Source: Siniperca chuatsi
Taxonomy: Eukaryota > Chordata > Actinopteri > Centrarchiformes > Sinipercidae
Direction: 5' to 3'
Length of the DNA stretch: 64,000 nucleotides
Assembly: GCF_020085105.1 (NCBI RefSeq)
Contig: NC_058046.1
Location: forward strand, 29,689,175-29,753,174
Of the stretch, positions 1 through 64,000 are shown one piece after another. The stretch's first letter is position 1. Each line of letters opens with the position of its first letter. The notes below the pieces were generated by a model. It was not told the origin of the DNA. It saw nothing but the letters and a program-made list of their open reading frames with translations, and did no database searches. The translations under genes were made by a program, and so were the position numbers.

Positions 1-117
1 ACTGCCTGGAAACCAGCCTTTCTACTGTTTATCCACATTACACTTTATAACAGATAACCCTCCCACAAACAAGCAACCCAAACCGGACACAAACACATTA
101 AAACAACTGATACTCAC

Positions 118-179
118 TTCCCCAGCTCCTCGTATAGCTGATATTCGTCTGTGAATCGCGTACAGGTTGTCGTGGCCAT
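118..179 (-). CDS. camk2: CaM-kinase II first coding exon (gene continues off the left edge)
   Basis: Read on the minus strand, the exon starts with an ATG at 177-179 and encodes [20 protein letters not shown] plus two bases of the next codon, then a GTGAGT donor at 112-117. This is the invariant N-terminus of calcium/calmodulin-dependent protein kinase II, just before the ATP-binding glycine loop. The first coding exon of vertebrate CAMK2 genes ends at this codon. CaMKII is a multimeric Ser/Thr kinase activated by Ca2+/calmodulin. The remaining exons lie to the left, outside the window. The isoform cannot be fixed from 20 residues. The neighbouring SEC24 gene suggests gamma (human CAMK2G lies near SEC24C), but alpha or delta is possible. 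Confidence 0.9.
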
Positions 180-470
180 GTCGCTCCCCTGTCTCTCGCT
201 TCTTCTACTTTGACAGCTCCGAAAAAACTGCGGTTATATGGCGCTAAATTTGCGTTTGAAATACAGGTCCGCCCAGCAGCTAGACGGCAGTTGGAGCGGT
301 GAAATGCCTTGTCGGAGGCGCCGAGTGAAGGAGGGTTTGATATAGAGAGACGAAGCGACCAGGGTGGGTGCTCTCTCTCTCTGTCTCTCTCCACTATCTG
401 ACAGCTACCGCGCTCAACCGACCCGTGATCAAGCTAGCTGACCAAAGTAAAGCGACTTCCTGCTAGGGTT
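180..470 (-). promoter_or_regulatory. CaMKII 5'UTR and proximal promoter region
   Basis: This is the stretch immediately upstream of the CaMKII ATG on the minus strand. It is richer in CpG than its surroundings and contains a CT/GA-rich tract at about 369-393 (GA on the coding strand), typical of a TATA-less 5'UTR/promoter. The transcription start is not determinable from sequence alone. Confidence 0.45.
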
Positions 471-479
471 TCCAGAATA

Positions 480-3326
480 AAACGCAAGAATGTTGATTAT
501 TATAACTTTAATAAAGCATGCCGTTTTTATACACGCTGCCCAAGGGTGTTGTGGAATTGATTCTGATGATAATTTAATTAAAATGCAGCCCCTGAAGACG
601 CACATAGGATTTTTTTTCTATCCTGTGTAATAACTGGCTAGTTGTGTTATTATCTTGTGAGCACAATATTTTAAAATAAAATGTTTGTGGGGACTTTAGG
701 GGCTCTGTTAATTGAGCTTTAATTTAGCCTTACAGAAGGCTATCGTTCCTTTTAGCTAGTTAGCAAGCTACTTGTTAAAAAAAACCCATACCAATTTAAT
801 TAATACCCATACTCCATTCAGTCAATTTATTGACTGTGATATGGTAAATTCCTGCTGCGGTTATAGTTAACCTTACAAACAAATCATGGTTATGCTGAGA
901 GTAGCTCGGCAAGGCTACACCATGACACATTGCCAGATAGAAAGCATTGCCAGCTAACCTATGCTACGGGGTTAGCTGGTTAGCAAGGCTAGGCACACGC
1001 TAAGCTAGGCTTAATCTAACAATTAAAGATGACATAGTTGTTAATTTTAACCAATTGAATACACGTTACAATTTTTATAATTTAACAAAAATATATTGGA
1101 AAGTCTTTTCCTGAACGGGAAACCTCTAAAATTACAGGTGCTATGCGCATGCGCATTTCACAGTCCGTAGACTGGTTGGGTTACTCAGACTATCGGTATT
1201 ATAATAACATTTGGATTTCTCTGATTTCCCTGTGATGCAGTTAATCATGCAGTTAATCATGTTGATTTGTTGTTCTTATTCGTGAATATTGGAGATACTT
1301 GGAGATTTGCCACTGGCAAAATATTTTTGAATGTGTTTTACACATATATAAATAACTAACTAAATAGCTTTATATACAGACCATGGTTGTACATGTAAGA
1401 TGGGAGAAACAACAGCATATTTATTTATTACAATTTATAATAATCACTTACCCGCCTTTTTCTACTCTAGAAAACGTGCTTAATAGTTTTATTTGTTAAG
1501 CGGCAAATATGCACTTTATTTGAAGGCATAAATCACCCATTTTCCGGTCTTGTGCTGCTAAGTCTGGCTAACTTGATACAGTCCGCTTGATTTGGTTGCA
1601 GCTTCACTACTGAGCGGCGGTGCAGGAGCACCTCTCTGTCGCCCTCTGGTGGACAAACCGCGCAACGGCAAAGCGCGACAACGTAATCGAACACACCTCC
1701 CGCCTGCACTGTGCGTATTTCCAAATAGGGGCAAATATGAGAGAGCTGGTTTGTGCCTTCAAAACGTGCCGCCATGTGTGTTGTAAATGCATGTATTTAT
1801 CTGAATTCAAGCTGGACGATGTGACATGTTTCACGGTTTTATCTACAAAACGTTACAGAAAGACTTAATATTAACCCTGAAATTAATTTCAGAAAGACAT
1901 AATTCAGACCAAAGCTCTGATAGCAGATAATACAGTAAAACATCACTATAAACGTTCAGGACACAGAGACATAGGTCACTATAGCAATATTATAGAAATA
2001 CTGCAGTTATTAGTTGTTCCAATTTGGCTTTCATGGCATGATAAATATTCAGTTGCATGTTAATTGCATTTTGTGCATGCAAAATAAAAGGTATGTCACA
2101 ATGCAAAATTGCTTTCTGCTCTTTGTAAGTACACTCAGGGGCCATAACAAACCCACCAACCAAACTCTGTAAAAAATGTTCTGAGTATTAACAAAAGAAA
2201 ATCACATAATTTCACTGTTGCCATCATTTAACTGCTCACATTATTGTCTAAATGTTGTTTCAAAGCCTTCTCTACACGTCTTTACGGGTATGTAATGCTG
2301 GAAGGTATATTTTAGTGAAATGCTATTATAATCAGTTTTCAACAACAAGTGTGTGTAATCGTAGAATATAAACACCTCTTTGTGTCATTAAACCCCCAAA
2401 TTTGCAGAAGCATTACCGAGGACATGAGTAGCTACAGCCCTGAGTACATCATCTTGACCTGGTGTCATCTCTCATCATTGATTTGATCTCTTTAATGCAT
2501 ATTTTAAATTCTTCAAGACAAAAACTTGTTCCTCTTTGATTTAGGATAGTGTGTCAAACATATAGAGTTCTTGCAGTTTAACTTCACTCCTGCTCCAGCA
2601 GCCCACATCCTCTCAGTCAGTGTGATCCCTCCAGAATCTAACTGGGCTGCATCCAAAATGCTCGAGGATACAAATTTACCAAAGCAGGACGGCCTACACA
2701 CTGCCAATAACAAGTACACAGAAATTAACTAAGTGGTTAGCAGATTTTTGGAAGGAAACACAAATGATAAACAATTTGAATGTTCTGTGCTGGTCTGTTT
2801 CTTCAGAGTGGCCATGAGGCTGTGATGTAGTGCTGGATTTAAAACTGGGCAGTAGACATCATGTGACCTCCAGTTGGTGATTACTGAGGCCTCACAAACA
2901 GCTATAGAAACAGATTATATCTTTTAGGAGAGTGCTCATTTTTACTGTGGTGAATAGTGTGGATTTGGGAAGATAGGAAGGTGACTAAATCCAAAAATAA
3001 AAGTTGTGTGATCAGAGTTTGGCAGAGTCCAAAGACTCAAAGAGTAAAAATGAGTTTGGGGGTTGAAATGAACTGTAATGCAATTAGAGATGACTCTTTC
3101 CTCAGAAACAAACCTTTTCTTGCAGGAAAAAAAAAAATGCATTGACTCATCTGACTTCTGTCTAATGATTTATCAGATGAAAAAACTTGGTTGAAACTTG
3201 ATGGTTGAATAAAATATCAACACCATTTCTCTCTCTACAGCACTTCTGTCAAAAACAGCACCTTTACTTACAGGAACGCTAACTGACATTTCAGGCAATT
3301 TCCGTGCATCAAAGTGGAACTATAAC
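480..3326. other. Intergenic, no gene seen
   Basis: The region is AT-rich with only short random open frames. The overlapping frames at 1533-1868 on both strands have no recognisable protein similarity and sit in a GC-richer patch containing CGCCCTCTGGTGG-like sequence. I see nothing else to support apart from the NRF1-like palindrome. Confidence 0.5.
1144..1155. promoter_or_regulatory. Palindromic NRF1-type site
   Basis: The sequence TGCGCATGCGCA is a perfect palindrome and matches the NRF1 consensus (YGCGCATGCGCR). It lies about 1 kb upstream of the CaMKII ATG in otherwise AT-rich DNA. It could belong to the CaMKII promoter or to an unseen divergent transcript. Confidence 0.4.
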
Positions 3327-3786
3327 AAACCTTTAGGAGGCGGTGTAGTCCCTCATTCGTCCAGGAGTGTTCTATCGTAGAAAAGGTTTCAGTCGTAGTC
3401 ATCTGGACACTGTTTTCAGAATCAAGACGTTTCGGCTCCCATCCGGAAGTCATTCTCAATTGTGAAAAAATGGAACGGGAACTCAGAAATTCAAGCTACT
3501 CTGTGTTACATAAGCCCTGCCCTCAGGAAGGAGTCTACCTGATTGGGCCATCATGGAAACAATTAGGTCAGTTTCTGGTGAAACTAGCTAATCAACAGAT
3601 ACTCAGGTAGACTCCTTCCTGAGGGCAGGGCTTACGTAACTCAGAGTAGCTTGAATTTCTGAGTTCCTGTTCCATTTTTTTCACAATTGTGAATGACTTC
3701 CGGATGGGAGCCGAAACGTCTTGATTCTGAAAACAGTGTCCAGATGACTACGACTGAAACCTCTTCTACGATAAACCTTTAGGAGG
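3327..3786. mobile_element. Foldback inverted-repeat element, copy 1, with 14-bp direct repeats
   Basis: The element body spans 3341-3772 and is flanked by the same 14 bp (AAACCTTTAGGAGG) at 3327-3340 and 3773-3786, which looks like a target-site duplication. Two arms of about 190 bp are reverse complements: the left arm includes ATCGTAGAAAAGGTTTCAG and the right arm ends CTGAAACCTCTTCTACGAT. They are separated by a short loop near 3540-3600. The left end carries about 30 extra unpaired bases beginning CGGTGTAGTCCCTC. It has no coding capacity, and a second copy lies at 21.8-22.35 kb. Confidence 0.75.
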
Positions 3787-3964
3787 GTTTGTTTTTGTCT
3801 CCCAACACATATTCCAACACCATCCCTACCGCAAAGGCTCATTTCAGCTATTTGAAATAGTATTAACTGGTTTGAAGAGTGTCAGCTGTCTTTTTAGCTG
3901 TTTTTTTATTTTTTAAATAGCCATTCTAGCAGTGTGGCTCTGGGGAGGGCAATGCTGGTCGCTC

Positions 3965-4125
3965 AGTGCATCACTTTGGTCCAGACTAAAATATTTCAAC
4001 AACTATTGGATGGATTAATGAATTCTTTCGTACAGACATTCATGGTACCCACAGGATGAACCCTAATGACTTTGGTGATTCCGTGACATTTCGTTTAGCG
4101 TCACCATGAGGTTCGCATGATTCGA
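3965..4125. repeat. Dispersed fish repeat (shared with 54.4-54.6 kb)
   Basis: The core CAACAACTATTGGATGGAT, followed by a run resembling ACAGACATTCATG...AGGATGAA, recurs at about 54545-54630, and a diverged partial copy lies just before it at 54390-54520. It has no coding capacity, and its superfamily cannot be assigned from the sequence alone. Confidence 0.6.
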
Positions 4126-4610
4126 GTGAAATGGCATTTAGCGCAAAGCAACGCTGTGTCTAAATACAACCTCACAGAGCCGCCACCATGGCTGTAGACT
4201 CTTTGTCTTGTTATTTGAGGGTTTGGCCAATCAAATGTGTGAGTGATATCAGAATACGAGGGAAATAAACCCCCTCAGCTCTGCCCCTGCAGCCACATGC
4301 TAGAGTGCTTTCCACCAATGCAGCAACATAATTGCTGCCAATTAGTGTGGTTAGCCACTTGGACTCATTAATTAGACAGTTGACCTTTTGGCTTCCTGAG
4401 TCATAGGATGTTGCAGGATGACGTCTGAGATCTAAGATACAACTTAAATGCTCAACCATTAATTAGAAAACAGTTCCATTGATGTTCATGAAACACTAAA
4501 AGATCTTCTCTTCTTAGCTGAACTACACTGGAAGAAACCTCAATCACGGTTCAATTAAATCCTTTATTTATTTATAGGAGATTATGCACACACAGAACAT
4601 ACTGTGGGCA

Positions 4611-4650
<40 letters not shown>
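4611..4650. repeat. (CA)n microsatellite
   Basis: About 19 uninterrupted CA units downstream of the SEC24-like stop codon. An AATAAA-like signal on the minus strand (4563-4574) lies just beyond it, so this repeat may fall within the 3'UTR. Confidence 0.9.
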
Positions 4651-4651
<1 letters not shown>

Positions 4652-4921
4652 TCTCAGACAGAGATTAGACAAATTGTCATGACACAGGAATAAATTAACA
4701 TCATAAACACAGTTTCAGCACAGCACACGTCACTCATATCACAGCAGTCATTGAATGAATAAAATGATGTATCTCTGAAAATGTCCCCATGCACTGCCTG
4801 ACAACAGGCCTTTAATATTTCCACGTTACAATAATGTCTAATAATACTTTTGTTCCCATCATTTTTTGAGGCAAATATGCTGTAGTGTCATCTTTTGTAA
4901 TGCACCCAGAAAGGTCAGAAA

Positions 4922-4922
<1 letters not shown>

Positions 4923-4972
<50 letters not shown>
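4923..4972. repeat. (TG)25 microsatellite directly after the SEC24-like stop codon
   Basis: Twenty-five perfect TG units (CA on the coding strand) start three bases after the TGA stop at 4976-4978, so the 3'UTR opens with a dinucleotide repeat. Confidence 0.95.
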
Positions 4973-4974
<2 letters not shown>

Positions 4975-4975
4975 G

Positions 4976-7897
4976 TCACTGCAGAAGCCGGACAGAATTG
5001 ACGTGGAGATGGTAGAGGAAGTCTGCATAGGACGCTCCTCCGTTGGGACTCTTGTCCTCCACCAGGTGGCGCTGCAGGGCCTCCTCGCAGGTGTCGCCCT
5101 GCTTCACCACCCACAGCTGAGGCAGAAAAAAACAAACAGTCTCATCAGTGGCTACGAGTTGTGGCATCATCAGTCAACACCCACTGTAATTAATTTGTCC
5201 CAATGTGCCTTTGGTGTGGATGTGGAGGACGGTACAAGAGGAGGTTACACCTGTCTGCCACTTCACTTCTGCTTTCAGGAATCATTTCATAAATCTGTAC
5301 TCGCATGCCTTGAATATGTTGCAGGGAAACATCAAAATCCCGACACCAGGCCCACAGCAGAGCAGTTCACTTCCATTCACTATCTACGACATGCACACCA
5401 CATGATGCAACATGTGGCGCCTCAAACCAACTGTAAAAACTGAAAAAGTGCGAATGGTCTCACTAGGGGCAAACTTCTCACAGTTTTGTTTCACTGTAAT
5501 TTTTTAATGGAATATTATTACAGCTCTTTCATCTTCTTTCGTCTGACAAATTAAATAATGTTTGGAGGTAAATAGAAATATAAAATGTATAACATTAACA
5601 TTTTGATGGGTTAAAACATAAGGAATGAATAATACTGTTACAACAGGTCAGAGATTATCAACCAGAAATATTTTAGTGGATGACTTCATCCCTAAAATAA
5701 CTGAGGAAGTAAAACTGCTTTGTAGCTTTGTAGTGTAAAGCACCACTTGAGTGGAAGTGGACGATATTAGAGCATACAAAACTTGGAATGAACACTAGGA
5801 GGGTGAGGTCAACATTAGTTTTTGCTTATTTGGGTTCCCCAGGTGGCAGATCAAATTTACAATAAACCTGACGTGACATGAACGCAGCATAAAGAGAAGC
5901 AGAATAAGAATAAGAGCCAAGGTGGCAACAGAGGAGATGATAATCACATACTGAGACAGCAACTGTGTAACTGAAGGTCACAGATGTTGGCTGACTCATC
6001 TTTGCCTTCAGCTACAGCAGGACGGTCGGCAGCTCACCTTGCGGGCGCAGGGCGTCTGGGAGTTCAGTGTGTTGATGAGGGATCGAACGCTGACCGACAG
6101 AGGGTTTTCAAGAACTGGCAGCTTGGTCTGAGGGAACACATACACATAAAAACACAAAACATCAGAGATAGACAGTAAAAAGTGAACCAGTCAATGTTGC
6201 AGTGTGTTGTATGGCCGGTCAGAAAAGTTAAATCAGTGTCACTATAAAAATGGCTGAGCTCAGCGGCGAGAGGCATCGCGTCTTTTTCTTATCAAACTAG
6301 TTCTTTTAATTCTTCACCAACCAACCCATTCTCAACCTTTTCTTCATACTTTATAAAATTCTGTTCATAGCTGACCTTTAAGAATTGTATGTGCTTTTTC
6401 TTCTTGCCACTGGGGAGTAGCATCTACTGATGTTAAAAAAATATGCTTTTTATTACTGAATGGTTGAAACCTTTACAGGAAAGCTTATTCAGCCGATTAG
6501 AAGACATTACTTTTCATTTTTACATTTTCCGTGAATTAAAATGCTTGTACAAATTTAACACCATTAAAAAAAGATTAGAACAGTTTGATTTCAGTTGGGC
6601 ATTTATTTGCTGTAGATGTAGCATTACTGTATTAGCCCTTACTATGTGTTTACCTCCATCCGTCTAATCTCTTACCTCTCCAGAGGGCAGGGAGGAGAAG
6701 CAGCTGGCGTTGAAGAGCTTGACCAGGGTGCATACTGGGACTTGGGTGCCCACCCAGAGCAGCAGGGTGAGGGGTGCATGAACCAAATACAGACCTGTGG
6801 GCTCTAGGCTGGCGGCACAGCAGCGCAGTGCCTCCTCTGAGTTTGGAGAGTTGGAGCTGTCAACTGACAGCGGCTGGAGGTGACAAACGAGTAAAAATAT
6901 CATTAAAATCAATCTCTCCAGAACATCTGACACACAAAGCTACAAAGGCAGAAACAAAGGAAATGCCAAGATTGCCATGTCAATGAAAGCGACAGAGTCA
7001 TCCCTTACTAGTAGTGGTAATGACTCAAATTCTCTATCCGAAATTTGTCACTGGAGAAACTTTGTAATGCCATAAAAAACATCTACTCTTAACATCAGCA
7101 GCATGGTCTGTGCTGCCTGCCTGTTACTGAAAATAGTTTTTCAAATGGAAGGAAAGACTATAGCTTTGCTTGTAAAACAGTAAACCAATTCCTCTGTCTT
7201 TTATATTTATACTTACACTCAAAATACCTCAGTATAAAATTTAAATGAAAGTAAAAACTGGAATATTTTCAGATGTAACTAACGGTTTACAAAAATTTTA
7301 AAACTCATGCACGAAAAGCGACAACAACACACACCAAGTATCAACCCAGTGCATCTCTCATATAAACCTGCTCCACTTCTAATTAAGTACCATTAAACTT
7401 ATGACCACAAAGAATTCTTGGCACTATTTTTAAAAGTTATTTCAGTGAATAAAGTGTCTAAATATTAGAAACTGGAATCTCTAAATGAAATGTCAATAGT
7501 GTTACCTCCGAAACAACAGTTGTGATAAATGACAAGCACGTTTTTGATTGCCAGAGTCAATATTTTGGTGACTATTCAATATTCTGTCCTTTTGCTCTGT
7601 CGTGCAAAATTTCAGCCTGATACATCCGCCTCTGACAAACTCCTTTTTTTTTTTTTTTGTAGTATAAATCTAATCAAGACAAGCTCCCATGTGTTTATGG
7701 TACTGACCAAAGGCAGCAGCAGAGGGTAGAAGTGTGTGGAGGTGCTGCAGGCGTCCATGCTGAGCACCTGGCAACGCTGCTGCAGCCGCTGGTGGACGGA
7801 GCTCCTCAGGCCGGGCAGCAGCACCTCGCTCTTCCTCAGACTGTTGATATAAACAGGGAGAGCTCGCAGGTACTGAGGGAGGACCAGCTACAGGACA

Positions 7898-7943
<46 letters not shown>

Positions 7944-10900
7944 GTACTCGTAGTTAGGTTTTATGTGAATATAAAGATACAGAGGGATATAACAAGGAAA
8001 AGATGATGCCTGAGAGTAAACAACAAGTTTACAAGAGTAAAAAGAAATCTTTATACTTCTGGAGGAATTTAAAACTATGAAGTGTATTTTATGTTTCCAA
8101 ACCTCACCTGTCCAGCAGACACTGAAGCAGAGCAGCAGTGTTTGCGGTAGGATGCCAGTGCTTCTGTTGCCTCCGTCTGCAGTTCCTCCCTCAGCTCCTG
8201 TAGAGGACGCTCCAACGCCGCACAGTAAACTAGGCAGAAACACCACAACACAAATTAATGTTGTCTTATGTGACATTTTCAAATCTATAGATGTTTTCCA
8301 CTTTTTAATTTCGAGAATTACTGTAAACAAATAATACCATAACTAAGAAGGAAGAACTAAGAAGACAGCTTCTAATGGCATTTCTTTCTGCCTTTTACAC
8401 AGTACATACAGTACATTGTATTCTACATTATATTTACAATTCCGATTTAGAGGGGAATCTACTGGACTGTTTTATAACCCAAAACAGAAATTGGTGGTCT
8501 TCATTTTTAAGAACAGAGATAATAACAATATCTCGGCTATGAGGGAATCTATAAATCATGTTGATCATGGTCTCATTTTTATTACAGATTGCATAATAAT
8601 GCAATAATAATAATAATAATAATGCATAATGTTTAATAGCACTGAAGGTATCACTTCAATTACATAATACTGAGACTTTGCAAACTTGTGTACTTATAAC
8701 TTAATATTGTAAGATATTATTTTACTGTACTGTATGAGATAATAATCTCTGATAATATTACAGAGAGTACAGTACAGAGTATTGTACTGTACTGTCTACA
8801 TTCTCATGAAGTCTATTCATTTCCATGCATTCATGCTATTTTTCTCAAATTGGTCATTTACAGTATAATTTTAGTATAATGCCTAAATAATACACTAATC
8901 TACAGTACAAAATCCTTACTTTTTTTGCAGTAGAAGGTGAGTAGTGTTTGGGCCTGATACTGCCGGAAAGTGTCCTGTAGGTGATGTGAGCATCGTAGGG
9001 TCAGAGTGTGAACCCTGGTCCTCCTGTCTCCTGTCTGGGTGCTGTAAGACAATACAGCCTGACAAGCAGGAGGGGAAAGAGGAGGATTGTGAGAGAGTGT
9101 CTCTTAAATCAACAGAATGCTGCACTGACTTACTGTTTTTTCAAAAGACTGATAAAAATAAAAAGTCCTTGTCATCTCATTTATAAAATGATATATAAAA
9201 ATGTATTAAAAATGGGGGTAATAATAAAATTAAATCTCAACTAACAGAAGGATTTGGATGACACAAAAACAACAAAAGTGACAGGTCTGTAAATTCAGCC
9301 CATTTCTGATCTAAATTGATGATCGTGAACATAAACCCACCTGTATGGCTACACCTCTCGTCTCATCCAGAGCTCTGGTGTGTGCAAGCTCCACAGCCAG
9401 TGTTGTAAACCAATCAAGAGTCGCCATGGGGACCTGGCCGGGGCTAGGCCCAGGGATAAAAAGTCCATAACAGCCGGACACACGCAAATCTGGTGAGACA
9501 GGTGTAAATAGTGGAATCACAGCTATTTCTAAAGGACGGGGCCTGCATAATCACACTAAAGAAATATCTCACCTTTGCTGACAAAAATCCTGAGCTCAGC
9601 CTTGTAGCCCGTGTCCGTCTCTACAATCCTCTTTAGATCAGTGCTGAAACGCTCTCTGTCCAATTCTCCCTGTAGTGGAAATTTAAAAAATACAAGTCTA
9701 CAATGGGACCTCCATCTCATCTGTATGCTTAGCATGTTCCAGACAGTCATCATTCCACCAAAATACAGCTAAAAACACTACTTCCATGTTGCTCTATCAG
9801 CCGCTTCATAGTGCTGACAGAAGCTGAATTATTAGCCATATTTTGGGAAAAATGCCACATAAATCGACAGAAAATTAATCGCCAACAATTTGAGCCATTT
9901 ATCAAGAAGTGGAAGGCAACTTTGCATTTGTGTAGCTTTAACCAGCTGTCAGTTTTGTATTTTTAACTTTTTTAAAAACACAACACAAAACTGGTCTTTG
10001 TGCTAAGATAAGCTAACTGGTTGCTGTAGCCTTAAATTTAACAGACAGAAATGAAAGTAATCATCAATCAATCATCTCATCAAACTCTCAGCCAGAAAGC
10101 GAATAAGCGTATTTCCCAAAATGTCGAACTATTTCTTTAACAAAAGACCACAACAGCTAATGAACTATTAAAATTAGATTTCTTCTTCATGTAGTTAATT
10201 TCCAGTGCTACAAAGGCAGCAGCTGTTGATATACCTGGAGGTGGTTGTAGGTGTACAGAGCTCCACCTGTTAGATATGGAATGTGCCCCGGCCAAGCCCC
10301 ACCCACGTCTTGCTGGGAGAGGACAAACAGGTGAACACCGCAGCCCTGACTGACGCACTCCTTGGCCAATGAGACGGCTAGCTCTGACGGCTGAAAGATG
10401 GACTGGGGAAAAACAAAAGAGGAGGGAATGAATGCAACCATGCAACTGTGAAACTCATACTTTATACTTGTACACAATGCTGCTTTTGCTTAATCCTCCC
10501 ACCTGTACAGGAAGGTCAGCTACAGAGCAGCATCCACTGGAAGTTGTAAGAGTTTAGCCTAAAGGGCACTTCAGCATGGTGACACTTGCCAACTCTAGCA
10601 GAAGGACTTTACAACTATGTAAGGTATCCTACCCAGATGCCCCAAATTCATTTTATGGAGACTGATAGATGTGGGAGTATATATATATATATGTATACAG
10701 TATGTGTGTGTGTGGGTGTTAAGTACCTTTGGTTTGTTGGAGCCAAAGAACCCTGAGGATGACTTTGCGTGTCCCATCTCTATCAGAGGGGCAGTATGGA
10801 AGATCAGCAGCTTGCCAGGACAACTCAGGGCCTAGAAACATAAAATAAAGTCCATAAATCATATCATGTCACTGACAATAGTCAAGCTGTTGAGAGAGGA

Positions 10901-13900
10901 TGCAGTTAATGTAGTAAAGTAACACCTCTATCACTAATTGCTGACAGCAAAATAAATACAAGAAGAACTTCCAATACACTCTGAAGAAAACCCATCGAAG
11001 TCTGAGCAGTGATCACTGACCTGCAGTACGGCTAGCCCTGCTTTGACAGGCAGCTCCATGGGAACTCCACTAGAGTCATCACACTCTGGACTAAACTGAG
11101 GAATAAGCTGCAACACACTACACACACAGACAACAGACAGATAATGATCACTTTACGCCAAAGGATGCCAAAGTGATAAAATTATTTTCAGCAAAAAAGT
11201 AGCAAAATAATTTCACTTTTATTTGCAGAAAAGTATTTGTTCCTTTCTGGGCACAGACAAAATTTTCTGGACCAAACATCTCCTTTATGTGTGAACAAAA
11301 AATGACAACCAAAGTTGGTACCCAACATTGCCATCTAGGTCATAGAACCATTTATTAAAATTTCTCTTAGAAGCACAGAGGATATTAAATCCACGATTTT
11401 GGGGTTTCAAAGTTTGCTGATCAGTCCGCCTCCAGCTGCTGGGCTCAATTGTTTCTAAGTGGATGCCTTCCAAATTAAAATCTAAAAGTAAAAACTGAGC
11501 CCGTAAGATTTGTAAAGCAAAAACATGAATATAAAATGAAAATATTACTTATAAGAGTGATGACACTATGAGCAGAATCATGTGCATAAAATAGTATTTC
11601 AGTTCAGCATACAGACTCTGCAAAACACAATCTGACAAAACGGTCGGTCAACACGTCTGTTACCTGTCGATACACTCTATACTGTTTTTCAGGGACACCA
11701 GAAGCCCCTCCCTCACAGGAAGCTGCAGGTCTTCTGTCTCTGTGATGACCAGCATGTGTGGGCGGGACAGGGCGGGGCTGAGGTCGTACAGGTGGATCCT
11801 GCTGTCATACGTCATCAAACCAACACGGACGTCAGACATGGCATCACCATCCTCCCTACACAAATAAGATGAAACTTTAAATATTGCTGTCTGGAAACTA
11901 GATCATGGATCATTGTCCCTATTTTCACAGTATTTCCAAACCTGCATAGGGATACTGAGCAGGCTGTGATAGAGTGAGTGTGTGTGTGTGTGTGTGTGTT
12001 TGTGTGTGTGCGTGTGTGTGCATGTATATTTATGTGTGAGTGTGTTTTACCTCGACAGAGAGGTGAGTAGAGTGAGTATTTGTTGCGTTGCAAACTCCAA
12101 ATGTCCTCCTCTCAGTGCTGAGGCAGAGACATCTATGGCTAGAAGCAGCGCAGCAGGTTCACCCTGAGATAAAGTACAACAATTTACACACACATGGCAT
12201 CTTTATCCATACAATTCTGAGACTATTAAAGGTCTTTTAAGGGCACCATTAATGTGAACAGTAATATTTTTAAGTCCTTTGTGAAATAATGCTATGACAT
12301 TGACATAATTATTGTGGGAGCTCTTCACTCTTTCCACTGTTATTCCCCAGTCACAGTATAAACACGTGTCCTTCTCTACATCAAATTATGGCTGCAACTG
12401 TAATCTATGGATTATTTTTTCAATTACTGAATTAATAATTTTGGTCTACAAAAGAGCAAAAATGCCCATCTCAAATTCCCAGAGGCCTGGGTGACATTTT
12501 CTAACTGCTTGTTTTGTCCGACCAACGCCCAAAACTCCAAAATATTCAATTTACTAAGATAAAAAACACAGAAAAGCAACACTTCCTCATATCTGAGAAG
12601 CTAGAATGAGCAAATAATTGGTATAAATGCTTGATAAATGTCCTAATAATTAACTAATAATTAAATGATATCAGGCTACAGAAAACCTCACAAATGGGAT
12701 GTACTATATAAAAGCTGATCAAACGTGGCCCTAATGGCCCAAAGTATTTTTATTTTGGGTGCTTTAGCAGTACTGTATTGGGAAGTGACTATTTTCCACA
12801 TTCAGTATGCAGACTGCAGCTTCCCTCCACACACAGATGTTCATATTCAAGACAACTAACATGCAAACTAAACTAACAATTGTGAAAGGCGAAACAAACC
12901 TTCTGAGAACTGAGGATCTCATATGACCCCATACTGAGTTCAGGCCTCTTGTCTTTATCCACCCGAACCCCCTCCACCCCTTTCGTGGGCTGGTAGTGTT
13001 GCCACGGCACTGAGACACAAGAGAGCAGAGAAAAACTGTTGCTGCATGCAAAGGACACAAACTCAGGAAACTGCATTCAGGTTCGGTGCAGCAGTTCAAC
13101 ACACTGAAATGGCACTATCAGTAATGAGAGTGTTCATGCTTTCATTCAGTAATTTTGACCAGGAAATTATATTTTCCGAGGTGTGCTGGGAATCAGAATC
13201 AGAATCAGAAATACTTTATTGATCCCCGAGGGAAAACTCTTTTGCTACAGCAGCTCACTATCACGTCATTGCACACAGGAATAGAAGTACTAACCAAAAA
13301 TATAATACACTATAATACAGGTCAAAAAATAAATTAAGTACCAAGTGGGTATAAGTATAAAATAAAATAAGTGTGAAGTACAAAGCGGGTTTACTGGTTG
13401 ATGATAATAATACGGTATAAGGTAATAGTGCATGAACTGTCAAGTTAAGTGTAGCATATTAAGATTATAATGAGAAGGAGGATATTGCACAGCAGAAATA
13501 GAGGTATGAATAAATATCAATAAATAGGGAATTTTAAACTGAAAGGAGTATATTGCACAGGAGTATTAACACGGAATATTGCACAATTATGTCAAGTATT
13601 GCAGAGATATAATGATCAATGTCCAGTTTAATGACTTAGGGTCATATAGACTAACACTTAGAGGGAGGAGTTAAAGAGTTTGGTGGCCACAGGCAGGAAT
13701 GACTTCCTGTGGCACTCTGTGGTGCTTTTTGGGGGATGAGTCTTTTGCTGAAGGTACTCCTTTGTTTGACCAGCATACGTTATGGAGTGGGTGGGAGACA
13801 CTGTCCAAGATGGCATGTAGATTGGCCAGCATCCTCCTCTCTGACACCACCGCCAGAGAGTCCAGCTCCACCCCCACAATGTCAGGGGGGAGTAGGACTT

Positions 13901-16900
13901 TCCCAGGAAGATGGGGGAGGGGGAGCAGAGTACTCAGAGGAGCTTGAGGGCCGACAGCAGCTGAGTTAAAGGCGGGATGAGCAGGAGCTGGTGTGTTGAA
14001 TCTGCTAAAGAACAGATTAAGTTCGTTGGCCCTGTCCAAGCTGCCTTCAACTCCTCTGCTGCCAGTCGGTCTGAAGCCAGTGATGCTCTTCATGCCGCTC
14101 CAGACCTCTCTCATGTTGTTCTGCTGGAGTTTTCACTCCAGCTTCCTCCAGCTTCCTCCTGTACTTCTCCTTGGCCTCCCTGATCTTCACCTCCAGGTCA
14201 GCCTGGATTGCCCTCACCTCCTCCCTATTACCATTAGTAAAGGCCCTCCTCTTGGCATCCTTGATGTCCTTTGTTACCCACGGTTTGTTATTTGGATAAC
14301 AATGGACCATCTTAGTTGGGACATTGCAGTCCACACAGAAGTTAACACAGCCATCTTACAGGAATAGATAGTGTTAGGTATCTTGTATCTAGGTAGTAAC
14401 TGTGTCGCACCATTGACATCATTTGTTTTACAAAATTACCTTGGAAGATACAGTAGATGTCTGACTCATCAAGCTATAACTCAGTAGTTTTGCAGTAGAA
14501 ACAAAATATGAAGCCTAAAGTGAAGGCAGTTTACAGCGTCAAATCTACAAATCTATGGACATCTATGGACATTTTCTTACAATATATATAATACTGAATT
14601 GGCCTACACCACAACCTTTTCTTTCAGATATCTCTTTTTATAGCATTGTTGTCTATATTATGTCCCTATTTCTATTACAGCATTATTTCTGTATCCAGTT
14701 CTCCAATAGACTTGCATGATGGCGCCAGCTGCAAGTGCTCGGACATCTGTGGATTACAGCTGAAATGATTAGTCACTTAATGGATTAGTCGATGAATTCA
14801 ATGATGGTTTTTATTATCAGTTAGTTAAGTCATTTTTTTTAAGCAAAAGTGCCAAAAAGTTACTGGTCTCACAATGTAATATTTTATGGTTTCTTGGTGT
14901 TCTATGATTGTAAATTAAATATCTATGGGTTTTGGACTGTTGGTCAAACAAAACAAGCAATATGAATGTGTTAATTTTGGAACAATGCTTTTTCAGCTTA
15001 TATGAATGTACTGTAAAAACAAAACAAAAACAAAAAACAAATCAAAAGAGATTTGTTTTTAAATCTGTTTTGATTTATCTCTTTAAAAAACCTTTCTGCT
15101 ATGTTTTTAATGTTCCTATTTCTTGCATCTGTCTTTTTATGTGCTTTTTCCATGTTTTGTGAAGCACATTATACTGTATGGAGGTTCTGCTATATAAATA
15201 ATTGACAGACCATACTTGTGGCTACAGCATGTGACAAAACAGCCATCTTTTCTGTCAAACTGACACTGAATCTCAGCTACAGTTTGCGTATGAGCATTAC
15301 CTGTACACTTAGACGCTCAATGTTAAATCTTACCTTCACTGAGTTTACCACAGAAGGGGCAGTAAAACCTCTGACCACAGTCCTGCCAGCCCATCGCCGG
15401 GCACATGGAGGCTCCGCACCAACCACAACCCAAAACACACTCTGGCTCTTTGCACACTGGCAGGGGCTTCTAGAGGCAACACACACACATTCACATTAAA
15501 TGCACATGTTTATATCTCCAGAGAAACCTTCACTGTAAAGGGAACATGGGTTAAATGTAGCGTTACAAAATGGCTACACTTCTATGCAAACATCTCTCTA
15601 GATATTTCATGTTTCTCTATTTGTAAGTCCTTGTTTCGTTATTACCTTTATTTTTCTTTATATTTTTCAATAGATTATAGAATAAGCAGAGTAGTTAAAA
15701 ACTGACCTCTTCAGCAGTTTGTTTTGCCAGAGGGGTGACCAGTGCTCCCAGCGGCAGACAGCTGAGCAGGGCAGTCTGACCTTCACAGGGCACACAGTAC
15801 GAGGCGGAGCGGATGGCAAAAGGACTCGCATTACCTGGAGTTCAACAGAGACAAGGTCAGGAATGTCATGAAGGTTGGCTCAAAGTACAGTGAAACTCAA
15901 TATGGTGACAGGAAGGGCTGGAGGGAAAACCAACACACCAACACATCAAAATATCATATTTGTAATTCAGAACTGAATCGGAATTGTTTTACCTCTTGCA
16001 AAACAACAACAATGAAACAAAAAACCACTGATCTGAGTAGACTTAGTAAAAAGCTGTAACATTACAAATATTTACATACACCTGATGTGAGACATCACAT
16101 GGATGTTTTCCAAGGCAGGTCTCCATTTTCTTAGATTAAATATGCTTATGTTTGAATTTTACCAGTATAATTTACCTCTATCAGTGCATGTAATAATTTC
16201 AGTTATACTGTATGCTGTAAGTAATGTTGATGCAGCTTTAAGTAGTGCTGCACTAAAAATCTAAAAGATATCACGATTGCGATATGATTCATGATTAGTG
16301 GGAATGATCATTTTTGATTCACAATTTTCATTTTCACTGAAAAAAATAATAAAATCATGATGATGTGACATTTGTTGGGGTCTGTACCAAACAAACATGT
16401 TTTCTTACATCTGGAGAACAAGATTTGTAGGCCAGGGCATCTCTGCATTACGTATGCTATTTTTTTGGCATTTTTTATGGAGTACATCTCTGTGACACTG
16501 CTGCAGGCAGTACTGTGTGCGTTTACCCCTGTCCTCTATGATACAGGAAGTAGTTGCGAGAGGAGGAAGACGGGAAAAAGGCTCTGAGACGAAGACCTTG
16601 CCCTCCCACTCTGCCCTGTCCTCTGCAATCACCTTCACCTGACACAGACAGAGAGAGACAGCCAATCAGCAAGAGTATGGTAACATTTCACTAGAGGAGG
16701 GATCTATCATTAAATATTCATATTCATACAATAGTTATAGCCTTTGTATAAACATGTATGAAATTACTAATAAGCACAAAATATTTTACCAAAGAGCCCT
16801 GGAATGTAGTTAATCTCATTGTCAAAGAAACACAGTATATTAGCAGTTTTGTGGCAATTCTAGTAAAAAATAGCATTCACTAGATAGAGGTAAAAGTCAC

Positions 16901-18806
16901 TACTTTTGTTTGTGTACTTTTGTTGGTAGTTTTCTACATGTACTGTAAAGGGCAGCACACATCGGCGGCATATGACGCACGTCAATTGATGCGATGCTTT
17001 GTGAGGCCTCCGATGTGTGTCGTCCTTAAGGGTGAAAGCCTGAAAAACGCTGGGCAGGAAATAGTCTTTCATTGTCAGAGCTGCAGAAGTCAGTCAAGAA
17101 AAGATGTTGCGAGAGCGAATGAAAGAACTTACAGCACTGGGCAGGAGCTCTGGGTCCAGGCCATAACGAGACTCAGAGTTAGGAGACTGCAGAGAGAAAA
17201 TTTAACAACTTTAACACACGGACACTATTTTTGGTGAGATTTTGTTTTTCTTGACTCAGTATGATTGCAGCAATGTTAAGCCTAGAAAGACATCCTTTGA
17301 TTCTGAGGGACAAAAACCAGAAACCTCCCTTATATTGTGTTTTTTTAATTTTTTATTTTTTTTACATAGATTAAAATGCATTTTCAAACTCTTTAGCTCT
17401 GAGGCTAAATGGAAAATATCTCAAATTTGACAGAGTTACCATTAGTTAATTGTCATGCACTAAATTAACAAGAATTGTACCCAAAATTGCAAGGTAAATG
17501 GTCAGTGGCTGCTTTAACAGCTTTAAAGTTTAAAGGTGAATCTCTACTTGAGCTGAAACAATTACCTGGAGCCTGGGAAACTGTGATGAGCATTTTCTCT
17601 ATTTTGTGACAATAAAATCGATTTAATGAGAAACTAATTTGCAGATGTATCGATTAATCTCTACATTAAAGAGTTTTAATGCTGTTATTGTATTTTGCCC
17701 CACCTGTGGTGTGATGTTCCTGTCCTGTACAGCTGCATTAGGAACAAACTCGTTTATGGTTCCTGAGGAGAAAACAGAGGAGTTACACAATGGAGGACGA
17801 CGATGGAGGAAAGAGCCAGAATAGAGTATTATATTCTGAATGAAGTGGACTGCGGCACTTGTTTGAAAGAATAAAAGTTGTACTTTGATCAGTATAGTGG
17901 TGGTTTACACACTGGATGATGGGGCTAACCTGTGGTGCTCTATTGGACTGTAGAGCAACTGGTCTGCAGCTTAAGTTATTTATTTTCTGAATTTTACTGA
18001 CCACTGTTGCTCAACCTGGGCTTGGTCATCCTTCAATGACTTTGTGAGTAATTGAATTTAAATGATCAGCTCCTGTGGGAGGTTCTGCAGCATGCATGTA
18101 AGCACGTCATGTACACATTACAAATAAACCTACCTTTAGAGTCTGGTGAAAGTGTCCACTGAGGTTGCTGTTGGATAGGAGAGGAGGGCGGGGCATGATT
18201 GTGGGTGTATCCAACAGAGGACTCCACATTTGCCCTCTCAAATGCAGGCTGAGGTGTACACTGTGGACTCTGGTTTACACATTGTCCAAATGATGGAGAG
18301 CTGATGGGCAGATGTTTTTGATGTGGTGACTGAGGTCCATTTAGTGAATCCTGGTGTGTGTACGGAGGCTGGAAAGGAGAACATATTGCTTGGTAAGGGC
18401 TGTGAGGGGAGATAATTGGCATTTGCTGAGGCTTGCAAGGCTGCGTCCCTTTGTTCAGAAGAGGGAGAGAACATGGAGGTATATTTCTCCCATGGCTTGC
18501 AGCTGGAACTATGGATGAAGCATGAGCATCAGGAAAGATTCGCTGCACACTCTGATCAGCATTATTAGCATATATCGTGCTGAGATGAGTATTGTATGAT
18601 GAAAAGGTGGTGAGGTCGCCCTGGTTGGATGCCTGCAGGTGGTCATAGCAGGGTATCTGGTCAGAAGGCGAGCCCAGGTTGAGATGATGAAAGCTGGGCA
18701 GAGGGTTGCAGGGGGGTTCTTGAGGTGAAGCTGGGGACCAGCCGTTCTGGCCCGCCCACGGCTGACAGGGTGTCTGGCTCTGATTGGCTGTGGGGACGTC
18801 CATCAT
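4976..18806 (-). CDS. sec24: SEC24-like COPII cargo adaptor (SEC24C/D type), 20 coding exons
   Basis: COPII coat subunit that pairs with SEC23 on ER exit sites and binds cargo. Coding exons (minus): 18134-18806, 17704-17762, 17133-17186, 16527-16638, 15707-15834, 15334-15469, 12900-13009, 12051-12163, 11664-11855, 11021-11117, 10727-10831, 10235-10402, 9573-9669, 9341-9489, 8920-9058, 8108-8229, 7708-7887, 6676-6873, 6038-6127, 4976-5116. All junctions are GT-AG and in frame (1020 aa; human SEC24C/D are about 1030-1090). Order: Ser/Pro/Gln-rich N-terminus (1-244); LDPELLPS segment; zinc finger C357-x2-C360...C379-x2-C382; trunk opening LLLAIDVSASAL (about 425-650); beta-sandwich and helical parts; gelsolin-like region (about 880-975); C-terminus HLVEDKSPNGGASYADFLYH, the SEC24C/D ending. 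It is more diverged from mammalian SEC24s than expected for such a conserved family, so it may be a fish-specific paralogue. Exon borders are my inference. Confidence 0.93.
7901..7939. repeat. (CA)n microsatellite in a SEC24-like intron
   Basis: Perfect CA run 13 bp outside the acceptor of exon 7708-7887. On the coding strand it is a TG run between the intron body and the short tract before the acceptor. Confidence 0.9.
11977..12034. repeat. (TG)n microsatellite in a SEC24-like intron
   Basis: Slightly interrupted TG run that ends about 16 bp from the donor at 12050. On the coding strand it is a CA run near the 5' splice site, a position where CA repeats can bind hnRNP L and affect splicing. 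Confidence 0.85.
12388..12690. repeat. Dispersed AT-rich fish repeat (gattaat / caaaacccaaag type)
   Basis: This carries the recurrent words found in related stretches at about 14756-14920, 17553-17680, 26440-26700 and 42690-42870: TTAATCGATTAAT-like ends and a core of TTTTGTCCGACCAAC...CCCAAA...AATATTCAATTTAC. All are non-coding and decayed. They look like one old transposon family. Confidence 0.5.
13190..14340 (-). mobile_element. LINE (CR1/L2/Rex-like) relic in a SEC24-like intron, reverse transcriptase core deleted
   Basis: On the minus strand the 5' part (14047-14334) encodes NNKPWVTKDIKDAKRRAF and KIREAKEKYRRKLEEA. The next part (13671-14114) encodes MREVWSGMKSITGFRPTG and RANELNLFFSRF, the linker before the reverse transcriptase in fish LINEs of this clade. 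The catalytic RT core is absent. The sequence jumps to the C-terminal tail (HRKSFLPVATKLFNSS, about 13680-13730) and a long 3'UTR ending in the GAATCAGAATCAGAATCAG run at 13190-13210. The insertion lies between exons 12900-13009 and 15334-15469 and explains why this intron is long. It is a dead element with several frame breaks. Confidence 0.8.
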
Positions 18807-18853
18807 CCTCCATAACGATCACTGATAGGTGTGTTTCTCCTTGGAGGCGGGAT
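18807..18853 (-). other. SEC24-like 5'UTR part of coding exon 1 with overlapping upstream ATG
   Basis: An acceptor (CTCGCTAG) at 18854 precedes the start exon. An out-of-frame ATG at 18813, in good Kozak context (G at -3 and +4), opens a frame that overlaps the main start by seven bases and ends at 18661 (about 50 codons). The main ATG ATG starts at 18806. The chimeric gene at 30.5 kb keeps the same overlapping-ATG layout. Confidence 0.6.
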
Positions 18854-19337
18854 CTAGCGAGGCAACACAAACATGCAAAATTGATCATCGGGGTCGTGAT
18901 GTGATTCTCAGTTCTCTTCTGAGACGGGCCGAAATTTCTTCCTGACAGTGGTCACTGCAGATAGCTTAAGGCTACTTGCAACCAATTACAAGCAAAATGT
19001 ACATTTTTAGTGAGATTACATCTTTGAAAACGTCTGATCTTGTGACTATAGCAATTAGCTGTCATACCGAAACTAACGTTAGCTCATTACATGATCGAAA
19101 CGCATGATTATGAGAGCAAACTGTCGAAAAATTATTATGATTAGCGTATTTGTTTACCGTTGTTCTGTCGTTAGCTAGCTAACTAGTATAACAATATTAT
19201 CCCACACCACAAAGGTGCTCTTGTCTCGACATGAACACCAGACAGCCAGCAGCTTCACATAAACAGACAGGGTGAAATAAAAAGCTCCATCTGAGGAAAA
19301 CAATCTTATTTTAAGTAATAAAGATTAGAGTCGATAC

Positions 19338-19440
19338 CTTTGGACATCAACGGAAACGGGGGGCTTTGAGTGCCGCACTTGTCAATCAACGTTATAAACG
19401 TTAGCGTCTTCATTTCCCCCTCTGCGATGGAAGCTAAACA
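19338..19440 (-). promoter_or_regulatory. Likely 5'UTR exon and promoter of the SEC24-like gene
   Basis: On the minus strand a good donor (TCCAAAG followed by GTATCG at 19332-19337) ends a CpG-containing stretch. It sits about 480 bp upstream of the acceptor of the start exon, so it probably defines a non-coding first exon. The upper limit and transcription start are not determinable. Confidence 0.4.
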
Positions 19441-19768
19441 CTTCAGAGAGCTTAAAATGTATTATTTGCTCGTCATTGCGTTATATTAAAATAAAATCCC
19501 ATTATAAGAAACTGTTAAATGATTAACTTGGGGATTTCCCTCATAACACAACCGGTTACATTCATGAACCTGAGCCTTTACTGCAATGTCAAGCTAGCAA
19601 CGATCACGACAACGCATTTCCGCGTTTCCTTTCAAAGTAAAAGTCTTCGACACAAGAAATAAATAAATCGAATTCAAAAATACTTATTAAAAAGCTATAC
19701 ACTATCATAGTAGTGAATAAATTATACGGAGAGTTTATTCAACGAATTACATGTTAAATTGCTATGCT

Positions 19769-20273
19769 GTGGTGGACACTATCAAATGATATTTACCATT
19801 AAGTACAATTTTGAGGTATAGTACTTTACATAAGTAATTCCATTTTATGCTCGTTTATACTTTATCTCCACTTCATTTCAGAAGAAAATATTGTACCTTT
19901 TACGCCACTACATTTAACACCTGTAGTTACTTTTCACATTAAGATTTAAAATAAAACAAACCCGAGTTTATAAAGTAATACATTAAGGATTACTATCTAA
20001 CATATAAATGTACTATATAAATTAAATAGAAATATATAATATAGTAGAAATTAGCTCCACTTTGACGTGCTAAATTATTAATAATCTGAAAATATTTAAT
20101 GTCAATATAACACTGATGAGCAATTCTGCTGCCTAATTACTACTTTTACTTTTGATAACAAGTACATTGTGTTGCTAATACATATGTACTGTTACGTTAG
20201 TACAATTTTGAACGTTACTTTGCTGCTACTGCTACTTTTTAAGTAAAATATCTGAATACTTCTTCCACTACTG
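19769..20273. mobile_element. hAT-like non-autonomous element, older copy
   Basis: Starts CTGTGGTGGA and ends TACTTCTTCCACTACTG, with internal ACTTTTACTTTTGATA and AAGTACAATTTTGAGGTA blocks that also occur in the 47951-48427 element. It has no open frame. The flanking 8 bp do not match, so this copy is older or truncated. Confidence 0.6.
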
Positions 20274-20908
20274 CCTTTACGATTGTCATTCATACATGCA
20301 AGGACGGATAGTAGGCATGACAGGGTGACACAAATCACTCAAATTCCACGTATTCCCCATTTTATGACTGGAATACAGGTAACTTATCTTTTTGTTCACA
20401 AATAAATTGCTAGAATATTATTCTTGGCACTTTAATGATGGTAAATTGTTATACAAAGTCGAACAAAATACAGTATACCAGTGCACCAAACAGAATAACA
20501 AAATACAGTATATCAGATAATTTGGTCAGAAGTTAACTTGCAGCTCCAAAAACTTAAGCTATAAGCTAAACTTGTATAACACATCATTCATCTGAGCTGT
20601 ATGAGCTGTCCCTTTGCAAATGAACTTGATTAAATTAAACAAACCCACATTGAAAGATATACTGTAATCATACAAAGTAAGAGTGATGACTGAGAATAAC
20701 TGCAAGCCATAAACCATAAAAATAAAAAAAGGATGAAATATCAGTCTATTCTTCATCCTAATAGATGGAAACTCACAATGTTGCCTAAAAGACAGAGATG
20801 GAGACTGAATGAATGAAAGACAAAGAGGAACAGAGGGTGGTGGAGGATAAGAAAATGGAGAGAAAAGTTGCACAAAAAACACATTTTGTCTTCGACAAAA
20901 TATCACAT

Positions 20909-23060
20909 TTATAACTGCTGAAAATGTCCAGTACTCTGCTGTGGTTCCACTTGCCCAGGCCAGTGACTGTTTGTGGATGTAGCTTGGGAAGTTCCGCTTT
21001 GTCTTTTCAGGGCAGTGATCCTGTTTCTGACGTAGTCCTTTACACCTTTCCATGAACGGTACCTCAGTGCTTCTGGCTCAGCCTCAAGGCACTGAATGCA
21101 GTCATTTTTCTGAGGCACCTTGTGTCCTTGAATTAAAGGCATCATGTGTCTTTCAACAGCAAGAACTTCTTCTTCCTCCCATTTCTGTTTACCCTTAATT
21201 TGGGAGCCTGTGGGGTAAAAGGAAATGAGAAAATGTCTGCCATCACTAAAAAACTCCTAAAAATACCTCACACAGAGGTTTCTTAATCTTAAGGTTTAAC
21301 TGAATGTTTATTAAAAACAGATCTTATTGTCATCATGGCCACACTCTTACTGTTGTTCACATTGTTCTCCAAGACTTCAAACCCCAAAACCTATCATATA
21401 GAAAATATTTAAAATGTCCCCCCATATGTTGATCTGGATTGGAGATGCCAGATTAGCCTGTGAGGAGGAGCACCTGCAACATCTAAAAAGTGAGTTGGCA
21501 AGTCAAAAAAAAACAAAAACAAAACACTGTAGCTGAAACATTTATGCTTATAGCCATGACAGCTTTGTGAACTGGTGGCGTTTCTGCACTGTCTCTCCAT
21601 CCCTGAGATCAGTAGCGCTCTGGTTGAACAGCCCAATTCGTTAAAATGGGTGGCGAAAGGAAGCAGGCAGTGCCTCTGGTGTGTCTCCGGCTTAACTCTG
21701 TTGCTCCATTTCCTCATCCCTTACCCAGCCTTCTCCTCTAGGTTCTTCTTTATAAAACCCTAGATCTTTTCTAAAGACTACAGTTATTCAAAATAAGACG
21801 GTGTAGTCCCTCATTCGTCCAGGAGTGTTCTATCGTAGAAAAGGTTTCAGTCGTAGTCATCTGGACTGTTTTCAGAATCTAATAGTTCCCAAGTCATCTC
21901 AATTGTGAAAAAAATTGGACGGGAACTAGAAATTCAAGCTACTCTGTGTTACATAAACCCTGCCCTCAGGAGGAATCTGCCTGAGTATCTGTTCATCACT
22001 GTTTCACCTGAAACTGACCTAATAGTTTCAAGATGGCCCAGTGATCAGTAATCAGGCCTATTGTTCTCTGGCTGCATCTACTTCATCACTGTTACATTAC
22101 CTCTCAGGCACTTAACAGTGATCACTGGGCCATCTTGAAACTATTAGGTCAGTTTCAGGTGAAACTAGCTATTAACAGATACTCAGGCAGATTCCCTCCT
22201 GAGGGCAGGGTTTATGTAACACAGAGTAGCTTAAATTTCCAGTTCCCGTCCAATTTTTTCACAATTGAGAATGACTTCCGGATGGGAGCCGAAACGTCTT
22301 GATTCTGAAAACAGTGTCCAGATGACTACGACTGAAACCTTTTCTACTACAGTTATTGTTTATCTAACATAAGTTTGTATGACTGTCCATTACTGTAAAG
22401 AAGGGTTTTTTTTATTAAAGAAAATCTGATTTAAAAAAGAAATGGATAGAATGACTGTTAAATGATCAACTTGACTACCTTTTTTGCCTGAGTTGACAGA
22501 TTTTTCAGGTACAGTCATGTTGCCGTCTGTTGTTGCTCCATGTGCTTGTTCATGATGAAACTCTGCCGGTCCGTGGCATGCACTGGAATGCTCATTGTTA
22601 TCCCATGATGCAGTTTGTTGTCCTCTCTCTGTATTGAAGACAAAAAAAAAGTTCTCTTTTATATATACCATCTACCTATACACACATTTCCCACACTTAC
22701 ATTACTGCAGAAAAGCCAGAGTCTGATCCACAGTAATGTAATCATGGGCCGCTGTTTTCGTTCCACCAGCCATAAATTTGAATGACACACACCATTCAAT
22801 GCCAGCAGTTCATTCAGTGGCCTCTCAGGATACAAGTCACCCTCTCTGCTTTTCTCCCAGCAAGCTCTGTGTAACAACATCTGGCCCTGCAGTTTCTGTT
22901 TGAGTGTAGTCCTCAATTTTGAGTCATATTACATAAATAGATCACAGTACTAATATCTACCCACTTGCCTTGCAATACCAAATTCATTTTTAAAGTCCAA
23001 TCAACATGATCTTAAAAATTCTAGTCTTATTCCAGTGATGCTTTCCAATGAGCTACAAAT

Positions 23061-23096
<36 letters not shown>

Positions 23097-26000
23097 GGGG
23101 ATGGTATAACACAAATCAGACAACAAACTAGTGTGATTGGTCTTACTCCTTTGCTTTGCTTTGCTTGGCTTTGTGAAGTCTGAAACCCACTCGTTGCTGC
23201 TCATGGCTTTAGTTTTGGCCGATCAAGCTGCTTCCTTCTGTTGAGCGAAAAAGGGTTTGAACCTACGAATTGCCGTTTGCGGCTATATTCATTTATTTGT
23301 TCTTATTGACAAATATGCCAGTAGTGAGTGCCTTGACTGTTACAGTAATAATTATGGCCAATGAGCCACTGCTGAGTGTTAACATTTTTCTAAATAAATG
23401 ACAAATGTTATTTTCTACATTTCTGCTGTACCAAAAATGTACCGAAACTGTGACCCCAAAACTGTTGGGGAACTGTTACAGCCCTATTCTTTTGTGACTC
23501 AAGTACAGGTAACTCGTAAGGCTCTTCACACTACACTTAACCACAGACTAACCCCCTTTCTAAATCCCACATTTAATCCTAAACTATGTAAACCTTAACT
23601 CTGGCATTTACACTTGTGATGATTCTTACCATAAGAGTCCATTTCGACGTCATCCAGTGTCATGTTGCTGTCCTGTCGCAGGGTTTGGACTTGATTATTA
23701 GGGCCTAAAATTTGGTCGGCCTCATTTTCATCCAGGTTCATCATCTGTAGCATTGTTGCGTAATGCTTCCGGATCTTTGGCAATGTCAGTGTTTCAGGGT
23801 CTTTAGCTCCACATTTTCTGACATATTTTTGGATGCACTCTGACCCATTATAGGCAGACAGCGCATTTGGTCGGCCAAACAGGAAGGGATTCTTACTGGG
23901 GACTCCACATGTCTCGCGAATGTCTATGAGAAGCTCCATAGCCGACACGAATGATGGTTTTAGTAAAACGGGGACCATTCTCCCACACTTCCCTCGTATG
24001 TCAACTCTAGTGAAGAACCCACACATGGTTCTTTCCAAATCTGAGACAGATATGTCCATGCCAACATGCAGGTTTGATGTTTTCCGTGACATAAAAGCTG
24101 TTAGCTGCACTGACGATACCTCTCCGGCTCTTCTCCTGTTGAAAAGTATTGTTCGAGCGAGTATTACCTTGGCCAGAGCAGCGTAGTTTTCTGCAGAAGG
24201 GCTCTCTCTGAGTTTTTTCTCAGCAAGATGATGAACATTCTCCAAGTGGAAGTTCAGGCGCTTTACATCTTGAGCAAATGGCACCTTCTTTTCTGTGTTC
24301 AATTTTGTTTCTTTGAGTGTTGTTAATGCACCCGCAGAAATGAGCTTGTTCCATTTTTTCTGGTACACAGAGAGAAAGTTTCGTGCAGACTCTGCCAAAC
24401 TTTCATCACCACACTTCACTGCGTTATCCTCAACAATACTACAGGTCTTCTGTAGGTGGTAGCCAAGCTTGATGGCAAGGGAAGGAATGCTGTACGTTTT
24501 GTTTTCTGGATCGTAGCCTGCCAGGATGTTCACTGCAGACACCACATGTGGAAAGCTTGAGGGGAGAAAGAAGTCCTCCAGTTTCTTCAGAGGGGTTATC
24601 TTTTGAGCTTCGAGTACAAGTCTTGCTATCTGACGAAGGTTTTGTCTTATATAATCATGCTTCTTCGGATCGGATCCGTGCTTATTAAACAGAAGCTCAC
24701 CAAACTGCAAGATAACCTCGTCATCCAAGACAGCTTGTGTCACATCATCGTATGTCATCTGGGACAGAACGCTCTTAAAACCATCGGTTATGCCAAGGTC
24801 GTCTGAAGTTTCAAGCACACACCGCGATGCGATAAGCTTTCTTCCAATCTTTGATTCATTTTCATTCCTCACTTTCTCTGGGCACAACCTCATGTGCCTG
24901 TGCAACGCTTTCCTCACATAAAGACCTCGACAGTAAAGACAATGAAGAAAGTCTTTAGCTTTTCCAGTTTGGCTCGGCCTTTTTCGGACAGCAAGTTGGC
25001 CCTTCCCTGTTCTCAAGACTTTTTTATTATGAGCAAAGTTTCCTTGATTTGTTAGTCTATTCCATATCTTTTGTCTTTCTCTGGAATTTTTGGGATACTG
25101 AAAGGCAGCTGCAACCTCTGTTTTGTCACTGTGGACCGTCTCAAGATGTCGTGCCATTTTGGATATTGGCTTAGAGCAAAAAACACAATAATTCCTCCTG
25201 TCATAAACACGTTGTGCTTTAGAATTTGAACATGGCAACACTACAGTTTCAGAAGACTTCTTCCGATTAGTTGCACATGTCTTTTTTGGAGGACTGACAC
25301 GTTTGGCCTTAAAAGAAGAACTTCCCGATTTTGCCCTTTTTTTTCTTGGGAGAGAAGGTATTTTGTCTGTTGGGGTCGAGGGACTGCTGTGAATGGATTC
25401 ATCTGAAGAGCCCCTGTCAGGGTCATACCAGTCACCATCACTGTTAGGTAAGTAAGTAGGATCACTGTCATCCTCTGACTCGGCTGAGGTATTTTCTTTC
25501 TTCTGGAAAAAAAAAAAGAAAAAACAGTTGTATATGGAATTAAGGTGGGAAAATATTAGTATTTCTTTGTAATATTTTTAAACAAAGACACAATATCTAA
25601 ATTCTAACTTACCACAGCTAACTTGAGAAAGAGAGATTTTTAAAAAGATGTATAATTCATCTTCATTTGACTTATTATTGATTGAATTAAATAATTAATT
25701 CGGTAATGTTAGTTAAGTTTGAATTCAGGCACAGAGGAGTTTCATAAAGAACTATAAATGAGTATTTTTCATATCATACAAGTGCTCTGAAGCTATGGAA
25801 CTGGACACCAGGTTCAAAAGTTCAATGTTCATGTCATTAACGCTGAGATCACCATTCACAAATTGTTCTTGCTCTGCTAAAGTTTGAAGGCTAAACATTA
25901 AACTTATTCAAGTGTATTTAGTCATTTTATGTAATTTCACTTCATTCCACTTAAAGCTAATTCCACTGGCTACGAGTAACACAGAGTGAGAATGCATCTT

Positions 26001-29000
26001 CAATACTGTGGAAAATATACAGTATTTAGTATAAATTTAATTGGTATTTATAATTTTTATAAACCACTTTGAGTCAGTCGACTTTTGTTTGTGGTATTTC
26101 CAACAACACAGATAGACAAAGACAGTCAGTTAAAACTGCAGCGACAACAACTGTATTGACTTTTGACGCAGTGTAGAGCAATAGTGAATTATCTAGGAAA
26201 TAATTAAATAAATGTTGAACTATGTAGTAGTTAAATTTCAGAATACTTGCACAGTGATATCTGACAAAACTGTACACTAATCGCTTGAGATGAAATGTTA
26301 ATGTACCACTTAGCTTATTGTGTTGGATGGTATAAGCTGCATTTGATGTTTTTGGTCTTGTTGGTCAACAGTTCACTTGACCACTTCTGCCCAGTATTTA
26401 GGTCACTTACTGTTTGGCATATTTTGCCATATTTTTTTGCAACAAACCATTTTTAAATAACTGATGAATCTGCTAATTGTTTTCTTGATCAATGTATTGT
26501 TTGTCCTGTCAGAAAATAGTGATGTCATTAAATGTTTTGTTTTATCTGACTAACAGTCAAAACCCAAAGATTTTCAATTTGCTATCATATATTTTTGCTT
26601 GATCAATGACTGATTATTGATCAATTGACTGATAATTATTATTTTTTGACCGACAAGGTGATTAATTGACAAATCGTTTCGGCTCTAATGATGTTAATGG
26701 CACTGACCTAATATGAAATAAAGAGCTTGAGGAGCCCAGAAGCATTGCGGTTATGTGGTTACTTGGGCATACCACATAACCACCAAAAGAACAGCCAAAA
26801 CTGACAGTGGGCTATGCCCTAATATATAACATGGAAATATGAAACTGTTGATGAACGGCTTAGTACCAATACTAAAAACTATCATGTACTATTTGTTAAG
26901 GATTAAATAAACAAAACCAACAGAAAAAAATAGAGGTAACTACCACTGATTCTGCTGCTGACATTGGATCCTCTGGTGCATCCCAGTTCTCGCTCTGTTC
27001 ATCATAGGATGCAGGTGATAAACAATTCGCTGAAAGATGCGACTGTGACTGAAAAACAAAACAAACAGTGAAGACAAGATATTCTTGACTATCAATTGTA
27101 TTTAATAAAATTTGCTCTTTGGTATTATTTATTTAAAATAACTTATTTGCTGCTATCTGCCCATTGGTATGTTGTATATTCTGTATATTTTTATAGAGTG
27201 TTGTGCTATGTGAAGTGTATGTCATTTTGTTGTACCTTGTTAGAGGCCAAAGACAAATTTCCACTGAAGTGGACAATAAAGTCAATCAGTCAGTCAATCA
27301 ATTTACTAATAGCCTAAAATGTACAATTTAAAGCAGTCATTTATGCATAGTTAATAATTTGATGTGCAGCTACCTTTGACTTTTCTGTAAACAGCTGACT
27401 TTGCTGTGCATCACTGGTCTTATTTTGTTCACATTGGGACAATTTATCCATTGATGGAGACTAAAAAAAAAAAAAAAAAAAAAAAAGTCTATTATACTTT
27501 TGCATGTATTTTAGATATGAATTGTTGGACTTCTTTACAAATCAAACTGCAGCATCTAAAAAAACTTAACCTACCTGAATAGCTGTGTGTGGAGACTGCC
27601 CATCACTGCTGTCATCTGGAGGTATTGATTCCAGCTTAATGAGGGGGCAAAGTGAAGTCAACAGGGAGTTACTGTGTAGAATTATCTATTATATCTCTCT
27701 AAGAGGTATTTAAGGAATTTATAATTAAAAGTGATATATAATTTTTAAGGTTGTACCGGTTAACAACTATCTAAAGAAATAATATTGACCTTTTTCAATT
27801 AAAAAATTGCCTTAACACGCTTACTAGTTCATCCAACTCTGCCAGTTGTTGAAGCAGTTGTGCACGCTGATGTAAAAGTACCGAACGCCGTCTCTCATTG
27901 CTGGTCTGAAAGCAGATAAAAATTTTAAATAATGAAAAGGTATAATCTAAAGGGAATGATCTCTTATGAAACTCCACAGCTCTGTAACTCTACTGGAAAT
28001 ATCCACATGATGGTAGCTAATGGGAAACATTCATTTGGTAGATGCTATTGTTAAAAGTGACTTACAATGTGTACAATCAACCTCTGTAGGAACAAAACTA
28101 GTGCTAAACAAGCTAAATGTTATCAAACAGGTACAGAAAATGACTACACCTTAGTTTTATTTGTGAAGATATGTACAAAAATAGATCACCAAACAACAAA
28201 ACTTTCTTCTGTAATACGTTTTTGTGCTGTTAATGTCCTCACCGGTGGAGTAGTGTTCCCTTCTTGCGATGGCTCTTTGTTAAGATGAGCAGCTGCATCA
28301 GAGACAGACTCATTTACAGCTCCTGAGGAAAAGACAAGTCAGACAACGTAAGTGGAAATTGGAGGCAACATCCAACAGTACTGTAATCTGAACTGCACCA
28401 CTTGTTTAAACAGGTGACAAATCTGTAGTGTGCTGAAACGTTTTTTTTTTTTCTTTTTTGAATGATGAAGTGTTGCTGTTTCTCCAACAATCCTATCTGT
28501 TAGCTTCACCTAGGTTAAAGGTGGGGTATGCGATTCTGGACAAATCCAATACAACGACAAATACCATTGTATAGAGTGAAAAACGACACAGCAAAGTAAT
28601 GTAACTAACGTTAGCTAGATTGTGGGTTAGCAAACTGTGCTACAGTTGCAGAGCCAGAGAGGACGAGATGGTTTCCCCGAGCCAGCAATCCAGCTCCAGA
28701 CAGCGATACTCACAACTCTCCTGCTACTATAGCAAACATCACAACAACAGCATATCTTGGCAAACGAGAAAGTAAGCTGAATGTCCGTGGGCAAGTCATC
28801 TAACGTTACCTGACAGACAAATCATGGCTGCAATAGTGTTGTGTGGCTCTGTCCGAGCCACTCTGTTTGTTTCCCATTTACAGAGCCAGGGCTGTGTACA
28901 AACACCAACCAAAGATGTGTATTGGATTAGAATGACATACCCCACCTATATGCTAATACAGTCTACTGTAACAGTCCTGCAATAAATCCTACCTTAATGA

Positions 29001-30538
29001 TGGTTACAATGTTCAGTTTTTGTTTAAACTCTTTTAGAGAGGTGTTAATTCAACTTTAAGGTCATTTTGGAGGACGTAGTTTGTGGTGCATTGATATCAA
29101 TAAGAGTAGACTTGATTGGCCTGGTTCAAATTCTGTGCAGCAATAATAGACCACACCTTTAATTGATTGATTTTGGTCCTATAAACATTTGTAGGTTTAT
29201 TTGTCTCATCTGGTAGTAAGACCAGCAAGACCTTATTAAAAATATGTGAAAGAGAGCACTATTCAACACCTGAAACCTTCACATACAGCTGTTCATACTG
29301 CATCATAACTTATTACAACAATTTGTACTTCAGTTGAGTTTCATTTTCAGAGGGCCAAATATGGAAGCAAATAATGACCATAAATATCATAATATCATAA
29401 TCACTACTGAATTCTCAATGTTGAAATTTAAATATTGCTAAATTTATAGCACTTAAATATTTTACACTGAAAACCTAATTTATGTGCTATGAATTCCCTT
29501 CTTTTGTTGTTTTCAAGATGTGCAATTTGAAAAAAATTATTTCCAGTAAATATTTTTTTGGTTCACAAATCCAAATCTTCAGATATTCAAAAGATAGATT
29601 CAAGTGAAGTAAAAAAAAATCTGGTTGCTTAAATTAGTAAAGTCACATTCAGATGTGAATATCAAATTTGAACATCCAAGGCTAAGCAAAAAAAAAAACA
29701 TGTAAAGTACTAAACACTCTATGGTTTAGATAAATCAAACCCAACATGTTTAACCACACTGAAGAGGCTTTTCTCCTCCAATACGGACAGATGGATATGC
29801 CAGCGTACCACAGAGGTATTATAAATACAGCTTACCCCTGCAGTGTGATGAAGGTATCCACTGACGCTGCTCCTGAGAAGTGGATGAGGCATGGCTGTGA
29901 GTGTATCCAGCAACACCAGCAAATTCCACCTTTGCTCCTTCAAAAGTAGCTTGACATGTACTTACATGCTGTCCACATGATGGCAGGCTAATGGGCAGAT
30001 CTTGAAGTCCGTTTGGTAAACCCTGATTCGTTAATGGAGGTTGAAATGACGCTTTGTAAGGGTCGTGGGGTGAGAAAAGTGGTAGATGTTGGGGCCTACA
30101 AGGCTTTGGAGCTTGATTTGTTTGGCGAAGAGATGGTGGAGGTATGTTTTTTCCTTGGTTTGCAGTTAGCAGCATTGATGAAGTGTGAGGACTTTGCTGA
30201 GCAAAGGAAATAATGTGAGAGGCACTCGGGATAGCAGTGTTGGCAAACAGCGTGGTGGATGACGGATTGCTGCTAATGTGAGAGGCTTTGTGCAGGGCAG
30301 AGTGATGAGTGTTGTTTCTGGATGATAAGGTGCTGAGGTCGCTCATACAGCTCTGATTGGACGCCTGCAAGTGGTCATAGGAGGGTCTCTGGTCAGAAGA
30401 TGAGCCCAGGCTGAGATGCTGAGAGCTGGGCAGTGGGTTGAGGAGGGGTCCTTGAGTTAAAGTTGTGGACCAGCTATTCTGATCCGCCCACAACTGACAG
30501 GGTATGCGGCTCTTATTTGCTGTCAGGTTGTCCATCAT
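20909..30538 (-). CDS. Chimeric gene: SEC24-like N-terminal exons fused to a Crypton-type tyrosine-recombinase protein
   Basis: Coding exons (minus): 29836-30538, 28243-28322, 27825-27905, 27575-27634, 27374-27460, 26944-27048, 23630-25502, 22479-22628, 20909-21207. All introns are GT-AG and phases match: 1145 aa. Residues 1-261 are duplicates of exons 1-2 of the SEC24-like gene. Four short exons follow; the first has a helix-forming RRRSVLLHQRAQLLQQLAEL. The large exon has an acidic/basic leader (373-459), C2H2 finger C478-x2-C481-x9-H491-x4-H496, a second finger (HCLYCRGLY...HRHMRLC), and a recombinase core with box-I Arg (NRRRAGEVSS, about 828-830), candidate catalytic Lys (RGKCGR, 877) and box-II IRKHYAT (949-955). 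Where the family I recall has a GH...HxxY segment, this protein has ILGPNNQVQTLRQ, so the nucleophilic Tyr appears lost. The C-terminus (1047-1145) holds a SANT/Myb-like segment (KWEEEEVLAVERHM, SWKGVKDYVRNRI). This suggests a domesticated DNA-binding protein; its role is unknown. Confidence 0.8.
21778..22357. mobile_element. Foldback inverted-repeat element, copy 2, inside a chimeric-gene intron
   Basis: Same family as 3341-3772: it starts CGGTGTAGTCCCTCATTCG at 21799 and ends in the TACGACTGAAACCTTTTCTA arm at 22346. The arms are longer here because the interior keeps AGTGATCACTGGGCCATCTT and its complement. An 11-bp direct repeat, CTACAGTTATT, lies at 21778-21788 and 22347-22357, but the left copy is 10 bp away from the element start. 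The element sits between coding exons 20909-21207 and 22479-22628. Confidence 0.7.
23063..23094. repeat. Poly(A) run of 32
   Basis: A homopolymer A tract on the plus strand within an intron of the chimeric gene. No retroelement body is recognisable beside it. Confidence 0.85.
26440..26700. repeat. Dispersed AT-rich fish repeat in a chimeric-gene intron
   Basis: Ends in ATTAATTGACAAATCGTTTCGGCTCTA and contains TTTTATCTGACTAACAGTCAAAACCCAAAG. It belongs to the family listed at 12388-12690. Non-coding. Confidence 0.5.
28519..28947. mobile_element. MITE with terminal inverted repeats in a chimeric-gene intron
   Basis: Left end AGGTGGGGTATGCGATTCTGG and right end CATTCTAATCC-type complement (ATGACATACCCCACCT) form imperfect terminal inverted repeats of about 22 bp, around 429 bp apart. 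There is no coding capacity. The corresponding SEC24-like intron lacks this insert, so it postdates the exon duplication. Confidence 0.6.
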
Positions 30539-30583
30539 TCTCCATAACCATCAGAGTTTGTTGCCTGGAGTCTCTTTTATTTC
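30539..30583 (-). other. 5'UTR part of the chimeric gene's first coding exon, short uORF
   Basis: The acceptor TCTTCTAG at 30584 and the intron sequence before it (AATCACATTTTGACCC..., CAATTGTGCATGTT) match the corresponding SEC24-like intron end (18854-18905). As in that gene, an out-of-frame ATGG lies seven bases before the main ATGATGG. Here its frame closes after only nine codons. Confidence 0.55.
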
Positions 30584-31617
30584 CTAGAAGACAAAACAAC
30601 ATGCACAATTGTTAGTTAGGGTCAAAATGTGATTGTATTTCTCTTTTAATTATAGGCCTCAATCTCAAAACATCCATCTTAATTTATTGTGGTTTGCCTT
30701 CTACCTTGTGCAACATATCACAGGTGACATGACAGAGAAAAAATTGATAGGATTCAGCTGGAAGGAATCTTATAGGCAGACAAGCTGAAAATACAAATGA
30801 TGGACACTGTAGAATATCATAAAATGATCAACAAATAAAAACACATATTACAAATAACCTGCATCATAGCATTATACCCAGCCCTAATTTATAATACATA
30901 CATTTTCAAAATGAAAACTAGCCTAATACAGGTATCAGAAAGAAAAAAGGATTGAACAAGAAACTGTTTTACTCAATGTTAAAATTTCAGAACATCATAA
31001 CAGTTTAAGACAAAGTTTCCTCAGTTTTCAGCAGATGAATGTGAAAACATCCTTTCAGTTTCAAACTCTGCACATACATCATTCTGCCCAATTAGGGTCA
31101 AACATCCAAGTGAAATGACATTCATGTAAAATACATTTTTGAGTGGATGGGGGGCTTTCACATCTTTGTTAAAGAAATAAGACATAGAAATTAAACTGGT
31201 TTTAGTAGTTTGTTATTAAAGGGTCAGTTCATCCAAATGTCAAAACACACATTTCCTCACTTACCTCTTGTAGTACCTAGCCATGCAGACAGTTTGTTTG
31301 TTTGTTTTTTCCTGGTTTTAAGATACCAATCTCTAAGATTTCTGCCTCCACACACCATCACAGTGGCTGTGAATGGAATTTGAAAAATTCACCAGCACTT
31401 TATAGAAACGTTCGCTGATTAATCTAGAGAAATAGCACATTTCATCAATGTTGGCAGTTTGTTCTTGTAAACTAGAAGATTAACGTTAGGTTTAGGACTG
31501 CCGTTGGTAATAAAATGTGTTTTTTAGTAGTTTGGGTGAACAGACCCTTGAAGCTATAAACACCCAAAGTCGTACTTTGTCATCTGTAGGATCCAAAATC
31601 TTTACAGTTATACTTAC

Positions 31618-31900
31618 AGCGGGGAATGGGTAGCTAAATCGTGGTAAACATCGGCAAAATGTAGCTTAGCAGTGTGGTTTCCCATTTCTTTAGTTATTTA
31701 GCTAACCCAGCTACATTGATTAGCTGTTAGCTGTGAAATTCCGGAAGTATACGCAGAACTAACAACGACTCCAAAATGACCAGGCTGAAAAAAACTTATC
31801 TGCAGAAAAAACATCTGATTTTTAGTCAAAATGTTTTAATACGGGTACCATATCTGTCAACATCACAGGAGATGGCGGCCGTTTGTTTACTTCACGGCTC
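31618..31900 (-). promoter_or_regulatory. Probable 5'UTR exon and promoter of the chimeric gene
   Basis: A strong donor (GCT followed by GTAAGT at 31612-31617, minus strand) ends a likely non-coding first exon 1.0 kb upstream of the start exon, mirroring the SEC24-like gene. Just upstream lie an ETS-type CCGGAAGT (31741-31748) and a YY1-type GATGGCGGCC (31871-31880), both typical of TATA-less housekeeping promoters. The transcription start is not determinable. Confidence 0.4.
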
Positions 31901-31967
31901 TGCCCCATGGATGCTCTGCCCTGTGGATGCTAACCATGGTGGATGTATTATGCTAATATGGGACGCT

Positions 31968-31991
31968 TTTCTTCTTCTTCTTCTTCTTCCT
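31968..31991. repeat. (CTT)n microsatellite
   Basis: Short CTT/TTC run upstream of the chimeric gene. Confidence 0.75.
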
Positions 31992-32179
31992 TTTTCCTCC
32001 CTTCTTCTTCGTAATGTTTATGGCGGTTGCCAATCAACGATATGGTACATTACCGCCACCAACTGGAATGGAGTGTGGATCGGGACTCTAATACATTCAC
32101 TAAATACTAAAGAAAAGAAAAGAAAATGAGAAAAATAATTTAAAAACAAAAGACAGTTATATTCTCTCTATCAACTACT

Positions 32180-32960
32180 TTACCTTAAGATATTGAAACA
32201 ACAATACTCTTTAGAACTTCTTTGTAAAAGATCACGTAAATCAAATCTCAACTTTATTTCTTTAAGGTTCAGTGTCAGTTCCCCTCTCTTAGCATCATAT
32301 TTTGGACAGTAAAGCACAACATGTTCTAAAGTTTCTTCTTGATAACAAAACGCACATCTTCCTGTATTATGTTTTCCTATTTTAAATAATGTACCGTTTA
32401 ATCCTGTGTGACCAAAACGTAGCCTGGATATTATTGTTTCCTCTCTCCGGTTTCTCATCACACCTACTTTTCTTTGAAGATTGTATGACCACCTTCCTGT
32501 TCTCTCTTCTTCACACTGCTTTTGACACCTTTCTTTCAACTTCCTTTGCACTCTTGTCAGCTATTTAATTTCCTTTGATTCCTATATGTGCTGGTATCCA
32601 TACAAATGTCACATTCAGTCCCATCATTTAAATTCTATATAGTGTTTGCTGTATCTCTATTTAAACATCTGGTCTGCTGTCTGAATGGCTGTGCTTCAAG
32701 CTGATTAATGACGAGCTGGAATCAGAGCATATTACTGCTCTCAAAGGTCTCACATCTTCAACCCATTGCAATGCTAACAAAATTGCCAGCATCTCCCCAG
32801 TCACTATCACTAATTCGTTTGTGAATTTTAATGTTGAAATCTGTAACTATGAATGAAATACCAATTTTGTTAGCTGTGTTCTTTGAGGCATCTGTATACA
32901 TGTGAACATAGCTGTAGTAGATATTTTCTATAGGTCTTTAATATCTGTGGATGTAAAATA
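32180..32960 (-). mobile_element. I/Nimb-type LINE relic: RNase H domain and C-terminal zinc-knuckle region
   Basis: On the minus strand the RNase H domain is visible in pieces: YTDASKNTANKIG near 32890, GEMLAILLALQWVEDVRP near 32750, and TFVWIPAHIGIKGN near 32560-32610. These are followed by the C-terminal region (32180-32551) with RFGHTGLNGTLFKIG and a CAFC...EHVVLYCPKY finger. An RNase H downstream of the RT is characteristic of I-clade LINEs (Nimb in fish). Stops and frame shifts separate the pieces, so it is inactive. The RT itself is missing. Confidence 0.75.
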
Positions 32961-33039
32961 AGCTCCTTATCTTTGTTCTTTTTGCCAAATAATGTGAGGT
33001 CTACAATAGGGTCAGGAAGTATCCAAAGATGTATTACTG

Positions 33040-33250
33040 AGAGTGCTACTGTCGGACCAATGTTTATTACTATGGAATGCCATTTTAGTCAATATTAAAT
33101 AAATAAATACATAAATATGTTTATGAAATTAATAAATGTGGCTATGAAATTAATAAATCAGTCAATATGGTTCGGTAAATAAATAAATAGGTTTTTATTT
33201 CATTGGACTTTTATTTCATAATGCCACATTTGTTTATTTCATGGGACCAT
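33040..33250. repeat. AT-rich palindromic repeat
   Basis: The stretch repeats AATAAATAAATA and TTAATAAAT words. Its ends, ACTATGGAATGCCATTTTAG and CCATTTCATAATGCCTCCTATGG, are roughly complementary, suggesting an old MITE. Weak evidence. Confidence 0.35.
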
Positions 33251-33304
33251 TTCATAATGCCTCCTATGGTTTGTATCTATTATAATTTGTTTTTATCTTT
33301 TGTA

Positions 33305-33460
33305 AAGTCACATGACTATTTGACAGATGTATGTAAAGAAACTGGAAACAGCCTCAGACACAAAATTCTTAATAAAGATGTTTAGTGATTTAATTTCACA
33401 TCACGTGAAGCAGCATCCATCTGATGTACATTTTATAAAGATATAGTTGATTCAGAAAAC
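33305..33460. repeat. Segmental duplicate S1 (partner 42940-43085)
   Basis: The run GAAACTGGAAACAGCCTCAG, then TCACGTGAAGCAGCATCCAT and ATGTACATTTTAT, is shared in the same orientation with 42960-43085. It marks the left edge of the duplicated TRIM block. Confidence 0.75.
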
Positions 33461-34106
33461 AAAAACATATTAAACTAAAATGTACTGCTTGTTTCCTTTG
33501 TATTGATCACAAACTGGATTGTCATTTATCATTCATGTTGACCATGTATACACTACAAAAAATGTCACATACAGTATGAAGAAGCATTTTTCAAAGAATA
33601 AAACAACAAATCCAAAACTGAAGAAACTCATCAAAAGACCCAAGATGACTGATACTACTATACAATGTTGTTAAAACTAGATGCTGATAACCAGGATAAT
33701 TAACAGCTTTGATTTGTAAAGTTGTTCACCTGATAATGTGATACAGTTTCTGCATTTTGTATCCACCTTGGGAGCGGTCACGACTATAAGTGATGAGGCA
33801 GAGGCAGGAGATGCAGCAAACCCCAAATGTGGGTATTTATTTACAACTATGTACAGCTACCATGACCAGTAGGCTATTACCACCCATGCTGGAACAAAGG
33901 TCAACCTTTTATAGTAGGCTACCCACCCTGGGGTGCTCTAGAGTGCCCTATTTTACATACAATATCTAAATACAGCAAAACATAAATATACATAATAGCT
34001 AAATATTTACATTACATCGGTTAACCCATTTATAGTTAATACATCAAAAACACAACAACAAAGCTAACAAACCTGGCATATACTCCCCACTCCTACACAA
34101 TCCTAT

Positions 34107-34180
34107 CAGGGGCGCGTTCAGCCCGAAAACGTAGCAAAACGTTTATTTGTTGTCTTCAGATTGAACGTGCCCCGGTGGAA
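34107..34180. repeat. Short palindromic MITE-like fragment
   Basis: The left part CAGGGGCGCGTTCAG and right part TTGAACGTGCCCCGG are near-complementary across about 70 bp. It may be the remnant of a terminal-inverted-repeat element. Nothing else is seen in 33460-34690. Confidence 0.35.
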
Positions 34181-34699
34181 CTACGGCTCTTTGAAGGGAG
34201 ACAGATCTTATGGCTCCGTTCCTCTCCGAGAGCATTTCGGAGCATGGTCATTTAGTACCACTTCTGCTGGTCACTGCCTCAGTTACTTTCTTATTTGTTG
34301 CAAGAAATAAATATGCAAGATTCTTCATCTGCAACACATTTAAATATTCTGTCCTATTGAAGTTTAGGACCAGATGATATAAATGAGTTTTGTAGTTTGT
34401 AGATGTGTTTTTAATCTGGTTTAAACTTTATTTACCCAGATTTTTTTAATGTGATCTAGACTTAATTGTCCTTAAAAAGTGACCATTAACTTTGGATAAT
34501 TTATTTCAGTAACAGTGAGCAAAAAACTTTCCGTGACCCTCAACACCAAATCTAATCTGCTTTAGACATAAAAGAAAAAATAAAAGACAAAAAGATCCAG
34601 AATGCTGGTTTAGGTGTAAAGTGCAATAATGAGTTTAGAGTGTAATAAACCTCAAATGATCAATGTTAAAGGTGAAAGTTGGGACAATTAACTTACATT

Positions 34700-34848
34700 C
34701 CTGAACATCCCAGAGAAATCTCAGTTTGACAGATTTCACTATCAGTGGTTTTAGCGTCACCAGCCTTTCCAATATAAAAATTTGGGAAGAGTTTCTCAGT
34801 GAAAGTGTCTCTGTGAGTGTAGATGTGAGTCATGTCTTCAGGGTTCAG
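34700..34848 (-). pseudogene. TRIM SPRY C-terminal remnant
   Basis: On the minus strand the sequence encodes NPEDMTHIYTHRDTFTEKLF, then PNFYIGKAGDAKTTD and ICQTEISL, matching the last 50 or so residues of the TRIM genes at 36.9 and 44.0 kb. Nothing of the RING, B-box or coiled coil precedes it. At 34848 it joins a sequence (AGGTGAAGATTTTTATCCC) that elsewhere follows the plus-strand SPRY scrap at 46.8 kb, so it is a rearranged dead fragment. Confidence 0.85.
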
Positions 34849-35426
34849 GTGAAGATTTTTATCCCTAGAAAATGTTACAGCTGATTTTTACTAAAATACT
34901 TTGTCACAGTGAAGACAGAGAAACTGTTGGAAGTAATGATGATGAAAAAGTAATTGATGTGAAACTCTTTTAAGATGACACTTTTCTATGACATTATGAT
35001 GATGTGTGTGTATATGTCTGTGTGCAGTCGTGTTTGATTTGCTCACTTCAACTTTTTTTACATACATGTATATGCAAAGAGATTTTCAGAAACATTTGTC
35101 TTGTTGATTGCTGATTACAGCTCTCGCTCATCTTTGGACTTTGTGCGATAGTTTTTTTATTTACCTGTGCCTGACTTTTGGTACATGTACTTCCTTGTGA
35201 TTTCTGCTTATTTGTTTTTTCAAAAAAGTTAGTAGAATTTTATGTATAGGGTCACACAAATCAATTGTAGTAACCATCTGGAAGATACCTTTAATGTATC
35301 TATATGTAATATGATATATAATATCACAATAATATAAAACCCAATTTCTGTTTTTCTTTTCAGAGATCATTTAATAATGATGCTTGAAGAAGCAACAACA
35401 CTGAAGTTGATTTACCTTCCAGCACC

Positions 35427-35459
<33 letters not shown>

Positions 35460-35580
35460 AAAGCACTTTAAACTATATTGTAAAGTACATTTTTTCTTAA
35501 GTTTTATTCACAAAGAAGTAACAGGCAGTAAGGCAGCGAAGTGACTGATGTTGAACATACTGGACAGCCTGTCAGGAAAG
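34848..35580. repeat. Segmental duplicate S2 (partner about 46838-47520)
   Basis: Long collinear similarity begins at GGTGAAGATTTTTATCCCTAG and runs through GCTGATTACAGCTCTC, ATCTTTGGACTTTGT and TATAGGGTCACAC to the text around GAACATA(C/T)TGGACAGCCT. The two copies differ by many small indels. Confidence 0.75.
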
Positions 35581-35999
35581 TAAGAGCTTTTTATATGTAA
35601 ACACATACTGTCATGTATATGACTATAAAACATATAAAATGCATTATGGAAGCCATCAGGCATCACATATCTGTCTGAAACGAATCATTATTCTTATTAT
35701 TCAACCAAATGAAGGCTTGACAGTTGTTAATGGTGACAGAATACAAACTGAGTGTGGCTTTAAGTGCCAAGATAAGGCTGAATTTAATATTTTTGTTCAC
35801 AATTCTCAAGTTACATGAAAGTTTAGACAAACTAGACTCAAATTTTCCAGCCTGGTCTCTTAAAACAAAAGAAGAAAAAAATCTGAATAATTTTATTGAG
35901 ATGATATGAATAAATTGGTTCCTGATGAAGCAACAACATCTTAGATACTCTGGACATACAGTATGTCTGACACACAGAATGGGATTTCTGTGAAGGATA

Positions 36000-36600
36000 T
36001 GTATAAAAGAGAAATCTATCAGAAACTGCTAAGAGGTGGTACTATTGATCAACCTGTGCAGAAAACAATAATATGCATATCAATAAATGACAGAAGGTGG
36101 AAATAAAATGTTCAGTGTTCAAAATGACCAGTCTGTGAACAAAATGTGAACGTGTCCATGCAATCACATACTGTGTATATTGTACATTCAATAATATTGA
36201 TGACAATATTCATATGTGAGCATGTTGTCCCTGAAAACTGCATTAAGTAGGTTGTAAGTAGGTTACAAAATAAGATAATGTAGTGAAACAATTTTTTAAA
36301 CAATAAATAAATTTTGTTCTTGAGATTAGAGTAAATGCTATTTTTTAAAGTTAGAACTGCGTTTTTTAGAGTTTATAATCATGCAGTGAAGTTGTTGGAG
36401 GGTAAAGTTTAACCATCTTTTAAATTAGATTTCGGACTGTTTTCTAATTTTGAGAACACACACAGTGAGGTGCAGACCAGACTGAGAATCAATACAACTC
36501 CATCAAAAATAAACAAGTTGCACAACTCTTCTCCAATGTGCCATGTTTTATTCCTCACAAGTTTGGGGCTATTTAGCCTTCATCAGGATGGTATGAGGTT
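36000..36600. repeat. Segmental duplicate S3 (partner about 41705-42480)
   Basis: Both copies contain ATCAGAAACTGCTAAGAGGT, the run AACAATAATATGCAT, GTGAGCATGTTGTCCCTGAA, and the GAGAACACACACAGTGAGGT block, in the same order and orientation. Confidence 0.8.
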
Positions 36601-36867
36601 GAGGTGGTATAAAGGATACAGTATATGTTATATTGTGGTCTGATTAAAAACAAGATGCTGCTAACCAGGCCAATAAATTATACTCCAAAAAATTTAATTG
36701 ATTTGTACCTGTATGAAAATTTCACCTGATGATGTAATACAGTTTCAGGATTGAATACATATTTCTTTTTTCTGGATTAACTGTTGTTTGTGTTGATTAT
36801 TCCAATGAGATCTAGACAGGCAGTGAAGTCAGAGTAAAGTCTTCGCTAACACTAACACGTCTGAACG

Positions 36868-38292
36868 TCACAGAGAAATCTCGGTCTGACAGATTTTGAT
36901 ATCAGTGGTTTTGGCATCAGACCTGAAAACATAGAAATAAGGGAAGAGTTTCTCAGTGAAAGTGTCTCTGTGAGTGTAGATGTGAGTCATGTCTTCAGGG
37001 TTGTAGAAGGACACCTCCCCCCTGTCATAGTCCAGCTGGACTCTGATCCTCTGGAGACTCTTCTTCACTGTGACAGTCTCACTAAGACCATTAGTGTATT
37101 TTCCACTGTCATGTGACAAACACCAGATTCCATATTCTGGTGAGTCACATATCTCTCCCTTCCTGTCGACTGACTCTTTAACCAAACCCACATTCCAGAC
37201 AGGATGGTCTCCCACCTCCACCTCCCAGCTGTGTTTCCCTGAGCTGAAGCCCTCAGAGCCCAGAACAGTGGCATACATTGTGTGTCTCTCTGGATTGGCA
37301 GGAAGCTGCTGTTTGGTGTCTACATTTCTCACACTGGTCAGATCATCAGACAGATGGAGCCAAGGGTTTGCAGTGTTTGGGTCCAGAATGACAGGGCTGA
37401 AGTGGACCTTGTCCTTCATCTTCTCCCAGACTCTGAAGGACAGGTTGCCCAGGTGTTTGGCCACATCTATCAGCGCTCCTGAGACCAGCTGTGGCTCTGA
37501 CAGTGAGCACTGGACTCTGGCTCTGGTCTGAGTGGCTTTATAACTGCTGAGGAATGGCACGTTGTGTTTCTGCAGGTCTTCTTCAACAGCAGAGATGCTG
37601 TCTGACAGAGAGGAGATCTGCTCCTGAATCATCTTCATCTCCCTGCTGATAGTCTTCCCCTTCTGCTCCTCTTCCTCCCTCAGAGCTGCCAGTCTGGACT
37701 CCTCTTCCTCTTTCAGGAACTGGTGGAGCTTGTTGAACTCTGCTCTGATCTGCTGCTCTGTGGACAACAGCTGCTTCTTGGAGTGTTGAATCACTTCATT
37801 ATATGTTTTCTCCACTTGTTTGAATTTGTCCCTCTTGTCCTGTAGGGACTCTAAGTCAGATTTCAGCTGGTCCTTCAGGTCACTGACTGCTTGTTCTATA
37901 GGAACCACCTTGTGACTCTGGTGGAGAGAAAACTCACAGACAGGACACACAGCTCTCTGCTCGTCCTCACAGAACAATTTAGGCTCTTCTTGATGTTTAC
38001 TACACACCACCTTCACCTTCTTCTCTCCTTTTTCTGTCTCAGATGATCCAGCTTTCTGTCTCTCAGCAAAGGAGTCAGCCAGTTCCTTCAGTGCAAAGTC
38101 CACTATCAGTTTATCTTTTGAGGATTTCCTTTTACAGATGGGACAGTTTTTGTTTTTAGCTTGTTCCCAGAATTTGTGCAGGCAGCTTGAACAGAATCTG
38201 TGGTTGTAGCTCAGAGACACAGGATCTCTGAAAGTCTCTGAACACACATGGCAGTTCAGGAAACTTTCAAGAAGAGCAACTTTCTCAGCCAT
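36868..38292 (-). CDS. TRIM E3 ligase-like protein, copy A (RING zinc ligand Cys29 replaced by Tyr)
   Basis: Intronless 474-codon frame in classical TRIM order: RING (14-53), B-box 2 (about 97-135, CSKH...CEDEQRAVCPVC...HQSH), coiled coil (about 140-245) and PRY-SPRY (about 285-474, with LDPNTANPWL, GKHSWEVEVG and LDYDRGEVSFYNP). It resembles fish TRIM35/A33-like proteins; E3 ligases of this group act in antiviral and inflammatory signalling. RING ligands are C14, C17, position 29, H31, C34, C37, C50 and C53. Position 29 is Tyr (TAC, 38206-38208), but Cys in copies B and C. The RING is therefore probably misfolded and ligase activity doubtful, although the frame is intact. Copy B at 43960 is nearly identical in the coiled coil and differs in a SPRY loop. 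An ISRE-like motif lies 150 bp upstream. Confidence 0.92.
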   Translation of the reverse strand: MAEKVALLESFLNCHVCSETFRDPVSLSYNHRFCSSCLHKFWEQAKNKNCPICKRKSSKDKLIVDFALKELADSFAERQKAGSSETEKGEKKVKVVCSKHQEEPKLFCEDEQRAVCPVCEFSLHQSHKVVPIEQAVSDLKDQLKSDLESLQDKRDKFKQVEKTYNEVIQHSKKQLLSTEQQIRAEFNKLHQFLKEEEESRLAALREEEEQKGKTISREMKMIQEQISSLSDSISAVEEDLQKHNVPFLSSYKATQTRARVQCSLSEPQLVSGALIDVAKHLGNLSFRVWEKMKDKVHFSPVILDPNTANPWLHLSDDLTSVRNVDTKQQLPANPERHTMYATVLGSEGFSSGKHSWEVEVGDHPVWNVGLVKESVDRKGEICDSPEYGIWCLSHDSGKYTNGLSETVTVKKSLQRIRVQLDYDRGEVSFYNPEDMTHIYTHRDTFTEKLFPYFYVFRSDAKTTDIKICQTEISL

Positions 38293-38441
38293 TTGTTATT
38301 GAAGTTATCTTTCAATAGCAAGACTCACCAAGTTACTGTCTCTTCCCTTGATTGCTTCAAATAGTCCAAACGTGTGTTTTTCAGCAGAGATCTCACACCC
38401 TGTAATGGCGTCTCAGCTCTTTTCAACAATGTCAAAATCTA

Positions 38442-38455
38442 CTTTCATTTTCGTT
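38442..38455 (-). promoter_or_regulatory. ISRE-like element upstream of TRIM copy A
   Basis: On the minus strand ACGAAAATGAAAGT contains the GAAANNGAAA core bound by IRF/ISGF3 factors. It lies about 150 bp 5' of the ATG. The same core occurs at the same distance in copies B and C. Confidence 0.6.
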
Positions 38456-38689
38456 TACAACTACCTCTGTCACAAGGTGAATATTTAAGCGCCTGCCTCC
38501 TCCACCTTCACTCCCGCTGGCCAACAGGTTTGACATCCCGGATACGCAGGACTTTACTCCACTGGAGGGACGCTCCCTTTTTTCAGCGGTCAAGTCTTCC
38601 ACCTCCTCTCGCCGCAAGTTACTGAAAGAGGCCGTGATCAGGAGAAGCTCTGGAGGTCTCATTTATCCTGAGACGGCAGAGAACCCCTC

Positions 38690-39200
38690 TGTAAGAAGGA
38701 CACCGCCCTCTCGCAGCAGCAGTCCCCGGCCACGACTATCCCAGGGACAGATGGAACTCGGTGGTCTCCACGATCACCGACTCTGCCTCCTCTCATCCCC
38801 CCAACTACGCTGATAGTTGGAGATTCCATAGTGAGGAATATCCGCTTCGTTAATGCGGTCACACGCTGCTTTCAACATATCAAGCCTGTTGCAGGTGTCC
38901 TGTTTGATAGCAATTTATGTTTTGAGCAACATATCACTAAGCTTGTCCAATCATGTTTTTATCACCTGAGAAACATTGCAAAATTCCAATCTATTTTAAA
39001 TCTTAGTGATGCAGAAACTGTTGTGCATGCTTTTATCTCCTCACGCCTCGATTATTATAACAGCCTGTTCACTTGTCTTACTCAGAAAACTTTGACAGGA
39101 CTGCAGACTGTACAGACATCAGCTGCTAGGCTGTTAACCAGGACCAAAAGAAGTATGACCACATCACACCTATTTCAGCCTCTGCCAAAGATACGAAAAT
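38690..39200 (+). mobile_element. L2/CR1-type LINE with large internal deletion (ORF1 esterase start joined to RT C-terminus)
   Basis: On the plus strand the frame reads TTLIVGDSIVRNIRFVNAVT (start of the GDSL/esterase-like domain of fish L2-type ORF1). It then passes without a stop into AGVLFDSNLCFEQHI, FYHLRNIAKFQSILNLSDAE and HAFISSRLDYYNSLF, the C-terminal region of the reverse transcriptase. The whole endonuclease and RT core are missing, with the join near 38868-38880. The relic abuts the 5' flank of TRIM copy A, and copy B lacks it. Confidence 0.8.
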
Positions 39201-39560
39201 GAAATCAAAATGGCCGACTTCCTGTTGGGTTTAGGTCATGTCACTAAGAGACTTTTATGTTCGTCTTGGCATCTTACATGTCTCCCACATTTTGTACATG
39301 TGGGTGAAACTGCAAGGAGGGGCCGAATTTTAAAACATTTCAAGGGGGTGCTATAGAGCCATTTTCCCTCGCCCATTTCTGAAATCCATAAAATATCACA
39401 TTTTTCATCAGATCTGATGATTGTGCAAAGTTACACATTTTTTCGAGAACCGTTAGCCCTTCAAAAATGTGATTCATTTGTAAAAAGACGGAATCAGAAT
39501 AATAATTCCTTGCCTGTCGGCGCTCGGGCCCCCAAATATGTTCTTTCCTGACATGATGTT
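39200..39560. repeat. Dispersed repeat (AATGGCCGACTTCCTGTTGG type)
   Basis: Sequence of this type (AAAATGGCCGACTTCCTGTT, then GGGGCCGAATTTTAAAAC and GGGGGTGCTATAGAGCCATTTTCC) is familiar to me as a multi-copy fish repeat. Only one copy is seen in this window, so the call rests on recall. Confidence 0.4.
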
Positions 39561-39917
39561 TGTAAAGATCCTAAAGTGTTGCGAAATTTAGCAGCAAGCA
39601 TGAAGAACTCACCTCGTCTCATGTGACTGAATTTATTCTGTTATTTAAAGCAGCAGCGATAGTAGAAGCCATGCTGACCCTCTGCTCTCTGGGGGACGTT
39701 TTATGAATGGCAGGTTCAGGAGAGAAAGTTCAACCCTCTTCAAATTTCTCTTCTCTCATATCCTCTATTTGACGTTTTTAACAGAACATTTACATTAACA
39801 ATAGAAGGAAATGAACAGTAAACATGAACACATTCCTGATCAGAGTGGTACATTTAAAGTCACCCTGTTACCATTGCACCTTCTCCTTGTTTTTATGATT
39901 CCAGCTTCACCTCAGAG

Positions 39918-41481
39918 ATGATCCAGTTGAGACTGGTGACACTGGTTGCACTGCTCTGCCCTCTTCCCAGTGCTGAAGGAGGGAAAGTCCTTGTTGTCCC
40001 TGTGGATGGAAGCCACTGGGTCAACATGAAGGTCCTCATCCAGGAGCTCCATTCCAGAGGTCACAACATCACAGTGATCCAGCCCAAAACCAGCTGGTAC
40101 ATCAAAGCAGAGTCCCATCACTACCAGTCAGTCACCCTCAATGTTGTTACTGGATTTGATGTGAACAACATTAATTACTTCACAACCAGAATGCTGCAGC
40201 TCCGGTGTGAGTTCCACACTTCACCATCAGCGTATTTCAAAGCTGGAGAGGAGCTTATGATAATGATGCATCATGCTCACAAAGCTGTGGTTAATAAAAT
40301 GCAAGATATGTTTGAAGATGCTAAACTGATGCAGTTCTTTCAAGATGCCAAGTACAATGTTGTCCTGACAGACCCCTGCTTCGGTGGAGGGGTTCTTCTG
40401 GCTCATCGGTTGGGTCTGCCTCTGGTCTTCAATGTACGATGGACAATCTTGGCAGATGGACATCACACAGTCGCCACCTCACCGCTCTCCCGTGTTTCCC
40501 ATACCAGGCACTGAACTGACTGATAAGATGACTTTTTGGCAAAGGGTGAAAAATGTTTCATTTACCTTAATAGTACTTAATAACCAGGTGATAATAAAAG
40601 AGCCTCACTACACACCATTTGTCCAACGTCACTTTGGTCCCGACGTCCACTATGATGAGCTCGATTAGGCAGCAGATATTTGGTTGATGAGAACTGACTT
40701 TACCTTTGAGTTCCCTCGTGCCACCATGCCCAACGTTGTCTACATGGGCGGGTTTCTCTGTAAACGCTCCAAGCTGCTTCCTCAACATCTGGAGGACTTT
40801 GTCCAGAGCTCTGCAGAGCATGGGGTCATTATTATGAGCTTGGGGACCTTTCTGAGGAAATAGCTGAACATGTGGCTGCTGCTTTTGCCCAGTTACCGCA
40901 GAAGGTCATCTGGAGGCATACTGGGAAGAGACCGTGTACGCTGGGCAACAACACATTGCCGCTGGACTGGCTGCCCCAAAATGCCCTCTTAGGACACCCA
41001 AAGACCAGAGTGTTTGTGGCCCACGGAAGCACAAACGGACTTCAAGAGGCCATCTACCACAGAGTTCCCATCGTCGGCCTTCCTCTGATGTTTGACCAGG
41101 ATGATAACCTGTTCGGGATGAGAGCGAGGGGCGTTGCCAAAGTGCTGCACATTGAACACAGACAATATCCTGGAGGCGGTGAAGGCGGTGCTTTATGAGG
41201 CGTCCTACAGGGAGAACGTGCAGGAGCTCTCCAGGCTGCACAGAGACCAGCCCCTGAAGCCTTTGGACCGAGCCATGTTCTGGATCGAGTTTGTCACGAG
41301 ACACAAGGGAGCTGCTCACTTAAACAGTGACTCCTACAAGATGTCCAGGATTCAGTACTACTCCATTGATGTAATCACACTGTTGCTTGTGTCAGTCATG
41401 ATGATGTCACTGATTTACATTTTAACAGTGAAATGTTTGCGGTGCAAAGTGTGTGGTGGGAGGAAGGAAAAACTGGACTAA
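39918..41481 (+). pseudogene. Broken UDP-glucuronosyltransferase (UGT5-like), intronless
   Basis: UGTs are ER enzymes that transfer glucuronate from UDP-glucuronate to small lipophilic molecules. The frame opens with signal peptide MIQLRLVTLVALLCPLPSAE, then the N-terminal acceptor domain (KVLVVPVDGSHWVNMKVLIQ). The C-terminal half keeps most of the UGT signature (WLPQNALLGHPK, FVAHGSTNGLQEAIYHRVP, DQDDN) and ends with a membrane anchor (ITLLLVSVMMMSLIYILTV) and a basic tail (RKEKLD). It is disrupted by frameshifts near 40470, 40840 and 41155 and a stop at 40665-40667 (TAG after YDELD). Signature residues are also altered (HGS for HGG, HRVP for HGVP). With no introns it matches a single-exon UGT5-type gene. 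It lies between the two TRIM copies. Confidence 0.88.
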
Positions 41482-41704
41482 TGCAGCTACTTATGTTTCC
41501 CTGTATGTATTTCTGTTATATATATTATTGAGCAGTTGAGTGGAGTTTTTCTCGAAAAGCAGCAGAAAAGGGAAAAAAACGTTTAAATTCAGTGTTAATC
41601 TGTATCTTGTACAACTGATATAAAAATAAATGTCGACCTCTTAAGAGCTGAAAAGAATCATGTCCGAGATATGATTCAGTTTGAATAATTTTTGGCTAAA
41701 TTGG

Positions 41705-42480
41705 TGCTTATCAGAAACTGCTAAGAGGTGGTACTATTGATCAACCTGTGCAGAAAACAATAATATGCATGTAAATAAATGACAGAAGGTGGAAATGAAA
41801 TGTTCAGTGTTCAAAATAACCTGACCGTCAACAAAATGTGAACTTTGTCTCCATCTTGTGATGTTTACTGGAAGAAAACTTGTTCAAGCAGTCACATACT
41901 GTATATATATTGTACATTCAATAATGTTGATGACATTATGTATATGTGAGCATGTTGTCCCTGAAAACTGCATTAAGTAAGTTTAGACATTAATAAAATG
42001 TAATAGTGAAACCATTTCCTAAACAATGTTGTCTTTTTGGTAATGCTCATCCATTTCTACCCTCATCCCTCCCTTCATACACTGTTAGCATTATTCAGTC
42101 CTGCTGACTGACTCAACTTGTTAATGTAATGCTTATCAACTGCAATGCTTCTCCTTGTTTGTTTTTTAAGCCATACAAAGTCTAAAAAGGAAAACAAGTC
42201 ATATTTCTTAAGGAGACTGCTGTAAATTATTATTACTTTAATTTAAAATGTGAACTGCCTTATTTAGAGTTTATAATTATGCAGTGAAGTTGTTGGAGGG
42301 TAAAGTTGAACCATCTTTTAAATTTGATTTCTGACTGTTTCTAATTTTGAGAACACACACAGTGAGGTGCAGACCAGTGTGAGAATCAGTACACCTCTTC
42401 TCCAATATGCCATGCTTTATTCCTCACATGTTTTAAGCTATTTAGCCTTCTTCAGGGTGGTATGACGTTGTTTCTGCTTT
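41705..42480. repeat. Segmental duplicate S3', partner of 36000-36600
   Basis: Same ordered blocks as the partner, with extra insertions (for example 42040-42200). It lies directly 3' of the UGT pseudogene. Confidence 0.75.
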
Positions 42481-42689
42481 CTTTATTTCTTTATATAGAA
42501 TTGGTTATTTAGTCATGTGACTTTACAAAATTAGTTAGGTTGTCCATAAATGTTGAAGTTGAAAGAGTTTCAGTAAGGAATTAGTTGTTTTGAAAATGAA
42601 AAAAGTGATTTAACCATTAATGGTTTAAGATTAGCGATTGTATTTATATATATATATATATCATTAGATTATTATTACTCATGCATTAA

Positions 42690-42935
42690 TGTAATGTAAT
42701 GATTAGTTTCATTATAAATTAATCTGCTTATTATTTTCTCCATTAATCAAAAATAGTGAGAAATGTTGTCACAATTACCCAGAGCCCTAAGTGACACCTT
42801 CACAATGCCTGTTTTGTCCAAACAATAGAACAAAAATTCAAAAATATGAAAAAATAAAATTACATTTAAAAGTAACTAGTAACTAAAGCTGTCAGATGAG
42901 AGTAGTGAAGTAAAAAGTACTTAGATATATTCCAC
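42690..42935. repeat. Dispersed AT-rich repeat followed by a hAT-like element end
   Basis: 42690-42870 belongs to the gattaat / TTTTGTCCAAACAA family. 42872-42936 (AGTAACTAGTAACTAAAG ... GTGAAGTAAAAAGTAC ... CCACCACTGG) is one end of the hAT-like element found whole at 47951-48427. Confidence 0.5.
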
Positions 42936-43959
42936 CACTGGACAGATTTATGTAAAGAAACTGGAAACAGCCTCAGACACAAAATTCTGAATAAAAACTG
43001 TTGGTGATTTAATTACACATCATGTGAAGCAGCATCCATCTGATGTACATTTTATGAAGATATAATTGATTCAATAAAAACATAAACAGTAAAATAAATT
43101 GTTCTGTTGATATTTCCTTTATGTTGATCACAAACTGGACATTGCCGTTTATCATTCATGTTATTGACCGTGTTTACGCTACAAAAAATATCACATACTC
43201 TATGAAGAAGCACTGTTAGAATTAAAGACTGAATCAATATAAAAATATATTAAAACACTTGTTTCCTCAGAGTAAAACAACAGATCTGAACTGAAATAAC
43301 TCATCAAAAGATCCAAGAATATCAAATACTAGAACTGACGACAGATACTACTATACAACAAAGCAACAGATCCTTAATTGCTCAAGGTCTTTCCAAAAAT
43401 AAATTTAATCAAATCTCAAATAATGATTCACGTGTACATGTTTTTACAGTGGGTTGCATGAAAACAATAAACAAAGATGAAAACCACTTACCACATAATT
43501 CATTTCACACAGTAGATACAACAAATGTTCTGTTGAACAACAAAAGAACAAATAATCAGTCGAGCCAGCATGTGTTTTGATGCACTGTACCACTGAGAGT
43601 CTAAGTGTAAAATGTAAAAAACTCATCAGAAGATCCAGAAATCTTACAAATCAAAACTGATGTCTGATGACGATAAAAGTAAAAGAATCACACAACTGGA
43701 AACAATGTATTTGGTATAATGGATACAGTATATGTTATATAAATACAAGATGCTGCTAACCAGGCCAATAAATTATACTCCAAAAAATTTAATTTATTTG
43801 TACCTATAAGAAAGCTTCACCTGATGATGTAATACAGTTTCAGGATTGAATACACATTTCTTTTTTCTGGATTAACTGTTTGTGTTGATTATTCCAATGA
43901 GATCTAGACAGGCAGTGAAGTCAGAGTAAAGTCTTCGCTAACACTAACACGTCTGAACG

Positions 43960-45387
43960 TCACAGAGAAATCTCGGTCTGACAGATTTTGATATCAGTGG
44001 TTTTGGCATCACCAGACCTGAAAACAAAAAAATAAGGGAAGAGTTTCTCAGTGAAAGTGTCTCTGTGAGTGTAGATGTGAGTCATGTCTTCAGGGTTGTA
44101 GAAGGACACCTCCCCCCTGTCATAGTCCAGCTGGACTCTGATCCTCTGGAGACTCTTCTTCACTGTGACAGTCTTACCAAGAACATTAGTGTATTTTCCA
44201 CTGTTATGTAATAAACACCAGACTCCATATTTTGGTGAGACACGTATCTCCCCCTTCCTGTCGACTGACTCTTTAACCAAACCCACATTCCAGACAGGAT
44301 GGTCTCCCACCTCCACCTCCCAGCTGTGTTTCCCTGAGCTGAAGCCCTCAGAGCCCAGAACAGTGGCATACTTTGTGTTTCTCTCTGGATTGTCAGGAAG
44401 CTGCTGTTTGGTGTCTACATTTCTCACACTGGTCAGATCATCAGACAGATGGAGCCAGGGGCCTGCAGTGTTTGGGTCCAGAATGACAGGACTGAAGTGG
44501 ACCTTGTCCTTCATCTTCTCCCAGACTCTGAAGGACAGGTTGCCCAGGTGTTTGGCCACATCTATCAGCGCTCCTGAGACCAGCTGTGGCTCTGACAGTG
44601 AGCGCTGGACTCTGGCTCTGGTCTGAGTGGCTTTATAACTGCTGAGGAATGGCACGTTGTGTTTCTGCAGGTCTTCTTCAACAGCAGAGATGCTGTCTGA
44701 CAGAGAGGAGATCTGCTCCTGAATCATCTTCATCTCCCTGCTGATAGTCTTCCCCTTCTGCTCCTCTTCCTCCCTCAGAGCTGCCAGTCTGGACTCCTCT
44801 TCCTCTTTCAGGAACTGGTGGAGCTTGTTGAACTCTGCTCTGATCTGCTGCTCTGTGGACAACAGCTGCTTCTTGGAGTGTTGAATCACTTCATTATATG
44901 TTTTCTCCACTTGTTTGAATTTGTCCCTCTTGTCCTGTAGAGACTCTAAGTCAGATTTCAGCTGGTCCTTCAGGTCACTGACTGCTTGTTCTATAGGAAC
45001 CACCTTGTGACTCTGGTGGAGAGAAAACTCACAGACAGGACACACAGCTCTCTGCTCGTCCTCACAGAACAATTTAGGCTCTTCTTGATGTTTACTACAC
45101 ACCACCTCCACCTTCTTCTCTCCTTTTTCTGTCTCAGATGATCCAGCTTTCTGTCTCTCAGCAAAGGAGTCAGCCAGTTCCTTCAGTGCAAAGTCCACTG
45201 TCAGGTTATCTTTTGAGGATTTCCTTTTACAGATGGGACAGTTTTTGTTTTTAGCTTGTTCCCAGAATTTGTGCAGGCAGCTTGAACAGAATCTGTGGTT
45301 GCAGCTCAGAGACACAGGATCTCTGAAAGTCTCTGAACACACATGGCAGTTCAGGAAACTTTCAAGAAGAGCGGTTTTCTCAGCCAT
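43960..45387 (-). CDS. TRIM E3 ligase-like protein, copy B (intact RING)
   Basis: Intronless 475-codon frame with RING (C14, C17, C29, H31, C34, C37, C50, C53 all present), B-box 2, coiled coil and PRY-SPRY. It is probably a cytoplasmic E3 ubiquitin ligase of the TRIM35/A33-like fish group, in which the SPRY domain binds the target. Against copy A (36868-38292), residues about 96-262 are identical with only scattered silent changes. Roughly ten replacements cluster in the SPRY, notably GEIRVSPKYGVWCLLHNSGK here versus GEICDSPEYGIWCLSHDSGK in A. That pattern fits recent duplication or gene conversion plus diversification of a binding loop. An extra Gly near the C-terminus (RSGDAK) explains the one-residue length difference. 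The 5' flank is shared with copy A for about 190 bp. Confidence 0.95.
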   Translation of the reverse strand: MAEKTALLESFLNCHVCSETFRDPVSLSCNHRFCSSCLHKFWEQAKNKNCPICKRKSSKDNLTVDFALKELADSFAERQKAGSSETEKGEKKVEVVCSKHQEEPKLFCEDEQRAVCPVCEFSLHQSHKVVPIEQAVSDLKDQLKSDLESLQDKRDKFKQVEKTYNEVIQHSKKQLLSTEQQIRAEFNKLHQFLKEEEESRLAALREEEEQKGKTISREMKMIQEQISSLSDSISAVEEDLQKHNVPFLSSYKATQTRARVQRSLSEPQLVSGALIDVAKHLGNLSFRVWEKMKDKVHFSPVILDPNTAGPWLHLSDDLTSVRNVDTKQQLPDNPERNTKYATVLGSEGFSSGKHSWEVEVGDHPVWNVGLVKESVDRKGEIRVSPKYGVWCLLHNSGKYTNVLGKTVTVKKSLQRIRVQLDYDRGEVSFYNPEDMTHIYTHRDTFTEKLFPYFFVFRSGDAKTTDIKICQTEISL

Positions 45388-45539
45388 TTGTTATTGAAGT
45401 TATCTTTCAATAGCAAGACTCACCAAGTTACTGTCTCTTCCCTTGATTGCTTCAAATAGTCCAAATGTGTGTTTTTCAGCAGAGATCTCACACCCTGTAA
45501 TGGCGTCTCAGCTCTTTCTCTCAACAATGTCAAAATCTA

Positions 45540-45554
45540 CTTTCATTTTCATTT
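45540..45554 (-). promoter_or_regulatory. ISRE-like element upstream of TRIM copy B
   Basis: On the minus strand AAATGAAAATGAAAG contains overlapping GAAANNGAAA-type spacing, about 154 bp 5' of the ATG. Confidence 0.6.
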
Positions 45555-46084
45555 ACATCTGCCTGTCACGAGGTGAATATTTAACAGTAGGAAATGCTGC
45601 CATGTACTTATGTCACCAGCAGACAGAGCTGTCAGGATGTCTTTCAGAGTGAAATATACTTTTCTTTCAGTGCAGGACAATTCGGTATCTGTAGGAAGAC
45701 AAAACCAAAAGAAAAAAAATGCGATCTGTAATTTTCTTTTACTAAATAAAGAGTAAAAATACTCATAAAATGCAACAAACAATGAGAGTAATGTGTATTT
45801 TAACCTAACAAGGACTGAACATTTCAACAGGCCGACTGACACTAAACTAGTTTTACAACATGTTTTCAGCAAACAGGAAACATGTTGCTACTGTGTCTGC
45901 TTGACGGTGTTCATTTCAGACAAATGGACTAAATAAAGAACACTCAGTTAACGTGCATGCATGGGAAAGCTTTTATTTAGATTTCTTCTTGTATTCTCCT
46001 TTTCATCACAAGTCAAAGCAGCCAAATGTATGTAACATTTACTGGGTAAATGTTTTTAAACACCATTAGAACAAACTCACTAAG

Positions 46085-46475
46085 AATCACCTTGTGACTC
46101 TGGTGGAGAGAAAACTCACAGACAGGACACACAGCTCTCTGCTCGTCCTCACAGAACAATTTAGGGACGTCTGAATGTTTACATCTCAGCACGCCTTTAT
46201 TCTCTTCTCTTTTTTTCTGTCTCAGATGATCCAGCTTTCTGTCTCTCAGCAAAGGAGTCAGCCAGTTCCTTCAGTGAAAAGTTCACCACAGGATCTTCTG
46301 TTGAGGATTTTCTTTTATAAATGGGACAGTTTTTGTTTTCAGTTTGTTCCCAGAATTTGTGCAGGCAGCTTGAACAGAAGCTGTGGTTGCAGCTCAGAGA
46401 CACAGGATCTCTGAAAGTCTCTAAACATAAATGACAATCTAAGTAACTTTTGAAAAGAACAATTTTCTCAGCCAT
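46085..46475 (-). pseudogene. TRIM copy C: truncated, frameshifted RING/B-box remnant
   Basis: It starts MAEKIVLFKSYLDCHLC and keeps the RING outline, but the last ligand is changed (NCPIYKRK, Cys53 to Tyr). A frameshift at about 46210, next to an A-run, breaks the frame before the B-box, which continues in another frame (CKHSDVPKLFCEDEQRAVCP to HQSHKV). Sequence similarity stops at 46085; coiled coil and SPRY are absent. It probably makes no functional E3. It lies about 0.7 kb upstream of copy B, on the same strand. Confidence 0.88.
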
Positions 46476-46617
46476 TTCTGCTATTATCCAAATTATCTAG
46501 CAAGACTCACCAGAAAAAATGTCTTTTCAGGTTGCTGCTTAAAATCGTTCAAACGAGCAGTTAGAGATCTCCCACAGTGTAATGGTGTCGTGGCTCTGTT
46601 GAACAATGTCAGAATTA

Positions 46618-46631
46618 CCTTTCAATTTCAC
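46618..46631 (-). promoter_or_regulatory. ISRE-like element upstream of TRIM copy C
   Basis: On the minus strand GTGAAATTGAAAGG has the GAAANNGAAA core, about 145 bp from the pseudogene ATG, at the same place as in copies A and B. Confidence 0.5.
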
Positions 46632-46705
46632 CAACCTCTTTCATTAGTTAATCATTATTGGTAGTATATGCAGCTGCCTGCTTTTACTACCAGCAGATAA
46701 ACAGG

Positions 46706-46845
46706 ATACTTTGCAAACTGTCCTTCAGAATCTGGAAGACTTTCAATTCATTCTGGACTCAAACATGTTTAACCCTCCGTCTCCCTCTGTGTGATGATCT
46801 GACCAGTGTGAGAAATCTGGTCTTAAACTCTGACAGGAAGGTGAA
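46706..46845 (+). pseudogene. TRIM PRY/SPRY scrap in inverted orientation
   Basis: On the plus strand the sequence encodes KLSFRIWKTF, then pieces matching FSPVILDPNT-like text, and LCDDLTSVRNL. These correspond to LGNLSFRVWEKM...HLSDDLTSVRN of the intact TRIM genes. It is opposite in strand to the other TRIM copies and only about 45 codons long, so it is a rearrangement product. Confidence 0.7.
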
Positions 46846-47520
46846 GATTTTTATCCCTAGAAAATGTTACAGCTGATTTTTACTGTATCACAGAGAAAAA
46901 ATACTTCGTCACAGTGAAGACAGAGAAACAGTTGGAAACACAGAACAAACCACTGATGTAAAACTCTTTGAAGTCGACACTTATTATGATGTGAAGGAAC
47001 ATTAAGGAGGTGTGTATTTGTGTTTGTGATTAATTATGATTTGCTCATTTGAGCTTTTACATCTATCCATATATGAAAATACTTTCAGAAACATTTCTTT
47101 GTTCATTGCTTTTGTTTATTGCTGATTACAGCTCTCACTATCTTTGGACTTTGTTTTATAGTTATTTTATTGCCTGACCTTTGGACTCCAAATTGGCACA
47201 TGTTCATCTTTCTGATTTCTGATCTTTTGTTTTTCTAGTTGGCAGAATTTAATTTATAGGGTCACACGAAGCAAAAATGTTTTTGTCTGTTTCACTTTCT
47301 TTATTTTCATTTCAAAACCCCTCAGAACTACTGTAAATACTAAAAACTATTCTTTCTTATTTAAGGTAAATTAGACTTAACAGGATTGTGTCAGATTATT
47401 ACAATATATAATCCAACTTTAGTATTTCTTTTCAGAGACACTCTGGTAATGTTGATGCTTGAAGAAGAAACCAACACTGAAGTTTGATGTTGAACATATT
47501 GGACAGCCTATAAGGAAAGT
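46838..47520. repeat. Segmental duplicate S2', partner of 34848-35580
   Basis: Starts at AGGTGAAGATTTTTATCCCT and follows the partner in order, with many indels. It marks the right edge of the duplicated block. Confidence 0.7.
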
Positions 47521-47942
47521 TCAAGCTTTGTTGCCCCCTTGTGAAAATGTCGAAAATGTGCAGAATCGTCTCCATAAATGCACTCAACATAATCTGCTCA
47601 CTATTTCATTTACAGTCATATTTATTATTGAGTTAGCTGATCTCAGTGTTTCCTAAACTTTGCTTTAAGTTTGTTCTAAGTAATTAATCAGATGACTGCT
47701 TTGTCCACACACACTTTTTAGTTACTATTTGCTTCATCAAAATTTGAACATCAACTTTTACCACTGGAGGTCGACAAAAGTTAAAATTTGTCTTTAAAGT
47801 TGTATTAAAACCCCTAAAACAGCTCACTAAATGCCTGAAACCTTTCTGTTGCAATGATTTTATGCATTGCAGGTGATTACACTGAAACATAAAGACATAT
47901 CTAGTATATCAGAACATATCTAACATGTCTCACTCTATGTAT

Positions 47943-48435
47943 GGTGACCGTAGTGGATGAATGTACTAACTTACTCAAGTACTGTACTTTAGTACAAATT
48001 TGAGGTACTTGTACTTTAATTGATTACTTATATTTTATGCTACTTTACACTTCTACTCCACTACATGTCAGAGGAAAATATTGCACTTTTTACTCCACTA
48101 AATTTATCTGAGAGCTAGTCACTATATACTTTTCAGATCAAGATTTTATACGTCAAATATCCGTTCATAAAATATGCATTATTATAGATGAAACCACCCA
48201 ACAGTATATACAGTAGTTCAAATTAGCTCTACCTTGACAACATTCAAGCTGCTTAGTAATGAATCAGGAATAAAATTCCAATAATAAATATATGATAAAT
48301 GTAACACTTTAAATGGAGCCATTTTGCATAATAAGTACTTTTACTTTAGGTACTTTAAGTACAATTTCCTAATTCTTATGTATTTTATTTACTCAAGTAA
48401 AAGATCTGAGAACTTCTTCCACCACTGGGTGACCG
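47943..48435. mobile_element. hAT-like non-autonomous element with 8-bp target duplication
   Basis: The element body is 47951-48427 (477 bp). The 8 bp GGTGACCG flank it perfectly at 47943-47950 and 48428-48435, the duplication length of hAT transposons. The right end reads TTCTTCCACCACTG (complement CAGTGGTGGAAGAA). The left end is TAGTGGATGAATGTAC, an imperfect inverted repeat. It has no coding capacity. The internal AAGTACTTTTACTTTAGGTA block links it to 19769-20273 and to 42872-42936. Confidence 0.8.
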
Positions 48436-48480
48436 CTGTATGTGCACGTGCAGGTTAGTACTTGCAGTAAAGAATACACT

Positions 48481-48507
48481 GTATGTATGTATGTATGTAT
48501 GTATGTG
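48481..48507. repeat. (ATGT)n microsatellite
   Basis: About six ATGT/GTAT tetranucleotide units. Confidence 0.85.
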
Positions 48508-50129
48508 TGCTCCAACAGCAGAACCAGACAGCCTTTCCTCAGCGTTATGGTGTCCTTGTTCTGCATTTGACCCCAAATGCAGCTCTCATTCCATGTAACA
48601 GTTAACCCAAGCTCTCCCCCAGGAACTCTGAATAACTGAATACACAAGCAGAGCCTCTACACTGAGGGTTAAGGTAGCAGATGTGAACAGAGACTGTGTT
48701 TGTTTCCAGCGTGTTACAGGCTAGCTGGAGAGAACTAGAGCTGCAGAAAGAGAAAGAGAGGAGGGGTGAGGAATGAATATTTGATTGTCTCCTCTCTGGT
48801 CCTGTGTGCTGCAATATTGATGGGATCCAGAGGCCTTGAGTCTGGCTCTCTCTGGCTCCCAGGTACATTAGCACACTAGCATACCTGAGCTCTCCCTGAC
48901 CTCCCAGTAGAGAAACCCAGTGTGGTATGAATATGATGATGACTATATGTGTCTGTATGTGTGCGTAGAGTACAAGTACATGTTTAGGTATTTACCTGAG
49001 TATTTAAACATCTTATGAAATGGATAATACTTTTTTTCTGTCTTTTTCTGTCAACTGTTATGCCAGTTATACCATAGAAACAGAAAGCATGTTTCTGATT
49101 GGATGGCAAGTGCCTGTTAATATTGTATATCAGTCTAAAGTCAACACTTTAACCGGCCTTTAAAGTAAGTGCACAATGTCTGTTAAACTGTAGGTAACCA
49201 TAGCAACAGCGTTTCAGTTTACAGCTTTGTTACCAGTAAAGTGGTGAAACGAGACCTAACAAAATCAAGAATGAATGATGAAAACACAGCTTTTCTTTTT
49301 CTGGTACGTGACCATGGTGTATGAATTATTACTCAGATATTTTTATCACATTTTCACAACATTAACCAGCAAACGAACATCTTCCAACAACCAACCAACA
49401 TCAAACGCAGCCCACGGCCGTCCCACACATAAAAAATCAAACACATCAATGGAGATTTGTTCACTTTTTAAAATGTAGCAGGAAAGGTTGCCATATCTTA
49501 TAAAACTTTTTGGTCGAACTTAGTGGTATGCTTAGCTGTTCAAGTTTGATGAGTGCCATAACATCCTCCACTCAGCATTTATGAGATGGTGGTTAAGTCT
49601 TTGTCCATTTGAGGAGAATCACTCGTCAAGCAAGCAATGTAGAGAAGGCCACAACTATAGCTTGACTGATGATGGTATATGAAGGAATTTCATTTCTATT
49701 TTTCTGTCTTATAGTAACTATTGAAATGGGCCATCTTCATGTTGCTTATTTTGTCCTAACAAGAGTGGAAAAACCAGGGTCCAGAAATTTACGATGATAT
49801 GAAACTGAGAAATGGAAGAAAAGTCTCACAGTTTTTGTATATCTACATGATGAATGACCTTAATAATGAATCAGCCAATAGTTTCAGTTACTTTTTATAA
49901 ATATTAAAATGTATAAAATCTGATCATGAATTTGTGGGCCAGCCAGCCAACTTCTCTCAACATATAAAACCTTCAGCTTGACTTCACCAACACTAAACTG
50001 GAGTAGGGGGATGGTTTTATTTAGCAACAACTTTGTTTCTATTTCACAAGGTCCTATGGTTGTGCTCCATGGGATTCAAATGTATTCATTTATTGGTAAT
50101 TAATTAGCTTTTCAGGACTAATTCATTTT

Positions 50130-50130
<1 letters not shown>
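48508..50130. other. Intergenic, no gene seen
   Basis: Only short open frames with no recognisable protein. The segment 48600-48900 is GC-richer, with GAGAGAGGAGGGG and CTCTCTGGCTCC patches, but I cannot assign a function. Confidence 0.45.

Positions 50131-50132
<2 letters not shown>

Positions 50133-50169
<37 letters not shown>
50133..50169. repeat. (AT)n microsatellite
   Basis: About 18 AT units in a gene-free stretch. Confidence 0.9.
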
Positions 50170-50170
<1 letters not shown>

Positions 50171-51690
50171 TATTAAAGGATATATTTAAATCCTTTAAAC
50201 CTGTGGTTTACCACATTCACATGTCCAACATGTGACTGCACTTACAGGACGGAAGGTGAAGGTGAGGAAAGACTTGTCATCCAAGTCAGGTGTACATGAT
50301 TTATCACCATGGGGCTTCCATCATAACTCATTTCATCTGGAGCTAAGTGAAAACCTTGAACACTGACTCTTCTGTTCACCTCTGCTCATACAGTGTGCGT
50401 TCACAATTCATGTCCATCAGTCTTTGGTCAATAAAATCCAAATCCAGAACTTTTCATCCAAAAATAAATAAAGGTATCTGTATTTTTGAATTTTAGCTCT
50501 TTAAGAACTCATTGCTGTTGTTTCTTAACTGTACTTCCTTAAGACCACCTGTCAATCATAAAGAGCATAATTGTGATCTTTTTTTCTTTCTGTTTACTTG
50601 TGATTAGATCTGACTATCTGTAGGTGGCACCATTTCATCTATCTGTTGCTGCTGCTGCTGCGCTACCATGTGTCATGTTCTGCTTTGTATTTAATTTCAT
50701 TACCTAAGTTTAAGCCTGTGCTGCATTACAATATTACGTTATATCATCTTACCATCAGCATTAAAATTTGATGCAAAGTGTCTCCCTCTGCACCCTCACA
50801 GAGCTCATCAACAGGGGTCAGAAGTTCAAATATGAGTTAATGCGCTTGACTATTGACATTTGAAGCTGTTGATGGGTTTTAAGTCTGTGTTGGGGTCACA
50901 TTTCTGTGCATGACACCTTCTTACCCTCCCCCGTCATCAACAGTGCAGAGAATAAGAAAAACCGGAGTGTATGCTCAGCAGGAGGCGCGCTGTAACTCAG
51001 CATGACTTTTAACTGTACTATTTTCTGCTCTCTTCTTCTCTCCTCTGTGGATTATACTGCCTCTCCTCACAGGAGATTTCCTACTCAAACTTCAAACTCA
51101 CTTCCATCCTCTAACTTTTTATATTCTTCCTTTCTTTTCTTCATCTTGCATGTGGCAGTTGACAGACTACATGCTATAGTGCACTCTTGATTATTAATCA
51201 GTCAGATGCAGGAGAAAATTGCAGTTTTATATTTTTACATTAACATCTGGCAAAGTTTACAGTCAACTACACCTGACTACTGGCTTTATCTATGGTTTTT
51301 TAAACTCTTAGAGGCTAGAATTAAGGTGCCATCATTCTTTACAAAACTAATTGTTACTTTTCATGTTTACAAACGAGTGCAACACTATAAATGCCTTCCA
51401 GGAGAGACTGAAAATGTGCTCTGTTATCACATATTTAAGTGATTATCATGTCTCCCCTGTCTTTATGACGACCAGATCTCTCACCGGCAGACCAAAAGTG
51501 ACCAGCTTGTCTGCCTGAAAACACCGGCTGACTGACATTAACACACCTTTACACACTTAACTTTCACTTTTGACTTGACTTGGTTAATAATTACACAGCT
51601 TTAACAAAGAGAAGAGTGAAAATGTTCTTTGTGATGGATCACCTCCTAAATCTCAAGCCAGTTTCTACAGATTTATTTTCATGGCCCAGT
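50170..51690. other. Intergenic, no gene seen
   Basis: I see only short frames without protein-like composition. The pyrimidine-rich 51020-51150 is not flanked by convincing exons. Confidence 0.45.
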
Positions 51691-51694
51691 AACA

Positions 51695-51740
51695 AAGGAG
51701 ATAAGACTTTATTGATCCCCAGAAGGAAAATAAGTAATAT
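51695..51740. repeat. LINE 3'-end scrap (TTTATTGATCCCC type)
   Basis: GACTTTATTGATCCCCAGAAGGAAAA resembles the 3' end of the LINE at 13190-13240 (TACTTTATTGATCCCCGAGG) and the scrap at 56285-56330. Confidence 0.6.
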
Positions 51741-51939
51741 AGCAGCACAGGAAACAGACTAAAGAGGCAGGTAGGGACAGGATACAGATAAGTAGAAAAA
51801 TATACATCCCAAATAAAGAATAAAGCAACATTAAAAAGCTATAGCCTATACAAAACACTTGACCAGTGTGCATAAATTGAACATATACTAAATGTTGCCA
51901 AAAGAACATCTCATATCAAAACGATGGGCATTAAGCTGT

Positions 51940-52260
51940 TGCTGATATTACAGCCTCCACTCTTCTGGTTACAGTTTTTTCTTTCCGCCAGCTACAGGGA
52001 TTAGCTCCCAGTTGGTGTTCTAGTTCATCCCAAAGGTGTTGGATGGGGATGAGGTCAAGGCTCTGAGCAGTCCGGTCAAGCTCTTCCACACTGGGAAAAC
52101 AATTTTTTTATGGACCTAGCTTTGTGCATGGGGGGCATTGTCATGTTTAAACAATTGTCTTCCTAAACTGTTGCCAAAGAATGAAAAACAGCCCCAGACC
52201 AAGAATACGCAAAAGTTTGCAGACAGGGGTGTCCCATACTTTTGGCCTTATAATGTATGT
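51940..52260 (-). mobile_element. Tc1/mariner transposase remnant
   Basis: On the minus strand the pieces HDNAP, then DRTAQSLDLIPIQHLWDELE and HQLGA match the C-terminal end of Tc1-like transposases, where the motif is usually QSPDLNPIENLWDEL. The element's end reads CATACTTTTGGCCTTATAATGTATG. Frame breaks separate the parts, so it is inactive. Confidence 0.75.
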
Positions 52261-52848
52261 GCAAAACAAATAGTGCAGCCTCCTGATTTTCCCGAACAAA
52301 GTGAGATACTAGATACATATGTAATATACTCTATATAACAGATGCATTAAAAAGTTTGAATCAAATATCAATGTTAAATACAAATACATACATGAATAAA
52401 TAAATAAATACATTGATGACATAATATAATAAGATAACATGAAACTAAAACCTGTGTAGCATACTTCAGAAAATGGTCGGCATTCATGTAAAAAAAGGCT
52501 AAAATATACAAAACCCTGGTAAGTATTGTTAAGGGTAAAGAACTGTGATACGCTAAAGAATGAACCACAAAAAGAGCCCTTCATCATTTACAGTGGAGTG
52601 GGCTGTAGTAAAAGAATGGAAGAGAGAAAGAAAGCAAGGGAAAGAGAAAGAGGGAGCATCTTTGGGGATTACCAGGTCATATTCGTGGAGGATCATAGTT
52701 CTTTTTAAACATGGCTGAATTATTCAACAGCTTTTGCTTCAGAAATCTTTCATTTTTTCTTTTTTCAGAAGAGCGCTGGGACACGTAAACCAAGGCCACC
52801 AGCGAAACACTCTTAGTTTTAGCTTAGAACACACATGCAAACTACAAC

Positions 52849-52851
<3 letters not shown>

Positions 52852-52929
<78 letters not shown>
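52852..52929. repeat. (CA)n microsatellite, about 39 units
   Basis: The longest dinucleotide run in the window and the first of a cluster extending to 53.9 kb. Confidence 0.95.
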
Positions 52930-52931
<2 letters not shown>

Positions 52932-53249
52932 AAACTGAATAAAATCACATATGGCACTATGGACTTCTATAAAACAGACCACCCTGAGGAATAACTAATG
53001 AACAACATCTGAACAAATGAGTTTGAGTTTGTTCCCCAATTAGAAATAATTTGTGTTTCAATGTGTGTGTACATTGTGTGTGTGCGCGTGTGTGTGTTGT
53101 TTTTCTGATGTACCAGGCATACAGCTTGGCAGACAGATGTGTAAAACAAACAACAGTGTGTTTAAGACAGCAAGGACGAGACAGGCAGCGCTACGTGACA
53201 ACACTGTGATCTGCAAAAGCCACCTGGAGCTGCCTTCCACACACAAAAC

Positions 53250-53471
53250 CACACACACACACACACTCAAACACACACACACACAGGCATTAGTTCATTA
53301 GTGCGCACACAGCAAGAATGAATGTAACAGAGTAAGCTTTTACACACACACACACACACACACATACATTCAAAAGCTTCTCAGTGATCCCTCAAGTAGG
53401 GAGACGGAGGAGGTGGAAAAAGACACTTGGCCCTTGGAGGACACTCATGTGTATGAAAAAAGGCAACCTGT

Positions 53472-53513
<42 letters not shown>

Positions 53514-53686
53514 TGCTTTAATGTCAAGGTCTGTTTTTTGTGACCGTGATTCTTGCTGATTCAAGGTGAGACTTCTTGGTTACCTTGTTTGCTTTCAAAT
53601 TTTGCAAAAACGTGATTTATTAAACATTTACAGTTGAGACATTTAGCTAATATGCGATGTGTGTTTGGAGCAGTTTTACATAACAT

Positions 53687-53732
<46 letters not shown>

Positions 53733-53880
53733 CTCAGGGCTTGCTGTTAATCTTCATATCCTCCCCTCATCATAATGAAGCACGCTGGAGAGCATGAAGT
53801 TCTGTTGTCCCTACTGATGTCAGTCATGAAAATCATCTTGTTCTTCCCTTCATTACACACACACACATACACACACTACT
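53250..53880. repeat. Cluster of further CA microsatellites
   Basis: Separate CA runs at about 53252-53286, 53344-53364, 53474-53509, 53690-53731 and 53856-53876, interspersed with unique sequence. A GT run on the opposite phase lies at 53062-53098. Confidence 0.9.
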
Positions 53881-54059
53881 CTACAGTTTCTTCAGGAGGG
53901 ACACTCTATCCGGCGTGGCTGAACGTCTGGACGGACGGCCAGACCAACAGATCCTCTGGACGGCTGGGTTTGTGTCACCAGCTGTCTTGGATGCATTAGC
54001 CTCCCAGACCGGATCGTCCCCCGGCTGAAATGGCAGCTTCGCTTCAGTCCCCTGGCGAG

Positions 54060-54130
54060 CTATGCATCATTAGCCGCCATCTTGGCCCTGACACTTGCTG
54101 TGTCCCTCAGAACTAGAGGGAGGCCGCGGA
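54060..54130. promoter_or_regulatory. GC-rich patch with YY1-type site
   Basis: GCCGCCATCTTGG at 54073-54085 matches the YY1 consensus within a locally GC-rich 53.9-54.15 kb segment. There is no linked gene, so this is only a candidate regulatory element. Confidence 0.25.
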
Positions 54131-54389
54131 CAGGCTGCGTGGAAGTGTGCTGTTGAAGTGAGGCTGCTTGTCATTATTTTAGTTCTGGCTGTGAAGCTCA
54201 GAATGAAATTATATAAGCCTACAAACTTGGTGAAGTTTTGTAAATAAACATATGATAGGATACAAAGTGATTCACTGCATATTCAGTTCATGAAGACCTT
54301 TTTTCCATTTGCAAAACCAATATTGTTTGTTTGGAATAAACAGAAGCAGAACTGGATAATTAACATAAGCAGTAAAAGCAATTGGTTGG

Positions 54390-54640
54390 TTCACCACTTT
54401 GACCCAGACTGAAATAGCTCAACAATTATTGCATGGATTGCCTTGAAATTTGGTGCAGATATTCATTGTCCCCTAGAGGGTGAGTCCTAGTGACTTGGTG
54501 ATCCCCTGACTTTTCTTCTAGTGCAACCATGAGGTCAACATTTGTTTTAAGTAAAATGTCTCAACAACTATTGGATGGATGGCCATAAAATTTGGTACAG
54601 ACATTCATATTCCCCTCAGGATGAATTATAATTCCATTTG
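54390..54640. repeat. Dispersed fish repeat, two tandem partial copies
   Basis: CAACAATTATTGCATGGATT and CAACAACTATTGGATGGATG are two diverged copies of the unit seen at 3965-4125. Confidence 0.6.
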
Positions 54641-55994
54641 CAACCCTTTAACGTCCCATATAGCACTATCATAAGGTCAAAATTTTAATTTGTCCAATAC
54701 TTTGATCTATAAGCAAATACTTGCAAAAGTAATCAGCCCCTAGCTGTTCTTTGTGTTTAGGTACAACAAGGGATCTCAGCATCAGATACTGTTAACAAAA
54801 AATTTAATCATATTAATAAACAACAATGAGATGGCACCAGATGAACACTAAATCCAATTCTTGCATAGCAGAGTTGTATGCAGGGTCAGAAAGTTGTCTC
54901 TTCCAAAGCCCTGGAGAGTTTCATTCAGCCCATGGTAATGTTGTTATGACGGCTGAGCTAATGCAGCATCCTGTCATGTTGTTGTGTGGCTGTTTCCCTC
55001 AGGAACTGTTGTGTGTGTGTTCTGAGTAGCTCACTAAAGAAGAGCAGAGGAAGGACGGGGGGGTTTATTACAGTACATTAAGAGAAGGATTATACTGACC
55101 ATGCTGACATCAACATGTTAGCTAATTGATGGGGGGGGGGATATACATGCTGTTTGCCAAATCCTCTTTGGGCTCAGACTGAATGAAACACTTACAGGGT
55201 GAATGAATGTCTACAAGTACATCGTCATAGACACTTACGCACAAGCGAGGATTAGTGGACTTCATGGCTCTGAAAAGTTGTATATGACCTGCAACTGTCA
55301 AATTAAAACCTGAGATGGGCCTGAACAGATTCTCAGGAAATTGACCTCAGTGGAGCCAAGTCCAGGAATTGACATCAGAGTAGAGTGATTGTCTGTTATG
55401 TTATCCAAAACTAAAATCTGATTACAAAAGAAATTAGGTAGTAAAACTTCTATTCCCTGGTTCATTTTGGTGTTAGAGAAGTGTAAAGTTTCTCTCTTGG
55501 AACAGTGACAATTGTTGTCTCCTTTGGCAGACAACAATGCAGAGAGTGCACAAATATAAAAAGGTTTATGGAGGTACTAACTCAAATAAAAACTCAGTAC
55601 TTGGAAAAAATGCAGCATTTTTAAATTAATCATGGAGCCACATTCAAGTTGGCCACTTTTTTTGGCTTTTGTTTGCCTGACTAAGTGCCCAGTCACACTG
55701 ATAAATGGAAAAGCAAAATTCATTTGTGCATCCTTGTTAAATAGGTGGTGTTGGAAGCTTGCGGACGTAGTGACGACTTGCGAGTCAAGATGGTTTGCAG
55801 TTGTTCAACTGCACAAATTTGTGTGCCCAAAGTTCACCAAAGTTGAACACTACGCAGAAGCAAAGTACAAATTTACCTCTCCTACGTAAGCAAATCGACT
55901 GAAATGAATTGATTTTGATTTGAAATTTATTGTAAATGCTGGTGTGAGTGAGGCCTAAAAATACAGGACATGTTGTTGATAATTGCAGGACTCC

Positions 55995-56100
55995 TTCTCA
56001 GCTTGTGTAGGAGCCAGTCAAGTCAATTTTATTTATATAGCCCAATATCACAAATTACAAGTTTGCCTCAAGGGGCTTTCAAAATGTTCCACAATTTCAA
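55995..56100. repeat. LINE/SINE 3'-end scrap (TTTATTTATATAGCCCAATA type)
   Basis: The sequence AATTTTATTTATATAGCCCA, then ATCACAAATTACAAGTTTGC and CTCAAGGGGCTTTC, is a common fish retroposon tail. Part of it recurs at about 61040-61070 (ATCACAAATTTGCCTCAAGG). Confidence 0.6.
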
Positions 56101-56277
56101 CACCCATAGCAATTTAAGTTGGACCTGACTCAAAACTGGGGTTGGCTAGAAAGTTTGTATCTGACTCAGGTTGTTTTCTCTGCTTTTTGGTTTCCCCAAA
56201 GACTTGTATCATGCGTGTACACATTAGCCACTTACTGTATATGGCTGTGCTGGCTAATGGTGGACTGGAGTCTTGAG

Positions 56278-56335
56278 GCAGAATCAGAAATCAGAAATAC
56301 TTTATTGATGCCCGAGGGGAAACTCTTTTCAGCAG
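56278..56335. repeat. LINE 3'-end scrap
   Basis: CAGAAATACTTTATTGATGC and CCGAGGGGAAACTC match the 3' end of the LINE at 13190-13250. Confidence 0.7.
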
Positions 56336-56539
56336 AGGCCTTATCTTGAGGAGGGTGTGACTCAGCATCAGTAGGTGTTACAGCAGCCTTCACCTGGATG
56401 TACCTCAATAAATAACTTTGATGAGTAATTTGGAGCAACAAGTTGACAGTCGATTTGTAGGTCACAAACTCAAGGCCAAGGCTCACAGCAGCTGTCTCGC
56501 TGTTACGGTACGACTCATGTAAAATTCATAGATAAACTA

Positions 56540-57076
56540 GCAACCTCTTCTTCACCCTGTCCTTCATACTCTCCTCTCTGCATTTCCTTTCTCTGCTCTC
56601 CTCTCCTTGTTTCCACTCCTTTCCTCTTGTCTTCACTCGTTGGCTCCTTTCTTCTCCTTTCCTTGTTTCCTCTCATGTCTCATCTCGTTGTTTCCTCTCC
56701 TTTCTTTGCCTCCTCCCCTCTGCTCTGCTTTCCTCTCCTTTTCTTGTTTCCTCTTTTGTCTCCTCTCCCCTCCTCTCCTTGTAGTCTCTCGTCTCCTCCC
56801 ATCTCCCTTCTTTGTTTTCCTCTCCCTGCCTCTTCTCCTCTGCTTTCTTTCCTTGTTTCTTCTCATTTTCTTGTTTCCTCTTCTATCTCCTCTCCACCTG
56901 TCCTCTCTTCTCTCCTTTTCGTGTTTCCTTTTTGTCTCCTCTCTCCTAAATTTCCTCTCTTCTGTCCTGCTTTCCTCTCTCCTCTCCTTTCTCGTTTCCT
57001 CTCCTCTTATCCCCTCTCCTCATTACCGCTCTCCTCTCCTTTTTACCTCTCCTCTTTCCTCTCCTCTTCTCTCGTC
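56540..57076. repeat. Pyrimidine-rich imperfect minisatellite, about 530 bp
   Basis: The plus strand is almost entirely C and T, built from diverged units of the form CTCTCCTTTTCTTGTTTCCT spaced about 35-45 bp apart. It ends abruptly at CTCTCGTCCAG. Open frames read through it on both strands only because stops are rare in such DNA; they are not genes. Confidence 0.85.
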
Positions 57077-57079
57077 CAG

Positions 57080-60000
57080 CCACAAAGGCTCAGAGGAGCG
57101 TCATAGTGGAGCATCTCCAAGCTCAGGGCTCCAGACACAACACACCCAATTCACTCTGCTGGGACAGAGGGAGAGAGTCAGACAGAGAGAATTAACAATG
57201 AACAACATTAACAACAATAATATGAGTGTTCTTGCTGAAGCAGACAAACTCATTAAGGTCTTCTCTTTATGAGCTGCTGTTTTATTTTTTAAGTAGTCCA
57301 ATGTGAATGAAAGTAAACCAAAGAAGCAGCTCCCCTTAAAGCCATTACATGTAGAATTGATTAAATCCTGGGATCATAGCATCTGTCAAATTATTCTGAT
57401 GGTATGTTTTTGTTTATTGAAAAATGACACAAAATAAATACTTTTATTCTGATCAAATTCTAACATTTTCTTCTGTGTAATTTGCAGCACCTAAAAGGTA
57501 CGCTGTGAAGTTTTTGACCACTAGAAATGCTTTTTCTTTTACGAGTGGGTCCTCGTTTTGTTTGTGTTGGACACGCACACAAGATGCATGTGTATGTGCC
57601 TAAACACGTGGACAACATAATATACATTCCTGCCACCCTTTCATGCAATTCCTCTGATTGACATTTTGTGGCGGTCAATGAGCAATGAGTCTGCAAAGGT
57701 AATGAAGAAGACTGCAAGCTAGCAAATATTCATGTAAACATTGCATAATTTAAAACGTTCAAAAACTTGGTTTTGCAAGTGTAAATGAGTGAGGAAATAC
57801 ATTCAATGTATTTGTTAGATCTCGAGAATACACACAATGCATTTTGGTGACAAACTTTTGTATGGGCACTTTTAAGAATGTGTCCCTGGATCAGATCGGT
57901 GGTGGGTTGGGGTGTCAATGGGGGGCCCCAAAGTCAGAAATGTTCTATTTCTTCTTTAAGTACAGAACCACACATTTTATTCGAATGTCAAACTGAGGAC
58001 ACTGCGTCATCTCTTTGCAGCGGACTACACCAGAGCACAGGCGTCTTTAAGAAAGAGATTTAGCCCGCTACAGCAATATTTTGTTATCTGGACAGTAAGT
58101 TCCCCTTCCAGATGAACATTATCTTTAGTGTTCACATAAAACTGTTATAAGACATATTAATACTACAAAGTTCAGAGCTTATAAGTAGAACTAATGGTAA
58201 ACAAGTGAGTAAAAATAACTTTGAAATAGGACGCCAAATATTAACGGCAATGTCCCCAGTCCGAGTCCTGCTGGGGACCTTTGATGCATCTCTCTCCTGT
58301 CATCCCTCTACTATTGCCATCGAATAATGGCGTAAAATTCCCCAAAAATGATTTGGAGAAAATAAAAAATAACTTTGAAAAATATGCAGTGGAAGAAAAA
58401 ATATCCAAAAATTGTGCTGTAAAAAGGGAAACACTCACTTAAAGCTCATTAACCTCAGTAGTGCAGTGAGGCAGGCCGACAGTGTTTGATTAAACACTGG
58501 AAAAAGAGAAGCCCCTCTGTGAAAAAGAAGCTGCAAGCAGCTGTTCAGCCTTTAAACTCAGTCAGTCTCTGGTCTGCTGCCAGTGGATCAGCTCCAGGTT
58601 TCATCCCTTGAGGAAGTCACAGAGCATCCTCTCCGTCTCATCTCGTTTCCAGCTTCGGGAGTGAGTGATCCTTCTTTCCAAATATTGATTGAACCAAACA
58701 GTTTTAGCCCAAACTGTTGAATTTCCACCGTGGACACAAATCTGCTCATCATTCAGTCAAATTTAGAGAATGGGGAGGCCACAGCTCCTTATCAGTGGAG
58801 CAGCTAAAAGAAAAATCAGCAAAGGAGTCCTTGATTCTTCTGTGTGCTTGGTTCAAAGAAAATATTTCAGAAATGCAAAAATGATGTTGGCTTCGAAATC
58901 TAAGGGAGAAATAAAAATAATTTGTACCGGCTGCCTATGTTTCTGAATTCTTTGTACAAATACCAACATTAATTGACTTGGAATTGGTTTGGGACATTTA
59001 AGACTCAGACGAGAAGTCATTTTGGTGCTGAACAGATACTGACAGAACAATCTATATGAATGTAGCACCAAAATAAAAGATGATGTTCTCAGCCAAAATG
59101 ACCTGCTACCTGGAGAGTTTTTAAAATCTAAACATCTTTTTGATACTAGTTTAAAACGGTTTCCGGGGGTGTCGTAAAATTCTCACTCTCATAATATCCT
59201 GCTGTGAAACTTTGTGTTTGGGGTTGGTGTGAACCTGGGAAGCTTCTGCATGTTGCAGAAGTCTAACCAAATCCCACAGTCTTCTTCAGCATGTTCAGCA
59301 CTTCAGACTTAGTGGTGACGCTAAGGAAATGTTATGTTACCTTATTTCAAAGCAAGTGATTAAAGGATAACTCTGGTGTTATTCTATTTTTTTCCTATTG
59401 TCAAAAATTTCTATTAAAAAACCAAAATCAACAATGAATTTCTTGTTTTCCAAAATTGATTAACACATCAATGATCGGCACTGTTGCACTGGGTGACATG
59501 TTCCTTCATTACCATGAACACACACAAACAGTTTATTTGACCTCAATCCCACATACACCGTCCTATATACTCACTACATCACCAAATGTCCATTAATCCG
59601 CGGCTGAAAATAGTCCCCAACAAATTCACTATTTCCTCCTGTTTGGGTAACATTTGCTAAAAACTACAGTGGCTAGCTGTTTTAGGAAATTATTTAGCCA
59701 TTTAAAAAAGTTTCACAGGCAAGGGTCGGGAATTTGGACAACTAACAAATTGTTGGTTTTGATCTTTTCATGGGATTTGTTGACAATAATAAAAATATAG
59801 AATACTGTATCACTAGTCTTATCCTTTCAATGTTTATTACACCATGGTCTCAGTGCACACTTGTTTCAGAGGCCAGAGGGCGTGTCTTTAAACCGTCCTC
59901 ATGTAATTCAGCACCAGTGTAATTACTGTTACAAAGTCAAGCAGACTACAAAGTTGTTTACGAAGACATTGTCTTGAAAACTGAATGAAAACTCTTGATT

Positions 60001-63000
60001 GTGATTGTCTGTGGATTATCCAGAGAAACAGACATTGTGTTTCAATGCTTTGAGCACCACAAGAAACGACATCTCAGATATTTCAAGACCTCAAGTCAAG
60101 ATTTTAAGTTATCAAGTTTTCTTCAAGTTAAAAAAACCTTCTGTCTTCATGGCCACATACCAGTGGGGCTAAGAGCTAACTTTAAATTGTTTTATACTTG
60201 CTATATTGTAAACTTCTCCGATTTAAACCAAACTTGAAATTAACAGACACCTTAAAAAGCCGACATGGATGACAATAAACTCTGTGAAGCAACATGTTTT
60301 AGAGGATTAACTGTGGGATGTCACATAAAGTTTTTGCATGTTAGCTCTGGTGTGAAAACACACAACTGGCACACTGATACAGACAGAAAGTTTAGTCTTA
60401 ATAATTTAGTCTTAATATTTAATCCCACAGAGGAAAAAGCAAAGGTTCCCATCTTCTATCATAATCCAAAAAACAAAGAATCTAAAAACATACAATAATT
60501 AAAAGAAAGGAAAGGCGCCGAATTTACTGTGCTGGAGTTTCTAAATCCTAGGGAATTTTCATATTTTCTGAAACTTAATTTCCACACTGTAAAAAACAAG
60601 CCCTCATATCTGTAGCTACACTGACTGAGAGCAAAGCTTGACAAAACATTTAAAATCATTTCAGACTTTGCTTCCAAAACATGTGAGGTTGGACACATGT
60701 GTTCAGCAAAAACCAGGCAATTGCAGTTTCCCTAATGGGCCATGTTTTCAATCAGTCTCTTCGAATATATATGAAAAACTTTGCTACAAATCTCTTTCAC
60801 TTGTTCCTTTTCTATTGCCACCCAGATGTTGCCATTTCCTGATTTTCACTGTGAATTACGAGTTTGTAATTTATACCATTTTAACCAGATTATAAGATTA
60901 AACTTCTCATCATTTAAAAGATCTGAAAAGGGCAAATGGGACCACATCTGACCTTTACCATGAAGTTTGCTGTAACTTTCATGCCCAGCATATTTATGAT
61001 ATTTACACGTTTGTTTTGGTTAGTCTTGAAACCAAAGCCATCACAAATTTGCCTCAAGGGGCTTCTGAACAGCATCCGACATCCTTAGACCCTCAATTCA
61101 GATAAAGAAAAACTCCCCAAAGTTTTCCAATAAAGACATAAAAAATAAATTAAATAACACTTCCTTTATGCAAACCAGTAACTCTGAGACATAATGGCAT
61201 TTCATTGCTGCATTACACCTAAGATGGCATTTGTGATTTTTTTAAATTAATTAATTTATCACATCTGGACCCCATTTTATTTTTTATCAGCTGCTTTGGT
61301 GACATGCAACCAAGGCTCCAGTCTGGACTCGAGCGGTGATGCTGCTGAAACAGACACCCCTGAAACCACCAGACTTTATTTGTATTTTTTGGGCTTTCTG
61401 GTGAAGCGGAGTCATGAGTGGAGTGAGTGGCAGCATGCGTGAATGCTTTGACTACAGCAGCAGAAACAACAACACCAAAACAACAAGGTGTATTCGAAAA
61501 ATCCATCAGTTTTTATCACATCTCTTTTTCTGTATGCCAACTTCTCCACCTCAGCCAAGCACAAAAAAACATCTCAAGGTTCTGGTGCTCTCACTCAAAT
61601 TTTTAAACACATAAACTCAAAATGTTCATAAAAATAGGTGGATGGAAACTCCTAAAGACAAAATACCTAAAGACAATGGGAATGATGGGAAGCAGGTGTG
61701 TAGGCACGTGAGTGGTCAGGTGAGGACAGCAAGTGGGCAGGTGAGGAAGGACAGGTGAGGTTAGTGAAACATGAAATGAGCAGGAGGAATGGGGTCAGAG
61801 ATTAATTAGATTAAATCGTGAAAAAGATGGACAACAATTTACAAGAGCAGGGGAAATGTGTTCTTGCTGTGCAGCTTTGTTCACTAAAATGTTGACTTTG
61901 CTCTGGCATCCTTTTTGTTTCTTACCTTTCATTCCACCCTTCTCCACTTGTGTCTTTCCTTATTTTGGTCTCGCTAACTTACGCTCACCGACAGGCCGCC
62001 AAAACCTCGCCTGTGATGTGTGTGTGTGTGTGTGTGTGTGTCTGTGGGTCTGAGAGGCTACAGTCCCACCGCAGGCCTTCATGCTCAGTTCTGAATCGCT
62101 GCTTGAATCTGATTTGTTTTGGATGACAGTTCATATCTATTCTAGGATGTAGCACATATCCCCTACCAACATGCACTGACAGCGATGTCAAGAAGACGTG
62201 TGTGTGTGCGCGCAGTCGGTGTAACAAAAGGTGTCACCGCTTATTTTGTAGCTACACTTTTTCTGCTTGTTTTCATACATATTTTTAGTTAAGGAACAAA
62301 CTATACCTCCCGTACCAGTCACACAACAATCTGTATCCACATATACATGCAGATTTATTTCTTTTCTTGGGACTTTAAGTTGAAAAGCGTTAAGGCTGCC
62401 TTCAACATTTAATAATTTAGCCTCTGGCTCTGTTTTACTGATGGTGGGAGTTGGAGGTTTGTAAAGTGTCCACTGCTCTGACGTCCCAGGCCATTTCAAC
62501 ACATTCAGAATATGTGAAAATGTAGTTTCTGCCAAAAATGTCTCTTTTACTCTGCTGAGAATCCATTTACATCCTGCTCACATGGCAGGTAATTAGTCTG
62601 AGACTCTGAGACTTCTGTACATGTGCACAGACACACCTGCATTAACCCTGCTGCTGAGGTTTTTATTTAAAATGCATCAAGTCAGCAGTCGGTTAAAAAT
62701 CACAGGCAGTTGCAAATTTCTGTCTTTTGCCACTTGAAGCCACAGGAGCTGAGGGAAAACAGTGCTGGATTTAAAGGTAGAATTTCTTGAAGGCCTGGTC
62801 ACACCAGCATTGATGACAGAGACATTTTCAGACTCAAAACATAAAATCAATTCATTTTAATTGAATTGTGACAATGGGTGTTTAAACTTTGGTGAACTTT
62901 AACATGTGAATTCAAGCCCTTGACAGTGATGACTTTTGAAAGACAAAGCCAGATAATCCAGAATGTAAGAAGCCATCTTTTTAGCTATGTTGCTACACTA

Positions 63001-64000
63001 ATAAAACTTTACTCTTTGTATGTGTTTTGCCACAAACAAAACTAGTTACAACCAACTATGTCACCAATCTTCCAGCACCACCTAATTTATGTGAACACAA
63101 AAAGAATTTGGCTGTGCCACCAGTGTGCACAACACCATTAACTTGTATCCATTAAAGAGTGCAAAAGGTTTATTATGTGCTCATTGGTTTGGGGATGGTA
63201 TGCATTTGCTGTGAAATGGCACATAAAATAACTCAACAGCTGGAAGGGCAACACATCTATCAGTATGTGACCTGCATAAAAGCCCTCCACTCCCACACAG
63301 GTGTGGTCACTTGGCAGATTGGACCTCCTCCTAGAGGTTGTCCAGCCTGAACAGGTGCAACAAGCTAACTGGAGAGTGAGGGAGGTGTCAATAAAGTGCA
63401 GTCTGCATATACCTGCAACCAAAGTAATGAAAATCAATTGTGTGAGTGTGATGTCATGAGGTGGCAAGAGCATTTAAAATGGAACGCACTTGTCATTTGC
63501 ACTTCATTTGAGCCATTATTAATGAAATTTGTTTAAAGTCTAATACAAATGCAAAAATCACAAAGTATTGTATCACATTTTTGTGCCATTCATGTGCTAT
63601 GGGTCCAAAAAGGCCTCAAGACATTTTTCAGCATATACACCCAATGAGCAACTTTGATTGGAATGAATGGGGAGCCATATTGGAACACTGCATGTACTTC
63701 ACATAATACATCCTCCTTCACATCACAGCTGTGGAGCTCCATACTTTCCATGTGGAGTGACACTGCAGTTAAGTGCAAGTAGGGAGGGACCATTTGGAAA
63801 AAGGACAAACGCAAACCTCAAACAAAAAAAAAAAAAAATCTAAAGAAAAGCAAAGAGCAAAGAGAAGTGCAGAAACACCACAGCAATAAGCACTTGGCAC
63901 CATATCTTAAATTATCTCTTAAACATGTAAGAATGCACTCTTCACCATCTTTAATAATCAGAAATCACTCCACACATAAATAAAACCAAACCACCTTCTT
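57080..64000. other. Gene-free stretch with scattered repeats
   Basis: No open frame has protein-like content, and no splice-flanked conserved exon is recognisable. It includes a repeat-like stretch at about 59355-59720 (AAGGATAACTCTGGTGTTAT type), a retroposon scrap at 61035-61120, a (TG)n run at 62017-62041 and a poly(A) run near 63824. It could be intergenic or part of a long intron. Confidence 0.4.
62017..62041. repeat. (TG)n microsatellite
   Basis: Perfect TG run of about 12 units. Confidence 0.9.

Follow-up and report, generated by a model that had tools for sequence, protein, structure and literature searches.

A putative domesticated fusion of SEC24-related exons with a tyrosine-recombinase-like gene in Siniperca chuatsi

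A gene of Siniperca chuatsi joins two coding exons related to SEC24, a component of the COPII coat, in frame with a tyrosine-recombinase-like body that has lost part of its catalytic residues. On the strength of its sequence we consider it a likely domesticated host–recombinase fusion, catalytically dead and equipped with a SEC24 N-terminus, and assign this reading a probability of about 0.6. The window, i.e., the whole 64,000-nucleotide stretch of DNA that was analysed, corresponds to C5:29689175-29753174 of the 718.8-Mb, 65-contig genome used for the 719-Mb genome searches. A putatively dead recombinase with the head of a COPII gene would lie beside its donor gene in a genome that keeps multi-copy relatives, about 99% identical and with catalytic motifs, and the locus lends itself to testing how host–recombinase genes originate and whether they influence mobile relatives.

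Exon structure and the SEC24-related head

The fusion gene runs on the minus strand from 30538 to 20909, where nine exons form a single frame of 1145 codons with one terminal stop (Table 1). This chain had been proposed in the original prediction and was borne out, as all exons were recovered at their predicted places, all eight introns carry GT-AG borders, and the entry phases (0,1,0,0,0,0,0,1,1) chain. Splice sites were scored with an approximate matrix built on consensus values, and each score was expressed as a percentile among all GT or AG dinucleotides of the same strand. By this measure, 15 of the 16 sites of the fusion gene lie above the 91st percentile, the exception being the exon 6 donor (84th), and the 17 sites scored for comparison in the neighbouring SEC24-like gene span percentiles 92.6-100. 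Searches with exons 3-6 against the 719-Mb genome gave four matches, all of them the window itself. Among the matches listed for the loci of 20 relatives none was a convincing homologue of these exons, the best (e34 against L027, E 0.037) falling within L027's own recombinase frame; because homologues are absent, the coding status of exons 3-6 rests on their splice sites and frame.

Table 1. Coordinates of the fusion gene, its SEC24-like neighbour, catalytic positions and family 1 elements (window positions unless a contig is given)
Feature	Position	Strand	Remarks and basis
Exon 1	29836..30538	-	start codon, Ser/Pro/Gln-rich head; SEC24-like exon 1 copy; end phase 1
Exon 2	28243..28322	-	SEC24-like exon 2 copy; end phase 0
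Exon 3	27825..27905	-	27 codons; both ends phase 0; no genome match elsewhere
Exon 4	27575..27634	-	20 codons
Exon 5	27374..27460	-	29 codons
Exon 6	26944..27048	-	35 codons; donor weakest in the model
Exon 7	23630..25502	-	begins acidic; holds two finger-like Cys/His motifs and the tyrosine-recombinase-like domain
Exon 8	22479..22628	-	splice model and sites
Exon 9	20909..21207	-	family-wide C-terminal domain ("SANT-like" is a by-eye label) and stop codon
Finger-like motif 1 (CxxC...H.....H)	25128..25199	-	sequence reading; no Pfam match
Finger-like motif 2 (CxxC...H...C)	24882..24944	-	sequence reading; no Pfam match
Putative Arg I (FNRRRAGE), kept	24129..24131	-	alignment A1; assigned by eye
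Putative Arg II (KIRKHYAT), kept	23769..23771	-	alignment A1; family register with XerC/D HxLR
His III position, Pro here (LGHD in family)	23700..23702	-	subsequent Tyr segment missing
5' flank collinear with SEC24-like 5' flank	30589..30645	-	adjoins a putative acceptor of the 5'UTR, the exon beginning at 30583
Candidate promoter	31600..31899	-	CpG o/e 0.85 against window median 0.31; other window stretches equal or higher
SEC24-like coding exon 1, other copy	18134..18806	-	tblastn match, Pfam of gene
SEC24-like coding exon 2, other copy	17704..17762	-	alignment match
Family 1 element	C2:30756619-30779588		inverted 22-bp end motifs
Family 1 element	C7:12512623-12534827		inverted 22-bp end motifs
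Family 1 element	C9:6729268-6748464		inverted 22-bp end motifs
Family 1 element	C20:458931-479650		inverted 22-bp end motifs
Family 1 element	C23:11858431-11882138		inverted 22-bp end motifs

Exons 1 and 2 had been predicted to be duplicates of the first two coding exons of a SEC24-like gene, which lies on the same strand with its start 11.7 kb from the fusion gene. Our comparison agrees with this, since 127 of 229 aligned residues are identical, the junction phases of both genes are equal (1 at E1|E2 and 0 at E2|E3), and tblastn recovers the head pair at E 8e-45 (E 7e-37 in the genome search). The SEC24 identity of the neighbour was likewise confirmed by Pfam (Sec23_trunk, E 1e-36; Sec23_BS, E 3e-17); its zinc-finger and helical domains score slightly below their cut-offs, leaving two of the four domains above, and judging by these matches the gene is a divergent SEC24 paralogue. 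At the DNA level, a blastn match between SEC24-like 17840-17730 and fusion 28392-28290 (E 1e-4) spans exon 2 and about 70 bases of intron 1, and introns 1 and 2 taken alone are no more similar between the two genes than shuffles. Residues 1-261 of the fusion protein contain 16.5% Ser, 10% Pro, and 8.4% Gln.

The likeness to SEC24 is limited to exons 1-2, and Pfam found no Sec23/24 zinc finger, trunk, sandwich or helical domain in the 1145-aa fusion protein. Relics of SEC24 exon 3 and beyond were not found in the fusion gene, and the six matches to these exons outside the SEC24-like locus all have E >= 2.5. One short match (SEC24-like 12556-12509 against fusion 26584-26537; score 44, where the best of 20 shuffles reached 34; E 0.001) was considered as an exon relic and rejected, as it is intronic in both genes and reads as a shared repeat. 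The prediction of a SEC24-related head in frame with a recombinase-like body is supported at the DNA level, where host exons are found in frame with a mobile-element domain, as in host–transposase fusions.

Exon 1 has only two significant places in the 719-Mb genome, namely these two genes; with a cut-off of E 10, two further matches were listed, at E 3.5 and 8.4, which makes four in all. It has no significant match to other SEC24-type genes genome-wide, where the Sec23 trunk family accounts for 23 matched exons at seven loci (C3, C5, C8, C14, C15, C20, and C22). A transfer in the reverse direction, by which the recombinase gene supplied the SEC24 paralogue with its first exons, could explain this isolation, as could the fast divergence that is typical of disordered protein heads. 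We consider such a reversal improbable: SEC24 proteins generally carry a disordered head ahead of their core, the exon 1 head is missing from every other recombinase-family locus in the genome, and CpG-rich sequence surrounds the SEC24-like copy (o/e 0.82-1.33 at 18800-19699). We infer that the exons moved from SEC24 to the recombinase gene.

The duplication also reaches upstream of the start codon. A 59-base block is collinear in the two genes (fusion 30645-30589, SEC24-like 18918-18860); with a local score of 39, where the best of 100 shuffles reached 37, it is by itself barely above chance, and it is followed by a putative 5'UTR acceptor placed 45 and 47 nt ahead of the ATG in the two genes. 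Because the flank is collinear and the acceptor and exons 1-2 match, the duplicated segment should extend at least from the end of the 5'UTR intron through exon 2. Farther than about 107 nt before the ATG, nothing above shuffles was detected. The original prediction had the recombinase gene capturing promoter and 5'UTR along with the N-terminus; the collinear block suggests that part of the 5'UTR intron was copied. Capture of the promoter is not supported, as homology was detected no farther upstream and no similarity to the SEC24-like promoter was detected in the stretch at 31600-31899, a candidate for the fusion gene's own promoter.

The recombinase-like domain and its catalytic residues

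Exon 7 matches 68 stretches genome-wide that make up a tyrosine-recombinase-like family, and a close second copy is absent: the best-scoring match outside the window is 41% identical, with short stretches of up to 50%. Exon 9 is matched 32 times in the genome (E up to 1), and since several of them trail an exon 7 relative by about 2-7 kb on the same strand, the recombinase and C-terminal domains belong together in this family. The labels "zinc finger" and "SANT-like" of the original prediction hold insofar as the motifs are legible by eye, but Pfam at E up to 1 has no match on the finger-like motifs or on the C-terminal domain of exon 9.

The recombinase exon was assigned to no family by Pfam (best DUF7734, E 0.047, below cut-off), nor was it named by NCBIfam, PHROGs or PDB sequences, the last also searched with a seven-row profile, and scans of IMG/VR and GTDB contigs did not find a relative. 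A profile of seven family members was then compared by hhalign with XerC/D (E 0.022, probability about 2%), where the register of the two agrees at the Lys hairpin, Arg II, His, and Tyr, and with five E. coli recombinases jointly (E 0.025), against E 0.051-0.76 for 13 unrelated E. coli proteins, which entered as single sequences and not as profiles. Taken singly, the five recombinases gave E 0.19-0.69, inside the control range, the catalytic region being aligned by XerC only. The predicted "Crypton-type" nature has the motif register in its favour but no library match, and this register, together with RRRAGE read by eye as Arg I, gives fair but not strong support for reading the 403-aa domain of exon 7 as a putative tyrosine recombinase.

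After IRKHYAT the fusion gene continues to ILGPNNQV and then lacks the approximately 27 residues that carry the Tyr in its relatives. Families 1 and 2 as well as loci L030 and L040 read GHD followed by Tyr-Arg, with several family 1 copies frameshifted between the motifs, while two genes on C17 and one on C12 have parts of their catalytic motifs changed likewise. Compared with a competent tyrosine recombinase, Arg I and Arg II are thus present in putative form, and His III (LGH) and the nucleophilic Tyr are absent. Judging by these residues, the recombinase of the fusion gene is catalytically dead, having lost both the His and the Tyr-bearing segment, a loss that the original prediction had missed and that is added here.

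Mobile relatives and their possible N-terminal partners

Five relatives, members of family 1, are bounded by complete pairs of inverted 22-bp end motifs 19-24 kb apart. The motif has 15 genome matches at <=1 mismatch, compared with one for the reversed-pattern control. Where compared, the C7 and C2 copies share 99% identity as far as both ends; in these two, whose targets were read, both ends abut TG repeats. In all five elements, the recombinase exon is preceded on its own strand, at a distance of about 6.5-11.5 kb, by SET exons (those of the C23 and C9 copies contain a stop), and exon 9 relatives lie close to the other element end (E 6e-7 for C2 and C9; 0.066 for C7, C20, and C23). CryptonV are recombinase DNA transposons, some families of which are reported to insert in microsatellites (PMC8869645), and by target, as read in the two copies with TG repeats, the five elements appear CryptonV-like. 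Set beside that description, family 1 elements measure 19-24 kb, over which the exons for the SET, recombinase, and C-terminal parts are distributed.

The window gene differs from CryptonV and family 1 in having no family 1 element ends: the end motif has no match in the window at up to 3 mismatches, which argues that the gene is not a family 1 element. A decaying or dead transposon copy that looks intact by chance would agree with the dead catalytic site and with a family rich in mobile and broken copies, and the ends of its own lineage may differ from those of family 1. We nevertheless regard it as very improbable, as no close copy exists (the best-scoring match is 41% identical) and the whole frame is open, whereas several relatives that are about 99% identical to one another already bear stops.

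SET exons occur in other members of the family, too. The two C17 genes (L025 and L026, C17:6466000-6481900) carry them 2-3 kb upstream of the recombinase exon, with a C17 SET exon confirmed by Pfam (PF00856, E 2.5e-10), and L042 (C3:15508000-15517900) has one upstream by tblastx; 12 SET matches were listed genome-wide. We take the SET-plus-recombinase arrangement of these three genes to be in the style of SETMAR. A second multi-copy recombinase family comprises L032, L033, L038, L039, L041, L043, and L044, with long blocks about 95-99% and some 85-92% identical over the 10-kb segments examined. DUF3504 exons were noticed at C17:6483132-6484539 and C12:23612876-23615463, within about 10 kb and 55 kb of recombinase-family genes, possibly an old shared neighbourhood.

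With SET exons upstream in the elements and a SEC24 head in the window gene, N-terminal partners may vary across the family. Going further, we tentatively suggest, with more doubt than confidence, a recombinase capture in which the family repeatedly swapped its N-terminal partner (SET exons in the large elements and the two tandem C17 genes, SEC24 exons in the window gene) and the SEC24-headed copy, turned into a chromatin protein, may restrain or co-opt those relatives that are still mobile. If true, this would be the counterpart of transposase capture.

Coding constraint, proposed origin and known fusions

For exons 1-2 of the two genes, in a codon alignment with whole-codon gaps by construction, dN is 0.28 and dS 0.71, giving a dN/dS of 0.39 (bootstrap 0.27-0.58); restricted to the first 62 columns, the ratio is 0.65. 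As one neutral and one fully constrained branch would yield a pair value of 0.5, inside the bootstrap interval, this ratio alone is compatible with a neutral fusion branch. In simulations of neutral drift, the 1145-codon frame stayed free of stops in 0 of 1000 runs at K=0.18 substitutions per site, which is half of the Jukes-Cantor distance between the two genes over exons 1-2, and in 2 of 1000 at K=0.05, and free drift could hence hardly have left it open. The 234 codons of exon 1 stayed stop-free in 15 of 1000 runs at K=0.18 and in none of 1000 at K=0.355, and in a simpler simulation 224 codons stayed open in 47 of 2000.

These low exon 1 counts speak against two neighbouring genes, in which exons 1-2 would be what remains of the 5' part of a tandem SEC24 duplicate and a recombinase gene with its own promoter would initiate within exons 5-7. 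Such an arrangement would fit the first in-frame Met past exon 2, which lies in exon 5, the CpG-poor exon 1 region (o/e 0.14 at 30400-30699), a pair dN/dS compatible with relaxed constraint on one branch, and the missing relics of SEC24 exon 3 and beyond outside the SEC24-like locus, as after a truncating event; yet the E1 donor, E2 acceptor, and E2 donor rank at >= 99.5th percentile in the approximate matrix, and exon 3 lacks its own start codon, while its phase-0 acceptor is compatible with exon 2. On balance, we hold two separate genes to be unlikely. In a ten-row tree the fusion-gene recombinase forms its own long branch outside the multi-copy families, although the tree does not fix its position, and the dead site, open frame, and long branch are better explained by an old host gene than by a recent transposon.

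For the domesticated fusion that we favour, the following origin is proposed. A segment of the SEC24 paralogue comprising its first two coding exons and a portion of the 5'UTR intron would have been duplicated beside the exons of a Crypton-like tyrosine-recombinase gene, or would have taken these exons up, and the phase-0 donor of SEC24 exon 2 would splice in vivo onto exon 3 at its acceptor, likewise of phase 0. In the recombinase, the His and the Tyr-bearing segment were lost, and the frame would have remained under coding constraint. The product may be a non-cutting DNA- or chromatin-binding protein, in which the finger-like motifs, recombinase, and C-terminal domains would bind DNA and the SEC24-derived head would serve as a protein-contact or regulatory arm. 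We surmise that the gene probably encodes a new DNA-binding protein, and this claim to function rests on the frame, the phases, and the lack of decay.

Most fusions of host genes with mobile-element enzymes described so far involve DDE transposases. In CSB-PGBD3, host 5' exons are spliced to a mobile-element enzyme, and the resulting fusion binds DNA and carries an N-terminal arm from the host (PMC3459987). The window gene resembles it in joining host exons, and with them a host N-terminal arm, to such an enzyme, here at the level of DNA. It differs in that the enzyme is a tyrosine recombinase-like domain instead of a piggyBac transposase, and in that the SEC24 gene is a separate neighbour, whereas the PGBD3 element lies inside its host gene, where both proteins are made.

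The closest known domesticated recombinases are the DUF3504 genes KCTD1, KIAA1958, ZMYM2/3/4, QRICH1, and WOC, which PMC3212892 describes as Crypton-derived host genes that all lack the catalytic Tyr and have lost Arg II; in KCTD1 isoform b, the DUF3504 domain is joined to a BTB/POZ domain. The window gene would share with them the fate of a recombinase without catalytic Tyr turned host gene. By Pfam it stands outside this group, since the fusion protein has no DUF3504 (PF12012) match at E up to 1 and none of the 37 genome matches at this threshold falls in the window; besides, it keeps the putative Arg II and has a SEC24-related head plus a C-terminal domain of its own family. Cryptons are also covered in PMC9341512 and PMC5753468. 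No comparable gene was found among the titles listed in one open-access library on Cryptons, domestication, transposase capture, and SEC24 chimeras. As read from DNA, the window gene would belong to the known kind of host–transposase fusions, here with a tyrosine recombinase-like domain.

Several other features were observed in the window. A repeat in intron 8 (21796-22347) matches with its two halves 3769-3544 (91%) and 3542-3338 (86%), and the repeat at 21796-22347 and 3338-3769 looks like a fold-back element. Intron 1 contains an insert-like stretch (28520-28948) with inverted ends around GGTGGGGTATG, recognized by eye. Two highly similar long frames at 36868-38295 and 43960-45390 resemble RING/B-box/SPRY (TRIM-type) genes by eye, and between them, at 39858-41481, lie frames that were likewise named by eye as UDP-glucuronosyltransferase-like.
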